DNA from: a bacterium
GTDB lineage: Bacteria > AUK180
NCBI GenBank assembly: GCA_023144005.1
Contig: JAGLGN010000005.1
Span: forward strand, 1 to 64,000
Direction of reading: 5' to 3'
Length of the DNA stretch: 64,000 bases
Part shown: piece by piece, positions 1 to 64,000 of the stretch
How positions within the stretch are numbered: position 1 is the stretch's first letter
How the letters are laid out: every line of letters begins with the position of its first letter
Translations under genes and position numbers: made by a program
Notes under the pieces: generated by a model
Told to the model about the DNA's origin: nothing
The model's input: only the letters and a program-made list of their open reading frames with translations
Databases searched by the model: none

Positions 1-374
<374 letters not shown>

Positions 375-440
375 TAAAGTAAATTGATGTTTTGTGTTTT
401 TTTCAAGGATTCGAGTTTCACAACCCTCACCTTCCACATT

Positions 441-453
441 GAGTAAAAGAGCA
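441..453 (-). promoter_or_regulatory. boxA-like antitermination element, proximal
   Basis: The minus strand reads TGCTCTTTTACTC, close to the rrn boxA consensus TGCTCTTTAACAA. It lies about 20 nt downstream of the strong proximal promoter and about 67 nt before the 16S 5' end, the expected place for a Nus-factor antitermination site in an rRNA leader. Confidence 0.6.
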
Positions 454-472
454 AAGTTTTTCACAAAAAATG

Positions 473-501
473 ATTTTAGCAAAAAACTAATGTATTGTCA
501 A
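473..501 (-). promoter_or_regulatory. rrn promoter P2 (proximal)
   Basis: On the minus strand TTGACA (496-501) is followed after exactly 17 bp by TAAAAT (473-478). This is a near-consensus sigma70-type promoter about 100 bp upstream of the 16S gene. Confidence 0.85.
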
Positions 502-587
502 GTATTTCAACAAAATAATTGGAATAGTGAGACGCCCGCGGGGATCTGCCTTCTGCGACTAAAACTCATCGCGGGGATCTCTTATAA

Positions 588-600
588 TTTTCAAAGAACA
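588..600 (-). promoter_or_regulatory. boxA-like antitermination element, distal
   Basis: The minus strand reads TGTTCTTTGAAAA, which resembles the boxA form common in rrn leaders. It sits immediately downstream of promoter P1, so it would be at the very 5' end of the P1 transcript. An 11-bp direct repeat (CGCGGGGATCT on the plus strand) follows at 570-580 and 537-547. Confidence 0.5.
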
Positions 601-607
601 ATTAAAC

Positions 608-635
608 ATTATACCGATTATTCACACAAAATCAA
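608..635 (-). promoter_or_regulatory. rrn promoter P1 (distal)
   Basis: On the minus strand TTGATT (630-635), a 16-bp spacer and TATAAT (608-613) form a sigma70-type promoter. It lies in the 306-bp stretch between the dipeptidase stop codon and the 16S gene, so the rRNA operon has tandem promoters. Confidence 0.7.
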
Positions 636-680
636 GGGGTTTTGGGAAGTTTTTGAAAATAAATAATTTATGCCCAATAT

Positions 681-1499
681 TTATATACTTATAGCGAAAT
701 ATTTTTTCACGTTCTCAAAGAACAATTTTTTGGCAATGGACTCCGAAAAGCCTTTAACAACCGCGTCATAGAGCCCTTTGAAGCCAGAAGGCTCGGATAT
801 CACCCCGTCATCCATTCCATCAAGATCGGAGCCCAGCGCGATGCAGTTTTCTCCAGCAACTGCGATTATATGTTCTATATGCCTCAAGAGGTCGGAAAGC
901 GTGCCGTTCTCGGCAATGAATTTTCTATAAAAATTCACACCTATCAACCCTCCGGAAAGCGCGGTATGCCTGATAAGTCCGTCTCTGAGATTCCTTTCGT
1001 GAGGCATGATATGATAAGCATTGGAATGCGTGGCGATCACTCGTGAATAATCCCTCAGTATATCGTCCGCAAGCTTGGGAGAGGCATGGGATATATCGAC
1101 AACGGTATTTCTCTTCGCGAGCTCATTCAGAAGCGCATCTCCCATGGATGTCAGCCCGCCTGCTTCGACCCCGAAACAGCCGCCTCCGAAAAGAGAATCC
1201 TTATTCCAGCTCAGAGATACCACGCTCATATCATACTCGTCAATTAAGTACAGCACATCCTCAACATTATCAAATTCCCCGAGTCCTTCTATCGAGTATA
1301 TGGGAAACAGATGCGGATGCATGCCTGGGACATCTTTTTGAAAAACGGTGATCGTTTTACTCATCGACGCGAGCGATATGGGCTTGAGAAAACAGAAGGC
1401 GAAATTGATTATCAGGGATTCGAACTCAGCTAGGGAAGCGGCATTTATTACCGGAGCATCATTTAAAGGAGTGTCAACATGAAGATCAGCTAATTCCAC
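681..1499 (-). CDS. membrane dipeptidase (peptidase M19 family)
   Basis: The 272-residue product matches the renal/microbial dipeptidase family, which are zinc enzymes that hydrolyse dipeptides. The family landmarks appear in order: the HxD zinc pair at residues 7-9 (DLHVDTP), an EG near 70, VSLSWN, DISHAS and THSNA with the later histidine ligands, RNLRDG, and GSDLDG near the C-terminus. It is shorter than the usual 310-330 residues because the segment before the EG motif is compact. No signal peptide is visible, so it is probably cytoplasmic. The start overlaps the end of holB by 14 nt, which suggests translational coupling in the kinase-tmk-holB-dipeptidase operon. It is the last gene before the rRNA promoters. 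The actual dipeptide substrate cannot be told from sequence. Confidence 0.88.
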   Translation of the reverse strand: MELADLHVDTPLNDAPVINAASLAEFESLIINFAFCFLKPISLASMSKTITVFQKDVPGMHPHLFPIYSIEGLGEFDNVEDVLYLIDEYDMSVVSLSWNKDSLFGGGCFGVEAGGLTSMGDALLNELAKRNTVVDISHASPKLADDILRDYSRVIATHSNAYHIMPHERNLRDGLIRHTALSGGLIGVNFYRKFIAENGTLSDLLRHIEHIIAVAGENCIALGSDLDGMDDGVISEPSGFKGLYDAVVKGFSESIAKKLFFENVKKYFAISI

Positions 1500-2550
1500 G
1501 GAAAGCCGTTCCTAAGTTGCGGATGAACTCGGAGAGAAGTAATTCGAAGTTAACATATCTGAAGCTCGCTGACCGTGCGGTTTCGATCGCCTTGGCTACT
1601 TTTCCTGAAACATCGAGACGAAACATCGGGTCTTCGCCCATCTTTCGCTTTGAAGAAACATTTATTACTGAAACAGCATCGTAGAATCTGTTGAATTCCT
1701 TTGTCTCCAGATCACCTTTGACCAGTGTAAATTCACAGAGACGCTTAAGGAAATCCAGATAATGGCGGAATTCATCATAGTATTGCCTGGTCTTTGTCTT
1801 GAACTCTTTCTTAATGATCTCGGCGGCAACCTTATTGATGTCCCACACATGCCTTGCGCTTTTCACTGTAGTTAAGATCTGAGTCGTTATTCTGAAGAAC
1901 TTCTCAAATTGCTCCTGCGAAAGGTCATAGTACCGGCCGAGGCTGCCGTTACACATCTTCAGCGAGCCCTCGTCGGCTTCTTCTTTACTGCTGCCTATGA
2001 ATTCCTTTATACTACTGGCGGACAATCTTTTAAACCTCAGCTGCTGCGTTCTTGATCTTATGGTGGGAAGCACATTCCTCTCTGATGTTGAGATAAGTAT
2101 CATTACCATATAATCCGGCGGCTCCTCAAGTATTTTCAGGAGATTGTTCATCGCGGGAACCGACAGGTCGCCGGCATCATCTATGATCACTACTTTCTTC
2201 GCGCCAAGTGAAGGACGGAAGATCGAGTCGCTAATGATCTTATCGATAAGATCCCTGAACTTCACGGTATCAGAGCTCTTTTTTGATGCTTCTAACTTCA
2301 AATTTGCCTTCGGGTCGATTGTAACGATATCGGGATGTTCGCCGGCCCCCAATACTTTGCAATTGGAGCAGCTCCCGCATGGCGGCTCATTCCCCGTGCA
2401 ATTCAGTATTCTGGCCAATTCATCAGCAAAAAGGTGTTTACCCACGCCCTGAGGGCCGGTAAAAAGGAAGCCGTTCGGTATGCGGTCCTCTTTCAATTCT
2501 TTCATGACGAAGTTCTTGATATGATCATGTGAGATGATCGTATCAAACAT
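1486..2550 (-). CDS. holB: DNA polymerase III delta' subunit
   Basis: The product (354 aa) is the clamp-loader subunit that, with tau/gamma and delta, opens the sliding clamp during replication. An AAA+ module is visible: Walker A GPQGVGKH at residues 32-39, four zinc-finger cysteines at 51, 58, 61 and 64, Walker B VVIIDDA at 120-126, the LLKILEEPP segment at 137-145 and the sensor-1/arginine region with SRTQQ near 166-170. An intact Walker A lysine and zinc finger are closer to DnaX-like or Gram-positive HolB than to E. coli delta'. The remaining ~180 residues are divergent helical sequence. The gene overlaps tmk by 8 nt upstream and the dipeptidase by 14 nt downstream. A tmk-holB order is common in bacteria and supports the call. 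Confidence 0.9.
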   Translation of the reverse strand: MFDTIISHDHIKNFVMKELKEDRIPNGFLFTGPQGVGKHLFADELARILNCTGNEPPCGSCSNCKVLGAGEHPDIVTIDPKANLKLEASKKSSDTVKFRDLIDKIISDSIFRPSLGAKKVVIIDDAGDLSVPAMNNLLKILEEPPDYMVMILISTSERNVLPTIRSRTQQLRFKRLSASSIKEFIGSSKEEADEGSLKMCNGSLGRYYDLSQEQFEKFFRITTQILTTVKSARHVWDINKVAAEIIKKEFKTKTRQYYDEFRHYLDFLKRLCEFTLVKGDLETKEFNRFYDAVSVINVSSKRKMGEDPMFRLDVSGKVAKAIETARSASFRYVNFELLLSEFIRNLGTAFRGIS

Positions 2551-3202
2551 TATATTTCTCCGAAAAGATCCGCTTTATCTCAGCATGGACCTCTTCAATG
2601 CTTCTCTCCCCGTCAATAAGCACAATGTCCTTTCGAAATTCCGGAAGCTGTTTAAAGCCTTGATATATGGCATTGTGGAAATCCCGTTTTTCCTGCTCTA
2701 AACGGTCGCCCTTCTCATAACCGTCGGTACGACTGGTCTCCTTTGCTCTCTTCAAACCGATCTCGGGGCGGACCATGATCACAAAACAGAGGCCGGGTAT
2801 TACCTCCGCGACCGCCTCTTCATTGATCTTCATCACCCTTTCCATTCCTATACCCCTGCCTACGCCTTGGTATATTAAAGAGGAGTCAAGGTATCTGTCA
2901 GAGATCACATTTATTCCCTTTTCTAAGAGAGGTAGTATTTTCTCATTCACATGCTGAGCGCGTGAAGCGGCGTAAAGATACGCCTCGGCTATCGGATTCA
3001 TCGCCTTATTGCCGGGGTCCAGAAGGATCTTCCTGATACTTTCGCCTATGGAGGTCCCGCCGGGTTCTCTGGTAAGTTCGAATCCTATATCAAGCGTCTT
3101 AAGGTATGATGTAAATAGTGATATCTGTGTCGATTTGCCGCATCCTTCCGGGCCTTCAAATGTGATGAAAAAACCGGTGAGATGCTGGAATGAATTTCCC
3201 AT
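2543..3202 (-). CDS. tmk: thymidylate kinase
   Basis: This 219-residue protein phosphorylates dTMP to dTDP. The P-loop EGPEGCGKST lies at residues 16-25, the substrate-binding TREPGG at 44-49, and the DRYLDSS motif at 102-108. The lid region near residues 155-175 is lysine- and glutamate-rich. The length is normal for the family. The ATG overlaps the stop codon of the upstream kinase gene in a TAATG arrangement, and its own 3' end overlaps holB, so the three genes should be translated from one message. Confidence 0.96.
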   Translation of the reverse strand: MGNSFQHLTGFFITFEGPEGCGKSTQISLFTSYLKTLDIGFELTREPGGTSIGESIRKILLDPGNKAMNPIAEAYLYAASRAQHVNEKILPLLEKGINVISDRYLDSSLIYQGVGRGIGMERVMKINEEAVAEVIPGLCFVIMVRPEIGLKRAKETSRTDGYEKGDRLEQEKRDFHNAIYQGFKQLPEFRKDIVLIDGERSIEEVHAEIKRIFSEKYNV

Positions 3203-5394
3203 TATTTAAAAATAAGCTTAAAATTCTTCTTTAATGTCTCGCCGTTCTTTACAACGATCTCTTCCGTGTACGGCTCACATTTGGGATTTCTCAATTCAAG
3301 TGTATATTTTCCCGCCATGATCTTCTTCTTGCTAACGGGCGTGGTTCCGATCTTTTTTCCGTCGAGATAGATATTGCCCCAGGGCTTGGAATTAATACTG
3401 AGGTATCCATATGCCGATTTCATTTGGATAACAAAACGGTTCTCGCCCTCTTTCACGGTTACCCATTTATCAATATCCTGAAAATTAGCGGCCTTTACCT
3501 GAATACGGTGCTTGCCGACGGGAAGCGACTGAGGACGGATGGGTGTGTATCCGATCTTCTTTCCATCGATGTAAACATCCCCGAATCCACCGTTCACTTT
3601 GAAATATGCCTTACCGTATTTGATCACCTTCTTCGTCATTTCAAAGGAAAAGTCCGTTCGTTTCTCATTGAATTCGATCTTATCATTTATGGTATTGAAT
3701 GTCTTCAGTGAAAGGGCGATACTGAATTTTCCGAATTTTCGTTTCATGCTGTACGGGGTCTTTCCAACTCGCTTGCCGTTGAGCGTCAAATATGCGCCTG
3801 AGGGCTCCGATTTTATTGTCAGCATATCCGATACTTTTCTCAAGGAAATGGTGTAATCCTTGATCCCGCCTTCAAAGATATTGATCTTTTGCTGATAGGT
3901 TCTGTGATCCGGTTTGGATACCTTAATGGAATGCGTGCCTATATTCAATTTGATGTTTTTATAATTAGACAGGACCTCCCCGTCTAAAAGGACGGTTGCA
4001 CCCTTGGGAGATACCTTGAATGTGGACCTTTGATACTGCCATCTGTCAAGGACATACTGCATTGTCTTTTTATCACCCTTGACAAGAGTAATGGTTGCAG
4101 CTTCCGTCTCATGCATCTCCTTGAAAAGAAGAAGCTCATGCTCGCCGGGTTTGACATGTATAGAAAGCGGCGTAACATCCTCCAGTTTTTTGCCGTCGAG
4201 GGTAATTACCGCGCCTACCGGATCCGAATGTATCATCAATATGGTTTTTACGCGGAATACGGTAAAGTATAGAACTGCTGCCACCGCCAGAAGAACAACA
4301 GCGATCAATGGAATGACAGGGACCTTTCCTCCCGAAGTTGCCTTATTTATCTTCTCGATATAGCCCTTTGCCTCTGCATTGCCCGGGTCCCATACCAAGA
4401 CTCTTTTGAAATGGTTAATGGCTGTAGAATACCCTTCTTTACCTAATTTAAAATCTGTGGTCCCCATTTTCAACGCTTTGTCTATCATCGTTTGGCGGAA
4501 TTTCGGCCAGAACTTTGATGGGGATTTGAGGTAATTCATTATCAGATCTTCGGACGGTGTAGTGCCGAACTTCGCGAAATATTCCTCTATATCGGTAAGG
4601 GCTTCGCCGCAGCTTTGATATCTTTCCTCTTTCTCTTTGGCGACCATTTTCTTATATATTGAAGCCAGCTGATCGTCGACATCAGGGCTCAGTTTAGGAA
4701 CTGGCAGCGGTTCCGGTGAAAGTATCTTGGCGATAACGGACATATAATTTTTCGTATCGGGATATGGCTTCTCTCCCGCCAGTAATTCATATAAAATAAT
4801 ACCGGTGGAAAAAATATCACTCTGATCATCGGCGGGTTCGCCTTTTGCCTGTTCCGGCGACATATAAGCGGGCGTACCCATCAGGGTTCCGGTCATGGTC
4901 AGGTTCTGTGCGTCCTCTGTATGCGCAAGGCCGAAATCCACCAATTTGACATCGCCGGCCTTGGAGACCAGGATATTCGCGGGCTTGATATCACGGTGGA
5001 CCACGCTTCTATTATGAGCGAATGACAGTCCCTTGAGAATGAAATATACGAACATCAGAGCCAATTGAGGGGACATTTTTCCGCCGACCGATTTGATAAC
5101 GGCCTTGAGGTCAACGCCCTCCACAAATTCCATAATGATGAAGAAAGAAGAGTGCATTTCGATAAACTCATATATGCGGACAATATTCTGATGCTCAAGT
5201 TTGGAAAGGACCAGCGCCTCTCTTTTGAAACGATCTATGAAGGTCGTATCCTCATATAGAAATGAATGTAATTCCTTTATAGCAACAGTTCTGTTCAGAG
5301 AATCCTGAGTACCTCTGAAGAGTGTGGCCATTCCACCCTTGCCGACCTGCTTATCAATAGTATATCCGCCTACCTTTTTATTTTTCTTGTCCAT
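3202..5394 (-). CDS. membrane Ser/Thr protein kinase with five PEGA domains
   Basis: This is a eukaryotic-like (Hanks-type) kinase of 730 aa. The N-terminal kinase domain (about 10-275) has the glycine-rich GKGGMA, the ATP-binding Lys40, catalytic HRDIKPAN at 133-140, DFG at 153-155 and a MSPE variant of the APE motif near 178. A linker of about 75 residues leads to one transmembrane helix at about 359-380. The extracytoplasmic part contains five PEGA-type beta repeats, each with a DGKK-I-G-TP-like turn. PEGA domains are thought to bind surface ligands or peptidoglycan, so an envelope-sensing role is inferred. It is the first gene of an operon with tmk, holB and a dipeptidase; no phosphatase is near. 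A promoter lies only 6 nt before the ATG, so the mRNA is probably leaderless. Confidence 0.93.
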   Translation of the reverse strand: MDKKNKKVGGYTIDKQVGKGGMATLFRGTQDSLNRTVAIKELHSFLYEDTTFIDRFKREALVLSKLEHQNIVRIYEFIEMHSSFFIIMEFVEGVDLKAVIKSVGGKMSPQLALMFVYFILKGLSFAHNRSVVHRDIKPANILVSKAGDVKLVDFGLAHTEDAQNLTMTGTLMGTPAYMSPEQAKGEPADDQSDIFSTGIILYELLAGEKPYPDTKNYMSVIAKILSPEPLPVPKLSPDVDDQLASIYKKMVAKEKEERYQSCGEALTDIEEYFAKFGTTPSEDLIMNYLKSPSKFWPKFRQTMIDKALKMGTTDFKLGKEGYSTAINHFKRVLVWDPGNAEAKGYIEKINKATSGGKVPVIPLIAVVLLAVAAVLYFTVFRVKTILMIHSDPVGAVITLDGKKLEDVTPLSIHVKPGEHELLLFKEMHETEAATITLVKGDKKTMQYVLDRWQYQRSTFKVSPKGATVLLDGEVLSNYKNIKLNIGTHSIKVSKPDHRTYQQKINIFEGGIKDYTISLRKVSDMLTIKSEPSGAYLTLNGKRVGKTPYSMKRKFGKFSIALSLKTFNTINDKIEFNEKRTDFSFEMTKKVIKYGKAYFKVNGGFGDVYIDGKKIGYTPIRPQSLPVGKHRIQVKAANFQDIDKWVTVKEGENRFVIQMKSAYGYLSINSKPWGNIYLDGKKIGTTPVSKKKIMAGKYTLELRNPKCEPYTEEIVVKNGETLKKNFKLIFK

Positions 5395-5400
5395 AAGCGC

Positions 5401-5429
5401 ATTTTATCACACTTTGACATTTTTTTCAA
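5401..5429 (-). promoter_or_regulatory. promoter of the PEGA kinase operon, leaderless arrangement
   Basis: On the minus strand TTGAAA (5424-5429), a 17-bp spacer and TAAAAT (5401-5406) are followed by only 6 nt before the ATG at 5394. Transcription would start at or next to the A of the start codon. No Shine-Dalgarno sequence precedes the ATG. Confidence 0.75.
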
Positions 5430-5452
5430 TCCATACGAAGCAGTTGATCCGC

Positions 5453-5480
5453 GTGTGATGTGTGATGTGTAGCGTGTGAT
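5453..5480. repeat. heptanucleotide tandem array (4 units)
   Basis: Four 7-bp units, GTGTGAT, GTGTGAT, GTGTAGC and GTGTGAT, lie head to tail. They are the same GTGTGA-type heptad seen in several other spacers of the window. Confidence 0.8.
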
Positions 5481-5750
5481 GTTAAGAAGGAAAAAAGAAG
5501 CACAACCGCAAACGAAAAACCGTTATTTCGCTTACACCAATAATTCTTCTGTTACAATCGTTTCACGCCGTACCCCAACCCAGATATGGGACAAGCTTCG
5601 CAGTGCACTAGTGGACCCTGGGACAAGTGCACCAGTAAGGAGATCGTTCAAAAGTCCAAGGTAGATAAATAGGGAAGATATGGGATATGTCCTGTTTTCC
5701 GGATGTTCCACTGGGATACCGGGTCACTGGGTCCACTTGTTTAGCTGTTT

Positions 5751-5787
5751 GTCATTCTGAAGGAGCGTTAGCGACCGAAGAATCCAT
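5751..5787 (-). repeat. constant-flank hairpin repeat
   Basis: Read on the minus strand this begins ATGGATTCTTC and ends AGAATGAC. It is nearly the same sequence as 39578-39614 in the opposite orientation, and shares its outer flanks with the hairpins at 33043-33072 and 39357-39383. Confidence 0.7.
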
Positions 5788-5908
5788 CCGCTTCTTCTTA
5801 TCTTAACCTTGTGCACTTGTCACTTGTGCTCGTGGGCACTTATCAACCTACAAACCTATCACCTTCTACTTGCTCACCTCGCACCTCGTTCGCCACGCGA
5901 ACGATCGT

Positions 5909-5936
5909 GTCATGCAGAGCGAAAGCGTGGCATCCA
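5909..5936 (-). repeat. constant-flank hairpin repeat, divergent core
   Basis: Read on the minus strand it runs from CTGGATGCCACG to CTGCATGAC with a TTTC loop. The GGAT...ATGAC frame is that of the other hairpin repeats, with a different and imperfectly paired stem. Confidence 0.5.
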
Positions 5937-5969
5937 GTCTATCTCTCGTATATTGTCTTTTCTCGATTC

Positions 5970-6004
5970 TTTACTTTACACTCCACACTTCAGACTTCAC
6001 ACTT
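5970..6004. repeat. heptanucleotide tandem array (5 units)
   Basis: Five consecutive 7-bp units (TTTACTT, TACACTC, CACACTT, CAGACTT, CACACTT) follow one another without gaps. The consensus CACACTT is the complement of the AAGTGTG array at 39530-39564. Confidence 0.8.
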
Positions 6005-6022
6005 CGTTCATAGCGGGAACGA

Positions 6023-7012
6023 TCAGCCTGCGGAACGGGGATAACCGGATATCTTCAGCGCATTTTCAAAGTGATTCGCGAAATTACGGCGCGTGATCCT
6101 TGACATATTCAAAATAAAATGTGAATCGCCCGCATGCAGTACATCCCGGCATTTTCGGTCATAGGCGATATTTATCGAGGGTTTTTCCAATAATTGCGCG
6201 ATCATATTAAAGTGCAGCCGCATTCCTATCGTCAGGTCACATGTCGAGATAAGGTCAAAGGCGTTCTCCGGATTGATATCGATCATATAGGTATTGGTGT
6301 TGAGATACGGCAGAAGTCTTCTCAATACCTTCTCATCAGCGTGGGAGAAAGGTATCAGAAAGAATGCCACCTTACGGTCTGACTTCAACTCTGACAATAC
6401 AAGGACTATCTCTTTGATCAGCCGTTTTACATTGTGCCAGGGACGAAGATTGATCCCGATGGTAAAGGTATCTGCCGAGGAGCCGGGGTTATTCATTAAG
6501 AACGAATTGCTGAACTTCATAAGTGTGTCCGGCCCAAGATACGCGCGGTTTTTTCTCATACCCTTCAGAAATTTCATGGATTTCTCGTCCCTCACTTGAA
6601 GATGATCTACCCTTTTCAAGATATTCACCGTAAGGATTCGATTCAGATAATTCACGAAAGGCCCCAGTCCCATGCCGTACATTTCCACTCGAACACCGAA
6701 GAGTTTTGCCAGAAGAACGATCACCAAATAATAATACAATGATCTGGATGATGTCATATCCTGAAAGATGCCGCCGCCGGGAAAGATCAGGCGGTTAGCG
6801 TAGAACATATAATATATCAGCGCGAAAATATTGTATTTATGTATCGAACGTACATTATATTTATCCTTGGTGAACCATGGGTCTGATGAGATCACGCAAA
6901 CGGTTTTTGAAGGGTCGGCGTAAGAAAGGCCCATCTTCAGGATAAGTTCATCGCCAACATTGCCACCGCCGAAATATCCCGCAAATATGTCAAAGTGCTT
7001 TCTATTTCTCAT
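6023..7012 (-). CDS. csaB: polysaccharide pyruvyl transferase, CsaB type
   Basis: The 329-residue product belongs to the family that transfers pyruvate from phosphoenolpyruvate to cell-surface polysaccharides; CsaB in Gram-positives pyruvylates wall polymers that anchor S-layer proteins. The N-terminal GYFGGGNVGDE motif (about 12-22), FPGGGIFQD near 98, GMGLGP near 133, RDEKS near 162, TIGINLRPW near 205 and the late TIGMRLHFN with GHxxR-like geometry near 282-290 fit a GT-B-like pyruvyltransferase. It overlaps the upstream DUF5693 gene by ATGA, a gene pair conserved in several phyla. It is the last gene of the tilS-ftsH-dap operon. The acceptor polysaccharide is unknown. Confidence 0.88.
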   Translation of the reverse strand: MRNRKHFDIFAGYFGGGNVGDELILKMGLSYADPSKTVCVISSDPWFTKDKYNVRSIHKYNIFALIYYMFYANRLIFPGGGIFQDMTSSRSLYYYLVIVLLAKLFGVRVEMYGMGLGPFVNYLNRILTVNILKRVDHLQVRDEKSMKFLKGMRKNRAYLGPDTLMKFSNSFLMNNPGSSADTFTIGINLRPWHNVKRLIKEIVLVLSELKSDRKVAFFLIPFSHADEKVLRRLLPYLNTNTYMIDINPENAFDLISTCDLTIGMRLHFNMIAQLLEKPSINIAYDRKCRDVLHAGDSHFILNMSRITRRNFANHFENALKISGYPRSAG

Positions 7013-8394
7013 AATCTCTTTAAACCTCTGCCTACCGCATCAATAATGTAATATAGTATCGTTCCGATTATCACACCGAATATAAGGGACCATAGGGAGG
7101 AGAGAAGTATCACATGAAGAGGGTGCGTGAAGTGCATATATGAATTAATAAGAGATATCTGTCCCACCATTCCAAATGGCAGCAGCAGGACATATCTTTT
7201 GTCTTTTTTAAACATCCGTATCCCCAGAAATAAAAGAGGGTGGCCGAAAAGGAATTCCTTGAATCTGGGACGGGCATAAAGGCCTGTTTCAAATATCGCT
7301 CTCAATTTGTTCTCAAAAGCGGACGGGAGTATTTTCCAATTGCCGCTCTTGGAAAGGATCACAAAAAGGCCTATTAGAAAAAGTATCGAGAATAGCGGGA
7401 GAAGCCTTTTCACCTCGATCTTCTCAGAAACTATATACAAAACAATTTGGAAAAAGACGATGATCAGAGGAATGAAAAATACCGCTTTTACACCTCTGAA
7501 TCTCAAGAGATAATAAGCGAATTTCGGTTGGGAATGGAGGACGTATATTACCAACCCTATCAGCAGCGAAGCGGCGCTGATTCTGAAAAAATCCATATTA
7601 CCCTGCAAGATACCGTTAAAACTGTAAAGGACAAAGATGATCACCAATGTGACCGATAGTATATTCGTGAACACCCTCTGGCCGCCGGCATAGGACGCGA
7701 TCAGAGATATACCGACCAGGAAAATAATGAGCATATCCAGGCGCTTCATGGACAGAAGATGGCTCAATATCAAGGAGAAGGCGATAATGGCAAAGAGGAG
7801 AAATAATCTCTCCAGTGTGCGGGCTAAATTAAAAGAGCGTAGGGAAGATAATTGCGAAGGCATTCGAAAAGCTTTCAAGTACGGGAATAATTTTGTCCGT
7901 ATATAAGCGGAATTCTCAGGAAGAAAGATCACATGCACCGACCGCTCGATCACCGCTCTGCGAAATCTGAGGACTCTCTTATTATCAGAAAGCTGCTGCC
8001 ACTCATCCGAAGGGATCATATGACCACGCATAAGCGGAAGGGAAGCGAAGAATTCCGGCAATTCACCCGGATCCGGCTGTCTGATTTTTTCCAGAAGTAT
8101 TATCGGCAATCGGCTTTTTTCAAGAATGTCAAAGATCTTTTCCGGGTTGACCTTGATCTCATCCGGAGATATATACACACCGGCGACATCCCGGAAATCC
8201 CTTGTATTCAGAAGCTTTGAAAAAGAAATAATTATTTCGCCCTTCTCAGACAATATTTTATATTCCCCATTTGAGATCTCTTCCGCCAACCAGATCCGTC
8301 TTGCTGACATCTCATTGACTATTTTCATCACGGCGAAGACCGCGAGCAATAGCACAAAGGCGAGAATAAATAATCGAAGGAGATTTCTATTCAT
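7009..8394 (-). CDS. DUF5693 family polytopic membrane protein
   Basis: The start used here is the ATG at 8394, which has an AGGTGG ribosome site and makes a 461-residue protein; an upstream in-frame start would add 19 residues without membrane character. One N-terminal transmembrane helix is followed by a ~150-residue extracytoplasmic domain rich in hydrophobic beta-like segments (about 40-195), then about ten membrane helices. This topology and the position directly before csaB match the DUF5693 family. The function is not established; a role in export or display of the pyruvylated polymer is an inference from the conserved pairing. The end overlaps csaB by 4 nt and the start overlaps the preceding peptidase gene by 8 nt. 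Confidence 0.78.
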   Translation of the reverse strand: MNRNLLRLFILAFVLLLAVFAVMKIVNEMSARRIWLAEEISNGEYKILSEKGEIIISFSKLLNTRDFRDVAGVYISPDEIKVNPEKIFDILEKSRLPIILLEKIRQPDPGELPEFFASLPLMRGHMIPSDEWQQLSDNKRVLRFRRAVIERSVHVIFLPENSAYIRTKLFPYLKAFRMPSQLSSLRSFNLARTLERLFLLFAIIAFSLILSHLLSMKRLDMLIIFLVGISLIASYAGGQRVFTNILSVTLVIIFVLYSFNGILQGNMDFFRISAASLLIGLVIYVLHSQPKFAYYLLRFRGVKAVFFIPLIIVFFQIVLYIVSEKIEVKRLLPLFSILFLIGLFVILSKSGNWKILPSAFENKLRAIFETGLYARPRFKEFLFGHPLLFLGIRMFKKDKRYVLLLPFGMVGQISLINSYMHFTHPLHVILLSSLWSLIFGVIIGTILYYIIDAVGRGLKRL

Positions 8395-9253
8395 CTTCCA
8401 CCTGCATTTCCATCCATCTTTTGAACCGCCTTCTTCGCAGTATATAAACAAAAGGCAGGAGCAGGGCGCAAAGGATAAAGAGAAATTGAGGGGTAAAGAA
8501 AAATGTAGGCGAGATCTGCTTTTTTAATTGCTTGCGGAAATCTCCGTATATCTCCACGATGCTGACTCCCAGAACAGTTTTAAAAGCTTCCTCATTGCCG
8601 TCTCTTATCTTTAAATGCCTTAAAACCATCCAGAGTTTCTTTTCGCCGAATCTTCGGTCCAGATACGAAACGAGATCATACGAGAAGGGGTAATTGATCT
8701 TCGGAAAGGAATAGAATTCCATTCCCGAAATCTCCTGAAGTTTAGGCAGGCGCATAAAAAATACATATGTCCAGTAAAGGATATTCTCAGGGTATTGATC
8801 GGAGTAGAATTGCGCCATTCCCTCATTAAGCCAGAGAGGCACATTCTCCCCGCCGACGCCATACACCGCTAAATGAAGAAGCTCGTGTTTGATGAGCTCG
8901 TCCATGCCGTTTATCGGGAAGCCCGGATTTTTGAAAGGCAGCAAAATGATGATCTCGGAACGAGCGGGGGTGGCAAAGCCGGAAACGAATTCCTTTTGTA
9001 TACCGTTTACTTCCCCCTTAAAATCACTTCTGTCAATAAATCTGATCAGCGGACGGGGCAATGAAGACGGATCGGTTATCCCGCTGACCTTAAATGCCCA
9101 GAAATTATCCCACTTCAGCATCTGCTCATTGCCGATCTTCAGGGAAGTATGAGGTTCAACGGATATATTAAAAAGGTCTATCCGTGCGCAATAAGCCCTC
9201 TGCATAAGCATTGTCAGAGCGAAGATAAGGAAGAGCCAAATTCCCCTCTGCAT
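8387..9253 (-). CDS. secreted or membrane-anchored peptidase, MA clan (gluzincin-like)
   Basis: The protein (288 aa) begins with a signal sequence ending near residue 21 and ends with a transmembrane helix followed by a basic tail (about 253-288). HELLH at 123-127 and WLNEGMA at 141-147 give the two histidine and one glutamate zinc ligands typical of the peptidase-MA family. The catalytic domain should face the periplasm. It lies 4 nt after dapB and overlaps DUF5693, so it is part of the operon and may act on the envelope. The substrate is unknown. Confidence 0.82.
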   Translation of the reverse strand: MQRGIWLFLIFALTMLMQRAYCARIDLFNISVEPHTSLKIGNEQMLKWDNFWAFKVSGITDPSSLPRPLIRFIDRSDFKGEVNGIQKEFVSGFATPARSEIIILLPFKNPGFPINGMDELIKHELLHLAVYGVGGENVPLWLNEGMAQFYSDQYPENILYWTYVFFMRLPKLQEISGMEFYSFPKINYPFSYDLVSYLDRRFGEKKLWMVLRHLKIRDGNEEAFKTVLGVSIVEIYGDFRKQLKKQISPTFFFTPQFLFILCALLLPFVYILRRRRFKRWMEMQVEDE

Positions 9254-9257
9254 ATTT

Positions 9258-9992
9258 TTATTCGGAAAGCATATCCTTCATTTCATAAAAAGCAGCGGGC
9301 TTGTCAAAGAGAAATAACAGGCATTTGATCGCGCCGACAGCAAAATTATCACGGTCGGATACCCGGTGCGTAAGCTCTACTCTTTCACCCTTGCCCATAA
9401 GAAAGAGTGTATGCTCGCCGGCGACATCGCCGCCTCTTATGGACATTATTCCAAATTCTTTTTTATCTCTGGGCCCGACGGCGCCTGAGCGGCCGTTAAC
9501 CTTTTTCAGATCTCTTCCGCAGGAGGCCGATTTCCATAATTTCAAGGCGGTGCCGCTCGGAGAGTCGGCCTTTCTGGAATGATGGATCTCCATGATCTCA
9601 AGATCAAAATCCTTCAGCTGCTCCGCCAGAAAGCGTGCGGCGGAGAACATAACATTCACTCCCACGCTCATATTCGGGGAATGCAGTATCGGAATATTCT
9701 TTGAGTATGATCGTAATTGCTCATATTGTTCTTCGGTAAATCCGGTAGTCCCGGAAACGAACGGTATCGAAAGTTCAACGGCGCGCTTTGCCGACCGTAG
9801 CGCGAGAACGGGAGAGGAAAAATCAATAATGCCGTCAATATCTTTCATTTCGGCAGCATTGGAAACAATATTCTCTCCGGACACGCTGTCCAATCCCACC
9901 TTGTAAAAGAGACGCGAGTTCAGGTCCAGAAGCCGTGCTACGCGAATACCCATGTCTCCGCCGGCGCCTGCAACCCCAACGCCTTTTTTCAT
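9258..9992 (-). CDS. dapB: 4-hydroxy-tetrahydrodipicolinate reductase
   Basis: DapB performs the NAD(P)H-dependent reduction in the diaminopimelate/lysine pathway. The nucleotide-binding GAGGDMG lies at residues 9-15, GTTGF at 81-85, the catalytic/substrate region EIHHSRKADSPSGTA at 135-149 (His137-His138 and Lys141), and the C-terminal RGGDVAGEHT and SDRDNFAVGA segments follow. At 244 aa it is slightly shorter than E. coli DapB. Its ATG overlaps the dapA stop codon (ATGA). Production of meso-diaminopimelate would support peptidoglycan synthesis. Confidence 0.96.
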   Translation of the reverse strand: MKKGVGVAGAGGDMGIRVARLLDLNSRLFYKVGLDSVSGENIVSNAAEMKDIDGIIDFSSPVLALRSAKRAVELSIPFVSGTTGFTEEQYEQLRSYSKNIPILHSPNMSVGVNVMFSAARFLAEQLKDFDLEIMEIHHSRKADSPSGTALKLWKSASCGRDLKKVNGRSGAVGPRDKKEFGIMSIRGGDVAGEHTLFLMGKGERVELTHRVSDRDNFAVGAIKCLLFLFDKPAAFYEMKDMLSE

Positions 9993-10864
9993 AATACATC
10001 CTTGTCGATCAGTATATCGCGGAAATGGTCCATTTCATCCTTGGGCATGGGTGTAAGCGGTAATCTGAAATTATTCTTCACCATATTAAGAAGGTATAGA
10101 GCGGTTTTTACCGGAACAGGATTTGTTCTTACGAACATTGCCTTGTGAAGTGGATAGAGTTCATTATGGAATTTCTGCGCTTGCGCAGCCTTACCCGCAT
10201 TCCACAGGTCTATGACCTTCTGTACCTTCTTGGGAATAAGGTTAGCAGAAACAGATACAACGCCATGTCCGCCCACAGAAAGAAACGGCAGAAGAGTAAG
10301 GTCATCGCCTGAAAGCATCAGGAATGTGTCCTTGACCCTGTTCTTGATCTCTATTGCCTGATTCATGCAGCCGGATGCTTCTTTGATGCCGATTATATTT
10401 TTCAATTTTGATAATCGACCCACAGTATCGGGAGAGATATTCACGCCGGTACGGCCGGGAACATTATAGAGGATGATCGGCCAGCGGCTTTTCTTGGCAA
10501 TGAACTCATAATGCTGATACAGCGAATCCTGAGGCGGTTTATTGTAATAGGGCGCTACGATGAGCGCGGCGTCCATGCCCGTTTCCTTTGCCATCATCGT
10601 CTTCTTCAGGGAGGCCTTCGTATTATTCGTGCCGGTGCCCGCGAGAAGAGGGATGTGGTTCTTTAATTTCGCGACAGCGAGCCGAAACAATTTTTCCAGC
10701 TCATCATCATTTATACTTGGAGATTCCCCTGTGGTGCCGCCGATAAGCAGAGCCGTGGTATGAGATGACAGGTGAAATTCCAATAGCCTTTTATATGCGT
10801 CATAATCAATTTTTCCATCGTCTGTAAATGGTGTCACAAGTGCAACTGTCGTTCCCTTAAACAT
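9989..10864 (-). CDS. dapA: 4-hydroxy-tetrahydrodipicolinate synthase
   Basis: DapA condenses pyruvate with aspartate semialdehyde, the first committed step to diaminopimelate. The 291-residue barrel has GGTTGESPS at 42-50, YYNKPPQ at 106-112, the YNVPGRTG motif with Tyr133 at 133-140, and the Schiff-base Lys161 in GIKEASG. GGAGG precedes the ATG by 7 nt. The gene overlaps the upstream permease by 8 nt and dapB by 4 nt. Confidence 0.96.
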   Translation of the reverse strand: MFKGTTVALVTPFTDDGKIDYDAYKRLLEFHLSSHTTALLIGGTTGESPSINDDELEKLFRLAVAKLKNHIPLLAGTGTNNTKASLKKTMMAKETGMDAALIVAPYYNKPPQDSLYQHYEFIAKKSRWPIILYNVPGRTGVNISPDTVGRLSKLKNIIGIKEASGCMNQAIEIKNRVKDTFLMLSGDDLTLLPFLSVGGHGVVSVSANLIPKKVQKVIDLWNAGKAAQAQKFHNELYPLHKAMFVRTNPVPVKTALYLLNMVKNNFRLPLTPMPKDEMDHFRDILIDKDVL

Positions 10865-11879
10865 GAATTTCCTCCTTTTTCCTTCCCAACCTTATAGAGA
10901 CCGCGATAATCAGAAGCCCTTCTATTATATATATGATCTCCCTCGGTACAGAGGAGATGATATCGACATAAGAACTTCCCGCGTCAAAGATCCCGAAAAG
11001 AGCCGCGGTCAGCATAATTAACAGCGGCTTGTTCGCGGCCATCAAAGCGACCGCTATACCCAGATATCCGTACCCTTCCGGAAAGGGGGATACGAAATGC
11101 TTGTAAACCCCGCACACCTGTTCGAAACCGGCGAGGCCGGCGATGGCGCCGGATAAAAGCATGGTAAATATTATGTATTTCTTCACCGGAAATCCGGCGA
11201 AGATCGAAGCTTTCTTATTTTCCCCTATTGCGTCAACTGTAAAGCCGAAGACAGTTTTCCTGAAAATATATGCCAAAGCAAGAGCAAGCACAACGGCGAT
11301 AATGAACCCCGAGTTAAGGGAGGTGTCACTGGAAAGAAATTCCAGACGCGGCAGCAATGCGGTGCCCAGTACATTATGAGAATACGGCAGCGAACGGTCT
11401 ACTCTGATCGGTGTTTCCATGATGAGATAATTAGTGAGATTCAAAGCGATATAATTCATCATTATCGTTACGATAACTTCATTGATATTCAGATAAACCT
11501 TCAGCAAAGCCGGGATCAGCGCCCAGAGCGCGCCGCCTCCGGCAGCGCATAGCATCACAATAAAAAGATGCGCGGGCCGCCAGGGAATATTTATATAATA
11601 ACCCGCCATAGCGGCGCAAAGAGCGCCGATAATAAGTTGGCCCTCGACACCGATATTAAACAGCCCGGCGCGAAACGCGACAGCGCATGCAAGGCCGGTA
11701 AACAAGAGCGGTGTCATGAATTGAAGTGAATAGGATATCGCGGAGGTGCTGCCGAGCGCCCCTTTTAAGAGGTTCCAGAAAAAGGAAAAGGGGTTAGCAC
11801 CTCCCATCAGAATAAAAATAAAAACAAGAAATACAACGGATAAAACCGAGGTAAATAGAATCAGATGCCTTCTATTCAC
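10857..11879 (-). CDS. ABC transporter permease, BMP/nucleoside (YufP/NupP-like) type
   Basis: This 340-residue membrane protein matches the branched-chain-type permease superfamily, closest in motif to the nucleoside or BMP-family uptake permeases: FRAGLFNIGVEGQ near 76, an NEVIVTIMMNYIA motif near 140, and a GFEQVCGV segment near 258. About nine to ten membrane helices are visible. Such a transporter normally needs an ATPase, a second permease and a lipoprotein receptor, none of which is in this window. It sits 4 nt after ftsH and overlaps dapA by 8 nt, so it is expressed with housekeeping genes. Either partners are encoded elsewhere or the role has changed. Confidence 0.82.
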   Translation of the reverse strand: MNRRHLILFTSVLSVVFLVFIFILMGGANPFSFFWNLLKGALGSTSAISYSLQFMTPLLFTGLACAVAFRAGLFNIGVEGQLIIGALCAAMAGYYINIPWRPAHLFIVMLCAAGGGALWALIPALLKVYLNINEVIVTIMMNYIALNLTNYLIMETPIRVDRSLPYSHNVLGTALLPRLEFLSSDTSLNSGFIIAVVLALALAYIFRKTVFGFTVDAIGENKKASIFAGFPVKKYIIFTMLLSGAIAGLAGFEQVCGVYKHFVSPFPEGYGYLGIAVALMAANKPLLIMLTAALFGIFDAGSSYVDIISSVPREIIYIIEGLLIIAVSIRLGRKKEEIHV

Positions 11880-11883
11880 CCGA

Positions 11884-13704
11884 TCACTTTTTCTTTACTT
11901 CAAAGCGCTTTACCATTCTTTTCAATTGTTCACCGGTGAGCACTTCCTTAATTATCAATGTTTCCGCAATATGCTCCGCAAGGTCTTTATTTCCCCTCAA
12001 GACTTTTTTGGCGCATTCGAATTGCTCTTCGATCATTCTTCTGATCTCAATATCTATTAATTCTATCGTTTTTTCGCTTATTGTCTTTTGAACGGCTATG
12101 CTTCGACCCAAAAAGATCTCATCACTATCATTGGAAGAATAGAACATCGGACCCAGCTCTTCGCTCATTCCCCATTTTGTGACCATTTTCCTCGTGATAT
12201 CTGTAGCTCTCTGCAGGTCGTTCTCGGCACCTGTGGTTTTTGTATTCATAAAAACCTCTTCGGCGGCGCGTCCTCCCAATAGCGTTGTGACACTGTCTAT
12301 TAAATACTCTTTTGAATAATTATGCAGTTCCTTTTTAGGAAGATGTACCGTTGCGCCCAGCGACATTCCTCTGGGAATTATGGTAACCTTGTGAATGTCC
12401 TCACCGTGTACCATCATAAGCCCCACGAGCGCATGCCCCATCTCATGATAAGCGGTGAGTTTTTTCTCTTCGGGTGAAAGTATCATGGATTTTCTCTCAA
12501 GGCCCATCAATACCTTATCCTTTGCCTCTTCGAAATCCTCCATCTTCACGCTGGCTCTGTTCTTTTTTGCCGCCAGCAGAGCCGCTTCATTGACCAGATT
12601 GGCAAGGTCGGCGCCCGACATACCCGGGGTACCCTTTGCCAGGGTTACGAAATTGACTTTCTTGTGAAGAGGGATCTCCTTGGTATGGACCTTCAGAATT
12701 CCCTTTCTCCCAACAACATCAGGTATCGGCACAACGATCCTTCTGTCGAATCTTCCGGGGCGCAAGAGTGCCGGATCAAGAATATCAGGCCTGTTTGTTG
12801 CGGAAATAATGATCACGCCCTCATTGGATTCAAAGCCGTCCATTTCCACAAGAAGCTGGTTCAATGTCTGCTCCCTTTCATCATGTCCACCGCCCAGTCC
12901 GGCACCTCTGTGCCTGCCTACGGCATCTATCTCATCTATGAATATGATCGAAGGAGCGAGCTGCTTCGCTTTATTAAAGAGGTCACGGACCCTTGAGGCT
13001 CCGACACCCACAAAGAGTTCAACGAATTCCGAGCCGGAAACCGTTAAAAACGGTACATTGGCCTCACCCGCGACGGCCTTCGCCAGCAGGGTTTTACCCG
13101 TTCCGGGAGCTCCTATAAGAAGAACGCCCTTGGGTATCTTTCCGCCGAGCTTTGTGAATTTCTTGGGATTTTTCAGAAATTCTATTATCTCCTCCAATTC
13201 ATTTTTGGCCTCAACACAGCCGGCGACATCGCTGAATTTGATCTTCACATCTTTCTGTATATTGGTTTTCACCTTTCCAAAAGATGTCGCATTGGAATTA
13301 GCCGAATTCAATTGCTTGAATATCATGAAGATTATGACCATTGTCAAGCCCAGAAAGCCGACAGTAGAAAGTATCTCAAAGAATGAGGGGCCCTTTTCCT
13401 TCACACCGATCTTCACATTCTTTTTTACGAGCTCATCTACTATCTCTTTGATCTCCATATCCGGAAGCTGCGTTCGGAATTCCCAGAATTTCTTCTGGTC
13501 GATCTCTATCTCTGTGTTAAATTTCCCATTGATGGTCTTGTTTATGAAAATGACTTCCTTGATATTGCCTTTTGCCAACTCGTGATCAAATCGTGAAAGA
13601 TCGATCGGCGCGATAGAGATATTCATTCCCACTTTGACAAGTACATATGCCAAGGTCATTATAGCCACAATTATCAATATGTCTCTGAGAAAATTCTTCT
13701 TCAT
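11884..13704 (-). CDS. ftsH: ATP-dependent zinc metalloprotease FtsH
   Basis: FtsH degrades misfolded membrane proteins and selected cytosolic regulators. Two N-terminal membrane helices (about 6-25 and 113-130) flank a small periplasmic domain. The AAA+ module shows Walker A GAPGTGKT at 198-205, Walker B FIDEID near 255-260 and the SRH segment ending in RPGRFDR near 315-321. The protease site HEMGH is at 420-424. At 606 aa it is slightly short because the glycine-rich C-terminal tail is absent. GGAGG lies 4 nt before the ATG, which overlaps the tilS stop (ATGA). The tilS-ftsH order is widely conserved. Confidence 0.97.
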
Positions 13705-14951
13705 CGTTCCTCCGGTAAAATATTTATATTCGGCGCATCATTAAAAAGGCCCGGAACGGCGACAACAATGCCGGCCTGTTTTATAATGGGATAAACTCCC
13801 CTTAAAAAACCATCAATCCGTTTCTTTTTAAAGATATCAGAAATCTTAGTGCCGCTCTTTTTATGGTCGCCTTCGTGGATAACTTCAATAGTCATGGCAT
13901 CTTCAATTCCACTGATGACCCAGCTCGCGAATGGAATACGCAAAATAACGGATCCATCACTTATCGTCATCTTCGAAAAAGAGAATTTTTCCGCAAATAC
14001 TGAAGGCAGAACAAATAAATGAGCGTAACCTTTAAATATATAATAATTTTCAGATATTTTCAAATAACTTCCGCCGGGAGTGGCATTATGTTTTCTCAAT
14101 TCCTCGAAAAGGGAGCGGTTAAATCGCTTATGCGGAATTCCCAGAATATCGGTGCCGAGCATTTTCAAGGCCTCGAAATATTCACCGGTGATCTCCTTCG
14201 GCAGGGGTGCGCGGTAAACTCCAAGAGAATACGAAAAAAGAGCTTTGTAAAAGGGTGCCATCTGCTCCCTTTCGCGACTGATAAGGTCTTTAGCGCTGCT
14301 GTAGAAATTGAGAAAGTTCTCTTCACAGCCGGAGAAGCGTTTTCTTAGCAGCGGGATCACACGATTTCTCAAGTAATTTCTGGTAAATGCGTCATCATCA
14401 TTTGAGGGGTCTATTCTGTACGGGACCGAGCTTTCTTTCAAGGAGGAAATTATTGATTCCTTTGAGATCTTCCACAATGGCCGAAGAATGGTCAGTCCGT
14501 CCACGGTGGCGTGCGAACCCAGAGAAAATACAGAATCAGCTCCTTTTCCGGACAGGATCTTCATCAAAAAGGTTTCCAAAATGTCATCGGCATTATGCCC
14601 CAGAAAGATCGTTGCGCTGCCTGATACCGCCAGCTGCTCTTTGAAGAACGCATATCTCTCGCCCCTCGCCCAAGCCTCGATACTGCCCGAAGGCTTGGTT
14701 TTGGGTTTGCCTGAAATAAATTTTACACCGAGATCCTTTGCAAGCGATTCAACAAATTTACGGTCATCTACTGAGCCGTTTTTTCTTAATCCGTGATCAA
14801 AGTGCAGGACAGTAATGACTTTTGCGCTTTTCTCATTGGATTTTACCATTGAATGAAGTAAAAATACGGAGTCGGGACCACCGGAAACACCGATAAAAAT
14901 GTGATCTAAATCTGCCGAAATCCCCTGAAGTGCAGGGATGATCTTATACAT
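13701..14951 (-). CDS. tilS: tRNA(Ile)-lysidine synthase
   Basis: TilS attaches lysine to the wobble cytidine of the CAU anticodon of tRNA-Ile2, changing both codon reading and charging. The PP-loop motif SGGPDS is at residues 23-28, and WARGERYAFF near 93 and GHNADDILETF near 118 are the other family landmarks. The 416-residue length leaves room for the C-terminal tRNA-binding domains, which are divergent here. An AGAGGAAT ribosome site precedes the ATG. A tRNA with a CAT anticodon lies only 13 bp upstream on the same strand. Confidence 0.92.
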   Translation of the reverse strand: MYKIIPALQGISADLDHIFIGVSGGPDSVFLLHSMVKSNEKSAKVITVLHFDHGLRKNGSVDDRKFVESLAKDLGVKFISGKPKTKPSGSIEAWARGERYAFFKEQLAVSGSATIFLGHNADDILETFLMKILSGKGADSVFSLGSHATVDGLTILRPLWKISKESIISSLKESSVPYRIDPSNDDDAFTRNYLRNRVIPLLRKRFSGCEENFLNFYSSAKDLISREREQMAPFYKALFSYSLGVYRAPLPKEITGEYFEALKMLGTDILGIPHKRFNRSLFEELRKHNATPGGSYLKISENYYIFKGYAHLFVLPSVFAEKFSFSKMTISDGSVILRIPFASWVISGIEDAMTIEVIHEGDHKKSGTKISDIFKKKRIDGFLRGVYPIIKQAGIVVAVPGLFNDAPNINILPEER

Positions 14952-14964
14952 ATTCCTCTAAAAG

Positions 14965-15040
14965 TAGCGGGACGGGGGATCGAACCCCGGACCTTACGGG
15001 TATGAGCCGTACGCTCTAACCAAAGCTGAGCTATCCCGCC
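14965..15040 (-). tRNA. tRNA with CAT anticodon (elongator Met, or Ile2)
   Basis: The 76-nt cloverleaf has a 7-bp acceptor stem closing with a G1-U72 wobble, a GCTC/GAGC D stem, the anticodon stem TACGG/CCGTA around loop CTCATAC, and the T stem CGGGG/CCCCG. The 3' CCA is not encoded (the sequence after A73 is CTT). CAT could mean elongator methionine or the lysidine-modified isoleucine tRNA. Position next to tilS is suggestive but does not decide the identity. Confidence 0.93.
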
Positions 15041-15049
15041 CAAAAAAAT

Positions 15050-15126
<77 letters not shown>

Positions 15127-15136
15127 TCAAGTGAAC

Positions 15137-15165
15137 ATTATAATGTTTCGGATGTTCTTTGTCAA
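15137..15165 (-). promoter_or_regulatory. promoter of the tRNA-fMet / tRNA(CAT) / tilS unit
   Basis: On the minus strand TTGACA (15160-15165), a 17-bp spacer and TATAAT (15137-15142) make a perfect-consensus promoter 10 bp upstream of tRNA-fMet. Confidence 0.9.
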
Positions 15166-15167
15166 GT

Positions 15168-15195
15168 GCAAAATGCGCCCTCAAGCGCATTTTGC
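15168..15195. repeat. 11-bp perfect stem-loop
   Basis: GCAAAATGCGC and GCGCATTTTGC pair perfectly around a 6-nt loop. It lies directly upstream of the -35 box of the tRNA promoter and downstream of the membrane-protein gene at 15314. No T-run follows on either strand, so an intrinsic terminator is not supported. Confidence 0.6.
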
Positions 15196-15220
15196 GTGTG
15201 ACATGTGACGTTTGGTTGTG

Positions 15221-15248
15221 TCGTCATGTCGCAATTGCGACATGACGA
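15221..15248. repeat. 28-bp perfect palindrome
   Basis: The sequence from 15221 to 15248 is its own reverse complement over all 28 bp, centred on CGCAATTGCG. It lies between the tRNA promoter and the stop codon of the gene at 15314. Heptad-like GTGTGAC and ATGTGAC units precede it. Confidence 0.75.
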
Positions 15249-15313
15249 ATTGCAATTAATCTTAAAAACAACTCAATTTGCAGCAAATGCAAAGATTGTC
15301 CAAGAAATTCAAG

Positions 15314-16699
15314 TTAATTCAAAATTATCGGTTCAAAATATTTAAATGCCTTTTTATAAGGATTTTCATCCGGAATAGTTGCTTTCTCAATGTCAATTCC
15401 CAATTTTATCTTCCCGGCCTCCAGAATCTCATAAACAATCGGGGCGCCGGACATATTATCCAGAAGGATCTCAGGATCAAGCCCCAGTACATTTAGATCC
15501 CGGGGATACTCCCCTTTCTCACCCTTATATTTTTTCAGTTGTGCAGCGATATCGACCAGTTTCATTCTCTGGTCAGTAGCAAGGAACTTGAGGTATACAT
15601 AATCAAGTCCCGGATAAATAATTCGCCATATCATTGATTTGAGAATCTCTTTTTCATACTTGCTTTGTTCTGTGTAAATATCATTCCATTTGGCATTTTT
15701 GATCTTTTCATACAATTCTGTAATCGGTTCGTAACCATTCGCCAAGCTCATAAACGGTGAAAAACCGGTCTTAATAAAGAGGAGCCGGAAGGAAAAATAT
15801 TCATACATCTGTCTTAGAAAATTTGGAGTTCCCCGATCCCCACGGCTGCTCATGCTCATCACATCTATGAGTTCAATGCATGAAGTATTTTCGACTATAT
15901 ACACCATCTGTAATTGCTCAAAATATACTGTTTCGGCGATATTTTTTCCATGCTCTGAGCGCAGCATCTTCGAGATCTCCTGAAGCTCGGCACCTCGAAA
16001 AGAATCCTTACTTATACCGCACTCTACCGCAGATAACAATATTGAGTCACAAGCGGTCTTGATCATCTCGGAAATCAATGTGGGAAAACCTTTCGGGAGA
16101 TCCGCGGATAAAATAAATCCTGCTTTCAGGACTTCTAATGCCTCCTCATTCTTCCCATTGTTTAGATAATATTTCGCAAGAACGCTCATATATTTCGTAG
16201 TCTGCTTTAATACCACAATTTTGGGAAATCTTGCATTTTCCTGGTCCTTGAAATTATAAGGGATATGACAATACTTGCATTTCGCTCCTTTCAATATCGA
16301 TTCTTCCAGCCCGGAGTATTTTTCAATTTCACTTATTACATCCTCAGAGAGCTCCGTTTTGTCATAATCAGCCAGAATAATACTTTTGCTGGATGCAAAT
16401 TCCGCGAAATTTCCGTTTGAGTAATGATCCCACGCATTTTCATCCGACTCATCCTCATATTGACCCATGCTGTTATTTTTCACAGTCTCCTGATATTTCT
16501 CAAGATAGGTATCCAATCTCTTCCTATATGGGCGAAGTGAAGCTTTCCCTATCCTGTCGGAGAGCTCCCCTATTAACGCTATCAATATCAGCAAGCCGAC
16601 AAATATCCCCAGAATCCAAAGAATACCTTTCATGACTATTTTATCCGTTTTCCGGGAAGTTATCTGCATCTTTTTTCTAATATTACCCTTTTTATCCAT
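15314..16699 (-). CDS. hypothetical membrane-anchored protein
   Basis: I do not recognise this 461-residue protein with confidence. The ATG at 16699 is chosen because AAAGGAG lies 6 nt upstream; an earlier in-frame ATG would overlap that ribosome site. One membrane helix lies at about 23-46, after a basic cytoplasmic tail. The rest is helical, with a TPR-like patch (KYYLNNGKNEEALEVLKAG near 182-200) and one CxxC pair (CKYC near 143). The C-terminal part (about 380-445) has a stretch of the form LKKYKGEKGEYPRDLNVLG followed by a predicted beta hairpin, which resembles segments in envelope proteins related to pseudopilin-like domains; this is a weak comparison. It appears to be a single-gene unit with its own extended -10 promoter. 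Confidence 0.7.
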   Translation of the reverse strand: MDKKGNIRKKMQITSRKTDKIVMKGILWILGIFVGLLILIALIGELSDRIGKASLRPYRKRLDTYLEKYQETVKNNSMGQYEDESDENAWDHYSNGNFAEFASSKSIILADYDKTELSEDVISEIEKYSGLEESILKGAKCKYCHIPYNFKDQENARFPKIVVLKQTTKYMSVLAKYYLNNGKNEEALEVLKAGFILSADLPKGFPTLISEMIKTACDSILLSAVECGISKDSFRGAELQEISKMLRSEHGKNIAETVYFEQLQMVYIVENTSCIELIDVMSMSSRGDRGTPNFLRQMYEYFSFRLLFIKTGFSPFMSLANGYEPITELYEKIKNAKWNDIYTEQSKYEKEILKSMIWRIIYPGLDYVYLKFLATDQRMKLVDIAAQLKKYKGEKGEYPRDLNVLGLDPEILLDNMSGAPIVYEILEAGKIKLGIDIEKATIPDENPYKKAFKYFEPIILN

Positions 16700-16724
16700 G
16701 ATTTCTCCTTTCTTCATTTGATTA

Positions 16725-16733
16725 ATTATACCA
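16725..16733 (-). promoter_or_regulatory. extended -10 promoter element
   Basis: On the minus strand TGGTATAAT (16725-16733) is a perfect extended -10 element, 25 nt before the ATG at 16699. It precedes a clear ribosome site. Confidence 0.65.
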
Positions 16734-16876
16734 TTTCAAGAATGAAACGCAAAGCCGGATATAAAGACGGTGCCTGGCTAACATTTTGAGTTTTTCTAAG
16801 TGTCAATAATCCTAAAGGTGAATAGCATTTTCGTATGTTCTACCGGGCTGCTGGTTCACTGGGTCCACTAATGTCT

Positions 16877-17482
16877 TTATTGTGGGAGAAACCAATACGA
16901 ATTAAAACCGTAGAGTTGAGTCATGGAACCTTTCGGCATTTGTCTTGCGGCATTAAAAGTATTCAAATAATCTCCAACGCCAAATAGTAAACTAAAAAAG
17001 GCAAAACTTAATAACACTCTTGACAATTTTTTGAACTCCATTGGGATAAAAAGCCAAATAATAAGAGGCGTCAAACCAAAGATGATGCTCGGGAGAAGGC
17101 ATAAAATAATAAACCTTGATTTTGAAATGGGAAAAGCAGAATGCACAAAAGCCATACCGCCTTGAGGATAGAACCATATATTAGCCTCCGCATCTTTCGG
17201 AAGAACAAGGGCATGGAGAATTTCATGAGGTACGACCATTAAGAGAGCCAATAATATTCCCCAAATATCAAATACATCCAAAAAAACCATATTAAACACA
17301 TAAGTCGGCTTGACAAGAGCTGCAATGCATACGAGAATAATTACCGGAATAATATATATCCACGCTGCCGAATTTAGCTCTGAAGGCGTATTCGGCTCTT
17401 TGAACTTCACCGCATTTTCCGGAAGCTCCCCTACTTCTAATTGTTCTTCGTTTTTATATATTCCCTTCCATTTCAATTTCAT
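16877..17482 (-). CDS. DUF3267-type putative membrane zincin peptidase
   Basis: This 201-residue protein has four to five membrane helices and a zinc-protease motif HEILH at residues 86-90 inside VVPHEILHALVLP. This is the signature of the DUF3267 family of putative membrane metallopeptidases, which lack a known substrate. A small ~40-residue N-terminal soluble segment precedes the first helix. The gene stands between the unknown gene at 15314 and the GDYXXLXY/DUF2157 pair on the same strand, with a spacer of about 54 bp to the latter. Confidence 0.75.
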   Translation of the reverse strand: MKLKWKGIYKNEEQLEVGELPENAVKFKEPNTPSELNSAAWIYIIPVIILVCIAALVKPTYVFNMVFLDVFDIWGILLALLMVVPHEILHALVLPKDAEANIWFYPQGGMAFVHSAFPISKSRFIILCLLPSIIFGLTPLIIWLFIPMEFKKLSRVLLSFAFFSLLFGVGDYLNTFNAARQMPKGSMTQLYGFNSYWFLPQ

Positions 17483-17536
17483 CGGATTAAATATGGGGAC
17501 GGTGTTTCACTTCTTTCACTTACTGTCCCTGAAATA

Positions 17537-18079
17537 CTATTTTTGGCTTTCTTTATCCAGAAATTCCAATACCGGTATATTTTTCAAGTATAATTCTTCT
17601 AAAACAGCGCTGCCATACTTGATCTTGACACTGATATATGCCGAAGAGCTTTCTCTGGATCGTTTATATGCCTTCTCCGCTTCAAGGGCCTTGGAATCCT
17701 CAATATAATACCTATCGTAAGGAAGAGCGATCCTCCCGTTAACCCTCTGAACAAAGGTTTTGAAATATAGCTGGGATTGAGGCTTTTTAGGCGCAACGCC
17801 CTTGATACTGGCAAAGCCCTCATTATCAACTTCAAGCAAGGCATATACTTTCTGGCCTCTGTGGTATTCATTTTTATCCGACTCAGGAATTCTATATGAT
17901 ACATCAAGCGCTATATAGCGCCCGCGGAAAGCGTCGTATGGATCAACCGGCTGTACCTTGATCTTGATCCGAGTACCTGTTCTGAGGATGTTCTCTTTTC
18001 TAACAATAATAGAAAGAAGAAGCAGGACCTGCAGCATCGCGACAATGATAAATATTTGTAAAATAGTTTTAGTCTTCAT
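17537..18079 (-). CDS. GDYXXLXY domain protein
   Basis: The 180-residue protein has one N-terminal membrane helix and an extracytoplasmic domain with PVDPYDAFRGRYIALDVSY near residues 43-61, the conserved signature of the GDYXXLXY family. Members usually accompany DUF2157/DUF4401 membrane proteins, and here the gene overlaps the DUF2157 gene by ATGA. The function of the pair is unknown; an envelope role is inferred only from topology. Confidence 0.85.
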   Translation of the reverse strand: MKTKTILQIFIIVAMLQVLLLLSIIVRKENILRTGTRIKIKVQPVDPYDAFRGRYIALDVSYRIPESDKNEYHRGQKVYALLEVDNEGFASIKGVAPKKPQSQLYFKTFVQRVNGRIALPYDRYYIEDSKALEAEKAYKRSRESSSAYISVKIKYGSAVLEELYLKNIPVLEFLDKESQK

Positions 18080-19869
18080 TTAATCTCTCCTTTTGCCTTC
18101 CTGCTTATATAGATATTCGCAAGAAAAAACAGAGAACCGATCAATATAAAAATAATACCTCGACTTAAAAAAGTAAGGTCTCTATCAAAAAATCTTGTAA
18201 GTGTGATACCGGAAATCGTCAGTATTCCTACATTGGCATAATAAAAGTTCCTTCGGACTATTCCATTGATCGTGATTCCTATGCCTACGCTGAATAAATA
18301 CAGATTAACTAAGATGACCGCAAAAATCTCCAGATGAACAATGTATAGGATAGGAAGCAGCATAAGCACTATCAAAAACACGCCTATATACCAATTCTTT
18401 TTGATGAATTCCCAGAGATAGTAGATCGCGGCTGAGGCAATGGTAATGATAAGTAAGATATCTTTAAAAAAGAAATGCGCCTTATCCATAATTTCCTCAA
18501 TAACTTCGGCAAACGAGATCATATATAGAAAGAGCAGGCCGCCAAAGAGGCAAATAAATCTAAGCACACCATATGGGGCACGCTCCGGACGATCTATGAA
18601 CAACCCGCTTCTGATCACGAAGATAACAAAGAAAAATATCAAAAGGATAATTCCTAAAGATTCGGTTTTATAGGCAAACAGCTTATTCATAGAAAAAACA
18701 AAAAGAAATAATAGACCAAACCAGGAAATGTCCCGCGCTTGTTTTCTCAAGACAGGAGATATCAAAGAGAAACACAATAAGATCAGATAAACTCCGAAAA
18801 CCACATTTGCGGTTCCAGGAATAAAGTATCCAATAATCGCAAATAGCAGAAGCAAAGGGAAGAAGTCATAACTTCTTTTATACAACTGCTTCATACACTT
18901 TATAAAAAGCCACAAAGCAATAAGCACAAACGCTATGACAAGCACATAGTCAATTATTGCGGGAATTTCATGGAACCTGAGTTCGGATCGGATATTTTCC
19001 AGGCCGATCTTCCTCCACGGCCAATCTTGAGAAAGCATGAAGGCGATTACTCCAATTCCCCCTGCGGCTATCGTAGTAAAGGGCCGTCTCCAAATAATGC
19101 CTTCATCTTTTTCCAATATGAACCCGATAAAATACAGTATGACCAGAAAAGAGCTGTAAACAATGATCCAAAGGCCGGGAACAACTTTCTCCAGAACGCA
19201 TCCCAGGGAAATGCAGAATGACAGCAGGAGAAACCATTGGAGAAATTTATTTTCCGCACTATGTAGATTTTGTTTGTGTGACTTGAAATAATACGGCATC
19301 AATGCAAATATAAATAACCAGTAGAAAGATGCGTAACCGCCCTGGTTCTGTATTACTCCGGCCCATCCTGTAATAATCGCCAAATAGATGAGTACTGAAG
19401 AATTTGACCGCAGAAGATATATTATCGGGAGTGAAGATATTGCCCACAGAAACAGAAGATTTTCCACATTGCCGCCGACATGGTATATCTGCTGAATTGT
19501 TGCAATAGCAGTCCCCAGAATGAGCATCAATATTATGGATGATGATTCACGCCATATCTTACGCTCGAATCTCTTACGGATCACATATCCGGAAAATATC
19601 TGAGCACAGATAAGACACAATAATGTACCGGCTGCTTTGAGGTGAGCGCTGACATTCCAATTGTGCGCGAACAGGAGAACAATTCCGGCACCAATAAGAA
19701 TTGATCCGAGAATCCAGAACAGTATCATGACCATTTTCTTGACATTCACAGGCTTCATTTTTTGTGAATAATACTTTTTTATCGACTCCTCGGTTTCACT
19801 GTCTATAACTTGCTCTCTTTTAAGTACAAACAGCTCTTTCAGCAACCACTTGATTTTACCGACTTTCAT
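18076..19869 (-). CDS. DUF2157 (DUF4401-like) polytopic membrane protein
   Basis: The 597-residue product has a short cytoplasmic N-terminus with a DUF2157-like helix, then about sixteen hydrophobic helices. FWILGSILIGAGIVLLFAHN near 50-69 is the typical DUF2157 first-helix pattern. It overlaps the GDYXXLXY gene by 4 nt, a gene pair found in many Gram-negatives. GGGAGG precedes the ATG by 6 nt. No catalytic motif is visible. Confidence 0.82.
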   Translation of the reverse strand: MKVGKIKWLLKELFVLKREQVIDSETEESIKKYYSQKMKPVNVKKMVMILFWILGSILIGAGIVLLFAHNWNVSAHLKAAGTLLCLICAQIFSGYVIRKRFERKIWRESSSIILMLILGTAIATIQQIYHVGGNVENLLFLWAISSLPIIYLLRSNSSVLIYLAIITGWAGVIQNQGGYASFYWLFIFALMPYYFKSHKQNLHSAENKFLQWFLLLSFCISLGCVLEKVVPGLWIIVYSSFLVILYFIGFILEKDEGIIWRRPFTTIAAGGIGVIAFMLSQDWPWRKIGLENIRSELRFHEIPAIIDYVLVIAFVLIALWLFIKCMKQLYKRSYDFFPLLLLFAIIGYFIPGTANVVFGVYLILLCFSLISPVLRKQARDISWFGLLFLFVFSMNKLFAYKTESLGIILLIFFFVIFVIRSGLFIDRPERAPYGVLRFICLFGGLLFLYMISFAEVIEEIMDKAHFFFKDILLIITIASAAIYYLWEFIKKNWYIGVFLIVLMLLPILYIVHLEIFAVILVNLYLFSVGIGITINGIVRRNFYYANVGILTISGITLTRFFDRDLTFLSRGIIFILIGSLFFLANIYISRKAKGEIK

Positions 19870-19940
19870 AATTTACCTCCCACAAGGTACCGTGTCTTTA
19901 CTTATTACTTTTTACTCATTTTCAAACAGCCCTTAAACAA

Positions 19941-19968
19941 TGTGTAATATGTGACGTGTAACATATGA
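19941..19968. repeat. heptanucleotide tandem array (4 units)
   Basis: TGTGTAA, TATGTGA, CGTGTAA and CATATGA follow one another, a degenerate form of the GTGTGA heptad seen elsewhere in the window. Confidence 0.6.
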
Positions 19969-20073
19969 TACACCCTGTAGTATGATACCTCATTCTCCAT
20001 TTCTAAGCAAGCTTTCCCTACAATTACGCGTAATGTGGACATTACAATTGACAATGGATAATTACTGAGAAGT

Positions 20074-20113
20074 GTTCACAAGTTCACAGGTTCGAATGTT
20101 CAGAAGTTGAGAA
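20074..20113. repeat. octanucleotide tandem array (5 units)
   Basis: Five 8-bp units, GTTCACAA, GTTCACAG, GTTCGAAT, GTTCAGAA and GTTGAGAA, lie head to tail. Confidence 0.75.
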
Positions 20114-20212
20114 ATGCAGAAGAGAGGATACGCACTCACAAGATTTATAAAAGAAAAAGTAGTATAATTAAAAAGATGATCCAAGAGCCTTGCCTTGGAG
20201 GAGGATGAGTAA

Positions 20213-21364
20213 GTAAAAAATCAGGATGCGATACCTTTATATCAGCAAGCACTTGTCAACCGGGGTGATATATTCCGTTTCACAGGTAGATATGATGATG
20301 CCCTCTTAGATTACAAAAGGATCTATAAAGATAAGAGCATTCGAAAGTTGAAGAGGGCGGAGGCGCTGCGTAAATGCGCGGATCTATACAAACTCCAGGC
20401 TAATACAGATATGGCCTTTGAATGTATCGACAAGGCGAAAGAGATGATTCACGGGAGCTCGAAGGAAGCTAAAAACGAACTTGCAGTTTTAGGGACTATC
20501 AGGGCTTGGCTTCTTTATTCACAAGGTAAGATGGATAATGCAATCAAGGAGAATAAAAGAGTTCTGAAATTAGCTGAAGAGCTTCCTCGTGAACAGCGCG
20601 CTAATCTGCAATCCGGTATCTATAACACACTGGGAAGCATATATTTAAACCTTGGTGATTATGATAAGGCGTTAGAAGCTTACGGAAAATTCTATGCGGT
20701 AAGTAAAGAACGCAATGTGAAGAAGGATATGGCGATAGCAAGCGGTAATATCGGCGTGGTGTACAATTATCTGAAAGACTCTGCCAAATCACTCCGTTAT
20801 TACAATAGGCAATTAAAGATCTCCGAAGAAATCGGCTATTTACAAGGGATCGCTATCGCTCTTGTAAATCTCGGCATCATAAATAAAAATAAGAAAAAAT
20901 ATGATACTGCGGAACTTCTTTACAAAAGATGCCTTACACTTTTCGAGAGTATGTCTGATTTTCATGGAATGGCAATAGTAAGCGTGAACCTGGGAATAAT
21001 CTATTTTGAAAAAGGCATATATAAGAAAGCGCTTGAACTTTTTAGTAATTATCTGAAGATATCAAATCGCATCGGAGATCTCAAGGGAACCGGTATTGCA
21101 TATAAAAATATGGGACATATTTGTTCTAAGAAAAATAACCATATAGAAGCCCTGAAACACTTTAAGAAATACTTAAGAATAAGCCGGAAGGTGAAATTTA
21201 AACATGGCATTTGCAGAGCTTATTTTAGCATGGGTGAAGAGAATCTGATCCTGGGTAATAAACTCGAGGGCATTTCTCTATTGAAGAAATCTGAAAAGCT
21301 CGCATATGAATTACAAGATACTGGTCTGATCGAAAATATCCGAAAATTAATCGAAAATGCATAG
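20213..21364 (+). pseudogene. TPR-repeat protein lacking a usable start (probable 5'-truncated gene)
   Basis: The frame is open from a TAA at 20210 to 21364 and encodes at least seven tetratricopeptide repeats, for example NTLGSIYLNLGDYDKALEAY and AIALVNLGIINKNKKKYDTA. The protein resembles the C-terminal TPR half of large bacterial ATPase- or kinase-linked regulators, like the TPR protein at the right edge of this window. TPR-like sequence (GDIFRFTGRYDDALLDY) already occurs upstream of the first conventional start (TTG at 20348, no ribosome site), and no ATG, GTG or TTG lies between the TAA and that TTG. The good GGAGGAGG at 20198-20205 is in the wrong frame. A decayed, N-terminally truncated gene is most likely; a frameshift error in the sequence is the alternative. 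Confidence 0.65.
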
Positions 21365-21604
21365 AGCGAAAATTTTATAAATCAATCTGTATCTTTCATT
21401 TCTTAATTATTCATTTCCGGTTATGGATGTGAATATCTATCACATTTCACGTGACACGTCACATATACAAGTGCATAAGGTCCAAGGCTTGAGAAGAATA
21501 AGGCGGAATAATTTCGCAAATTCTTCAGTATTCTGTATAATGAATCTAAGGTGTTATGGAGTATTATATATCCATACATCGTATAAATATTTACAGGAGG
21601 CTTC
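21365..21604. repeat. spacer with composite-repeat remnant and heptad array
   Basis: Positions ~21390-21435 resemble the tail of the composite repeats (TTCCGGTTATGGATGTGAATAT versus 33275-33298). A heptad array CACATTT, CACGTGA, CACGTCA, CATATAC occupies 21441-21468. The promoter of the Tricorn operon follows. Confidence 0.55.
21513..21541 (+). promoter_or_regulatory. promoter of the Tricorn operon
   Basis: TTCGCA (21513-21518), a 17-bp spacer and TATAAT (21536-21541) precede the gene by about 64 bp. AGGAGG lies at 21595-21600, 4 nt before the ATG. Confidence 0.6.
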
Positions 21605-24600
21605 ATGAAAGGATATTATAGATTTCCTACTGTTTCCGGAAAAACCGTAGTATTTGTGTGTGAGGATGAGCTGTGGAAGCTCGATATTTCAAAAAAAGAC
21701 GCACGCCGGCTCACATCGATCAAGGGGTATATCACTAATCCGGTGATATCACCAGACGGTAAAAATATTGCATTCACAAGTTCTCAGGAAGGCGCTAATG
21801 AGATATTCCTCATGCCGATCGAGGGCGGAGTCATTAAAAGACTGACCTATTTCAGCTCGATCAGCAACCCCGTGGCATGGAAGAATTCTGAAGAATTGAT
21901 CATTTCTTCGAATTACAGGGAATCCCTTTCCAGAGTAAGATCCCTGTTTTCATTGAACATCAACAGCGGTGAAATAAACCCGCTGCGCCTTGGTCCCGCA
22001 AATCATATCTCCTACGCACAGAAGGGCAAAGGGATGGTTATCGGGCGAAATACCGGAGATCCCGCCAGATGGAAAAGATACAGAGGCGGAACAGCGGGAG
22101 AGCTTTGGATAGACCTTGACGGAAAAATGAAATTCAATAAACTGACCGCCATGAAGACCAATGTGACTTCTCCGATGTGGATAGGCGAGCGGATATATTT
22201 CATCTCCGACCATGAAGGCATTGGCAATATTTACTCTTTAAATAAGGCCGGCAAAAATATCAATAGACACTCCGATATGAACGAGTACTATGCCAGAAAC
22301 GCATCAACCGACGGCAAATCGATCGTTTTCCATGCTGGAAGCGACTTGTTTATCCTTGATATCGCAAAGAACAAAGTGAAAAAATTAGATTTTGAGCTTC
22401 ACTCCACCAAGGACGGCGTTGCACGAAAATTCGTTTCGGCAAAAAGCTATCTGGAGGATTTCTCACCGGCACCCAATGGAAAGGCGATCACCTATTCCAC
22501 CAGAGGGTCTGTTTTTTCAATGAATAACTTCGAAGGGCCGGTATTCCCCTTACAGAAACCTTCAGCGGCAAGACAGCGCTTACCCAAGTTTTTCCATGAC
22601 GGCAAAAAGATCGCAGTCATCTCGGATGAAAGCGGTGAGGATGCGGTCAAGATATTCAAGGCAGGCACCGGAGACCGGGCAGTTATCATCAAAGAAGATA
22701 TCGGAAGAGTTGTTTTCTCCGCCACATCCCCGACAAAAGACATGGTCGCTCTGACGAATCACCGAAACGAAGTGCTCCTGATCGATATCAAAACAAAAGA
22801 AAAAGTCATCGTGCACAAGAATAAGTTTTCGGGCATCCAAACCCTCAGCTGGGCCCCTGACGGCAAGTTTATTACCTATGCCGCACAGATATCCACCACG
22901 AGAACAGCGATATTCATTTATGACATCACCAAGAAGAAAGAAGCAACGGTCACAGAACCCATACTCTGGGATCACTCCCCGGCATTCTCATCCGACGGCA
23001 AGTACATCTACTTCATTTCTGTTCGCGAATTTGATCCGGTCTATGACCAGACACAATTCGAGCTCAGCTTTCCAAGGGCGGAAAAGATCTATGTGATCCC
23101 TCTTTCAAAGGATACGAAAGCTCCCTTTGAATATTCTCCTGAAGATAAGGAAAAGGACGATGAGGACGATAAGACCACGAAGGGTAAAGCTAAGAAAGCG
23201 GCAAAAAAGAAAGTACATGTAAAGATCCACTTCAGCGGCATCAAGGAAAGAATAGCTGAAATGCCGTTCCCTCTTGGAATTTACGGTCAAGTTGGAGCGA
23301 CAGATACATTGGTATTTGCATTGGATTTTCCGATCCAGGGTTCGCTTTCCGATGATATTTTCGATACCGAGGCGCCTGCCGGAAAGATCAAGATCTACGA
23401 TTATGAAAAGAAAAAAGTAAAAAGCTTCTTTTCAGGAGCCAATTATTTCTATCTGACCGAAGACCATGTCTTTATAAGAAGTCATGATGATATCCGTGTG
23501 TTTTCTAATAAATCCGCGGTATCCGGAGAAACAGCGGGTAAATCAGGGGAAGAAGGCGGTCATATTAATGTGGCACGGGCAAAGATCGCGATCGAACCCA
23601 TTGAAGAATGGCGGCAGATGTTTTCCGAGGCCTGGAGACTGCAAAGAGATAATTTCTGGAATGAGAAGATGTCCAATATTGATTGGGTGCGAATCTTCAA
23701 GAGATATTCAAAATTGATACCGCGTCTGGGATCAAGAAGTGAATTTTCCGACCTCGTGTGGGAAATGCAGGGAGAGCTGGGCACGAGCCATTGCTATGAA
23801 TTCGGCGGTGACTACTCACGCAGGACACCTCCCAGATATCCGTTGGGAAAACTCGGCGGTGAATTTGTCTGGAATCAGGAAAAGAAAGGTTATGAGATCA
23901 CCCGCATTTTAAGAGGAGATACCTGGAATAAGAAATACCGCTCACCGCTACAGACCCCCGGAACGGCAATTACGAAAGGAGATGTGATAAAGGCGATAGA
24001 CGGGATACATGTAAAGAAAGAGCTGCCATTGGAAGAAATGCTTCTGAACAAAGCGGCAACTTATATTTGTCTGAAGATCACCAATACTGCCGGAAAAACA
24101 AAAGATGAATTTATCAAGACCACCGGGTCGGAAGTAGGACTGCGTTATAGAGAGTGGGTGGAAGGCAATCGAAAGGCGGTACATGAAAAGACCTCCGGGA
24201 AGATCGGCTATGTACATATTCCTGATATGGGGGCGTTCGGATTTTCTGAATTCCACCGGTATTTTCTTGCGGAACTCGAATATGAAGGATTGATCGTAGA
24301 TGTCCGCTTCAATGGAGGCGGTCATGTATCTCAATTGCTTCTGGAAAAACTGGCGCGGAAGAGATTGGGTTATGATATTCAAAGATGGGGCGTTCCCGAA
24401 TCATATCCCGCCCATACTGTAGCCGGGCCGATCGTGATATTGACCAATGAACATGCCGGAAGCGACGGAGATATTTTCAGCCACTCCTCAAAACTCCTAA
24501 ATCTCGGGACCTTGATCGGAAAAAGGACCTGGGGCGGAGTCATCGGAATATGGCCGAGGCACTTCCTGTCGGATGGAACCATCACTACACAGCCGGAATT

Positions 24601-24820
24601 CTCTTTCTGGTTCAAAGATGTCGGATGGGGTGTTGAAAATTACGGCACCGATCCCGATATAGAAGTAGAGATCACTCCCGCGCAATACCGCAAAGGATTC
24701 GATTCACAATTAGAAAGAGGGATAAAAGAAGTCATGGCGAAGTATAAAAAAGCACCTCCTAAAATGCCGGACTTCAGCAATAAGCCCAACCTTAAATTAC
24801 CGAAGCTGCCAAAAAAATGA
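21605..24820 (+). CDS. Tricorn protease homologue (S41 family)
   Basis: Tricorn is a very large cytosolic serine protease that cuts oligopeptides produced by the proteasome or other proteases. The 1071-residue product shows the expected order: an N-terminal beta-propeller (about 1-290) and a second propeller (about 300-560) with PD40-type SPDGK and SSDGKYIYF repeats, a helical C1 region around GTSHCYEF with the catalytic His729, a PDZ-like domain (about 760-850), and the S41 domain with HAGSDGD carrying the nucleophile Ser953. ENYGTDPDIEVE near 1018-1029 fits the acidic C-terminal site. A charged insert (DDEDDKTTKGKAKKAAKKK, ~518-536) interrupts the second propeller region. No signal peptide is seen. 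The stop overlaps the next gene (ATGA). Confidence 0.93.
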   Translation: MKGYYRFPTVSGKTVVFVCEDELWKLDISKKDARRLTSIKGYITNPVISPDGKNIAFTSSQEGANEIFLMPIEGGVIKRLTYFSSISNPVAWKNSEELIISSNYRESLSRVRSLFSLNINSGEINPLRLGPANHISYAQKGKGMVIGRNTGDPARWKRYRGGTAGELWIDLDGKMKFNKLTAMKTNVTSPMWIGERIYFISDHEGIGNIYSLNKAGKNINRHSDMNEYYARNASTDGKSIVFHAGSDLFILDIAKNKVKKLDFELHSTKDGVARKFVSAKSYLEDFSPAPNGKAITYSTRGSVFSMNNFEGPVFPLQKPSAARQRLPKFFHDGKKIAVISDESGEDAVKIFKAGTGDRAVIIKEDIGRVVFSATSPTKDMVALTNHRNEVLLIDIKTKEKVIVHKNKFSGIQTLSWAPDGKFITYAAQISTTRTAIFIYDITKKKEATVTEPILWDHSPAFSSDGKYIYFISVREFDPVYDQTQFELSFPRAEKIYVIPLSKDTKAPFEYSPEDKEKDDEDDKTTKGKAKKAAKKKVHVKIHFSGIKERIAEMPFPLGIYGQVGATDTLVFALDFPIQGSLSDDIFDTEAPAGKIKIYDYEKKKVKSFFSGANYFYLTEDHVFIRSHDDIRVFSNKSAVSGETAGKSGEEGGHINVARAKIAIEPIEEWRQMFSEAWRLQRDNFWNEKMSNIDWVRIFKRYSKLIPRLGSRSEFSDLVWEMQGELGTSHCYEFGGDYSRRTPPRYPLGKLGGEFVWNQEKKGYEITRILRGDTWNKKYRSPLQTPGTAITKGDVIKAIDGIHVKKELPLEEMLLNKAATYICLKITNTAGKTKDEFIKTTGSEVGLRYREWVEGNRKAVHEKTSGKIGYVHIPDMGAFGFSEFHRYFLAELEYEGLIVDVRFNGGGHVSQLLLEKLARKRLGYDIQRWGVPESYPAHTVAGPIVILTNEHAGSDGDIFSHSSKLLNLGTLIGKRTWGGVIGIWPRHFLSDGTITTQPEFSFWFKDVGWGVENYGTDPDIEVEITPAQYRKGFDSQLERGIKEVMAKYKKAPPKMPDFSNKPNLKLPKLPKK

Positions 24821-26454
24821 AATTAGCAGCAATCACAGTGGCGGTCATGCTTATGGCCGCCGCCATATGCCCAACTATGCTGCCTGAGAAGATGAAGCAA
24901 AAGATCGAAGACGCGGAGAAATATTTCTCGGTCACCGCGCCGTTTGACTTCAATAAAGAACTGGGAGACGGCAAAGCGGCTTTTCCTATTATCAAGGATA
25001 TGCTAAATGAACCCATTGACAATTTTGACGAATTGAATTCCCTGGTGGATAAGATCCTCGAATTCAAATATAACCCCTTTCCGAAGGGAAAGCCGCTCAA
25101 AAAGGCAAAAGCGATAAAAAGGATCAAGGGAAAGCCAGGCAAAGCCCTGAAGGCCGCAGCAGCATTGGATCAATACTTTGCGTTGCATTATTCCGCTCTA
25201 TCGGATGAGGATAAAGTAGTTTTGAGCAGTAACGAAGATATTCCCACCGAAGAGATCTTCTCAATATATGAAGAAGCGGGTTTTAAAGACGCGTTCTATC
25301 GCTTCAATAAAATGATCCGGTTCTTGAATGAGGTCGATTGGGATGCGGTTGAAGAAATTGATATCCCGGGATATTTCTTTGTGGGAGTGCCGAACGGCAA
25401 TACTCTTTCTGATTATCTCATAGTAGTAGATAGAAGTGACAAGCCGGTGAAATTCGAAAAGACCGTCGGAAAGGTACGCATCTATATAAAGACAGGACAA
25501 TGCGAAAAAGTTACAGCGGAGCCCGCCTGCGCATTGATGGGCGCATCAGTATTTTTGGAACTTTCAGGATCGGATACTTTTTACAAGGGCGAAGCGCAGG
25601 GTAATGCCGTCCTGGGATTCTCGTACCTTCTTGACAGTGGAGGTGACGACATCTACCGCGGAGGAGAATTCTCCCAGGCAGCCGCGCAATTCGGAGCGGC
25701 ATATTTGATCGATCTTGAAGGCAATGATATTTATAGCGCCACTCGATATTCACAGGCCGCCGCTTTTACGGCTGGGCTTGCGGTATTGGATGACCGCAAA
25801 GGCAATGACTCATATATTATTGAAAAGCGATTCCTTCATGAACCCCTTTACAATGACAGATATCAATCACTTTCACAGGGCTTTTCCATCGGCGACCGCG
25901 GTGAAGGATTCGCCGGAGGAATAGCGCTGCTGTCCGACAGAGAAGGCAATGATCATTACTCCGCTGAGGTTTACGCTCAGGGAGCCGGATATTGGTTTTC
26001 ACTGGGCATGCTTTGGGACAGAGCAGGAAATGATAATTATACCGCACACATTTACGGGCAGGGCTCGGGCATTCATCTCGCCACCGGCATCCTTTCAGAT
26101 GGCGGCGGGGCAGATACCTATACGCTGCTGGATGGTGTGGGTATGGGCGGAGGACATGATCTCGCAGTCGGGATATTATGCGACTCAGGGGATGGCAATG
26201 ACGCCTATCAGGGTTCAGGCATAACAATGGGCGCGGGCCACGCGAACGGAGTCGGACTCTTTTTCAATGAGGCAGGAAATGATTCCTATGCGGGCGTGAA
26301 AAAATTGATACTCGGGGACGGCTCGCTCAGCAGAGATACAGCGTCATTCGGGCTTTTCATAGATGGCGGCGGTGACGACACCTACACCGATAGGCAAGCG
26401 GGCAACGAAGACATCTGGATCCGGGGATTTCTGGGAGTAGGCATCGATGAATAG
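24817..26454 (+). CDS. secreted GNDxY-repeat protein
   Basis: I recognise the repeat pattern but not a named function. The 545-residue product starts with a signal peptide (about 1-20), has a ~160-residue helical N-terminal domain, then about nine units of roughly 33-35 residues from ~185 to the end. Each unit contains a G[ND]D.Y turn followed by a .Q[AG]A.....G...L.D segment, as in LDSGGDDIYRG, LEGNDIYSATRYSQAAA and DREGNDHYSAEVYAQGAG. The acidic turns recall calcium-binding RTX-like rolls but are not canonical nonapeptides. A right-handed beta solenoid is a reasonable inference. The gene overlaps the Tricorn gene by 4 nt and the next gene by 8 nt, so the three are one operon. Confidence 0.8.
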   Translation: MKLAAITVAVMLMAAAICPTMLPEKMKQKIEDAEKYFSVTAPFDFNKELGDGKAAFPIIKDMLNEPIDNFDELNSLVDKILEFKYNPFPKGKPLKKAKAIKRIKGKPGKALKAAAALDQYFALHYSALSDEDKVVLSSNEDIPTEEIFSIYEEAGFKDAFYRFNKMIRFLNEVDWDAVEEIDIPGYFFVGVPNGNTLSDYLIVVDRSDKPVKFEKTVGKVRIYIKTGQCEKVTAEPACALMGASVFLELSGSDTFYKGEAQGNAVLGFSYLLDSGGDDIYRGGEFSQAAAQFGAAYLIDLEGNDIYSATRYSQAAAFTAGLAVLDDRKGNDSYIIEKRFLHEPLYNDRYQSLSQGFSIGDRGEGFAGGIALLSDREGNDHYSAEVYAQGAGYWFSLGMLWDRAGNDNYTAHIYGQGSGIHLATGILSDGGGADTYTLLDGVGMGGGHDLAVGILCDSGDGNDAYQGSGITMGAGHANGVGLFFNEAGNDSYAGVKKLILGDGSLSRDTASFGLFIDGGGDDTYTDRQAGNEDIWIRGFLGVGIDE

Positions 26455-27247
26455 AGTTAGTATACTCCTTTTGATATTACTTCTCTTTATCCCTGCTCTG
26501 CAGAGCGAAGGCATTGAAGACCTTTTCAAGACCGCGTCTTTGTGGCAGGTCGGAGACAACAAGACAAAGGTGGATGACGCAAGAAATACCCTCGCTGCAA
26601 TGGGCAGTGAGTCGTTGCAGTGGATATGGAATAATATCGCCTCAGGGAAGATCTCTTCACTTCAATGGAGAGCAGTTGTTTCCATCTTTCAGGGCAATGA
26701 TGACGCGGCATCATTCATCAAAGATAAATTTGCTTCGGATCGCGACAACGATGTTTATCTGAGGATCCTGATCTCACTATCCGTAAAATTGAAATTAAAT
26801 GATAATATCGACCTTATCAAGGAGCAGCTGAAAAATAAAGATCTTGCCTTTACCGCATTTTCCGCCCTTGTGGGGCTGGGATATACGCCCACGGAAAGAG
26901 AGCTCATTGAAGTTCTCGCATTGGACACGGAACACAAAAAAGGGATCTCAATGCTCAGCAGCTGCGGCAAGACACCGAAGTTGAAATTGCTGATGATCTG
27001 TATTAATGAATATAAGGTCGAAGATTATCCATTGCTCTACTGGGCGGCAGTTAATTCACTGAAGAAGTTCTCCGTGAAAATGCTGATCAATGAGAAGGTG
27101 CCGCAAAAGATGATCGTTGATACATTCTTTCTTTCCGAAGAAAGATCACCACGGCTCATCGAATTTTTTGAGGAATTGAGGAATTCGAAAAATAGTAATA
27201 TACGCATCAAGGCCAGAATTTACACTATTTCACTAGTCCTCGATTGA
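26447..27247 (+). CDS. secreted HEAT-like repeat protein
   Basis: The 266-residue product has a signal peptide ending near residue 20 (LFIPALQSEG) and a helical body with HEAT/ARM-like pairs, such as NTLAAMGSESLQWIWNNI and LAFTAFSALVGLGYTPTE. No enzymatic motif is visible. It overlaps the GNDxY-repeat gene by 8 nt and the convergent CPBP gene by 15 nt at the 3' end. A scaffold or partner role with the repeat protein is an inference. Confidence 0.7.
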   Translation: MNRVSILLLILLLFIPALQSEGIEDLFKTASLWQVGDNKTKVDDARNTLAAMGSESLQWIWNNIASGKISSLQWRAVVSIFQGNDDAASFIKDKFASDRDNDVYLRILISLSVKLKLNDNIDLIKEQLKNKDLAFTAFSALVGLGYTPTERELIEVLALDTEHKKGISMLSSCGKTPKLKLLMICINEYKVEDYPLLYWAAVNSLKKFSVKMLINEKVPQKMIVDTFFLSEERSPRLIEFFEELRNSKNSNIRIKARIYTISLVLD

Positions 27248-29221
27248 AAATAGCGCAAGCTGTTTCGGAGAATAAAAACATCTGCCCAGATAGTAGTCTT
27301 TATCATTAATTCTGATTGCAAATACGGGACCCAAAAATGTGTCTTCCCACTTAGTAAGAAATTTCTTTTTGCTCGGATCATAAATGTATAGGTATCTGCG
27401 ATGTGATGACGGCATTTGAGTAAAAAATATATGCTCATTCTGAACGAATGCCATTGGCGCGCCATCGCATTTCATCCGAAAAGAAATCCACTCAGATCCT
27501 ATTTTCATATAGAGATCATTGCCCGAAAAACCGACAAGAAGATCATTGGTGAGGTCAGGTAACGGAAATGCTGAATTGAATGGTCTCATTTTCATTTCAT
27601 AGGGTAAGTTTTCCGAATATTTGGCGACCCCGGACATATCATAAACGGTTATCGTGTTCTCATCTTCATCATGAGAGAGCCAGAATCTGCCGGCCTTTGT
27701 TATCATCCGCATTAAATCCTTATGCTTCACAACTTGAGTCAAGTCCGCCTGATAAAACACATATTCTCTTTCTTCAGTAACATATACGAAGTGATCGCCA
27801 CTTTCCGATGTTACTATATATTCTCTCTTTCTTTTATCGAATTGGGCCTCATTCGACTTTCCTTTATCAATTATTACATGATCCTTGTAGTAGTGATAGG
27901 TATGATTCGCGCGTTCCCTTACATAAGGGTAATCCCATCGTCCCTTCTCTTTGCCGACATAACTCAGCTTTTTGCTTATAATGTCAATTTCGTATTTAAA
28001 AGGACGGGAATAAATATTGATTTTGCCAGCCTTATACTCCGATGAAACAACACCATTGAAAGAACTAATGTAAGAAAAAGACAAATCATCCTGAATTTTA
28101 TAGAAATCCGTTCGCTCGCAACTTGGCGGGCTGTCATCAGAGAATACGGAAAGGCTCACTATACCGCCCTCCATACTCCAACCGAAATCATAGTTAACTT
28201 CAGTATTCATTCTGGACTCTATCACTACCTTGTCCTTCATTAAAACAGAACCGGCAATAAACACTACTAATACCAATGGCACCAATAGATATTTTTGTTT
28301 GGATTTCAAGAAAAACAGCAGAACTAGGCTGAAACCCATATATAAAATGATCAAGGGAGTAAACAGGTCAACGGGGGGAAGAAATATTTTATTGACAATG
28401 TATTTATAAATCAGGACCAAGATAGCCAGCAAGATCATTAAAATCAAGTACTCCCGGCCTTTTTTAACTTTTTTAAAATCAAAATGACCTTTTTCTCCCT
28501 TAATACTGAGAATAACAAACGAGACCAAACAAATGATGAATAATACAAGCCCGACCAATCGGGAAAACTGCATACGGTCAAGGACAATCAGCATTAACAT
28601 TATGTTGTATGCTGAATGGATGATCATGTTGATTATAATTCTCTTGTAGAACACGTATAGGATTGAATATAATAGGCCGAGTAGAAGCCCAATATACACA
28701 GGGAAAATGAGATTAAAAAGCGCAAATATAATTGATGAGACTAGGATGGCAAATAAAGCACCGCCCTTATTCATCAATCGCTCCAATAACATTTTCCGGA
28801 AGAGCAGCTCTTCGAATACGGGAATGAAAATCCCAAACAATCCGATTAATAATATTGGGTTTTGCGAACGAATATAATCTATTAAGTAATAGTTCAAGGA
28901 TGAGGAAATGAAGATCCGGCCACTTGATAAATTAAAAAACACAAGAGCAAACATTCCAAGAGCTCCGATCAAGGTGCCTTTGATAAATCCTCTTATTTCT
29001 TTTGTCATGCTGAATCTGAAGAATCCGGACTTCAATGTAAATACTTTTTCTATCTCAGTAAATTGGTGAATTAAAAGCGGGAGTACAACAGCGATCAAAG
29101 GCAGGAGGATTACTAAAATCCTTTTATTGTAGTAAATTGAAAGGTATATCATCAGGTAGAGAACAATCAAATATAAGATACCAAATACAATGATGGGAAG
29201 AATACTTGTCTTTCCCTTCAT
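27233..29221 (-). CDS. CPBP-family intramembrane protease fused to an extracytoplasmic domain
   Basis: The ATG at 29221 is used because GAGGTG lies 4 nt upstream; an ATG 15 nt earlier is possible. The 662-residue product has about eight membrane helices in the first 230 residues with the CAAX-protease motifs: EELLFRK (EExxxR) near 137 and HSAYN (HxxxN) near 201. The middle motif, normally FxxxH, reads FALFN, so one metal-site histidine is replaced by asparagine. A further four to five helices follow, then a ~320-residue domain rich in beta strands with aromatic repeats (YIYDPSKKKFL, FYKIQDDLSF), probably a propeller facing the periplasm. CPBP proteins process prenylated or membrane proteins, or act in bacteriocin immunity; the fusion is unusual and activity is doubtful. 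Confidence 0.78.
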   Translation of the reverse strand: MKGKTSILPIIVFGILYLIVLYLMIYLSIYYNKRILVILLPLIAVVLPLLIHQFTEIEKVFTLKSGFFRFSMTKEIRGFIKGTLIGALGMFALVFFNLSSGRIFISSSLNYYLIDYIRSQNPILLIGLFGIFIPVFEELLFRKMLLERLMNKGGALFAILVSSIIFALFNLIFPVYIGLLLGLLYSILYVFYKRIIINMIIHSAYNIMLMLIVLDRMQFSRLVGLVLFIICLVSFVILSIKGEKGHFDFKKVKKGREYLILMILLAILVLIYKYIVNKIFLPPVDLFTPLIILYMGFSLVLLFFLKSKQKYLLVPLVLVVFIAGSVLMKDKVVIESRMNTEVNYDFGWSMEGGIVSLSVFSDDSPPSCERTDFYKIQDDLSFSYISSFNGVVSSEYKAGKINIYSRPFKYEIDIISKKLSYVGKEKGRWDYPYVRERANHTYHYYKDHVIIDKGKSNEAQFDKRKREYIVTSESGDHFVYVTEEREYVFYQADLTQVVKHKDLMRMITKAGRFWLSHDEDENTITVYDMSGVAKYSENLPYEMKMRPFNSAFPLPDLTNDLLVGFSGNDLYMKIGSEWISFRMKCDGAPMAFVQNEHIFFTQMPSSHRRYLYIYDPSKKKFLTKWEDTFLGPVFAIRINDKDYYLGRCFYSPKQLALFSIED

Positions 29222-29242
29222 TTTCACCTCATTCACTTTCCA

Positions 29243-30079
29243 TTAATATTTGTCCGATAGGCAATCGAGATCCTGACTCAAAACGGTACCTGGGCGTCCA
29301 TCATCATATGTACTTCCCCCCTCTACGCATCTTATATAATTCTTAATCAACTCCGAGCAGTCTAAACCACCAACCCGGCGAGCGGCAACTACACAGGAAC
29401 TCCAGCAGGTAGAGTTTCTTCTTTTATTCCAAGAGACATAGCCATCCTGTTCAGTATTACAACCTTTGAGAAATATTCCAACAACCAAAACAATAAGGAT
29501 TGATGTAATTATTGCTTGCGTTTCTGAATCATAAAAGAAAGAAACAATGTCGTTCCAAGAGTTGAGACCCGCAGGAACAATAAAGGCTAACTCTTGTGAT
29601 TCCCCCAGAATTGCATTTGTCAACAGGATAATTGCTTCAATTACACTTGTATGGATTGCGTTTGACTCTTCAGGTATATTTTTGCTTAATGCCATTAAGC
29701 GCTTCATGATGCCTTCAATATTTTCTTCATTGCTTTGTGCAAAGGAAATGGATATAGATTCCAATTGATTGATGAATCTCTTGCCTTGGTTAATATCCAT
29801 AAAATAAATGCTATTATTCTTGTACGCTGCCAATATTGAGTTAATGAAATACATTTTTGATGGCAACGAGTCATAATTCTCAATAAATAACTCATTATAA
29901 TATTCTTTCTTGATCAATATTGGAATGACAACATCCTCAATACTTGTAGAACTATGGGAAGAATATATGCCCTCTCCTGAGTTACCTGTCAATGGAAATG
30001 TTTGAAGATCAGCTTTCTCCGAACACCCGCCAAAAAGCGCAAGACTGATGATGACGAGTACTAGAAGATTTCTTTTCAT
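29243..30079 (-). CDS. putative lipoprotein with cysteine-rich C-terminus
   Basis: I do not recognise this 278-residue protein. A lipoprotein signal ends at LFGGC (Cys19). The body is mixed helical and ends in a hydrophobic helix at about 190-207 (ITSILIVLVVGIFLKGC). The last 70 residues contain seven cysteines (CWSSC, DCSEL, RCVEG, DCLSD) and look like a small disulfide-stabilised domain. GGAGG precedes the ATG. It lies 22 bp upstream of the CPBP gene on the same strand and may be cotranscribed with it. Confidence 0.65.
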   Translation of the reverse strand: MKRNLLVLVIISLALFGGCSEKADLQTFPLTGNSGEGIYSSHSSTSIEDVVIPILIKKEYYNELFIENYDSLPSKMYFINSILAAYKNNSIYFMDINQGKRFINQLESISISFAQSNEENIEGIMKRLMALSKNIPEESNAIHTSVIEAIILLTNAILGESQELAFIVPAGLNSWNDIVSFFYDSETQAIITSILIVLVVGIFLKGCNTEQDGYVSWNKRRNSTCWSSCVVAARRVGGLDCSELIKNYIRCVEGGSTYDDGRPGTVLSQDLDCLSDKY

Positions 30080-30134
30080 TTATTTCCTCCTTTATTAATT
30101 TCCCATTTACTTAATCTATCTTCCTTCATTTTTC

Positions 30135-30143
30135 ATTATATCA
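30135..30143 (-). promoter_or_regulatory. extended -10 promoter of the lipoprotein gene
   Basis: On the minus strand TGATATAAT (30135-30143) is an extended -10 element. Its TGA is the stop codon of the GNAT gene, so promoter and stop codon overlap. Confidence 0.55.
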
Positions 30144-30674
30144 TTTGTATTCGGTATCCAGAAGTCCCATATAGAGCAGATCATAGAATTCTCCGTTCTT
30201 ATAGGAATGCTGGCGGAATGTGCCCTCATGAACAAAACCAAGATCCTTGTATAAATGGATCGCTCGTTCATTGAAGGAATAAACTTCCAGAACTATGCGG
30301 TGAAGATTGAGGACATTGAAACAGTAATCAATGAAAAGCGTCATTGCTTCACGGCCATATCCCTTATTCTGATCTTCTCTTTCGCCGAGCATTATACCGA
30401 ACATGCCGCGTCTGTTTATCCAGCTGATATCTATTGATAGATTGCCTATGGTCCTTCCGGAAGCAGCTTCACAGATCACAAGAAATACACTGTTTGTCGA
30501 GTTGAGTTTCTCTACGATCTTTGTTTCCTCTTCCATAGTGATCGGTCGGCGCATAGAAAGATTCTCTCTGGTTTGAGGATCATTGAACCATTTTGTAAAA
30601 AGTGGGATGTCGTCGGTTTCCGGCGGGCGAAGGGTTACCTTCTTACCCTTGATAAAAATAATTTCACTGCTCAT
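30141..30674 (-). CDS. GNAT-family N-acetyltransferase (RimJ/RimL-like)
   Basis: The 177-residue product has the RimL-type start VTLRPPETDDIPLFTKWFND, the acetyl-CoA loop ENQGYG-like segment EDQNKGYGREAM near 110-121 and the late LGF..EGTFRQHSYKNGEFYDLLYMG motif. Such enzymes acetylate N-terminal amines of ribosomal proteins or small amines and spermidine; the substrate here is unknown. It is cytoplasmic. It overlaps the buk gene by 11 nt and ends the glyQ operon. Confidence 0.9.
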   Translation of the reverse strand: MSSEIIFIKGKKVTLRPPETDDIPLFTKWFNDPQTRENLSMRRPITMEEETKIVEKLNSTNSVFLVICEAASGRTIGNLSIDISWINRRGMFGIMLGEREDQNKGYGREAMTLFIDYCFNVLNLHRIVLEVYSFNERAIHLYKDLGFVHEGTFRQHSYKNGEFYDLLYMGLLDTEYK

Positions 30675-31743
30675 ATTCCTTGATCTTTTTTGTGCCGTTC
30701 AAAGCCATCTCGATGTTCTTTCCCAAAGCGAACATCTCAAATTGTCCGGGAAATACGAAGATGCGGCCAAGAAATGAAACTCTCTCTTTTACGAGGTTTA
30801 TCAATAACTCTGATCTTGCAATACCGCCGGTAAAGAATATCCCGTCTATTTTTCCACTGAAAACCGTTACCATTTCACCAATGCTCTTGGCGATGCGGTA
30901 TGCGAATGCGTCAACATAAAATTTTGCTTCCTCATTACCATTTTCAATCATTTTGAGGATCTCCCGGAAGTCCGAAGTACCGAGATACGAATATAGACCG
31001 GCTTTTTTAGTGAAAAACTTTCTCAATTGCTTCTTTGTATATTTTCCTGAAAATGCCATATCTATAACATCTTCCACGGGGAATGTCCCGGTTCTCTCAG
31101 GGGAGAATGGCCCTTCACCCAGTAGTGCGTTATTGACATCAATGAACTTTCCTGAGCGCATCGCCGAAACTGTGATCCCGCCGCCAAGGTGAACTCCGAT
31201 CAGATGAGTATCGTCAATATCCATTTCCAATTCTGCCGCGGTCATGTGAGCCACTTGCCTAAGATTCAGCACATGGGCACGGGCCTTTCTATTAACGCCC
31301 TTGATCCCGGAAACATGGGCAAAGGGTTCGAATTCATCAACGGAAACACAATCCGCGATAAAGGAAGTCACATTCCATGACGAAGCTACCTCATGAGCGA
31401 TGATCGCGCCCAGATTCGAGGCGTGCGTCCCGTATTTACATGTCTCAAGATCCTCCAGCATTGGATGGGTGATCATATATACTCCGCCCTCACCGGGTTT
31501 CAACAGTCCGCCACGGCCTACAACAGCCTGGAATTCCTCTTTCTTAAATCCTTCCGCCCCAATTACAGAAAGTATCAATTGTTTTCTGTATTCCTTTTGG
31601 TCGATCAGGTGACTGAATTCCTCAAGTTTGCTCTTGTCATGCAGGATCTCATGTTCAAACAGGCATTTACCTTCCTTTGTTGAATACACCCCAAATTTTG
31701 TTGAAGTAGATCCCGGATTGATCAGAAGAAGAAGATATTTCAT
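30664..31743 (-). CDS. buk: butyrate kinase
   Basis: Butyrate kinase interconverts butyryl phosphate and butyrate with ADP/ATP. The 359-residue product belongs to the acetate-kinase/hsp70 fold family: INPGSTSTKFGVY at 8-20, VGRGGLLKPGEGGVY near 95-109, VHLGGGITVSAM near 185-196 and FTGGIARS near 297-304. These are the butyrate-kinase versions rather than the acetate-kinase ones. AAGGAG lies 8 nt before the ATG. A phosphotransbutyrylase gene is not in the window; branched-chain acid kinase is an alternative specificity. Confidence 0.9.
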   Translation of the reverse strand: MKYLLLLINPGSTSTKFGVYSTKEGKCLFEHEILHDKSKLEEFSHLIDQKEYRKQLILSVIGAEGFKKEEFQAVVGRGGLLKPGEGGVYMITHPMLEDLETCKYGTHASNLGAIIAHEVASSWNVTSFIADCVSVDEFEPFAHVSGIKGVNRKARAHVLNLRQVAHMTAAELEMDIDDTHLIGVHLGGGITVSAMRSGKFIDVNNALLGEGPFSPERTGTFPVEDVIDMAFSGKYTKKQLRKFFTKKAGLYSYLGTSDFREILKMIENGNEEAKFYVDAFAYRIAKSIGEMVTVFSGKIDGIFFTGGIARSELLINLVKERVSFLGRIFVFPGQFEMFALGKNIEMALNGTKKIKEYEQ

Positions 31744-31745
31744 CG

Positions 31746-32093
31746 CTATTGCTCCTTTTTATTCACATTGATCTTATTCAGTGACGAATAAACAAAAAAT
31801 TTCCGCATGCCTTCTTTAAACGCAAGAAAGGCAGTTCCTTTTAGATTTCTCACCGGCGAAACAATACGCTCGGTAAAAGTATAATGACCAGAACTCCAGT
31901 CCACAAGGATATGTATAGCGGCTTCACCTTGGATTTCTCCCAGCGTGGCGCCAACGAGAGTGCCGTCTTCAAAATATAGAATGGCATTTTGATCGGCGCG
32001 TTCAATGGAAAGAAATCCTGATTTTTCTAATATTGATATCAAATTCATAAGGGTATCAAGACCCAGATTACTTAGATTTCCCTGTAACTTCAT
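31746..32093 (-). CDS. DUF4388 domain protein
   Basis: The 115-residue product has the DUF4388 (PATAN-like) pattern: an initial GNLSNLGLDTLMNLIS helix, SGFLSIER, a YFEDGTLVGATLGE hairpin and a final W.SGHYTF segment. This small domain occurs in response regulators, gliding and type IV pilus-associated proteins, and is thought to mediate protein interactions. Here it stands alone. It overlaps glyQ by 26 nt and lies 2 nt before buk, so all are cotranscribed. Confidence 0.85.
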   Translation of the reverse strand: MKLQGNLSNLGLDTLMNLISILEKSGFLSIERADQNAILYFEDGTLVGATLGEIQGEAAIHILVDWSSGHYTFTERIVSPVRNLKGTAFLAFKEGMRKFFVYSSLNKINVNKKEQ

Positions 32094-32943
32094 CTTCTTC
32101 TTGCAGATCTCTGAAGAGTTGGGCGGTTTTTGAAGCCACCGTCCTTATCTTCTTAATATAATGGGCACGCTCCGAAACAGAGATGACGCCCCTTGCATCA
32201 AGCAAATTAAATGTATGGGAACACTTCAAGAGATTATCGTATGCTGCATAAACATTTTTTAGATCAAGCATACGGTAACCTTCGTTTTCAAATGTATGGT
32301 ATTGATCAAAAAGCACCTTTGGATCAGAATGCTCGAAATTGTATCGGGAACCGTCCACTTCCGACATAAGCGCAAGCTCACCATAGGTAATATCTTCGCT
32401 CCAATCAATGTCTTTGATGTCCTTTTTATCCTGGATGAACATTGCGATTCTCTCAAGTCCATAAGTCAATTCCACCGGTGTTTTTTCCAAAGATACTCCG
32501 CCGATCTGTTGAAAATATGTAAATTGAGTGATCTCAAGGCCGTCAAGCCATACTTCCCAGCCGAGGCCCCAAGCTCCCAGAGTGGGAGATTCCCAATCAT
32601 CTTCAAGAAATTTGACATCATGGTCTTCAATGGGAATGCCGATATGTTTCAAGCTTCCCATGTAAATGGCCTGAATATCTTCGGGAGATGGATGTATGAA
32701 AACCTGAAATTGATAATATCTCTGCCACCTGTTTGGGTTTTCTCCGTACCTGCCGTCTTTTGGACGCCTACACGGCTGTACATAACAGCATGAATAAGGG
32801 GTTTCTTTCAGAGAATTAAAGAATGTTCCCGGGTGAAATGTTCCGGCTCCCATCATATCATCATAGGGAATAAGTATCGCCGCGCCTCTTTCTTTCCAGT
32901 ATTCCTGCAGCTTTAAAATAAGATCTTGAAATGTTAGAGCCAT
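32068..32943 (-). CDS. glyQ: glycyl-tRNA synthetase alpha subunit
   Basis: The 291-residue product is the catalytic alpha chain of the bacterial heterotetrameric glycyl-tRNA synthetase. Class II features and family signatures are clear: FQDLILKLQEYW at the start, MMGAGTFHPGTFF near 30-42, CCYVQPCRRPKDGRYG near 52-67, EVWLDGLEITQFTYFQQ near 130-146 and TYGLERIAMF near 160-169. The beta subunit gene glyS is normally next but is absent; DUF4388 and buk follow instead. An extended -10 box ends only 5 nt before the ATG, so the transcript is probably leaderless. Confidence 0.97.
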   Translation of the reverse strand: MALTFQDLILKLQEYWKERGAAILIPYDDMMGAGTFHPGTFFNSLKETPYSCCYVQPCRRPKDGRYGENPNRWQRYYQFQVFIHPSPEDIQAIYMGSLKHIGIPIEDHDVKFLEDDWESPTLGAWGLGWEVWLDGLEITQFTYFQQIGGVSLEKTPVELTYGLERIAMFIQDKKDIKDIDWSEDITYGELALMSEVDGSRYNFEHSDPKVLFDQYHTFENEGYRMLDLKNVYAAYDNLLKCSHTFNLLDARGVISVSERAHYIKKIRTVASKTAQLFRDLQEEDEVTGKSK

Positions 32944-32948
32944 ACAGT

Positions 32949-32957
32949 ATTATATCA
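32949..32957 (-). promoter_or_regulatory. extended -10 promoter of glyQ, leaderless arrangement
   Basis: On the minus strand TGATATAAT (32949-32957) is an extended -10 element; the -35 region is weak. TATAAT ends 5 nt before the ATG at 32943, so transcription should begin at the start codon. Confidence 0.7.
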
Positions 32958-32993
32958 ATTTCCAATAAAAAATAAAGAGATAATTAGAGAAGA

Positions 32994-33020
32994 GGTTAGA
33001 GGTTGGAGGTTGGAGGTTAG
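32994..33020. repeat. heptanucleotide tandem array, GGTTGGA type
   Basis: GGTTAGA, GGTTGGA, GGTTGGA and GGTTAG follow without gaps, about 50 bp upstream of glyQ. Confidence 0.8.
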
Positions 33021-33042
33021 TTGGGAAATGAAGGAGAGAGAG

Positions 33043-33072
33043 ATGGATTATCGGGTCGGGCCCGATAATGAC
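33043..33072 (+). repeat. constant-flank hairpin repeat
   Basis: ATTATCGGG and CCCGATAAT pair perfectly (9 bp) around a 5-nt loop at 33047-33069. The outer bases ATGG and GAC are shared with the hairpins at 39357 and 39578. Confidence 0.8.
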
Positions 33073-33310
33073 GGGAAAGAAGTGTGGAGAATGGTTGCGT
33101 TTGATTCTAACGGGGCGAAGAGTTTACACGCTCCGCTTCCTGTCAACTCTCCGCTTAGTACTTTTACATCGGGACAGTCGAACTCCTGCGGAGTACGGCG
33201 TGTCCCATATCTTAATTCGCTCCGGCGTTCTATTGTTTTGACGGATGGTTTTAATGAAACAAACGAAATAATGGTTTTCCGGTTACGGGTGTGAATATTG
33301 TTTCATTCTC

Positions 33311-33345
33311 TTCACTTTACACTTTAGACTTCACACTTCACACCG
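33311..33345. repeat. heptanucleotide tandem array (5 units)
   Basis: TTCACTT, TACACTT, TAGACTT, CACACTT and CACACCG follow in register, with the same consensus as 5970-6004. Confidence 0.8.
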
Positions 33346-33370
33346 CAAGGGGATCCAGGGGTTCCCTTGC
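33345..33370. repeat. stem-loop after the alpha-2-macroglobulin gene
   Basis: GCAAGGG and CCCTTGC form a stem that can extend inward with G-T pairs. It starts 2 bp after the stop codon. No T-tract follows in the direction of transcription, so termination is possible but unproven. Confidence 0.4.
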
Positions 33371-33372
33371 TA

Positions 33373-36300
33373 TTATCTTACCTCCAGTATTTTCTTTTCG
33401 CTTCGGCCGAAAACCTCCTGATTGTACATTTCTTCAACATATGTACCAGGTGCGGTGAATTTTCCGTAATTGGTCGACTCCACAAGATATGTCCACTTGT
33501 GAGTGCCGGCGCGTAAATATTCAGCAAACACCTTCACACTGTCAAAGTATATTTCGCTGCGGTAGAAGCCGCCCCACCAGGAGCCCCACCAACTTCTGCG
33601 ATTGGTCTTCTGCAGATCCTTCGGCGAGGTGGTGCGGAATGCGGGATTGAGAACTCGGAGTCCTGCGGGAAGATAATCATTGAGCATAACAAAATGCCTT
33701 TCCTGTGTATTCTTCACCGTGATCTCCACCAGATACTTTTTGCCGGCCTCGAAATATCCCTTCCATTCTGATCCGTCGAGAGGTTTGTATTCCCTGATAA
33801 CCTCAAACCCACGGTCGATAGACGGCAGCTCGCCCTTGGGAAAGTATTTCATTCTCAGAAGATAATACGGCTGGCCGGGACCCTTTTTATTGAAGGTTAA
33901 TTTCAGCATTTCACCCGGTTTATATTCTGAAAGCATCAATTGAGTAAATCGCGCCTCCACATCCCTGCCTTTGAATTTCTCCTTTGCGATGACTTTGGAG
34001 TTGATCATTGCCTCGATGACGAAATCGGGTGTTTCAGCTTCATATATTTTGTAGTATTTTTCAAATGCCTGAAATAACCGAATATTTTCCTGTGTGGAAA
34101 TATAGCGCTTTTGTTTTGTGGCTTCCGTTAGCCAGCGGGCCGCCTTTTCGGCAAGCGGGAACTTGCCCTTTGACTCTAACATCCCATAGAGTATCGTCGC
34201 TGTCGTCCTGATATTGCTTTCATGTATCCACCACCAGTCGGGATCTTCCTGATTTTCAAAATGGGCTGTCGTCGGATCGACCTTCACCTTGTTGAAGAGT
34301 ATATCGTTGAGTACATCGTGTTTTTTCGCTGTATCCGCACCATAAGCGGAAAGAGATTTATAAAGATGCAATACACTTGAAAGCGGCAGGCGGTCACGCA
34401 CCTTATAGAGTTTTTCCATGACCTTCGGAGATGTCTTTTTATAAAGTGAGACAATATAATGAGCGTATGATACCGTTGAATACACCACTGCCCGCGAATA
34501 TGGATATTTTGTATCCACAGAATAACTCTTCACATAGCTCTGAAGATAAGCGAGACCTCTATCGACCACATCCTTGTCCACTTTATAGTCCCTGCTTCTT
34601 GCGTGAAAGAGGAATTCCAGGGTATAGGCGGTGAGCCACGGGCTCTCATAAAGCGAGTCCGGGTAATACTTAAACCCTCCTGAGGAGGCCTGGAATTTAC
34701 CGACTTCTTTTAAAAGCTTCTTTATCTGTTTTCCCATCGCCGCTCTTGACAATTTGCTGAGCTTGAACTCGATCAGAAGATCCTGCGATGTGACCAGCGG
34801 ATAGATCCGGGAGAGTTTCTGCTCAAGACAGCTGTACGGATATTCCCGCAGAAGTTCGAAGTTGCGCTTCAGTCCCACCATTGCCGTAGAGGAAAGCGAT
34901 AGCTCGAGTTTATCAAACTCATGGAAGGTATCAAGAGGGACCTCTATGAGCTCCTTCATACCTTTCTTAACAAGTCCGAAGCTAGCCACCGCTTCCTGGA
35001 ATTTGGGGTCGGACACCTTTACCTTGCGCTCCAGCCCGTCTGAAACCTCTCCGTCCGTCGCCTTGAAGGTGAAGACCGTTTCTCCCTTCTGATGCACGAG
35101 AAATTCCCATCGGAGCTCTTTTGTTTCACCGGCTTTAAGCTTGAGTATCTGTATCGGCTCCTGATCCTTTTTCATCATGAGATTCTTTACTTCGGCGATC
35201 ACCTTAATTTTCCTTGTCTTCTCCGTATTATTGGTCACGGTCACACCCGCTTCGAAATCATCGCCAAGGCGCAGGAAGTTGGGAAGCGATTCCCGAAGGA
35301 TCAGGTCCTTTTTTACATCAATGGATGTTTCACCGTATCCGAATAGATCTTTCTGTGAAACGCCGCTCACCATAATAATGAACTTTGAAAGGCGGTCGGA
35401 AAGCGGAAATTCAAGCGTCGCATATCCGTCCGCATCCGTATGTGCATATGCTTTATAGAAAGTGGATTCCTCGAATATTCTGCGGAGGGCGATATCTGAA
35501 AAACCGTCGCCACCGTTTCTTGTAGCTCTACTTGATCCTTTAGCTTTTTTCATGGGGCTGGGCGCTTCTGCAACACTCTGTTTTCCTTCAAATTCTATTG
35601 CCTCTTCCTCTAACGCGGTTACTTCGGCAGACATATCCATGTCGTCCGACATCACACTTTTAGCGGACATTCTGTAGCTCTTCTCTTTTTTATCATAGCC
35701 CAATCTATGCGAACCACCCTGTATCTGATCCAAGAATTCCGGATCCAGACTGCCTTCCAGAAATGCCATGAAATCCTCTTTTGAAAGCAGGTATCGGATA
35801 TTGTCCATATTGTAAACATTGCGGTCAAGGTATCCCCAGAAGAAATTGAACGGGTTCGGAAAGCGGAATCCGAGAAGGTCAAGAACTCCCTTGTCCACGA
35901 CGGAAATACAGAGCTCTGTCTTTACGGGCTTTTTATTATGATCCGATGCCTTGATCTTCAATTTAACGGTTTCGCCGGGATTGTATTTTTCCTTGTCCGA
36001 GCTGACATCCAGAATAATTCTCTTAATAGAATTATCAACATGAACATCTATGCTTAAAGTATGTATATTCGGCTTTGTAATATCGGTTCCATAGATATCA
36101 AAGGTCTGCTCTTTACCTCTCGGTTTAATGATCTGTGCGGTGATATTCACTCCTGTTATATAGTCTTCGCCGATCTTGATCTTATGAACTATCGTTTCAT
36201 TTGAGATGTCAAGCACCGTATTATAATAGATATCCTCATTGCCCGCTGTGATCATTACCTTGCAATTGTCCCACGGGGAATATACGCTAAGGACGATCTT

Positions 36301-39231
36301 TTCCCCTACTTTATATGAACTCTTGTCCGCTTTGAGCAACGGGACTTTCGGTTTTTCCGCAGAGGGGTCCTTGATCCTCTTTTCATATACGGTGAATCTT
36401 CTGCTGATATCTACCTTATTTCTCCTGCCGGACACACCCTTTACAGAAAGTTCATAATTGCCCGGTTCCTTCAAAAGTATCTTCTGCTCGTGTTGTCCTG
36501 TTTTCAGATTAAAAATATCTTTGCGGCATTTATCAAGCTCTTCACGGAATGTATAATAAAAAACCTCATCTTTGTATTTGCGTTCCGGTATCAATTCGAC
36601 CTTCTTGATCTCAGCGGTGAATTTCCCCGCCGGGACGGTATCTCCCTTTGTGTCGACATTAATAATTCCGAGATCAAATTTTTCCTCTGCATAAATTCCG
36701 TATTCATTGAATTTGATCCCTATATAGGTCTTTTTATCATAAATCTGCTTTGAAACCGCATAAGACACGGATTTTCTGTCACGATCCTGAACCGTGATAT
36801 AGGCGGTAATGGTTCCGGGAGATTTAAATGGGAGGTCGATGCGCTTTTTAATGGTCTTTTTGCCTTCGCCATCCAGTGTAAAACTTTCTTTGCCAAGCTC
36901 CTTTGTTATATATTCATGGTTCCAGCTATATGTGTATCCCGAATATTTAGAAGTATAGAAATTAGAAGTGGTGAGTGTCCATCTCACGCTGCCTTCGGCT
37001 TCGGACATCGGTATATTATTCTGATAAGCTGAAGTGATATCAAGATCAACCAAATCTCCGGTAAATCTGATCTCTTCTCCGAATTTTCCGCTTACGCTGA
37101 AATTTGTGGGCTTATATTCCTCGATCCGAAAATATGTGCTTATGCTCTGATCATTCCCTACCGATGACTTAATATTAAATCTCGCATTATATCCACCTGT
37201 TCTAGCATCCTCCGGAATAGCATATTCCGCGGTGAAAGTGCCGTAGGGCGTTATGTCTTTTGCTGTGAGCGTGATATCCTGCACCTCTTTGCCGCCGCTG
37301 TCATATACTGTCATTCGAATCCTTTTGATCTTGGGAAGTTCCATTTTTCCAAAGAGCGTATGCCTGAGAATCCCTTTGAATTTTACGGTTTCACCCCTGT
37401 TATACGGGTTCTTATCGGTGTGGACAAGGTATTTCTTCTTATAAAGACCTTCATATCCGTTTCCATAATGATAATAATACCCGCCGCCCGACAGCATCAA
37501 ATAACCGGGGTGCCTTTTATCTTGAGATAAGACCATCGCGCTGCGCAGCAAGAACTTATCCTGCGCTTTCTTAAGATCATATTTCATCATACCGGTTTTA
37601 TTGGTCGTGCCCGAAAATTTGCTTCCTGAGCGATCGATGATCTTGAACGGTATTCCGGAAATGCCGTCGCCTGTACGCATATCAAAGGCAAATAAATATA
37701 GCCTTGAGTCTGAATATGATGCGCATATCCCCATATCCGTACGGGTGATCAATGAATGCGCATTGGAATGGCCGCCGAAGAAAAAGGTATAGAATATTCC
37801 GTGATTTTCTAATTTTTTAAAATCAAGGAATTCCAGTTTCGGTACGTTTTTCGGACTTTCAAAGACAAGGTCAAGTTTATGAAAACCACGTTTTTTATAA
37901 TCCTTTTTCTCATAATAATACCAATCTTTATAAACATACTTCCTTAGCTCCATGGAGGAGAGATTCTTCCAATACATCTCAAGCTTATCGCAATTCAATG
38001 TGTAGATCGGGAAATTGTCATCAAAATAGTCCTCAATAACAATGCTGCCTGATGGAAGGCGAAACTGCGGATAGTAATCATCAACCTTATAAGTGAAGGT
38101 CTGATCCTCATCCAATACATTTCCAAATACATCCTTGCTTGCCGCGAGGACAGTTATCCGATATTCCATTCCGGGCTTGAATTTTCCCCAGATATATACG
38201 GATCTTGAAACGCTTGAAAGATTTTCTTCAAGATTTATTTCTACTTCTGGCTGCACCTTTATCTTCCCCTTGAGCTCCGCAGGACGCACAAGGTTCGTAA
38301 ACGCTATTTCTACACCTTCTCCCGGATAACCGGCATTGTCTATTCTTTGTACTTTGAAATGATTGTATGTCCTAAAGGGTACATGCCTCTCACTGACCTT
38401 CCCTTTGGCCTCATGTCCTCGTGGAAGTTTAATACTCACTTTTATTTCTTTGCCGATACCGTATTTCTTTTGCGGGATCAGCTCTATGACTTTCGCAGGG
38501 TCCGGATCTGCGGCATATAAAAAGGAAGGCACCCTGTAATAAGTGAATGAATCCCATCCGCGTGGGTTTGACGTGTAAGAAAGCCAATCCTTGTAATGTG
38601 CGGAAAGTTTCTTTATATTCGGATGCGACATCTTCACCGGAATAATTTGATTACCGGATGAAACAGTGATCAGTTCTTTGAATCTCTCCAAATCCACCGG
38701 TAGTGAAAATTCAAGATAGATCTTCTGGTCAAGGCCGATCTGCTCGGAATTGTATTGAGGAAATGATGCTGACAATTCAATTCCTGGCGTGCTCACAGTC
38801 CATTCCCTTAAGGGAAGGTCTTTTGTACCTATGAATTCTATAGAGTATTTCGTGGAATATTCAGGAGTGTCATCTACTCTGAAAACATATACTGAACTGG
38901 TTTTCCAATATCCTTCGCCTTTTAATTGCGGTGTTATCTTGATAAGAGAGGGCTCTCCTTTTTTGATCTTCTTCAGGGGCACAACGGGTTTAGAGAAGAC
39001 TACATTGATCTCATCCAGGCCGTCCATCGAGCGTATGACCCCTGTAGGATTTACGGCCAGTATGGTCGCTGTCTCGGTATCCGACGGATCATAAACCGGC
39101 TCGGGAATTGTTTGATCTGAGATCTCGGAAGTACCCGGATCCTGGCTGATCGGCGGCTTGTTGTCATCATCACAGCCGATAAATATGAAAAGCAGGAATA
39201 CAATGAGCAAAAGGGATAGAAATTTCTTCAT
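33373..39231 (-). CDS. alpha-2-macroglobulin family lipoprotein
   Basis: Bacterial alpha-2-macroglobulins are periplasmic protease traps thought to protect the envelope. The 1952-residue product starts with a lipoprotein signal ending at FIGC (Cys20). Many macroglobulin-like beta domains follow; an MG1-type start (SDTETATILAVNPTGVI) and the typical YLVHTDKNPYNRGETVKFKG region near 615 are visible. The thioester motif CLEQ is intact with Cys1468 in YPYSCLEQ, and the following alpha-helical thioester domain runs to about 1750. A low-complexity Met/Glu/Ala stretch (~1170-1230) carries the likely bait region before the thioester domain. The penicillin-binding protein 1C gene that often accompanies this family is not adjacent. 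It appears monocistronic. Confidence 0.93.
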   Translation of the reverse strand: MKKFLSLLLIVFLLFIFIGCDDDNKPPISQDPGTSEISDQTIPEPVYDPSDTETATILAVNPTGVIRSMDGLDEINVVFSKPVVPLKKIKKGEPSLIKITPQLKGEGYWKTSSVYVFRVDDTPEYSTKYSIEFIGTKDLPLREWTVSTPGIELSASFPQYNSEQIGLDQKIYLEFSLPVDLERFKELITVSSGNQIIPVKMSHPNIKKLSAHYKDWLSYTSNPRGWDSFTYYRVPSFLYAADPDPAKVIELIPQKKYGIGKEIKVSIKLPRGHEAKGKVSERHVPFRTYNHFKVQRIDNAGYPGEGVEIAFTNLVRPAELKGKIKVQPEVEINLEENLSSVSRSVYIWGKFKPGMEYRITVLAASKDVFGNVLDEDQTFTYKVDDYYPQFRLPSGSIVIEDYFDDNFPIYTLNCDKLEMYWKNLSSMELRKYVYKDWYYYEKKDYKKRGFHKLDLVFESPKNVPKLEFLDFKKLENHGIFYTFFFGGHSNAHSLITRTDMGICASYSDSRLYLFAFDMRTGDGISGIPFKIIDRSGSKFSGTTNKTGMMKYDLKKAQDKFLLRSAMVLSQDKRHPGYLMLSGGGYYYHYGNGYEGLYKKKYLVHTDKNPYNRGETVKFKGILRHTLFGKMELPKIKRIRMTVYDSGGKEVQDITLTAKDITPYGTFTAEYAIPEDARTGGYNARFNIKSSVGNDQSISTYFRIEEYKPTNFSVSGKFGEEIRFTGDLVDLDITSAYQNNIPMSEAEGSVRWTLTTSNFYTSKYSGYTYSWNHEYITKELGKESFTLDGEGKKTIKKRIDLPFKSPGTITAYITVQDRDRKSVSYAVSKQIYDKKTYIGIKFNEYGIYAEEKFDLGIINVDTKGDTVPAGKFTAEIKKVELIPERKYKDEVFYYTFREELDKCRKDIFNLKTGQHEQKILLKEPGNYELSVKGVSGRRNKVDISRRFTVYEKRIKDPSAEKPKVPLLKADKSSYKVGEKIVLSVYSPWDNCKVMITAGNEDIYYNTVLDISNETIVHKIKIGEDYITGVNITAQIIKPRGKEQTFDIYGTDITKPNIHTLSIDVHVDNSIKRIILDVSSDKEKYNPGETVKLKIKASDHNKKPVKTELCISVVDKGVLDLLGFRFPNPFNFFWGYLDRNVYNMDNIRYLLSKEDFMAFLEGSLDPEFLDQIQGGSHRLGYDKKEKSYRMSAKSVMSDDMDMSAEVTALEEEAIEFEGKQSVAEAPSPMKKAKGSSRATRNGGDGFSDIALRRIFEESTFYKAYAHTDADGYATLEFPLSDRLSKFIIMVSGVSQKDLFGYGETSIDVKKDLILRESLPNFLRLGDDFEAGVTVTNNTEKTRKIKVIAEVKNLMMKKDQEPIQILKLKAGETKELRWEFLVHQKGETVFTFKATDGEVSDGLERKVKVSDPKFQEAVASFGLVKKGMKELIEVPLDTFHEFDKLELSLSSTAMVGLKRNFELLREYPYSCLEQKLSRIYPLVTSQDLLIEFKLSKLSRAAMGKQIKKLLKEVGKFQASSGGFKYYPDSLYESPWLTAYTLEFLFHARSRDYKVDKDVVDRGLAYLQSYVKSYSVDTKYPYSRAVVYSTVSYAHYIVSLYKKTSPKVMEKLYKVRDRLPLSSVLHLYKSLSAYGADTAKKHDVLNDILFNKVKVDPTTAHFENQEDPDWWWIHESNIRTTATILYGMLESKGKFPLAEKAARWLTEATKQKRYISTQENIRLFQAFEKYYKIYEAETPDFVIEAMINSKVIAKEKFKGRDVEARFTQLMLSEYKPGEMLKLTFNKKGPGQPYYLLRMKYFPKGELPSIDRGFEVIREYKPLDGSEWKGYFEAGKKYLVEITVKNTQERHFVMLNDYLPAGLRVLNPAFRTTSPKDLQKTNRRSWWGSWWGGFYRSEIYFDSVKVFAEYLRAGTHKWTYLVESTNYGKFTAPGTYVEEMYNQEVFGRSEKKILEVR

Positions 39232-39251
39232 AAGAAACCCTCCGTGAATAC

Positions 39252-39257
39252 ATTATA
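39252..39257 (-). promoter_or_regulatory. -10 box of the alpha-2-macroglobulin gene
   Basis: TATAAT on the minus strand lies 20 nt before the ATG at 39231, and GGAGGG is placed between them. The -35 region (TTTTCT at 17 bp) is weak. Confidence 0.5.
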
Positions 39258-39356
39258 CCCTTTGTTCGTTCAAAAGAAAAGCGATAAACGATGTGTTGCG
39301 GAGCTCGCTCAGCAACACGTCACACGCGAGACATCACACTTCACATGTGCATGGGG

Positions 39357-39383
39357 ATGGATTCCCGCTTTCGCGGGAATGAC
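39357..39383 (+). repeat. constant-flank hairpin repeat
   Basis: ATTCCCGC and GCGGGAAT pair perfectly around TTTC (39361-39380), between ATGG and GAC flanks. Confidence 0.8.
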
Positions 39384-39529
39384 AAAGGAAAGAGGGGATG
39401 ACATTAAAAGATTTGTGGAGAATGTTCTCGTTTGCTTATAACGGGGCGTAGAGTGTACAATTGCTTCGCAATTTTCAACTCTCCGCTTGGAACTTTTACA
39501 TCGGGACAGACAGTCGTTCGGCACGAACG

Positions 39530-39564
39530 AAGTGTGAGGTGTGAAGTGTCGCGTGTGAAGTAGA
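39530..39564. repeat. heptanucleotide tandem array (5 units)
   Basis: AAGTGTG, AGGTGTG, AAGTGTC, GCGTGTG and AAGTAGA follow in register; the consensus is the complement of CACACTT. Confidence 0.8.
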
Positions 39565-39577
39565 GATAGGAAAGGGG

Positions 39578-39614
39578 ATGGATTCTTCAGTCGCTACCGC
39601 TCTTTCAGAATGAC
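39578..39614 (+). repeat. constant-flank hairpin repeat
   Basis: ATGGATTCT ... AGAATGAC frames a 20-nt core. An almost identical copy is inverted at 5751-5787. Confidence 0.7.
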
Positions 39615-39640
39615 AAATATGTGTCTATTTTATCTCATAA

Positions 39641-39668
39641 TTGTTCATTGTCAATTGTACATTGTTCA
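39641..39668. repeat. heptanucleotide tandem array, TTGTTCA type
   Basis: TTGTTCA, TTGTCAA, TTGTACA and TTGTTCA follow in 7-bp register. Confidence 0.75.
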
Positions 39669-39700
39669 TTATCCTTAGGAGTACGACATGTCCCATATCC

Positions 39701-39973
39701 AGTGTACTGTTCCATAAATACTATGTCAATGGAATGTTTAGATTTGAGTCAATTCCAACAAACGATGAGTGCGGCGTACCCTTTGTGGTCCGGAAGCGAA
39801 GAGAGAGGAAGAAATTGATCAAAGATGACATTCCCTTCGGGCTGAAGCTCTTTTTCTGTCTTCTGCGTTGCTCGTTGCTTACATACCGCTGTGGGTATGC
39901 CGCGCTCCTCGCGCCTTGAATACAAATCAAAATAGCATCAGCCATTGTTATGGTATTTATGGAACAGTACACT
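39701..39973 (-). mobile_element. foldback (MITE-like) element, copy 1, complete
   Basis: The 273-bp element has terminal inverted repeats that match for 21 bp without a mismatch (AGTGTACTGTTCCATAAATAC) and then less well through CAATGG. Inner segments also pair, for example GCGCGGCATACCC with GGGTACGCCGCAC, so each arm is about 90 nt. An ~80-codon frame with QRRRQKKSFSP is shared with copies 2 and 3 but has no transposase features. It has inserted inside a composite intergenic repeat: the flanks GTCCCATATC and GTTGGGGT.CGGCG are contiguous at ~5568-5595 (minus strand). A partner transposase must be elsewhere. Confidence 0.85.
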
Positions 39974-40095
39974 ATGTTGGGGTGCGGCGCGATATGATTG
40001 TAACAGGATATCTAATGAAAGAAACGAAATAACGATTTTCCGGCTACGGATGTGCCGGTTGTTCCCTTCTCAACCTGCAAACCTATCAATCGTCT

Positions 40096-41406
40096 TTAGA
40101 ATTCGTAATAGTATTCGTCGATCTCCCATTGGGTAACATTATTAGAGAAGCGCTTCCATTCATCTTCTTTCAATGCTATATACCTTTTATATAGAGGTGC
40201 GCCGAGAAGTTCTTTTACCATAGTTCCTGATTTGGTCTTATTAAGAGCGCTTTCAAGACTATCCGGCAAGGTGTCAATACCCTTTTGCAGAACATCCTTT
40301 TGCGTCAGGTCGAAGATATTAAACTCAATAGGATCGGGAGCTTTCAAACCGGCTTTTACCCCGCTCATACCTGCTTTGAAAAGCGAGGCATACGCAAGAT
40401 ATGGATTACAGCTGGGATCAGGATTTCTTACTTCGATACGGATCGATTTGGGTTTTTTGGCATTGAATTGAGGTACACGGATCAAGGTGCTTCTATTATT
40501 ATGTCCCCATGCGACATATACCGGAGCTTCATATCCCGGAACCAGCCTTTTGTAGGAGTTGACCGTGGGGTTGGTCAATAATGCGATCTCTTTGATGTGG
40601 TCGATGATGCCCGTCAGAAAACTCTTGCCGAAATCCGAAAGGTCTTTCTCGGCTGCCATAAGATTGCGGTCGCCGTCAAATATTGACATATGCGTGTGAA
40701 GTCCGTTGCCGGCTTTTTTAAAAAGTGGTTTTGGCATGAATGAAGCGTAGATACCGTACTTTGCCGCTATCTTCTTTATGATAGCACGGGCGATTATGAC
40801 ACGGTCCGCGATCAGATGAGCGTCGGAATACTGCAGGTCCACCTCGAACTGACTGTCAGCAACCTCATGATGATAATACTCGGTATCTATACCGAGCTTT
40901 ATCAATGTGTTGGCTATCTCGTTCAATATCTTCGTCGCCTCATCAAAGATGATCATATCAAAGTATGAGCCTTTATCAATGATCTCTCTGGGTTTATTCG
41001 CCCTGAAGAAAAAGAATTCAAGTTCAGCACCGATATTCAATCTCTGTGATGATGTAAGATTTTCCTCCACGGTTCTCCTCAAGATAGCACGGCTGTCACC
41101 TTCAAATACCTGGTAATCCGGTGTAAAGATGTTGCCCAGAAATACCAAAGAGGGCATTCCGAAAACCTCTTCACCCAGAAATAAGGCGGTATTGAGGTCG
41201 GGTTTTATTACCAGATCGGATTCCGTGATATCCTGAAAACCGGTAACGGAAGATCCGTCAAATCCTAGTCCTTCATCCAGCGAAGCCTCTAATTTATCCA
41301 GAGAAAATGCAAAGGTCTTGATCTTTCCCGCTATATCAATAAACCAGATATTGCCGAAATTAATACCCATTTCACGTGCTTTGCTTACAATTGTTATTGG
41401 TTCCAT
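40096..41406 (-). CDS. glnA: glutamine synthetase type I
   Basis: GlnA condenses glutamate and ammonia with ATP. The 436-residue product carries GFDGSSVTGF near 47-57, an AELEFFFFR segment near 123, the YHHEVADSQFEVDL active-site loop near 178-191, NGLHTHMSIFDG near 233 and a NPTVNSYKRLVPGYEAPVY stretch near 277. The position of the adenylylated tyrosine in proteobacterial enzymes reads FNIFDLTQ, with phenylalanine, so control by adenylylation is not expected (alpha-type subfamily). It follows queC by 13 bp with a GGGGG ribosome site and closes the queE-queC operon. Confidence 0.93.
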   Translation of the reverse strand: MEPITIVSKAREMGINFGNIWFIDIAGKIKTFAFSLDKLEASLDEGLGFDGSSVTGFQDITESDLVIKPDLNTALFLGEEVFGMPSLVFLGNIFTPDYQVFEGDSRAILRRTVEENLTSSQRLNIGAELEFFFFRANKPREIIDKGSYFDMIIFDEATKILNEIANTLIKLGIDTEYYHHEVADSQFEVDLQYSDAHLIADRVIIARAIIKKIAAKYGIYASFMPKPLFKKAGNGLHTHMSIFDGDRNLMAAEKDLSDFGKSFLTGIIDHIKEIALLTNPTVNSYKRLVPGYEAPVYVAWGHNNRSTLIRVPQFNAKKPKSIRIEVRNPDPSCNPYLAYASLFKAGMSGVKAGLKAPDPIEFNIFDLTQKDVLQKGIDTLPDSLESALNKTKSGTMVKELLGAPLYKRYIALKEDEWKRFSNNVTQWEIDEYYYEF

Positions 41407-41419
41407 ATAGCCCCCATAA

Positions 41420-42103
41420 TTATTTATTTTCCAGCAAGGGATCTTTTATTCCCGCTTCGTTAAATCCCCTTGCCCTCAACAGGCATGACTCGCATGTTCC
41501 GCAGGGAATATCTTCTCTCGTATAACAAGACCATGTCAATTCAAAGGGGAGCTTCAACAATTCCCCCTGCTGCACGATCTGCTTTTTGTTCATCTCAAGT
41601 AATGGTGTGGAAACTGTTATCCCGTTGGCGGTACCGGCGGCAAGGGCGGGACTCAGGTATTTGTAGAACTCTTTTCTGCAGTCCGGATATCCGGAAGAGT
41701 CCTCTTCCACAACACCGATAAATATCGTCTGCGCATCTATCAGCTCTCCCCATGCTGCCGCTAGGGAGATTATAAACCCATTTCTAAACGGGACATAGGT
41801 TCTGGGAATATCATTCTTCCCGCGCTCACCTATATCATCCGGCAAAGCCTCAAACATATCGATCTTGCCGTCACCTATCAGAGAGCTTCCGCCAAGTTGT
41901 GTGAAAAATCCCGTATCGATCACCTGCCGCCCAGCCGCATTGAAGTGATGGGATATGTCATAGAATGCCTTCAGCTCCCTTTTTTGTGTCAATTGTCCGT
42001 AATTCAAATGCAGTGTAAATATCTCATATCCCTGCTCTTTTGCGATTGCCGCGGCAAGCGCGGAATCCATTCCCCCGGAGAGGACAACGACTGCTCTTTT
42101 CAT
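41420..42103 (-). CDS. queC: 7-cyano-7-deazaguanine synthase
   Basis: QueC converts 7-carboxy-7-deazaguanine to preQ0 with ATP and ammonia, in queuosine biosynthesis. The ATG at 42103 is chosen because it overlaps the queE stop (ATGA) and places the PP-loop SGGMDS at 9-14, as usual; the product has 227 aa. The zinc-binding cysteines CYTREDIPCGTCESC lie near the C-terminus (~193-207). TYVPFRNG near 108 is another family motif. Confidence 0.95.
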   Translation of the reverse strand: MKRAVVVLSGGMDSALAAAIAKEQGYEIFTLHLNYGQLTQKRELKAFYDISHHFNAAGRQVIDTGFFTQLGGSSLIGDGKIDMFEALPDDIGERGKNDIPRTYVPFRNGFIISLAAAWGELIDAQTIFIGVVEEDSSGYPDCRKEFYKYLSPALAAGTANGITVSTPLLEMNKKQIVQQGELLKLPFELTWSCYTREDIPCGTCESCLLRARGFNEAGIKDPLLENK

Positions 42104-42717
42104 TTTCTTCTTTCTTCTCCCCAAATATATTTATGCATTTGAATTCCCATTTTTGTTCTGACATCACCCCTTTCAACGACCGCATCCCATATCACGCCGG
42201 AATCCATTTCTCCCCATGCCGGGGTAATATATACAAATAGATGCCCGGGAATACTTTCTCCGATATAATCAAAAGCCCAATTAAGGTCATCATCGGTAGC
42301 CACAACAATATTTATCCAATCCCTTTTAGTAAGCTTGTTGAAATTTACGATCTCAAAATCTATGCCGGTTGAAGGAACTTTGATATCGATCGCCCAGGTA
42401 ACATTATCCGCTTCAAATATCTCTAGGGTACCATTGGTCTGTATCTCAAAATCTATTTCAGGAAACATCCCTATCAATTTCATGATCTCATCTTTTTGAA
42501 TGAGGGGTTCGCCGCCCGTCAATACGACTGGAATTCCGGCAACTCTTATCTTCTGCGCAAGCGCTTCAATGCTTACTTCTTCTCCGCCCTCAAGGGCGTA
42601 CTCGGTATCGCAATATTCGCATCTCACATTGCAGCCGGATAGCCGGATAAAGAATACATTAGCGCCTATTTCGGGGCCCTCACCCTGAATTGAGGAAAAA
42701 GTTTCCGTGATCTTCAT
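42100..42717 (-). CDS. queE: 7-carboxy-7-deazaguanine synthase
   Basis: QueE is a radical SAM enzyme that makes the 7-deazapurine ring for queuosine. With the ATG at 42717 the product has 205 aa and begins with the usual MKITETFSSIQGEG. The cluster cysteines are 29, 33 and 36 in GCNVRCEYCDT. TGGEPL follows near 76. An earlier in-frame ATG overlaps the -10 box and is unlikely. queD and queF are not in the window. No preQ1 riboswitch is seen in the 107-bp divergent spacer. Confidence 0.94.
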   Translation of the reverse strand: MKITETFSSIQGEGPEIGANVFFIRLSGCNVRCEYCDTEYALEGGEEVSIEALAQKIRVAGIPVVLTGGEPLIQKDEIMKLIGMFPEIDFEIQTNGTLEIFEADNVTWAIDIKVPSTGIDFEIVNFNKLTKRDWINIVVATDDDLNWAFDYIGESIPGHLFVYITPAWGEMDSGVIWDAVVERGDVRTKMGIQMHKYIWGEERRK

Positions 42718-42736
42718 AATATTGTTTGAATAATTC

Positions 42737-42764
42737 ATTATACTCAAAACTATTAAAATTTCAA
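42737..42764 (-). promoter_or_regulatory. promoter of the queE-queC-glnA operon
   Basis: On the minus strand TTGAAA (42759-42764), a 16-bp spacer and TATAAT (42737-42742) precede the queE ATG by 19 nt. No ribosome site is visible in the short leader. Confidence 0.7.
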
Positions 42765-42776
42765 ATTCACAACTTC

Positions 42777-42805
42777 TTGAAAAAACAGATGAACTTTGTT
42801 ATATT
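42777..42805 (+). promoter_or_regulatory. promoter of the AbiEii-like gene
   Basis: TTGAAA (42777-42782), a 17-bp spacer and TATATT (42800-42805) lie just upstream of GAGAGG and the ATG at 42825. It is divergent from the queE promoter, with the -35 boxes 12 bp apart. Confidence 0.75.
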
Positions 42806-42824
42806 CTTCCATGAGAGGTTTGAT

Positions 42825-43739
42825 ATGATCTACGGAAATGAAAAATTCTTCACAACGGAACACATAGAGTCTCAAAGCGGACATGCGCCCAAATTGCTTT
42901 GCGAACTCGTTGTTTACTCTTTGGAATTGGTCTCGCAACTTTCAGCGACAGGGTTGAAGTACCGCTTCAAAGGAGGTAATTCTCTTTTGATATTATTGGA
43001 AGACCCTATGAGGTTTTCCATCGATGTAGATATAGTAACCGACGCAACCAAGGACAAAGTGATAGAGATCGCGGAATCCATAGCAAAGGAATGTCAGCTT
43101 TTCAGCAAGGTCGAGATCAGACAGCATAAGACAAAGCCATGGCTTCCAATGATCTCTTTTAAATTTTTCTTTGGCTCCTTATTTCAAAGTGCCGAGGATG
43201 CCTTTGTCATGCTGGATGTTGTCCTGGAGCCCGCTCCATATCCCGGCCAGGTAAAGCAGGTTAAATGCCTGGATATTTACTCTTCCAATCAGCAAGTTGA
43301 GGTTCCGACCATCGCCGGACTGATCGGGGATAAATTACTCACAATGGGACCCGCTACTCTGGGGATCCCAATCGGAAAAGGCAAAGAAGCCCAGAGATTG
43401 AAACATGTTTTTGATGTCTCATTGCTCTCGCGGCAGAGTTATGAACTGGACGATGTCATGGATTCGATAAATGCATGTATGATACAGGAAATGCGTATTC
43501 AGAAGAATTCCTTTTCACTGAAGGAAGTGATCGACGATACAATTCTCTTTTTGTCAAAGCCGATATCATATGACAACAAGCCGCCATTGGAAGAATGCGA
43601 AGGCGATCACTATCTCTATGAAACCGTAAAGGGATTTGAGGACTTCCGAAAACATCTTTTCAAAATAGATTACACTTGGGAAATGTTTCGGGAAAGCTGT
43701 ACTGATGTTATTAATATCCTCAAGAAATTAGTGCTCTGA
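42825..43739 (+). CDS. AbiEii/AbiGii-family nucleotidyltransferase
   Basis: The start at 42825 follows GAGAGG and the promoter; longer in-frame starts lie upstream of the -10 box. The 304-residue product has the nucleotidyltransferase motif of the AbiEii family: RFKGGNSLLILLEDPMRFSIDVDI at about 45-68, with the GG(N/T)SL and the SxDxD metal site, and a VPTIAGLIGDKLLTMGP segment near 162-178. AbiEii proteins are toxins that modify tRNA or NTP-linked targets and usually pair with an AbiEi antitoxin. No antitoxin gene is adjacent; the neighbour is the unrelated queE. It may be a solitary homologue with a housekeeping or defence role. Confidence 0.8.
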   Translation: MIYGNEKFFTTEHIESQSGHAPKLLCELVVYSLELVSQLSATGLKYRFKGGNSLLILLEDPMRFSIDVDIVTDATKDKVIEIAESIAKECQLFSKVEIRQHKTKPWLPMISFKFFFGSLFQSAEDAFVMLDVVLEPAPYPGQVKQVKCLDIYSSNQQVEVPTIAGLIGDKLLTMGPATLGIPIGKGKEAQRLKHVFDVSLLSRQSYELDDVMDSINACMIQEMRIQKNSFSLKEVIDDTILFLSKPISYDNKPPLEECEGDHYLYETVKGFEDFRKHLFKIDYTWEMFRESCTDVINILKKLVL

Positions 43740-43777
43740 TTCATTAAGAGTTTTGAAAGCAGTTGTTTGGCCAATTC

Positions 43778-44884
43778 TTAGAAAGTCACTCCAAAGCCGA
43801 GGTGACCGAGACCGTACATTTGACCGTAGACAGTAAGATCAACTTCAATAACAAAACCGGGAAGACCAATAGATAATTGCACCCCGCCAAGCAAGCTCGG
43901 ATACATTTCAATGGGTCCTCGATCCTCGGTTTCACCGTGAAAAAGCCCAAACCCAATATGTGCCGAAAACCAGTCAGTCAGGTACCAATTACCTTTCACT
44001 GCAAAGTTAGAGAAGGGTCCTAATGAAAGCTCTATCGAAGGTTTAAATCTATAGCGCATTCCATATTCGTATCTTACTCCAAACTGAGAGGCGGAAAGGT
44101 TAACCATACAGACAATTTTGTGTCTGGCCATGAGATCCCTGGCGGAGATCCTTTCGGGAATATAAAAAGGAGACCCGACCTGGATCTTAAACCCCTTCTT
44201 TTTGATCTTGATAATACGGGCAGTAGAAGTATTAGGGAGAAGAGTACTGATCTGAAGTACAGCACCGATCTCATCACCATCCATAACAAATATGAAGGAA
44301 TTATCTCTCAAGCCGTTGACGATGCCAACATTGAGCAAATAACTGGATTCGTAAATACCGGTTACTTTGCCATGAAGGGTGCTTAAATTAATATTATCAT
44401 AATCAGGATGTTCGATTAACTCCATCTTCTGCCCTGTGGTCCAATGCAGGATATCTTCAGCGATTTCTTTGACTGAATTATTGATGAAATCGAAGGTCAT
44501 TGAAACTTCTTTCATATGGATAACACTTTTTCGGATCGTTCTATATAGTTGATACAGTATTGTGTAATCACCATTTTCTTTTTTTTCGACCGTACCAAAA
44601 ACAAGATATTCCGTCTGTAATAATTCCGCGATGGCGATATTACACTCAGCGGAGGAACAGCCGGATTCTATGATCTTAGCTTCTTTCAATTGAGCGGAAA
44701 CACTGGAAGGGGATATCACTGAAAGTTGTCTGCTTCTTATCAATTCAACTGAAATATAATCGGCGACAAGCTCACCCAATTCACTCTCACCAATATCCAC
44801 GAACGGACGGATCGCAAGGCCTTGCGAAAAGCCTGCTGAAGAGATTAGTAGATAGAACAGGATTAGAATTACAAAATTTTTCAT
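43778..44884 (-). CDS. CsgG/FlgO-like N-terminal domain with outer-membrane barrel-like C-terminus
   Basis: The 368-residue product starts with a signal peptide (cleavage near SAGFSQG). Residues ~25-140 form a domain of the CsgG/TolB-N-like type: an LVADYISVELIRSRQLSVISP strand-helix pattern, then a paired-cysteine SGCSSAECN motif near 73-81 and ILGxxLxxxYxVxG-like LLQTEYLVFGTV. The C-terminal third alternates polar and hydrophobic residues with aromatic girdles and ends in GFGVTF, with terminal phenylalanine as in beta-barrel outer-membrane proteins. It overlaps the upstream paralogue by ATGA. Specific function unknown. Confidence 0.7.
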   Translation of the reverse strand: MKNFVILILFYLLISSAGFSQGLAIRPFVDIGESELGELVADYISVELIRSRQLSVISPSSVSAQLKEAKIIESGCSSAECNIAIAELLQTEYLVFGTVEKKENGDYTILYQLYRTIRKSVIHMKEVSMTFDFINNSVKEIAEDILHWTTGQKMELIEHPDYDNINLSTLHGKVTGIYESSYLLNVGIVNGLRDNSFIFVMDGDEIGAVLQISTLLPNTSTARIIKIKKKGFKIQVGSPFYIPERISARDLMARHKIVCMVNLSASQFGVRYEYGMRYRFKPSIELSLGPFSNFAVKGNWYLTDWFSAHIGFGLFHGETEDRGPIEMYPSLLGGVQLSIGLPGFVIEVDLTVYGQMYGLGHLGFGVTF

Positions 44885-46200
44885 ATCTTAAAGACAACCC
44901 CCATAAAAACCGCAATCTGGCCGTATTCAATATCGATCTTGCTATCCAGATCACGGAAATCCAATTCTCCCAATCCATCGTAATATTCTTTGTAATATTC
45001 GGAGCTGCTCTTTATGCCGGTGTTCATGAAAAGATACCTAAGTCCAAAATCGAAACTGATGTCATTAGAGGAAAACAATTTGACGCCAAATTCGAACCCC
45101 GGAGCAAAGTTTGTAGAACGGCCACGTGTTTCATAAGCATCCCTCTCATACCATTGATAGCTTGACCCTGTCCAGGAATACCTGTCATTGTTGCCAGAGA
45201 TCGGATAGCTGATATCAGAATATTTACACAAAGCGGCGGCGTACACTACCGGACTAAGATAAAGGCGAGTGCCAAATAGAATATGTCTGTATCTCAACCC
45301 AAGGCTGACTTTAGCTTCACAGAAAAATGAGATTTGCTTCTGTCTTGGAAATGGTCGGCGAAGCTCAAATATTCCTGATAGCATACCCATTGCATCCATC
45401 CGAATATTGGCATAGGATTTTGGCAAGATATCCCATGGAGTTGGTGAATACGGTGCCGTATAAAGGTCTCCTTCACTTGGAGAACCCTTTTTTAATCTCG
45501 TATATAAATATGCTTTTGAACTATTTCTGTTCACTTCGTAAATCTTGAAGATCGCATATTTTTCCTTGTCGTGAAAAAGAAAAAGATGCATCTCTGCGGA
45601 AAGGCCATGCTTCAATCCCTTATCGATCACGATCGTTTTCGGGTCTATTACTTTTATCACCCGGCCCTCTTTGTCCTTATAACGAAGAGAATCGGAGTCA
45701 TATACCTCAACAACCTGCTGAGTGACATTGAAAAGGGCCTGGATCATCTTCTCTATCATCCTTCCGCAAACCATATCAATATTGTAAATGTCTTCGATCT
45801 TGCTCTTATCCGAATATAGGATCACCGCATCCTCAACGCTAATGAGACTTACGGTGAGAAAATATGTTTCTTCAAGCTTGTAGAGTTTTCCCGTAAGGAC
45901 ATATCGGGCGAGAAGGATCTGGCCTAATTTCACGAAACACTCTTCGGAAGTACAGCCGGATTCCTGTAGTTTCATCTCATCCATGATGACCTGCATGCTC
46001 TCCCGGGAAACGAGATTGAACTTACCTGTTTTGAACAGATATGAGCGAAAGAAATCCGCCGGAATAACGCCCATCTCATCATCAAGTCCCACCACATTGA
46101 AATCAAAGACCGCCAAAGATACCTTGTCGTCGGCATATACGGACAAGAATGTCACAATGATAACGACAATAATAATAGCTGCCTTATGAGAGTGTTTGAT
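44881..46200 (-). CDS. CsgG/FlgO-like outer-membrane protein paralogue, possible AUC start
   Basis: The body parallels its neighbour: a signal peptide, a ~120-residue CsgG-like domain (LAVFDFNVVGL, FNLVSRESMQVIM, SGCTSEECFVKLGQIL) and a barrel-like C-terminal half with aromatic-rich strands. The first conventional start is GTG at 46155, but that cuts off the signal peptide and has no ribosome site. In frame 15 codons upstream, an ATC at 46198-46200 follows AAGGAGGAG by 3 nt and yields KHSHKAAIIIVVIIVTFLSV before a clean VYA cleavage site. I therefore extend the gene to 46200 with an inferred AUC start; a sequencing error is the main alternative. Confidence 0.68.
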   Translation of the reverse strand: MKHSHKAAIIIVVIIVTFLSVYADDKVSLAVFDFNVVGLDDEMGVIPADFFRSYLFKTGKFNLVSRESMQVIMDEMKLQESGCTSEECFVKLGQILLARYVLTGKLYKLEETYFLTVSLISVEDAVILYSDKSKIEDIYNIDMVCGRMIEKMIQALFNVTQQVVEVYDSDSLRYKDKEGRVIKVIDPKTIVIDKGLKHGLSAEMHLFLFHDKEKYAIFKIYEVNRNSSKAYLYTRLKKGSPSEGDLYTAPYSPTPWDILPKSYANIRMDAMGMLSGIFELRRPFPRQKQISFFCEAKVSLGLRYRHILFGTRLYLSPVVYAAALCKYSDISYPISGNNDRYSWTGSSYQWYERDAYETRGRSTNFAPGFEFGVKLFSSNDISFDFGLRYLFMNTGIKSSSEYYKEYYDGLGELDFRDLDSKIDIEYGQIAVFMGVVFKI

Positions 46201-46486
46201 ATTCTCCTCCTTCTCTGCATTCTATCAAAAAAGTCTGCAAGCACAAAATAGAGGTAAGGTTTTCAGTCCTATTTTAGCTTCTTTTCTCAAGTATCACATT
46301 ATACACAGGACCGGTACCGAAAATGAATTCCCGCACCTTCCAGGGGGTGCCTTCCAGAAATCCCGATAACTCCTCAGGTGAAAAGAAAAGATAGTCGAAC
46401 CATTCTCCTTTGTACATTTTGTAAAGGATTCTTATGGTCGTATGCCCTGCCATCCGTCCTCTGCTTCTATTGAATTCATGATAGTT

Positions 46487-46757
46487 AGTGTTCTGATTCC
46501 TAGATCCGATGATAATGGCTGACGCTATTTTGTTACGGATTCAAGACGCGAGGAGCGCTGCATACCCAACGCGGTATGTAAGCGACGAGCAACGCAGAAG
46601 ACAGAAAAAGAGCTTCAGCCCGGAGGGAACATCATCTTTGGTCAATTTCTTCCTCTCTCTTCGCTTACGGACCACAAAGGTACGCCGCGCTTATTGTTCG
46701 TTGGAATTGACTCAAATCTAAACATTCCATTGTCATCGGATCTAGGAATCAGAACAC
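46487..46757 (+). mobile_element. foldback (MITE-like) element, copy 2, complete
   Basis: The ends GTGTTCTGATTCCTAGATCC at both termini are identical over 25 bp and continue as GATGA[TC]AATGG. The interior matches copies 1 and 3, including the QRRRQKKSFSP frame and the GCGCTGCATACCC / GGTACGCCGCGC inner arms. It interrupts the methyltransferase gene after codon 179 of the reconstructed frame. No clear target duplication is seen. Confidence 0.85.
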
Positions 46758-47170
46758 ATGGTGCTCTTTTTTCTCGGTCTGATATACATTATTCGATTCA
46801 CCTATGATCAATGCTTCTTCAGAGGTTATTTTCGCCAGTTTCTCCAATAATTCTCTGCCCTTTTCGGGAGAGGCCAGAAGCGATAGATTATTTCCCATCA
46901 TTATCACAGTATCAAAGACACCCAAAGAATCACCCATATCGTATACGGAGATCTCACGAATATCTTTAAGGCCCCGCTCTCTGCAGACCTTCACCGCCAA
47001 TGGCGAGTTATCGACACCGACCACTTCATGCCCATTTTGCTGGAGATCCAATGAGAACCTGCCCGCACCGCAGCCGATATCAAGTACTCTGCCATGGGCA
47101 TTATCAATGGCTTTGCGGTTGATCTCACTCCAGTCATTGCGCTCGGAAAAATAGGTAGTCGGTCCGAATA

Positions 47171-47443
47171 AGTGATCTGATCCATAAATACGGGAACAAT
47201 GGCTGATGGTATTTTAATCAGTATTCAAGGAGCAAGGAACGCCGCATACCCACAGCGGTATGTAAGCGACGAGCAACGCAGAAGACAGAAAAAGAGCTTC
47301 AGCCCGAAGGGAATATCATCTTTGGTCAATTTCTTCCTCTCTCTTCGCTTACGGACCACAGAGGGTACGCCACGCTTATTGTTCGTTGGAATTGACTCAA
47401 ATCTAAACATTCCATTGTCACCATATTTATGAATCAGAACACT
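47171..47443 (+). mobile_element. foldback (MITE-like) element, copy 3, complete
   Basis: The ends AGTGATCTGATCCATAAATA and AGTGTTCTGATTCATAAATA (inner direction) match at 18 of 20 positions, and pairing continues to CAATGG. The interior is nearly identical to copies 1 and 2. It interrupts the methyltransferase gene after codon 41. The base at 47443 may belong to the target rather than to the element. Confidence 0.85.
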
Positions 47444-47558
47444 AAAAGCATCAACATATCCGTCGTCCCTCTCAACGATCTCGACCACATCGCGATCACC
47501 ATTATGATAATCCCATATCAAGTGCCCATAGGCATCATTGTCCCAAACACTTCTTTCA

Positions 47559-48332
47559 TTATTCATTCGCAGACTCCCCATTCTGAAAGTTAAACCCGCA
47601 TTTTTTCAATTGCTTTGATATCTTATCCGTCTCAGGATGAAATTGCCCCCACTTTCGAGAAATATGTTCTGTCCATGAATAATTGTCGAAATTAAAGGTC
47701 TCCTTTCTTTCACCGGTCAAGTCGATCATCGCGTCAAGCCGTTTGTAATACTCCTGAGCAAGATAACCCTTATCCATGACATCCATCGCTTCTTCGACAA
47801 CTTCATCATTGAGCTCCTCATATTCATTTTTGAACAAGGTAAAATTCAATGGATATCTGGGCCGTGTCGGGAATATCTCATCAGGTACACCCACGGTCAA
47901 CTGAACAAAAGGAAATACTTTTTGCGGCAGTTTCATTTTTTTATTCAAAGCTGCAGCGTAATATGGAGTATATCCAAGGAAACATGTACCAAAACCCATT
48001 GATTCCGCGGCGAGAACAAGATTCTGCGCAAAATACGAAGCATCCTGTATTCCGAGTATAAATGAATAGAGATCATTAGTGATCCATTCCCAGTTCCGTT
48101 TATCCATGATCCTGGAGAACTTATGCACGTCAACACATATGGTAAAAAGCAACGGAGCTCCTAATGGAAGCTTGCCTTCTGTTTCGTAGACAACAGAATA
48201 CATCTGACCCGCGAATGCCGCGCATTGCGCCGTTTCCACCAGCTGTTCAATGACATTATCTGAGATTTTATCCTTTTTGTACTTTCTCACGGAGCGGTGC
48301 TCCCTCATAAGTTCGATGATTTTATTTTTCAT
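47559..48332 (-). CDS. nitroreductase family protein
   Basis: The 257-residue flavoprotein belongs to the NfsA/NfsB superfamily that reduces nitro or quinone compounds with NAD(P)H. It shows REHRSVRKYKKDKIS near 10-24, the ETAQCAAFAGQMYSV region near 33-47, a QDASYFAQNLVLAAESMGFGTCFLG stretch near 96-120 and TVGVPDE near 147. The C-terminal ~60 residues (WTEHISRKWGQF) match the longer NfsA-like group. A promoter 5 nt before the ATG implies a leaderless transcript. The methyltransferase gene overlaps its stop codon by 8 nt. Confidence 0.9.
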   Translation of the reverse strand: MKNKIIELMREHRSVRKYKKDKISDNVIEQLVETAQCAAFAGQMYSVVYETEGKLPLGAPLLFTICVDVHKFSRIMDKRNWEWITNDLYSFILGIQDASYFAQNLVLAAESMGFGTCFLGYTPYYAAALNKKMKLPQKVFPFVQLTVGVPDEIFPTRPRYPLNFTLFKNEYEELNDEVVEEAMDVMDKGYLAQEYYKRLDAMIDLTGERKETFNFDNYSWTEHISRKWGQFHPETDKISKQLKKCGFNFQNGESANE

Positions 48333-48337
48333 ACAAA

Positions 48338-48366
48338 ATTATATGGTATTCCGAAAATTATATCAA
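48338..48366 (-). promoter_or_regulatory. promoter of the nitroreductase gene, leaderless arrangement
   Basis: On the minus strand TTGATA (48361-48366), a 17-bp spacer and TATAAT (48338-48343) end 5 nt before the ATG at 48332. There is no space for a ribosome site. Confidence 0.8.
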
Positions 48367-48425
48367 GAAATGACTCTCTGCGCGCCCGCAGCGGAGGTAT
48401 CAACGATTTCCGTCCGCCTTCAAAT

Positions 48426-48454
48426 TTGTAATTTTACTGCCGTTTTGTTAAAAT
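48426..48454 (+). promoter_or_regulatory. promoter of the clostripain-like protease gene
   Basis: TTGTAA (48426-48431), a 17-bp spacer and TAAAAT (48449-48454) lie 18 nt before the ATG at 48473, with GAGG in between. Confidence 0.65.
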
Positions 48455-48472
48455 AGAAAAATGAGGTAAGTT

Positions 48473-51400
48473 ATGAAAAGAGGCGGATTAGTACTATTTT
48501 TTTTATTAATATTTATTTCTTCGATATTTGCTCTTAAGGAATGGACGGTTCTGGTCTATCTGAATTGCGATAATAATCTGGAGCCTTACGGCATTCAGGA
48601 TTTCATGGAAATGGCGGCCGTTGGCTCGGATGCCAATATCAACATTGTAGTTCAAATGGATAGAGCACTCGGCTACAGTACGACCTATGGAGATTGGAGA
48701 AGCTGCAGAAGATTCTATATCACCGCCGGAATGACTCCGTCTTCCCCATATCTCTCGGATCTGGGCGAAGTCGATATGGGAAGCCCTAACACATTAAGCG
48801 ACTTTCTTATGTGGGGGTATGACAATTATCCCGCAAATAACTTCCTTGTAGTGCTTTGGGATCATGGTGACGGGTGGACCAAGGGAAGCCCGGACCTTAT
48901 GGGAGGGCTTTTCAAGGATTTTTCAAATGATGATTCATCGGGTAAATCCATATCCGTCGCCGGAGGCGAATTGGACTCCGCGCTTTCTACTGTTTTTTCT
49001 CATACCGGCAGGAAAATAGAGCTTATCGGTTTTGACGCCTGCCTCATGCAGATGTTTGAAGTAAATGAGGTATGTGCGCCGTATGCGAGCTGGTATGTTG
49101 CCTCCGAAGAAACCGAAGGCGCAGATGGATGGATCTACTCAAGCTGGCTGGATCCCCTTGCCAAGGCGAACGGAGGAATGACCCCGGCTCAGCTGGGCGA
49201 TAAAATAGCGGAGACATATGTCAATCAGGGACAATCCACACAATCCGTTGTTGACCTCTCTAGAATAGCGACGGCCAAAACCCTGCTCAATACCTTCGCC
49301 GTCAAAATGCGGGAAGCCATCTGGCTTGGCTACTCTTCTACAATAAACACGCTGATCAATAATACCACACATATGCTGCAGCCCTATGATCCGTACGGGT
49401 ACTTCCCGCCCTCCCATGATTATAGGGACTTAGGCGACTTCTGTGATCTCGTCGCCTCTTCATCGCTTCCCGCAACGGCAAAGACCGCCGCCGCGGACCT
49501 GAAGAACGAGTTTGCAAACCTGGTATACTCGAATCACACATATGGCACCGGATATTCTGATTGTGACGGCGTCGCGATATATCTGCCCACACCTGCCAAC
49601 TATGAGACCGCATATTTAGGGCTGCCTATAACTTCATCCAATTGGGACGAGTTTATCCGAGGCATCGGGCTTGACCCGGGAACTCCATCTCTTAATGTTT
49701 CATATTATTCTAATAGAATTGACGACTCAACCGGAGGCAACGGGGATTCGGATCTGGACGGCGGGGAAACAGTTGACCTTTATATTACGATCAAGAATAA
49801 CGGAGCAACTGCGGTAACCAATATTTCAGGACTGCTCTCCACTTCAAACAGCTTTACTTCCGTGGACACTTCATCCGCGAATTTTCCCGATCTGGGAACA
49901 AAGCCCAATAATAATACCGGCGAATCACTGACTCCTTATGTGATCGCTGTGGATCGGAGCTGCCCTGCGGGTGAAGTGATAAATTTTGAACTTGATATCA
50001 CAGCCGATAGCGGGGAAGCCTCTCTGAATTTCAGCATCACTGTGGATCAGATGGCGCCTAAATTAGTAGAATTGATCTACGAAGGACATTTACTGGATGA
50101 TTCCCTGGGCGGCAACGGAGATTTCAACGCAGATGCCGCAGAAAGCATCCTCATCGATCTTACACTTAAAAATATTGAAATTGACGGGGCTTCAGGAGTA
50201 TCCGCGGCCATCTCTACCTCGAATTCCTATGTAACCGTCAATTCCGACTCCTCCACATATGCGGATATCCCTTCAGGGAACAGCATCACAAGTGATCTTT
50301 CCTATGAGATATTTATTTCCACTGATTGCCCAGCCGGAGAGAATATCCTATTTGATATTAACATCACTGCAAATGAGGGCAATTGGAACGATACATTTTC
50401 CATCCTTGTCGACAGGACTTATGAGCCTACGCTCTATGTCGGTACTTCGGTCATCCTCTTTCCCGCATGGTCGAATTCAGGCGCGGTACGCAGGATAGCC
50501 TTTATTGAAAAAGGAGCGACGGGAACACTTATTAAAACCGCCAATGCCGATGGAACAGGAATACCTCTCACCGTTGCCTCCGCTAATTGTGATGTTTCTC
50601 ATGTTTCACAATTATCCTGGTCACCGGATGATCAATGGATACTCTTTGCGGGGTCAAATCCCCTCAGAATACTTGGGATCAAAAGCGATGGTTCCACACC
50701 CGACTCACCGGCGCTCTTTCAGCCGAGTTCCGTAGCCGCATATTACAAATGGGTAGACCCTCACTGGACCGACGCACTTAATATGTCCGATGCAAAAGAG
50801 AGGATCACAGTAAGTATATCCGGAGATATCTGGGCATACATTTCTGACAGTACCGTTTTTGACAGCGAGCTGCGGCGGATCACAGAACTCTCTGACCCGG
50901 CACAGGATCTTACAGCGGTAGACAAATACTATCAGGCACGTTGGAGTCCCGACAATATGAAGATAGTATTCGTGCGGAGACCGGCGGCTAGGACAAACAA
51001 ACCTGTGGATACATTGATCTATTTCATTTCAGGGATCCCAGACATAATTGAAGGAACATCAAATTCGGTGTCATCCCTTGCAGACCCCAGAGTAACATTG
51101 GTAAATATCGGCGATGCGCCGTGTTTTTCTCCCAGTTTCTCCATCGACTCATCGGTGGTCGCTTATGTAAAGGATGTCGCGGGGACTTTCAATAATTTCA
51201 CATTCTACTCCTCTCCTGCAACCGAGATCGGCGGCGCGAATTTTGATGTTTACGGCAATGGCGCTGTTCTCGGCAATCCTTCAATGGACAATGCTTTTAA
51301 TGAAGGATTTGTCAGCTGGGCTCCTACGGGCGGCGACCGGTTCACCTATGTTAAAGAGGATACCGGCAACTACGAACTTAAGGTAATATGCGACCCTTCT

Positions 51401-52132
51401 ATAGGCGGCTTTGTCAAACTTGACGATGCCTCTGATGTCTATGTCATCAGCGATCGCTCGGGAACATCTCTTGAAATTTCCGAATTGGACAGTTCGTCCG
51501 TTTTCTCAGGAGTTATTTCTTCACCTATCTCAAGGCCCGCTGCCGGCGATTCATTTATTGAAGATCTCGGCATATGGCGGAATATCTCAATTAACGGTCA
51601 AAACGATAGGGAATTTCAAGACCACGCCACACTTGCGATATTCGTTTCCCAGAGAGAGATTCCCAATATAGAAAGACCCTCTTCATTGGGAATATACAAA
51701 CTTGATCATTCAGGATTGGAAGAATTGGAATGTGTGATCATCGATGACACTGACGGTAATCCTGAAAATGATCTTCTTGACGGATACATTTTACAGGCGC
51801 AAATCGACTCTTCTGGAACATATGGAGTTCTTTCCGACAGATCCATAGATGATTGCCCGGTAGAAGAATATGGAGTGCTGTACGGACCCAATCCCGCTTC
51901 GGAATTGATAAATATTATTGCGGAAGATGCTGAGGAGATAGAAATTTTCTCCATTTCAGGAGAAAAAGTGGCCTCACTCTCGCATGGAGATATTGAAAGA
52001 GTTCACGGTAACCGCTATGTCTGGAGATTAACAAATTCTGAGAACAATTCGATTACTGCCGGTATTTACATAATTAATGTAAGTTTCGACGCGGGAAAGA
52101 ACGCTTTAAGAAAAGTTGCGGTGATCCGGTAG
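48473..52132 (+). CDS. secreted clostripain-family (C11) cysteine protease with C-terminal sorting domain
   Basis: The 1219-residue product has a signal peptide ending near IFA (residue 20) and a C11 protease domain (about 23-395). The catalytic pair is visible: His131 in LWDHGDGW and Cys190 in GFDACLMQM. Two tandem beta domains follow (about 400-530 and 530-650), each with a DDS[TL]GGN...GE/AES pattern and DxxCPAGE, then a PD40-like region (SPDDQWILF, APTGGDRFTYV) to ~1000. The C-terminus (about 1135-1219) fits the type A sorting domain: YGPNPASE, EIFSISGEKV, a W, then TAGIYIINV and RKVAVIR. Such domains direct proteins through type IX secretion in Bacteroidetes-like lineages; whether this organism has that system is not shown. 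Confidence 0.88.
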   Translation: MKRGGLVLFFLLIFISSIFALKEWTVLVYLNCDNNLEPYGIQDFMEMAAVGSDANINIVVQMDRALGYSTTYGDWRSCRRFYITAGMTPSSPYLSDLGEVDMGSPNTLSDFLMWGYDNYPANNFLVVLWDHGDGWTKGSPDLMGGLFKDFSNDDSSGKSISVAGGELDSALSTVFSHTGRKIELIGFDACLMQMFEVNEVCAPYASWYVASEETEGADGWIYSSWLDPLAKANGGMTPAQLGDKIAETYVNQGQSTQSVVDLSRIATAKTLLNTFAVKMREAIWLGYSSTINTLINNTTHMLQPYDPYGYFPPSHDYRDLGDFCDLVASSSLPATAKTAAADLKNEFANLVYSNHTYGTGYSDCDGVAIYLPTPANYETAYLGLPITSSNWDEFIRGIGLDPGTPSLNVSYYSNRIDDSTGGNGDSDLDGGETVDLYITIKNNGATAVTNISGLLSTSNSFTSVDTSSANFPDLGTKPNNNTGESLTPYVIAVDRSCPAGEVINFELDITADSGEASLNFSITVDQMAPKLVELIYEGHLLDDSLGGNGDFNADAAESILIDLTLKNIEIDGASGVSAAISTSNSYVTVNSDSSTYADIPSGNSITSDLSYEIFISTDCPAGENILFDINITANEGNWNDTFSILVDRTYEPTLYVGTSVILFPAWSNSGAVRRIAFIEKGATGTLIKTANADGTGIPLTVASANCDVSHVSQLSWSPDDQWILFAGSNPLRILGIKSDGSTPDSPALFQPSSVAAYYKWVDPHWTDALNMSDAKERITVSISGDIWAYISDSTVFDSELRRITELSDPAQDLTAVDKYYQARWSPDNMKIVFVRRPAARTNKPVDTLIYFISGIPDIIEGTSNSVSSLADPRVTLVNIGDAPCFSPSFSIDSSVVAYVKDVAGTFNNFTFYSSPATEIGGANFDVYGNGAVLGNPSMDNAFNEGFVSWAPTGGDRFTYVKEDTGNYELKVICDPSIGGFVKLDDASDVYVISDRSGTSLEISELDSSSVFSGVISSPISRPAAGDSFIEDLGIWRNISINGQNDREFQDHATLAIFVSQREIPNIERPSSLGIYKLDHSGLEELECVIIDDTDGNPENDLLDGYILQAQIDSSGTYGVLSDRSIDDCPVEEYGVLYGPNPASELINIIAEDAEEIEIFSISGEKVASLSHGDIERVHGNRYVWRLTNSENNSITAGIYIINVSFDAGKNALRKVAVIR

Positions 52133-52247
52133 AGATAATACAAGTACGAGGTTGGGCGTGCATCGTCCCCTCTTCCCCTAGTAGAACTACAGGGCCTTTT
52201 GCTTCTTTCTCCATTTTTCTACTTTTTCTACCACCGTCCCCGTTAAT

Positions 52248-54959
52248 CTAAGCTTCGATTTCCTGCGGTTTCCATTGAAGCATTATTTTTTTCGCCAACG
52301 ACCACAATTGGATCAGAACAACCGGAGCAACAGACCCGAATAATACCCATAGCCACATTTCGCCGCTGAGAAGAGAAGTATGCAGAACCCTACGCATAAA
52401 GGGGGCGTAAACAGCGAAAATCTGTAAAGAAACTGTTATTGCAAAAGCTCCCCAGACATATGGATTCTTCAGTAAGGTGCGATCCAATCCCAGGCCATTC
52501 TTTCTTCTCACATTAAAAACATGCAGAAGCTGAACAAAGGCGATCGCGAGAAAGCCCATGGTCCTTGCCTGCGCAAGATCTATTGAGGAATTCCTGAGAG
52601 CCATGAGATAGATGAATAGAGGGCCGAGAGTAATGATAACAGCATGTATGCCGATCTTTCGTTTGAATTCACCGGAAAGTATCTTTTTGCTGAGTTTGCG
52701 TGGTTTCTGCGCCAAAACATCATTTTCAGGCACTTCCCAGCCCAGGGCAAGGGCGGGAAATACATCGGTGATCAGATTCAGCCAGAGTATCTGCAAAGCA
52801 AGCAGAGGCGTCGGCAATTTCATAAGGATCCCGATGAAAATAAAAAGGATCTCTGAGAGATTGCAGGAAAAGAGGTAATGAATGAATTTCTCGATATTAA
52901 CAAATATTACCCTGCCATGTTTTATCGCACTAACGATAGTGGTGAATTTGTCGTCAAGCAAGACCATATCGGAGGCTTCTTGCGCGACGGCAGTTCCCCT
53001 TTGCCCCATTGCTATACCTATCGATGCCCTTTTCAATGCGGGCGAATCGTTAACACCGTCACCTGTCATCGCGGTAATTTCTCCGGCATCGTTCAGCGAG
53101 CCTACAATGTCCAGTTTATTTTTTGGAGATACCCTGTAAAACACGGAATGCTTTCTGATCGTTTCAAGCAATACGGCACCGGACATCGTATCGAGTTCAT
53201 TCCCCGACACTGCAGTATCATCCTGCCCGGCAAGGCCGATCTGGCGCGCAATGGATAATGCGGTCTCTTTTTGATCTCCGGTGATCATAATTGTCCGGAT
53301 TCCGGCTGCGGCGATCTCTGAAATAGCGGCAGCGACATCGGGACGGGGAGGATCCAGGATCCCGGCGAAACCGAGAAAAACAAGTCCAGAAGGAGTGGTC
53401 ACTGAAAGAGAATTGATGGAGGTGTTATCTTTGACGGCAAGAGAGAGTATCCTCAATCCCTCACCCGCAAGAGCGCGGTTCTTTTCCATAAGCAGTGCCT
53501 TTTTGTCTTCATCCAGCGGAATATCGCCTTCCGCGGTCCTGATATGCGAACACATATCAAGGACAATGCCGGGAGCTCCTTTTACCATTAGGCGCTTGGT
53601 GCCATTGTGCTCCACAGATACCGCCATATATTTCGCTTCAGATGAAAAAGGGATCTCTCCGGAACGTTCGAAACGCGCTTGCTCAAAGTAAGCGTGATCA
53701 AATCCGGCCTTAGCGGCGGCAGACAGCAACGCGCCTTCTGTAGGGTCTCCCACGACACTCCAGTCACCTTCATTTTCGCTGATAGCTGCATTCGAGCATA
53801 ATGCACCGAGCTGCAGAAATTCTGTCAGAACGGGATCGCTTTCAACTGCGATCTTCTTGCCCGATAAGAGATAATCGCCTTTCGGGTCGTAGCCCGTACC
53901 CGTAATATCATAGGTCTTTTGAAAAAGAGCGGCCTTCTTCAAGGTCATCTGATTTTCTGTTAATGTTCCCGTTTTGTCAGTACAGATAACAGTAGTTGAT
54001 CCAAGTGTTTCCACCGCGGGAAGGCTTTTCACCAGAGCGTTCTTTTTCGCCATCTTTCCCATACCGATAGCAAGAGTTATCGTAGCGACGGCTGGAAGGC
54101 CTTCCGGTACAGCGGCTATCGCAAGGGCAATAGCCGTTTTCAGCATATCTACCAGAGGTTTGCCCAACAAAATACCGGTTAATGCCACAATGCCCGCGAC
54201 AACAAGGGTGATAACAACGAGAGCACGGCCAAGGGCAGCCAATTTCTTTTCCAATGGCGTGGTTTCATCCTCTGTTGTTGACAGAAGATGACTTATCTGC
54301 CCCATCTGCGTCTCCATTCCGGTGGCCACTACTATACCGGTGCCGTTGCCTCTTGTAAGAGCAGTACCCGTAAAGAGCATATTCACTCTCTCGGCAAGTG
54401 GGGTTTCGGAAGACCCGATAAGAATATTGTGTTTTTCGACCGGTTCGGATTCACCGGTAAGGATCGCTTCATCGGCGAACATATTATCAGCTTCAAATAA
54501 TCTGATATCGGCGGTTATCCTGTCACCTTCTTCAACAAAGAGGATATCCCCCGGTACAACCAGAGCGGAGTCAATATTGATCAATTCCCCATTTCTGATA
54601 ACCTTGGCGGTGGAAGGGATCATTTTACGAAGCCCATCGATTGCCTTTTCTGCCCTGAATTCCGTGATAAAACCGAATGCCGCATTCAATATGATAACTA
54701 CGGCAACAGCCACTCCCTCGATCTGCTCCCCGATTAAAAAGGATACTACAGCGGCGGCCAGCAGCAGCAGGACTATCAGACTCTTGAACTGATTGAATAA
54801 TATCTTCAGGGGAGACACTCCTTCACCTTCTTCAAGAACATTCCTACCGTATTTTGTCAATCTTTCCTGCGCTTGCTCTTGAGTCAAACCGCTGACTATA
54901 TCTGTTTTGTAATTATCTTTTAATTCTTCTATGGTCCGTTGAAAGAGTTCTTTCGGCAT
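52248..54959 (-). CDS. P-type cation-transporting ATPase (calcium-type, IIA-like)
   Basis: The 903-residue product pumps cations across the inner membrane at the cost of ATP. The N-terminal cation ATPase domain, ten predicted helices, TGES near residue 170, the AIAAVPEGLPAV ion-site motif in helix 4, the phosphorylated Asp328 in DKTGT, MTGDGVNDSPAL near 639 and the C-terminal helices with LWLNLITDVFPALALG are all present. The motif set matches calcium or mixed Ca/Mn pumps of bacteria. The N-terminal sequence lacks metal-binding CxxC motifs. AAGGAG lies 6 nt before the ATG. It is monocistronic. Confidence 0.92.
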   Translation of the reverse strand: MPKELFQRTIEELKDNYKTDIVSGLTQEQAQERLTKYGRNVLEEGEGVSPLKILFNQFKSLIVLLLLAAAVVSFLIGEQIEGVAVAVVIILNAAFGFITEFRAEKAIDGLRKMIPSTAKVIRNGELINIDSALVVPGDILFVEEGDRITADIRLFEADNMFADEAILTGESEPVEKHNILIGSSETPLAERVNMLFTGTALTRGNGTGIVVATGMETQMGQISHLLSTTEDETTPLEKKLAALGRALVVITLVVAGIVALTGILLGKPLVDMLKTAIALAIAAVPEGLPAVATITLAIGMGKMAKKNALVKSLPAVETLGSTTVICTDKTGTLTENQMTLKKAALFQKTYDITGTGYDPKGDYLLSGKKIAVESDPVLTEFLQLGALCSNAAISENEGDWSVVGDPTEGALLSAAAKAGFDHAYFEQARFERSGEIPFSSEAKYMAVSVEHNGTKRLMVKGAPGIVLDMCSHIRTAEGDIPLDEDKKALLMEKNRALAGEGLRILSLAVKDNTSINSLSVTTPSGLVFLGFAGILDPPRPDVAAAISEIAAAGIRTIMITGDQKETALSIARQIGLAGQDDTAVSGNELDTMSGAVLLETIRKHSVFYRVSPKNKLDIVGSLNDAGEITAMTGDGVNDSPALKRASIGIAMGQRGTAVAQEASDMVLLDDKFTTIVSAIKHGRVIFVNIEKFIHYLFSCNLSEILFIFIGILMKLPTPLLALQILWLNLITDVFPALALGWEVPENDVLAQKPRKLSKKILSGEFKRKIGIHAVIITLGPLFIYLMALRNSSIDLAQARTMGFLAIAFVQLLHVFNVRRKNGLGLDRTLLKNPYVWGAFAITVSLQIFAVYAPFMRRVLHTSLLSGEMWLWVLFGSVAPVVLIQLWSLAKKIMLQWKPQEIEA

Positions 54960-54977
54960 TGATATCTCCTTTTGATT

Positions 54978-55006
54978 ATTGTAAGGGATAATCGCGGAAG
55001 ATTCAA
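54978..55006 (-). promoter_or_regulatory. promoter of the P-type ATPase gene
   Basis: On the minus strand TTGAAT (55001-55006), a 17-bp spacer and TACAAT (54978-54983) lie 18 nt before the ATG. Confidence 0.7.
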
Positions 55007-55044
55007 ATTTTTCATGTATCCCACGGGAAATCTAAATGACAGCT

Positions 55045-55136
55045 AGTGTGCTGTTCTATAAATAGCACGACAATGGAATGCTTAGATTTGAGTCAATTTC
55101 AACGAACGATGAGCGCGGCATACCATTTGTGGTCCG
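55045..55136 (-). mobile_element. foldback element, copy 4, truncated
   Basis: AGTGTGCTGTTCTATAAATA and the following CAATGGAATG...GGTCCG match one arm of copies 1-3 for about 92 bp. Similarity then stops and the lysE promoter begins. The other arm and terminal repeat are missing, so the element is dead. Confidence 0.8.
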
Positions 55137-55137
55137 A

Positions 55138-55167
55138 TTGCTTTTACGCACTCAGGTGTGGTATAAT
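55138..55167 (+). promoter_or_regulatory. promoter of the LysE-family gene, leaderless arrangement
   Basis: TTGCTT (55138-55143), an 18-bp spacer and the extended -10 TGGTATAAT (TATAAT at 55162-55167) end 5 nt before the ATG at 55173. The -35 box directly abuts the truncated foldback element. Confidence 0.7.
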
Positions 55168-55172
55168 CCAAC

Positions 55173-55766
55173 ATGAAATGGTTATTGCCTTTCCTCTCAT
55201 ATGTGATCGTAGTTACTTTCACACCCGGGCCGAATAATGTAATAGCAATGGCCATCGCAAACAATTGCGGATTGAAAAAGAGCTATAAATTTATCTTCGG
55301 CATCACCTCAGGTGTGTTCATCATCTTCAATCTCGCTTCTTTTTTCAATATTTTTCTATTGAATATAGCGCCGGTGATAAGGCCGTATACGGCTATTGCG
55401 GGAGCGATTTACATGACATATCTGGGCATCGTATTTCTTATACAGCCCGAAGAAAAGGATATGCAAAAGAAAGAATTGTCATATATACAGGGAATTCTGC
55501 TGCAATTTATAAATCCAAAGGTCCTGCTCTATGCTCTCACCGTGTATTCCACATTTATCATACCCAATGCCTCATCGAAAGGAGTAATCTTTCTCTTCGG
55601 GATATTCCTTGCCGTCACCGCATTTACCGCCACTTCACTTTGGGCACTCTTTGGTGCTGTATTTCAGAGATTTCTAAAAAAATACCGAAGGCCGTTCAAT
55701 ATTGCCATGGCCATTCTTCTCTTCTACAGCGCCGTATCAATATCCGGTTTATTGGATATTATATAG
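55173..55766 (+). CDS. LysE family transporter
   Basis: The 197-residue membrane protein exports amino acids or related compounds. It has six helices and the family signature FTPGPNNVIAMAIA near residues 16-29. A GAIYMTYLGIVFL segment and a FINPKVLLYALTVYS segment match the RhtB/LysE fold. The substrate cannot be predicted. It is a single gene with a leaderless promoter and overlaps the convergent DUF2079 gene by 43 bp at the 3' end. Confidence 0.9.
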   Translation: MKWLLPFLSYVIVVTFTPGPNNVIAMAIANNCGLKKSYKFIFGITSGVFIIFNLASFFNIFLLNIAPVIRPYTAIAGAIYMTYLGIVFLIQPEEKDMQKKELSYIQGILLQFINPKVLLYALTVYSTFIIPNASSKGVIFLFGIFLAVTAFTATSLWALFGAVFQRFLKKYRRPFNIAMAILLFYSAVSISGLLDII

Positions 55767-57103
55767 AAATCCCCCTCTTTCGCTATTACGGTATGCTCTT
55801 TAATGATACGGTAAGATCCCTCTTTATTCAACGGCCAGGTATTCAACTCGGGATTGATCAGAATTATTCCTTCCGGAAGTGATTTTCCCAACATCCGGTA
55901 TCTATTATCTTTTTTCAGTGTTGGAATTATTGAGCTTTGAATGAATATTGTCTCATCTTTGCGCTTCAAGAGTTCGGTTTCAATGGCTTTCAAATACTTA
56001 TACTGATGCAAGCCCGAATACTTTCCGTGAGAAAGGTGTTCCCATAGTGAACTGTTTGCAATATTAATAAGAAGTATGGCAAGTAGAATATAAGTAAGCG
56101 CCCTGCCGCCGAAACGCTTTTTTAGCACTTTTAACCCGCCGGAAAAGGAGTAAAAGAGAAAAGGCAGCAGGTAGAAGGAAAAATGAAGAGCCAGGGAATG
56201 CATCTGTGTTTCAGATGAGGTGATCAGGACAATGTAGGCAATCGCGATCGCGGAAAGGGACAATGGGCTGAGAAGGGGTATAAAAAGAAGCGGGGCTAAG
56301 TAATTCAATGTTTTCAGAAAACTCATGCCGCTCCAATCGAAAGCAAATATCCTGAAGGGGTTACGAATTAGATTAAAAGCTACCTCGCCCAATGAACCTC
56401 CGAGATGTGACCAATGAGAAAAGAGATAGAAGCCTTCGCCATGATAAAATGACGGCTGGATAAATATATATGTCAGCAGGAAATATACAAGCGAAGATAT
56501 GAAGAACGCTATCCCCCCTTTTTTACTGAATTTAAAGAACACCACCACAGCGAAAAGTGTAAGGTACAATGAGAGATCCTCTTTTAGCCCCAGGATCAGG
56601 ACCCATAACAGCACCCTGAGCCATATCCTGCCCTTTGTGATAAATTGGTGGATCAGACAGAATAATAGAAGTGGAAAGAATGCGATGGGGTGAAAATCAT
56701 ACATCACGCCCGAAATAAGAGGGCGGAAAAGCAGATAAGCGGAAATAACCAGAAATACCTGGAATTCCGAAAGAAAAGCGCAGACGATCCGATATAGAAA
56801 ATACGCGGATCCGCCGACAGCGATAACCTGCACGAGCATTAAGAATAAAGGGTGGCGGAATATCGCATAGAGCGGAAGCAGGACGAGAAGTGACGGCGTA
56901 AAATGCACTCCAAAATGACTGGCATAAATACCGTGGAAGGGCTCATAGAATATCTCGCCCTTCATTGTATTGAAAAAGGCATAGTCGAATATGGAAAGGT
57001 CAAATGTATTGGTGCCGAAGGAAAAGTATTGAAATATACGGGCGATAAGCAGTACCAAGCACCAGATAAGGATGAATTGAACCGTTCTGGAAAGCGCTTT
57101 CAC
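55724..57103 (-). CDS. DUF2079 membrane protein
   Basis: The 459-residue product has about eleven helices and the DUF2079 signature near its N-terminus: TFDLSIFDYAFFNTMKGE near 34-51 and HFGVHFTPSLLVLLPLYAIF near 64-83. The family is distantly related to GT-C glycosyltransferases, so a lipid-linked sugar transfer is possible but unproven. It starts with GTG overlapping the stop codon of the glycosyltransferase gene (GTGA). Pairing with a DPM-like enzyme, which makes lipid-linked sugars, supports a glycosylation role. Confidence 0.85.
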   Translation of the reverse strand: MKALSRTVQFILIWCLVLLIARIFQYFSFGTNTFDLSIFDYAFFNTMKGEIFYEPFHGIYASHFGVHFTPSLLVLLPLYAIFRHPLFLMLVQVIAVGGSAYFLYRIVCAFLSEFQVFLVISAYLLFRPLISGVMYDFHPIAFFPLLLFCLIHQFITKGRIWLRVLLWVLILGLKEDLSLYLTLFAVVVFFKFSKKGGIAFFISSLVYFLLTYIFIQPSFYHGEGFYLFSHWSHLGGSLGEVAFNLIRNPFRIFAFDWSGMSFLKTLNYLAPLLFIPLLSPLSLSAIAIAYIVLITSSETQMHSLALHFSFYLLPFLFYSFSGGLKVLKKRFGGRALTYILLAILLINIANSSLWEHLSHGKYSGLHQYKYLKAIETELLKRKDETIFIQSSIIPTLKKDNRYRMLGKSLPEGIILINPELNTWPLNKEGSYRIIKEHTVIAKEGDFYIISNKPDIDTAL

Positions 57104-57801
57104 CGATATTTCCTAATCTTAAGTATCTTGAAAAACATGATCAAAGAATCCTTGAACACCCTTACCCTGGAATTCCTCACATCTTCTCTCCACTCAACGG
57201 GAAATTCAAACACCTTTAAGCCCTCAAGCCGCGCTCGGTGAAGCAGCTCCACATCGAAAGCGAAACCCGTTTCTTTTAAGGGTAAAAATAATGTTCTTGC
57301 GGCGGAGTTTGAGAACATCTTGAAACCGCCCTGAGTATCTTTGTATGTAAGGTCAAGTACCGATCTGGTCAATAAGTTAAATAATCTTGAGGCAAATTTT
57401 CTTATAAAATTCTTTGAATCGCTCCTGATCTTACTGGCGATCACCAGATCATACCCCTGCTTGAGCTTTGCAGCGAATTCAGGAATATATTCAGGAGAAA
57501 TAGCAAGGTCTCCATCCATAAAAAGAACGATATCACCAGAGGATTGCAGGATACCGGTACGGACAGCAAATCCCTTGCCCCTGTTAGGAGAATAGGAGAT
57601 CACTCGATAAGGAAATCCCTTGTTTCGATCCAGGATATCCAGAGTACCATCAGAGCTTCCGTCATCAACAAATATCAGTTCGAAGGGATTTTGGGAATAC
57701 AGTTCCTTTAGATATTCAAGAGATAAAGAGATTCGTTTCTCTTCATTAAAAAGAGGGATCACTATTGATATTTTACTTTCATTCACCCCTAAGTTTACCA
57801 T
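57100..57801 (-). CDS. family 2 glycosyltransferase (dolichyl-phosphate-mannose-synthase-like)
   Basis: The 233-residue product has the GT2 fold start SIVIPLFNEE near 11-20, FVDDGSSDGT near 43-52, the metal-binding DGDLAISPE near 95-103 and a TQGGFKMF-type acceptor motif near 154-161. It lacks C-terminal membrane helices, as the shorter polyprenyl-phosphate sugar transferases do. It probably makes a polyprenyl-phosphate sugar used by the membrane protein downstream. Confidence 0.88.
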   Translation of the reverse strand: MVNLGVNESKISIVIPLFNEEKRISLSLEYLKELYSQNPFELIFVDDGSSDGTLDILDRNKGFPYRVISYSPNRGKGFAVRTGILQSSGDIVLFMDGDLAISPEYIPEFAAKLKQGYDLVIASKIRSDSKNFIRKFASRLFNLLTRSVLDLTYKDTQGGFKMFSNSAARTLFLPLKETGFAFDVELLHRARLEGLKVFEFPVEWREDVRNSRVRVFKDSLIMFFKILKIRKYR

Positions 57802-57852
57802 AGGAGAATTTATTATGCAATTATTTGCCGCTATTGATAATTTAAGAAATTA

Positions 57853-57869
57853 AGTATTCTGATTCATAA
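57853..57869. repeat. solo end of a foldback element
   Basis: AGTATTCTGATTCATAA matches the right end of copy 3 at 16 of 17 positions. No other part of the element is near. It lies directly after the stop codon of the CMD gene. Confidence 0.5.
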
Positions 57870-58190
57870 CTAGCGTTCACAGCATTTAAAATTATCCCGC
57901 ATTATCTCTTTATAATCGCCCAGAACATCATGTACCCAGCAATCATCGCTTCCCGCACTCTCTCTGAAGGTCAATGCCAGGATATATGTGATCTCTTTGA
58001 GTGTGGCGCCCGCATCAAGAGCTCCCTTGAAATGCTTTTTCACGCATGGTGCTGAACGGTTCTTGACGGATAGCGCAAGACAAATAAACTGATATGTCTT
58101 TTCATCAATAGAACGGGTCTGCTTGTACATTTCATCGATCTCATCAAGTTTACCTGAAAATTCAGGGAAAAATTCAGCTAATAATCTCAT
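57870..58190 (-). CDS. carboxymuconolactone decarboxylase (CMD/AhpD-like) family protein
   Basis: The 106-residue product has the CMD-fold pattern: LALSVKNRSAPCVKKHFKGALDAGAT near 36-61 and ITYILALTFRESAGSD after it. One redox cysteine and the histidine of the CxxxH motif are present, but the first cysteine of an AhpD-type CxxC is not (APC instead). The tail ends in CCER. It is the last gene of the redox/permease operon, 30 bp after the CcdA-like gene, with AGGAGC before the ATG. A thiol peroxidase or reductase role is inferred from family and context. Confidence 0.8.
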   Translation of the reverse strand: MRLLAEFFPEFSGKLDEIDEMYKQTRSIDEKTYQFICLALSVKNRSAPCVKKHFKGALDAGATLKEITYILALTFRESAGSDDCWVHDVLGDYKEIMRDNFKCCER

Positions 58191-58220
58191 TTACTGCTCC
58201 TATCTGTTCAAAGTATATTT

Positions 58221-58922
58221 TCATTGAACGCTTATTATCAAATATATTCCGCCAAGTATTAGAAGAATACCGCAGACGATTTTCACTATCTTCGTGCCCT
58301 TCGATCTTTCATTCCAGTTCAAGTATTTCTGTACTATTTCTGTGGATACTCCCGCTAGAATAATAACACTGCAATGCCCGATTGCATAAAAGAATATTAA
58401 AAGCATTGCGAGAATGAGATTCGTCGAAGCGACTTTAAATGCGACACCGAGCATTGGAGCCATAAAGGCAAATGTACAGGGGCCAAGCGCAATGCCGAAT
58501 AGGAGACCCAGGATCAGAGCAGCGAACAAGCCACGCTTTTTGAATCTCGGCTGGGCGGCATTACCCATGAATGGAAGAGTAATAACCCCTATGAGATGAA
58601 GCCCGAACACAAAAAAGATGATCGCAACAAAATAATTTCCAAAACTCCCGACATTACCGAGCATTCTACCCATTAAGCCCGTGATTATGCCGATCAATGC
58701 GATAGTTATCATAATCCCCAGCGAGAAAAGTGTTGCGATCCAGAATGTCCGCTTCAAAGATATCCGCCCCTGATCATCTATGAAACCTACGATCAAAGGA
58801 ATGCTGGCAAGGTGACAAGGACTCAGCAATATGCTGAAAACACCCCAGACAAAGGATGCAAAGAGTGAAATAAAGAAACTTTTTTCCAAGGCTACGGTTA
58901 AGAATGTAAATATTTCCTGCAT
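58221..58922 (-). CDS. CcdA/DsbD-like transmembrane thiol-disulfide electron conduit
   Basis: The 233-residue product has six helices and the two conserved membrane cysteines of the family, in LLSPCHLASIPL near 33-44 and LGPCTFAFMAP near 147-157. Such proteins move electrons from cytoplasmic thioredoxin to periplasmic thioredoxin-like partners. Here the partner is very likely the thioredoxin lipoprotein encoded just upstream. It is not linked to cytochrome c genes in this window. Confidence 0.88.
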   Translation of the reverse strand: MQEIFTFLTVALEKSFFISLFASFVWGVFSILLSPCHLASIPLIVGFIDDQGRISLKRTFWIATLFSLGIMITIALIGIITGLMGRMLGNVGSFGNYFVAIIFFVFGLHLIGVITLPFMGNAAQPRFKKRGLFAALILGLLFGIALGPCTFAFMAPMLGVAFKVASTNLILAMLLIFFYAIGHCSVIILAGVSTEIVQKYLNWNERSKGTKIVKIVCGILLILGGIYLIISVQ

Positions 58923-58944
58923 ATTTATCTCTCCCCTTTAATAT

Positions 58945-59463
58945 TCAAAGCCCTTTCTTATTCAATATTTTGTCGATCTGATCTTTCGGATAGAATCCTT
59001 CGTGACGATGAAATTCTTTTCCTTCCGAATCAAGAAATACCTGCGTCGGGATCACTCGGATCTTATACTGCTTCGCATACGGCTTACCCTCATCCGTCCA
59101 TACATCATGGAAAACCACCTTCACTTTGCCTTGATATTGCTTTTCAACAGCTTCCATAACAGGGACCATCTGCCTGCACGGAATACATTTTACAGACCCC
59201 AGCTCTACAAATGTTACGATCACTTCTTCCTTATCAGCAGTTTTTCCTGCTGTCTCACCATTATTGACTTTAACTGGTGTTTCCGTTTTTTTGGCTTCAA
59301 GCTTGGAGTTTGTTATTATTGGGGCTGTTTTCACAGCCTCTTCTGCAGTTCCATCAACCTTTTTCTTCGAAGGGACATCATCCGCATTAGAAACAACACA
59401 TCCGGCAAGAAGTAGGCATACTGAAAATATTACTATCCACACAGACAGGTTTTTGGTATTCAT
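58945..59463 (-). CDS. thioredoxin-like lipoprotein
   Basis: The 172-residue product has a lipoprotein signal ending at LLAGC (Cys22), a Lys/Thr-rich linker, and a thioredoxin domain from about 78 with the active site KCIPC near 96-100 and the cis-proline region IRVIPTQVF near 136-144. It should work in the periplasm, kept reduced by the CcdA-like protein encoded next. It follows the DGC gene by 3 nt. Confidence 0.9.
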   Translation of the reverse strand: MNTKNLSVWIVIFSVCLLLAGCVVSNADDVPSKKKVDGTAEEAVKTAPIITNSKLEAKKTETPVKVNNGETAGKTADKEEVIVTFVELGSVKCIPCRQMVPVMEAVEKQYQGKVKVVFHDVWTDEGKPYAKQYKIRVIPTQVFLDSEGKEFHRHEGFYPKDQIDKILNKKGL

Positions 59464-59466
59464 TTT

Positions 59467-59901
59467 TCATTCACCCGAACAATCGCAGGCACAATCGCAA
59501 TTTCCCGAAGAACTCGAAGAAGACATCGAAAAGTAATTCGGGAATTTCTGCAGCAGTTTTTCACTTATCTCCTTCACTACTTCATCAGTAACCGGTGTTT
59601 CATTCTTCACACAACCCATGTCAGTAATCAAAATTGATTTCGCTGATATTCCCGCACCCTGAAGAATTTTCTTACCGCACGCAATTATACATCCGTCAAG
59701 GGTGACATTCACTGCCGCAGCATTAGCTGATTTAATAAATCCGGGCAAACTGGCACCAACCGCTGACAAGCAGGTCATTTTGGCACATCCATTCGCGGTA
59801 AGATAACGGGCAGCTCTATCGGCAATTTCACCAACATTTGCACAACCCGAACATGCGTAGAGCAATTTCAACTCTTCGCCTCCACAACATTTATCGTTCA
59901 T
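59467..59901 (-). CDS. DGC domain putative zinc-binding protein
   Basis: The ATG at 59901 follows TTGGAG and gives 144 aa; a TTG 12 nt upstream lies within that ribosome site. The protein has CCGG near its start, LLYACSGCANVGEIAD near 13-28, a CLSAVG near 44, the defining DGCIIACGKK near 69-78 and MGCVKN near 94. A serine stretch and CDCACDC end the sequence. DGC proteins are thought to bind metal through these cysteines and are often found in metal-resistance or redox loci. The cysteine-rich tail adds a second possible metal site. Confidence 0.85.
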   Translation of the reverse strand: MNDKCCGGEELKLLYACSGCANVGEIADRAARYLTANGCAKMTCLSAVGASLPGFIKSANAAAVNVTLDGCIIACGKKILQGAGISAKSILITDMGCVKNETPVTDEVVKEISEKLLQKFPNYFSMSSSSSSGNCDCACDCSGE

Positions 59902-59958
59902 GATATTCTCCAAATCTGTAATATAAATTTAAATCCATACAATTCTCCATCCATTGTA

Positions 59959-60225
59959 TTAATGTTTTCCCTGTTCGCTCTGTCTATCAATTATTTTAAG
60001 TAAGATCCCTTTTATTTCTATCGAATTAGGAACTTGACCGACAGTTATTACATCTCCGTTTATTACAAGAGCGGGTGTAAGCATCACACCGTAACTAAGG
60101 ATGTCTTCGATATCTGAAATTTTCACTAATTCAGCCTGAAGCCCCGACTCTTCTAATGCGGCCTCAACATTTTCGGTCAGTTTTTTGCACTTGGGGCATC
60201 CTGTTCCCAGTATTTCTATCTTCAT
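59959..60225 (-). CDS. thioredoxin-like redox-active disulfide protein (CPKC)
   Basis: The ATG at 60225 follows AAGGAG and gives an 88-residue protein; longer in-frame starts overlap the permease gene. It begins MKIEILGTGCPKCKKLTENV, the hallmark of the small redox-active disulfide (TM_0160-like) thioredoxin fold, and has the LTPALVING cis-proline segment near 53-61. It lacks a signal peptide and acts in the cytoplasm. In other genomes this family follows UPF0718 permeases, as here. Confidence 0.9.
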   Translation of the reverse strand: MKIEILGTGCPKCKKLTENVEAALEESGLQAELVKISDIEDILSYGVMLTPALVINGDVITVGQVPNSIEIKGILLKIIDRQSEQGKH

Positions 60226-60235
60226 TTTGATCTCC

Positions 60236-61405
60236 TTACTTGAAAATATTTCCAAACAATATTCCGCTGATCGTAGCCATAATAACGACAAGCGTGATGT
60301 AGACAAGTGTTTTCTTTGTGCCTAGAACACTCTTTATTACGAGCATATTCGGCAGACTCAATGCAGGGCCGGCGAGAAGCAATGCCAATGCGGGGCCTTT
60401 GCCCATACCGGCACCTAATAACCCCTGAAGTATCGGCACCTCTGTAAGAGTTGCGAAATACATGAATGCACCGGCGATCGAAGCGATCAGATTCGAGAGA
60501 AGTGAATTACCGCCAACCAAACCGGCGATCCATTCTTCCGGGATCAATGCCTTGTGCCCTGGCCGGCCGAGAAGAAATCCGGCAATAAGCACTCCCGCAA
60601 AAAGAAGCGGGAGGATCTGCTTTGAAAAATCCCATGTTGACGACAGCCAGAATTTTCTATCATCCTTTGAAAACCATGAGAATAAAGATACAACCGTAAG
60701 TATCAGTCCGACACCCGCAATACCCCATTTAACGGAATGTATCGTTGAGATAATTCCTTTGATCCCGCTATTGGGCCAGTTCGCAAAGATCAAAAAGATT
60801 AACATGCCGCCGAAAAATACGAGTTCCTGCCACAAAGGTCTGATATCATCAGCTTGTGAACCCGCGAAACTGTCTGCAGCATCGCTTCTTTTTTGTTCAT
60901 CATTTATAAAAATAAAATGCATCAAAAGCCCAATTATCACTGCAAATACTACCGCTCCAACTGCGCGGGCGATACCCAGCTCCACACCCAATACTCTTGC
61001 GGTAAGGATTATCGCCATAACATTGATCGCCGGGCCGGAGTATAAAAATGCTGTAGCGGGCCCGATGCCGGCACCGCGCTTGTAAATTCCCGTAAAGAGC
61101 GGGAGTACGGTGCACGAACAAACGGCAAGGATGGCTCCCGAGACTGATGCAACGGTATAGGCGAGAAATTTATTTGATTTAGCGCCGAAATACTTTATCA
61201 CGGCATTCTGTGAAATGAAACTCGCTATCCCTCCGGCAATGAAAAATGCGGGCACCAGGCAGAGCAGCACATGCTCACGCGCGTATTCGTGTAAGAGGGC
61301 AAAAGATTCCAAAACGGCATTTTGTATCATCGAAAGATCGGGACGGAAGAAATAGGCGGCCAAAAAAACGGAAATGAAGAGCAGCAATCTTTTCATTTCC
61401 TTCAT
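60236..61405 (-). CDS. UPF0718 (ArsP-like) permease
   Basis: The 389-residue membrane protein has about ten helices in two halves and the permease motif AVCSCTVLPLFTGIYKRGAG near 94-113, followed by GPATAFLYSGPAINVMAI. The second half repeats part of this (YFATLTEVPILQGLLGAGMG, GPALALLLAGPALSLPNM). The CSC cysteines correspond to those that bind trivalent organoarsenicals in ArsP. Adjacent arsR and redox genes favour a metalloid or metal efflux role; the substrate is not proven. It starts 4 nt after arsR. Confidence 0.88.
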   Translation of the reverse strand: MKEMKRLLLFISVFLAAYFFRPDLSMIQNAVLESFALLHEYAREHVLLCLVPAFFIAGGIASFISQNAVIKYFGAKSNKFLAYTVASVSGAILAVCSCTVLPLFTGIYKRGAGIGPATAFLYSGPAINVMAIILTARVLGVELGIARAVGAVVFAVIIGLLMHFIFINDEQKRSDAADSFAGSQADDIRPLWQELVFFGGMLIFLIFANWPNSGIKGIISTIHSVKWGIAGVGLILTVVSLFSWFSKDDRKFWLSSTWDFSKQILPLLFAGVLIAGFLLGRPGHKALIPEEWIAGLVGGNSLLSNLIASIAGAFMYFATLTEVPILQGLLGAGMGKGPALALLLAGPALSLPNMLVIKSVLGTKKTLVYITLVVIMATISGILFGNIFK

Positions 61406-61409
61406 TTAA

Positions 61410-61772
61410 CTATCCGGTCAAACCACAGCGCGGCGATGTGCTGCATACGGCATTTATCAGCGCTTTGTCCCTCTTGGAAAGATCTATGTTCTTTTCTACT
61501 AATTCAGCGATGCCGGATTCATAGGCGAAGTTATCAAGAGAGTAGATGACCATCTTTCCTTCATAATGGCTTTTCACGATCTTCAACAACTTCAACGGGC
61601 GCAGAGAATGCGATATCCTGGATTGCTCGGATTTCATAATAGCTTCCAGTTCGCAAACACACATATCCCTTTCTAGAAGCAGCCGAAAGAGCTTCAGGCG
61701 CAGCGGATTGCCCAGTAGTTTGAAAGAAAGTGAGAGATCCAGAAATTTGTCGTCATATTCTTTATGTTTCAT
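61410..61772 (-). CDS. arsR: ArsR/SmtB family metalloregulator
   Basis: The 120-residue repressor has the winged-helix DNA-binding segment (about 45-75, SEQSRISHSLRPLKLLKIV) and the metal-site motif DMCVCEL at 37-42, close to the ELCVCDL motif of arsenite-sensing ArsR. Two more cysteines lie near the C-terminus (110 and 116). It should repress its own operon until As(III) or a related ion binds. Its start codon overlaps an inverted repeat and the promoter is leaderless. Confidence 0.92.
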   Translation of the reverse strand: MKHKEYDDKFLDLSLSFKLLGNPLRLKLFRLLLERDMCVCELEAIMKSEQSRISHSLRPLKLLKIVKSHYEGKMVIYSLDNFAYESGIAELVEKNIDLSKRDKALINAVCSTSPRCGLTG

Positions 61773-61807
61773 ATGAACATATTATCATATATAAAACACA
61801 AAGTCAA
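61771..61807 (-). promoter_or_regulatory. arsR operon promoter with overlapping operator, leaderless arrangement
   Basis: On the minus strand TTGACT (61802-61807), a 17-bp spacer and TAATAT (61779-61784) end 6 nt before the ATG at 61772. The inverted repeat ATATGA-N8-TCATAT (61771-61790) covers the -10 box and the start codon, the right place for an ArsR operator. Confidence 0.6.
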
Positions 61808-61857
61808 ATTCCATATCCATTAATATCATGATCTGTACTAAAAAATTCTGTCGAGTT

Positions 61858-62229
61858 CTAACTGCCGCCGCATTTTTTCTTGCACTCAACAATAACCTTC
61901 ATCATCTCCTGTTGGTGATGATGGATTATCTCATCGGAAGTGCCGAAACATTTTGCCTCATAAGCAAGGTTCTCCATGACCTTTATAATGTCATCAAGAT
62001 TTGCTTCTTCCGGTACAACGTCGATACTTTTGAAGTTTTTCTTAACGATCGTTCTGACTGAATTCATGATCTTGTCATCACTTGTGTCAAAACCCAATCG
62101 GTCTTTCGCTTGTCTGAAGGTCTCCTTTTGTGCCGCAAAAAAACATTGTATCATCAATTCAACAACCTTAGCAGGATTTAAATCTACAAGATCCTCGTCT
62201 GAAATCGCCCATCTTTGATTATCTTCCAT
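61858..62229 (-). CDS. hypothetical protein with C-terminal CxxxC
   Basis: I do not recognise the family of this 123-residue cytoplasmic protein. It is mostly helical, with a conserved-looking LNPAKVVELMIQCFFAAQKETF segment near 17-38 and a C-terminal CKKKCGGS. Two internal cysteines (one near 29, one near 94) could join the C-terminal pair. It has its own consensus promoter and AGGAGG. It lies 85 bp upstream of arsR on the same strand; a metal-related role is only suggested by that. Confidence 0.7.
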   Translation of the reverse strand: MEDNQRWAISDEDLVDLNPAKVVELMIQCFFAAQKETFRQAKDRLGFDTSDDKIMNSVRTIVKKNFKSIDVVPEEANLDDIIKVMENLAYEAKCFGTSDEIIHHHQQEMMKVIVECKKKCGGS

Positions 62230-62247
62230 CTCATCCTCCTCTTCTTG

Positions 62248-62276
62248 ATTATAAGAAGAAATTTCGAAAAGGTCAA
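62248..62276 (-). promoter_or_regulatory. promoter of the gene at 61858-62229
   Basis: On the minus strand TTGACC (62271-62276), a 17-bp spacer and TATAAT (62248-62253) lie 18 nt before the ATG, with AGGAGG between. Confidence 0.8.
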
Positions 62277-62398
62277 GTTTTCACTTGTCAATCCGTGCAA
62301 GTCTCTTTATTTATTGTACCTGTGATCATGCGGAATACAGCAAAACAACATTCTATAAGAGTAGTGATTAAGCTCTCAAGAGCCCCTTGTAAATATCC

Positions 62399-63760
62399 TT
62401 AAATATGGATTTTTGATGTTTGTTCCGGATCCGTCCCCAGTGCAGCGGCCCGTTTCAGAAGCGCGCGGCCGGCAGGTGCGGTTTCCTTATTCTTTATGTA
62501 AACATTTCCCAACGCCCTTAAGATATACCCCATTTCGTTTCTAATATCATTTTCTTCTGCAAGTTTCAGTGCCTTTTCGAATTTGATCGCCGCTTCAGCT
62601 GGGTTTTCCTCTGCAAGATGCTCCCCCATCTTATAAAGCGCAAGGTATTGCAATCTTGGCAGAGCGACCTCATTTGCCAGTCTAAGGGCCTTGGAAATCG
62701 TTTTATCTCTATCTATATATTTGCCGATGAGGTGGTAATAATCGGAAAGATGGCGTAATACTTCATTGAGATGTCGATGATCCTTCATCGTGCTGAACAA
62801 AGACCGGGCTTCTTCTAAATACGGCAACACTCTATCATAATCTGCCATCTCCACATAAGTGCTGGCAAAATTGATCAGATTGATACCGATCATTCTGAGG
62901 AATTTGCGTTTTCTCGCTATCTTGAGACTTTTTGCAAATAATGACAGTCCCTTCTCATATTCCTTTGTTTTCGCATAGACATTTCCCATATTCATATAAG
63001 CATTCCCTATCCCTTTCTGGTCGTCAAGCTGCAGAACTATTTCAAGGTATTTCTCAAAATAGTGAAGGGATTTCTTTAAATCTCCCCGTGCCGCGTTCAT
63101 TCCACCCAGGTCATTATAAACCCCTGCGATCCCATGAGTATAAGAAGTCTGTTTCGCGATCTCCAGAAATTCCAGAAGTTTCTTCTCTGATTCAGCATAT
63201 CTTCCGGTATGATAATATATGATCCCTATGTTTTTTGTTGCCATCCCCAGAACTCTACGATCGTCTATCTTGGCAAAGGATTTCGCCGCTCTGCGGTAAT
63301 AGGTCAAAGCTTTTTCATAAAAACCCTGATGATAGTAAATGGCACCAAGATTATTATTCAATGCACCTTGATAGAATTCATCTCGGATAATTTTATTCAA
63401 CTCCAAGGCCTTAACAAAATAATCAGCCGCCGGCTCATATTCGCCTAAATACATATTGCAGATCCCCATAAGGTTCATTGCGTCAAAACGCAAATCTTCC
63501 TCGCCGGAAGATTCCAATTCGGCAAGAACTTCCTCTACGATCCGTATTACTTCGGGATATTTGTTTCGTTTTCTTTGGATGTGCGCGGACATTAATTTCA
63601 TCTTCTTCCGGTCCCATGGCAGGACGCTGATCTCAAATCCTTTTTTCGCGTCACTCATCGCTAAAGCGTATTTTCCCATAATATTGAGTAGCTCAGCGCG
63701 AAGGCGCAGCGCCAGACAATAGAGTTCTTTGGAATTGCGTTCGGAAGAAGGCTTATCCAT
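62399..63760 (-). CDS. TPR-repeat protein, downstream half of a gene split by UGA
   Basis: The 453-residue product is almost wholly tetratricopeptide repeats, about eleven of them, such as MNLMGICNMYLGEYEPAADY and NNLGAIYYHQGFYEKALTYY. It starts 3 nt after the UGA that ends the piece at 63764-64000, in the same frame. There is no ribosome site before its ATG. The two pieces together resemble one large ATPase- or kinase-linked TPR regulator. Independent start, readthrough or a nonsense mutation are all possible. Confidence 0.75.
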   Translation of the reverse strand: MDKPSSERNSKELYCLALRLRAELLNIMGKYALAMSDAKKGFEISVLPWDRKKMKLMSAHIQRKRNKYPEVIRIVEEVLAELESSGEEDLRFDAMNLMGICNMYLGEYEPAADYFVKALELNKIIRDEFYQGALNNNLGAIYYHQGFYEKALTYYRRAAKSFAKIDDRRVLGMATKNIGIIYYHTGRYAESEKKLLEFLEIAKQTSYTHGIAGVYNDLGGMNAARGDLKKSLHYFEKYLEIVLQLDDQKGIGNAYMNMGNVYAKTKEYEKGLSLFAKSLKIARKRKFLRMIGINLINFASTYVEMADYDRVLPYLEEARSLFSTMKDHRHLNEVLRHLSDYYHLIGKYIDRDKTISKALRLANEVALPRLQYLALYKMGEHLAEENPAEAAIKFEKALKLAEENDIRNEMGYILRALGNVYIKNKETAPAGRALLKRAAALGTDPEQTSKIHI

Positions 63761-63763
63761 AGG

Positions 63764-64000
63764 TCACTGCTGGTCGGTCATCTCCTCATACGACTCGATA
63801 GCACGAGTAAAAAACTGTACTGCTTCTTCATTGGCATAAACGGCTTTCGCCTTTTCACCGGCAAGGACAGAATATAAAAGGCTGCGGTCATAATCCTTGG
63901 CAGAATGAAAATGATAAGACATTATCCCCAGATATTCATCGCGCCTTTTTGAGAATTTATCCTCAATGTAAATCCCCACCTTGGAGTGCAATTCACGGCG
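63764..64000 (-). CDS. TPR regulator, upstream piece (continues past the right edge)
   Basis: The frame is open to the right edge. The visible 78 residues contain RRELHSKVG, YLGIMSYHFHSAKDYDRSLLYSVLAGEKAKA and NEEAVQFFTRAIESYEEM, the segment that joins the ATPase domain to the TPR array in large bacterial signal ATPases and kinases. It ends at DQQ followed by TGA, with the TPR piece continuing in frame. Confidence 0.75.
   Translation of the reverse strand, partial: RRELHSKVGIYIEDKFSKRRDEYLGIMSYHFHSAKDYDRSLLYSVLAGEKAKAVYANEEAVQFFTRAIESYEEMTDQQ

Follow-up and report, generated by a model that had tools for sequence, protein, structure and literature searches.

A bacterial methyltransferase gene split twice by a MITE-like foldback element

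The split methyltransferase gene

The window, by which we mean the whole 64,000-nt stretch of DNA from an uncultured bacterium analyzed here, carries on its minus strand a methyltransferase gene in three pieces that are separated by two copies of one element:

47443..47566, minus strand: N-terminal piece of the methyltransferase gene, ATG at 47566; 83% amino acid identity to G001:C97:20467-20589 of a sister species, which likewise runs into an element
47171..47443, minus strand: element copy A, AGTG...CACT, 273 bp, an imperfect hairpin over its whole length (the earlier cut, GTG...CACT, covers 272 nt, 47171-47442)
46758..47170, minus strand: middle piece, bearing the SAM-binding motif DIGCGAGRF
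46487..46757/8, minus strand: element copy B, 271-272 bp, with a perfect 25-bp terminal stem that carries the variant CCTAGATCCGATG
46274..46486, minus strand: C-terminal piece, ending in the stop TAA; dN/dS 0.05 versus the sister species

Each copy folds end to end into a single hairpin (dG -110 and -117 kcal/mol, z -9.2 and -10.6 for copies A and B, respectively) and the two are ~88% alike, in agreement with the preliminary description of one gene interrupted twice, at these positions, by the same foldback element. Recomputation also reproduced the reading frame that it reported: when GTG...CACT is cut out (272 and 271 nt), the three pieces (124, 413 and 213 nt) add up to 750 nt, 249 codons plus TAA, with no stop or frameshift. 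The joined protein of 249 amino acids is a class I SAM methyltransferase, the intactness claimed for it being borne out by a Methyltransf_25 match (2.7e-11) and by the motif in the middle piece. An orthologue in G002, a genome of the same family, is uninterrupted (60% identity) and of equal length across both joins, where it reads DASLLGP and EHLDYH versus DAFIFGP and EHHNYH in the joined protein. Among the named genomes, the middle piece matched solely a gene of a Dehalococcoidia MAG, at 53% identity. As the gene stands, the N-terminal frame extends 77 codons into copy A before reaching a stop; in copy B, the middle frame is closed after only two codons. Since both frames end inside the elements, the split methyltransferase is unlikely to be active in this strain; the same stops, lying in the gene's frames inside both copies, rule out in-frame read-through of the elements.

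The element family and its relatives

Using the gene with its inserts as query, we found 74 match places in this genome (G000; 2.67 Mb, 38 contigs), about 40 of them near full length, and dozens of the copies are 84-92% identical to copy A. The sister species (G001) holds a similar number of element matches and none were found in the 58 other genomes searched (G002-G059); among the 60 genomes searched, the family is confined to this genus. A 17-nt terminal pattern, with <=2 mismatches allowed, gave 210 matches in G000 and 263 in G001 (reversed control, 0), indicating that partial and rearranged copies are common. The same ends bound element variants that are 143, 234 or about 525 nt long. Two further copies lie in the window:

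39701..39973, plus strand: third full element copy, by the same orientation convention as the methyltransferase copies on the gene strand; outside the predicted genes and part of a larger repeated unit
55045..55136, plus strand: partial element copy, 92 nt, one arm

Short, non-coding, bounded by terminal inverted repeats and present in many copies, the element fits the definition of a MITE. A base change in one arm of the terminal stem is often accompanied by the matching change in the other (pairs 6-276, 10-272, 11-271 and 12-270), and the stem variant of copy B is identical in both of its arms and occurs nowhere else in G000 or G001; such matched changes could come from arm-to-arm copying or from selection for pairing.

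Self-insertion of the element around GTATGTAAGCGACGAGCAACGC places arms beside full copies and was seen repeatedly at this one internal site, in L009, L010, L014, L024, L033, L036, L042, L087 and L097, several deep in L024. The copy at 39701-39973 and those at L030, L031 and L095 sit in similar larger repeated units with the flanks ...CACCCCAACAT / GGATATGGGACATGTCGTAC...; since the four copies are 97-99% alike, the entire composite probably underwent duplication. Another abundant repeat (GATATGGGACATGTCGTACGCC...GCAAAGAGTT...AAACTCTTTGC), which often hosts the element near its own hairpin loop, is found in the flanks of L011, L012, L014, L016, L017, L018, L024 and L094. A further dispersed repeat is represented in the window by a 46-nt inverted repeat pair (TTTGTCATTCTGAAGGAGCG...) at 5748-5793 and 39572-39617. 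Finally, many contigs end in or near elements (e.g., C29, C30 and C24 of G000; C30 and C97 of G001), and element insertions are therefore probably undercounted.

In the hunt for an autonomous partner, the element ends that were fetched either bound the 143-525-nt variants or had no second end nearby, and no transposase was noticed behind the ends that were read. The parent transposon has been lost for many MITEs. A YTAR-type target resembles that of IS5; IS5-related mobilization was nevertheless set aside because the IS4/IS5-type transposase (DDE_Tnp_1) is missing from both genomes and only the target is IS5-like. Neither the DDE_Tnp_1 nor the DDE_Tnp_1_6 profile matched in G000 or G001. Both genomes do contain Y1_Tnp genes, none of them at the listed element ends: five Y1 transposase genes (PF01797) in G000 (C25:41650-41991, C25:45530-45865, C33:42723-43055, C13:249217-249552 and C1:22136-22468) and six matches in G001. 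Y1 transposases are possible movers of palindromic repeats.

By structure and behavior, this is a new family of a known, MITE-like kind, and a limited literature search yielded no earlier description matching its ends or target. Bacterial MITEs such as ERIC and Correia are likewise short and apparently non-coding, end in inverted repeats and reach dozens to hundreds of copies, which lie mostly between genes and only occasionally inactivate one (PMC10969869). The present element, with no sequence relation to these shown, differs in its CTAG/YTAR target, in its frequent nesting at one internal site and in that no parent IS was found with the transposase profiles searched. Rickettsia palindromic elements (RPE) also lie inside protein-coding genes but are read through in frame, adding peptides (PMC10969869), whereas the N-terminal and middle frames here stop inside the elements. 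A further and close parallel, drawn by description rather than by sequence, is the high-copy MITE that interrupts a metabolic gene, hupL, of the uncultured bacterium Ca. Thiomargarita nelsonii (PMC4853749); that case differs in its single insertion, in a gene reported to be otherwise incomplete and in its proposed parent.

Target sites and other split genes

Scanning G000 and G001 for frames that reopen when an element is cut out revealed at least six split genes besides the methyltransferase:

L020: GNAT gene, split in G000, uninterrupted in G001
L013: gene of unknown function, split in G000, uninterrupted in G001
L088: OGG-like gene, split in G001, uninterrupted in G000
L090: EamA transporter gene, split in G001, uninterrupted in G000
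L091: P-loop gene, split in G001, uninterrupted in G000
L089: MFS transporter gene, split in G001, no counterpart found in G000

The frame is retained in all seven split genes, and comparison of L013, L020, L088, L090 and L091 with their uninterrupted counterparts showed no stops or indels off the junction and dN/dS values of 0.07-0.20. Relative to the split genes, elements point either way. The GTG...CACT cut that restores the frame at copies A and B also does so in L089 and L091, but it leaves L013, L020 and L090 out of frame (3/8 genic sites) and creates a stop in L088 (CTA TAA), so that removal by one fixed boundary is rejected as a general rule. A frame is clearly split at only 4 of the ~45 G000 sites read (an approximate count, made without full gene prediction), as expected if genic hits are purged, and at three more G000 sites (L026, L036 and L040) the insertion lies at a gene end.

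Empty orthologous sites confirm insertion at L022, L013, L020, L037, L088 and L091, and at the EamA locus of G000 (L136 versus L090). The target is exact at L022, where the empty site reads AATCTAGTATT and the filled site AAT-CTAG-TG...CA-CTAG-TATT. Over 39 sites, YT is favored on the left and AR on the right (YT^AR). While CTAG stands on both sides in L022, the two tetramers are unequal at most other sites, including those of the methyltransferase, where they are TTAG/CTTA for copy A (left TTAG, which is CTAG in G001; right CTT) and CATG/CTAA for copy B (left CATG; right CTA). In our own reading of the alignments, the length of filled versus empty sites departs by -4 to +1 from that expected for a clean AGTG...CACT insertion.

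When the copy B junction is rebuilt around a CTAG target, it reads CAC CTA GAC TAT, or HLDY, an exact match to G002, and at genic sites a target of this kind usually brings back the residues seen in the uninterrupted relative (EHLDYH at copy B, D-L-G in L013, L-E in L088 and L-A in L090). On these grounds the junctions may be read as target duplications of CTAG that have lost a few nucleotides, often on one side, which makes doubtful the earlier statement that no target duplication is needed. Of the joins predicted at the same time, the alignment to the G002 orthologue across both holds at equal length, but the join residues are probably wrong. An AGTG...CACT element placed at CT^AG with a 1-nt loss is formally equivalent, describing the same letters, and the unequal tetramers beside young copies would be compatible with either an eroded duplication or a clean CT^AG insertion with losses. 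The tetramers beside young copies are altered, often from CTAG to CTT, CTTG or CTA on one side (L013, L020, L088 and window positions 47171 and 46487), which suggests damage at the hairpin base, at or soon after insertion.

Age of the insertions, probable exchange and rival explanations

In the sister species, contig C97 breaks off after the first 116 nt of copy A and contig C30 opens with the last 122 nt of copy B, indicating that both methyltransferase sites are occupied there too. The middle piece was not found in the G001 assembly; it was either too short to survive between repeats or recombined out, leaving one hybrid element, and the visible element ends of 116 and 122 nt are compatible with both. 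Between the two species, the N- and C-terminal pieces together have a dS of 0.46 and a dN of 0.046 (dN/dS 0.10), and thus selection acted for most of their divergence. The 122 nt of copy B and the adjoining 27 nt of the gene (149 nt) are identical in G000 and G001, whereas the remaining 186 nt of the C-terminal piece have 20 differences (about 11%; P 4e-8 without exchange) and the element at another site common to both species is 8.9% different. The simplest reading of this contrast would be a recent exchange of copy B and its flank between the species, although a chimeric contig end in G001 could also produce the 149-nt identity. Copy A differs at 5/116 nt, so its shared state is less recent than that of copy B, although each of these variants is present elsewhere in the family.

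Genic copies carry on average 1.9 singletons per 273 nt versus 3.4 in other copies (p 0.09) and show 18.6 versus 22.9 differences from the consensus (p 0.018); copy A and the L013 copy have no singletons at all. The terminal branches of genic copies are 0.04-0.07 (FastTree), which at face value points to long residence and hence to genes that kept working. Most of the differences from the consensus are variants common to several family members and, for this reason, an old ancestral insertion argued from the 4-7% branches was set aside. With so few singletons and most differences common within the family, the genic copies are probably young members of a mixed source pool. Over 4.7 kb of split genes, 4.6 stops or indels would be expected at assumed decay rates if all singletons postdated insertion and all the split genes lost function immediately, versus none seen off the junctions (P about 0.01), a mild tension with recent insertion into dead genes.

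Taken with the repeat family, the insertion sites, the empty sites, frame retention in seven genes and the low private divergence of genic copies, we consider it highly probable that a non-autonomous, MITE-like foldback element has spread recently, that the methyltransferase was hit twice and most likely inactivated and that the allele was exchanged with the sister species. The ~273-bp element (AGTG...CACT or, equivalently, TG...CA plus a CTAG target duplication) would have been mobilized by a transposase acting in trans and would have spread in the genus mostly without splitting genes. One accessory methyltransferase gene would have been struck twice, at CTAG sites, with loss of function the most likely outcome, and its pieces would look intact because decay is slow compared with the age of the insertions. 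The split allele, or a segment no smaller than copy B and the sequence next to it, may recently have passed between the species by recombination. That the gene reads cleanly without its inserts appears to be due mainly to the youth of the insertions. The preliminary description had offered recent insertion or, alternatively, removal or bypass of the elements; the former gains from the few singletons of genic copies, their closeness to the consensus and the six other split genes without decay, and the latter found no support.

Removal or bypass would mean that the paired ends of this genus-specific hairpin meet and that the insert is removed from the transcript or skipped by the ribosome, so that the gene still works and split genes are tolerated under selection. 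The very stable whole-length hairpins, the paired stem changes across copies, the dN/dS of 0.10 in the two pieces visible in both species, each with element sequence at both sites, and the lack of decay in the split genes compared all fit such a mechanism. The stem covariation can, however, also arise by arm-to-arm copying, the one cut loses the frame in L013, L020 and L090 and gains a stop in L088, orientation relative to the gene varies, and the few copies that split genes are unexpected if insertions were harmless. Nor does the element behave as a self-splicing intron: an Rfam scan of the window at gathering scores matched only rRNA and tRNAs, with no catalytic RNA fold, and across genes there is neither a single orientation nor an exact boundary. 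IStrons and group I introns (PMC4227781) are similar in that exact removal of a mobile insert would restore the frame, and the present element differs from them in the lack of an Rfam intron match in the window, in its occurrence in both orientations and in its inconsistent boundary. We therefore judge it very improbable both that the gene still works in this way and that paired hairpin ends underlie a general tolerance of split genes; the slight chance that we leave to it is owed mainly to the missing decay events (4.6 versus 0).

Precise excision from the DNA in part of the population, with intact and split alleles coexisting, is improbable as well. Slippage is known to delete long palindromes that lie between short direct repeats, and the sister species has empty sites, but the unequal tetramers at the methyltransferase sites would hinder precise slippage and most of those empty sites lack CTAG, looking never hit rather than excised. 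Even harder to credit is that both insertions are old and were already present in the common ancestor of the two species, the pieces being kept by chance or as separate peptides. Element sequence at both G001 sites would fit such an origin, and against it stand the 122 identical nt of copy B (versus 8.9% in the element shared elsewhere), the lack of a singleton variant in copy A and the early ends of the N-terminal and middle frames inside the elements.

With recent spread as the preferred explanation, a family whose empty and filled sites can be matched between two species is useful for timing insertion, as well as for following the alteration of target sites by small insertions and for examining whether split alleles move between species. 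If it were true that the inserts are removed or skipped, they would constitute a new class of bacterial intervening sequence.

At one other shared insertion (L106 versus L034), the flanks are >99% identical between the species and the element only ~97%, indicating that identity between G000 and G001 varies strongly along the genome.

Follow-up and report, generated by a model that had tools for sequence, protein, structure and literature searches.

The window, a stretch of 64,000 nucleotides, carries three foldback elements of ~272 bp and one truncated copy (Table 1). Copies 2 and 3 are inserted 412 bp apart in a single minus-strand gene, which they break within positions 46283-47581. The intact homologue is a continuous 242-aa protein in G004, a genome of another genus, and a motif in its sequence suggests that this protein is methyltransferase-like. 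Both insertions break the gene cleanly, and G004 has it in one piece, as is expected when a MITE enters pre-existing sequence. No close relative was found to have the site empty at the nucleotide level; in G001, the second species of this genus, nothing matches the DNA between copies 2 and 3. At the site of the truncated copy, this second species has a longer element (L227). The initial annotation placed the elements at 46487-47443; this span holds copies 2 and 3, but copy 1 lies outside it, at 39701-39973.

Table 1 Foldback elements and gene fragments in the window.
Feature	Position	Strand	Remarks
Copy 1, full element	39701-39973	minus	Ends 21/21 matched; TACTGTTCC end type
3' gene fragment	46283-46495	minus	Residues 171-242 of the G004 homologue, 58% identity
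Copy 2, full element	46487-46758	plus	Both arms carry the private end variant CTAGATCC; breaks methyltransferase-like gene
Copy 2 left arm	46488-46518	plus	31 nt
Copy 2 right arm	46727-46757	plus	31 nt, 97% complementary to left arm
Middle gene fragment	46761-47171	minus	Residues 36-172 of the G004 homologue, 58% identity
Copy 3, full element	47171-47443	plus	Ends 18/21 matched; second break in the same methyltransferase-like gene
5' gene fragment	47447-47581	minus	ATG at 47581; residues 6-34 of the G004 homologue align within
Truncated copy, B half only	55045-~55131	minus	Right boundary approximate, taken from alignment

The element is abundant in its own genome (G000, 2.67 Mb, 38 contigs), where a search with copy 2, in which 40 of 125 candidates were scored, gave at least 64 matches at E<=0.001, and where the core motif has 82 matches. 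The second species (G001, 160 contigs) has 62 matches to the element. Neither the element core nor the end pattern had a match in three other genera of the family, and an exact-pattern scan of viral contigs gave no match to the element. An Rfam search of the window returned rRNA and tRNA only, the element matching no Rfam family. Both genomes are draft, metagenome-derived assemblies of uncultured bacteria, and our collection of copies, drawn from stretches around pattern matches only, is incomplete. Because many contigs of the own genome start or stop inside an element (for example C13, C14, C20, C24, C26, C28 and C36), the true copy number is probably higher.

The two ends of a copy are inverted over ~21-31 bp (RGTGNTCTGATTCATAAATAC ends). 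In copy 1 each end reads AGTGTACTGTTCCATAAATAC (21/21), in copy 2 each reads GTGTTCTGATTCCTAGATCC, and the ends of copy 3 are, as first described, slightly unlike each other. The observation that ends differ between copies and match within a copy is therefore upheld in the window, and genome-wide the match is real but partial. The interiors of the three window copies had been called nearly identical; they are only 90-91% identical, compared with 67-86% for the end 21-mers. For the 272-bp class in the own genome, the identity between the two ends of a copy was 18.08/21 (48 pairs), compared with 15.88 +/- 0.25 when permuted. Removal of four mis-nested array pairs, nine repeat-family members and six near-identical end pairs reduced the set stepwise to 44, 35 and 29 copies, with two repeat families represented by one member each. 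Own-end identity was then 17.97/21, compared with 16.53 +/- 0.21 after re-pairing, and none of 5000 shuffles reached 17.97. Elements with other interiors gave 17.04 versus 15.84 +/- 0.25 (28 pairs; 0/5000). Some of these statistics take copies as independent, after redundancy reduction. Between copies, left-end and right-end distances gave a Mantel r of 0.13 (p 0.14; 29 copies).

Such a pattern might reflect subfamily structure alone, in which lineages with different ends would have interiors alike through recent common descent, with no exchange. Two major end types, TTCTGATTC and TACTGTTCC, do recur, and shuffling within end types removes part of the excess. The rest of it persists, however (17.97 versus 17.19 +/- 0.17; 0/5000). 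End and interior distances are also uncorrelated across the 29 copies (Mantel r 0.04, p 0.35), and interiors differ at insertion sites shared by the two species (see below). We regard subfamily structure alone as very unlikely.

Covariation of the arms, which the initial annotation had pointed out, is real and is concentrated in the outer stem of a consensus fold of 30 copies. There, 15 of 56 pairs are changed on both sides, 13 in the terminal arms and 2 in the interior. Both this gathering of compensatory pairs and the conserved hairpins of the interior would be consistent with selection on the ends to pair with each other, whether in RNA or in cruciform DNA. The mismatches do not support that proposal: of the 126 arm mismatches in 48 pairs, scored along the A-to-B strand, G-U-type changes account for 17 and A-C-type for 28, giving no excess of G-U, and most (81) are transversions. 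Neither covariation with G-U intermediates nor a match to a known RNA family, by which a structured RNA would be recognised, was found for the element. The ends also diverge between species about as the flanks do, and only a loose scan gave a terminator-like site, one per window copy. Nothing in the mismatch pattern points to a selected RNA stem, and we consider this explanation extremely unlikely.

Another way in which the arms might be kept alike is copying of one from the other, through quasipalindrome correction, a template switch within a hairpin, or copying through a hairpin as the element transposes. Variants private to single copies argue for it. When 130 pairs were reduced to 70 non-redundant ones, rare letters were matched in both arms at 17 positions, compared with 3.1 expected by re-pairing (maximum 10 in 2000), and the end variant of copy 2, CTGATTCCTAGATCCG, is absent elsewhere among the 324 loci compared. 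Homogenisation of arms and inversion of spacers by template switching between inverted repeats have been described (PMC8604942). However, the matched letters make up only 34 of the 144 rare end letters in these 70 pairs, the remainder being one-sided.

Insertions shared by the two species show how the ends change afterwards. At nine of them, the two ends were recognised in each genome; shared sites with a single end were treated apart, and C4:20324 versus L228 was left out because the whole region is rearranged. Across the nine, 359 of 378 end positions are identical and 19 differ (11 left, 8 right). This end divergence about equals that of the flanks, most of which are 88-99% identical; two low flank values, 0.53 and 0.82, reflect other differences beside the element. 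A mirrored change in both arms was seen at one locus only (C20:57901-58155), together with a replaced interior. The other eight show none, and arm mismatches persist in both species, as at C15:62537, where the arms are 15/21 matched in both and no end position differs between species. With mismatches inherited unrepaired and a single mirrored change, the ends therefore mostly vary independently after insertion, the behaviour that the initial annotation had set against its own proposal. Thus, arms usually drift singly, without correction on this time scale. Arm-to-arm copying, as suggested at first, is rare at these loci; the private variants leave it as a possible origin of the match. As the process that keeps the arms alike, we judge it possible but unlikely.

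The interiors at the shared insertions were compared in the same way. At C4:8410 and C20:57901, they are unrelated between species (identity 0.41 and 0.44, with no significant match); at C20:56642, identity is 0.74 and the middle is replaced; and at C15:62537 and C20:30617, the interior is longer in one species. The four remaining loci have interior identities of 0.87-0.98. At eight of the nine, at least one of the two species has an interior that resembles another copy more than it resembles its orthologue; the C2:13570 interior, for example, is 96% identical to a copy at another site versus 87% to its orthologue. One-ended shared sites gave similar results, the end being kept with another interior at C17/L308, C26/L277 and C35:191809/L288, and with a partly matching interior at C30/L225. 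Inversion is seen in a flank-matched repeat with both ends read in 10 copies (8 own, 2 second species; three further rows have no right end read and are outside the 10), where the interior is A-first in four and B-first in six. Whichever way it lies, ...ATACGAT keeps to the GAGAAT side and ...ATAAGAT to the opposite side, with one exception on each (ATATGAT on the first, ATAGGAT on the second).

Swapped interiors could in principle be assembly chimeras of a short repeat, since the genomes are draft, metagenome-derived assemblies with many contigs ending inside elements. A chimeric interior is expected to be ~100% identical to its donor, but only two pairs among 48 copies have interiors at least 98% identical, and both pairs also have flanks in common, as larger duplicates would. 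The contig breaks at elements suggest that the assembler stopped there and did not misjoin. As each interior generally differs from those of other copies (the median identity to the nearest interior is 92.7%), we think chimeric assembly very improbable. The same median suggests that most donors are not recent, or that interiors are mosaic.

Several sites carry arrays of the form A(A(AB)B)B. In L117, the best end partners are A1:B3, A2:B2 and A3:B1. The outer A prefers its nested partner, the outer B, in L105, L080 and L136; it also pairs best with the outer B in L077, partly tied, and the pairing is tied or not decisive in L071, L231 and L221. The array junction falls at the same element position each time (GTAAGYRAY / CAACGCAGAAG), and the second species carries just the simple form at C15:62537. 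The nested end pairing suggests that an older copy has a single hot spot near its centre, into which further elements insert. Unbalanced arrays (AAB, ABB) are compatible with exchanges that break within the interior.

Other arrangements were seen alongside. Four elements of G000 have the same ends around wholly different interiors of 71-397 bp (C24:23658-24054, L156; C26:47828-47971, L158; C13:63343-63560, L149; C35:8489-8559, L174), and some elements of this group are built of recurring modules such as CGTTCACGAGTGAACGAGGTACGAGG. At L164:1652-2942, two end-like sites 1.3 kb apart surround a 229-aa ORF, the second end being weak (score 16). The left flank of L224, compared with C2_12900, contains a separate ~170-bp insertion within another imperfect palindrome, GGGACATGTCGTACGCC...GTCTGTCCC, and this palindrome recurs near elements.

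Taken together, we consider it fairly likely that the copies belong to a MITE-like family whose loci each retain the end pair fixed at insertion, and that recombination or template switching by way of the arms exchanges or inverts the interiors. A non-autonomous foldback copy would insert with ends that already match each other; we infer this insertion to occur by transposition, as no transposase with these ends was found. The end pair would then stay with its locus and drift like the flanking DNA, one arm per change, as observed at the shared sites. The interior could be replaced from another copy, gain or lose nested units, or come to lie inverted, all of them outcomes seen here, by way of the homologous inverted arms. 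Exchange would proceed by homologous recombination, gene conversion or template switching, with the arms supplying the homology for the recombination or gap repair that brings in spacers from other sites, and would rarely reset both arms at once. With ends kept by the locus and interiors exchanged, copies therefore differ at their ends, match within a copy and have interiors in common. The matching ends of a founder may come from transposition of sources with matching ends, from arm copying, or from both; a pure founder model explains the private both-arm variants (17 versus 3.1) only if their sources are lost or unsampled.

A further proposal, which we find doubtful, is that each site has stationary docking ports in its inverted ends, through which interior cassettes are swapped from a genome-wide pool in either orientation, with no dedicated integrase, and that each swap can re-copy one arm onto the other through a hairpin. 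If so, the ends would be both locus barcodes and exchange machinery. Paired changes in inverted repeats are usually taken as selection for RNA or DNA pairing; the shared-site comparison suggests that founder ends combined with interior exchange can give the same pattern. The two species thus provide a natural test bed for the evolution of short inverted repeats by recombination and template switching in bacteria, and in trees of such elements the ends and flanks are usable and the interiors are not.

Short length, terminal inverted repeats and many copies (the 272-bp class, at least 64 own-genome matches) place the family close to MITEs. The sign of a target-site duplication is weak: T stands just before 221 of 371 ends, compared with 28% T in the flanks, and TA lies beside both ends in 13 of 74 pairs, beside one end in 45 and beside neither in 16. 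No DDE_3 (IS630-type) transposase was found in the own genome, no DDE_Tnp_1 transposase in the own or the same-genus genome, and no transposase-bearing end pair was recognised among the stretches compared. No autonomous transposon of the genome was found to have these ends in common, and the family is therefore termed MITE-like only. Five Y1_Tnp (RAYT-like) matches occur in the own genome; in the flanks of the two of these five loci examined, the end motif was not above the threshold of 15 (best 11.9 and 7.3), so that a RAYT gene flanked by the motif, as in a REPIN/RAYT system, was not found at these two. A literature search, which was not exhaustive, returned no account of bacterial MITEs whose interiors are replaced while the ends stay in place.

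Several known systems resemble this family in part. BOX elements of Streptococcus pneumoniae are modular (boxA, boxB, boxC) and, like the present elements, have internal units of variable number between fixed ends; in the present family, unlike in BOX, one unit sits inside another, as A(AB)B, and the ends are paired. To our knowledge, the family is unrelated in sequence to the Correia elements of Neisseria. Correia elements are prokaryotic MITEs that are likewise short, high in copy number, bounded by terminal inverted repeats, gene-interrupting and without apparent coding capacity, and their inversion has been reported (PMC10969869). A matched pair of ends private to each copy, the nesting of arrays and the replacement of interiors at shared insertions set the present family apart from Correia elements as portrayed in that review, whose main text does not contain the terms 'nested' and 'gene conversion' (PMC10969869). 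REPINs, which are mobilised by RAYT, also have paired inverted ends that form a hairpin, although with a spacing of ~71 bp, compared with 272 bp for the present element (PMC3116915). Finally, template-switch evolution of inverted repeats (PMC8604942, PMC8794818) predicts both arm homogenisation and spacer inversion, and both occur in the present family, if at a low or moderate rate; spacer replacement from other loci, as found in the present family, goes beyond what that model alone predicts.
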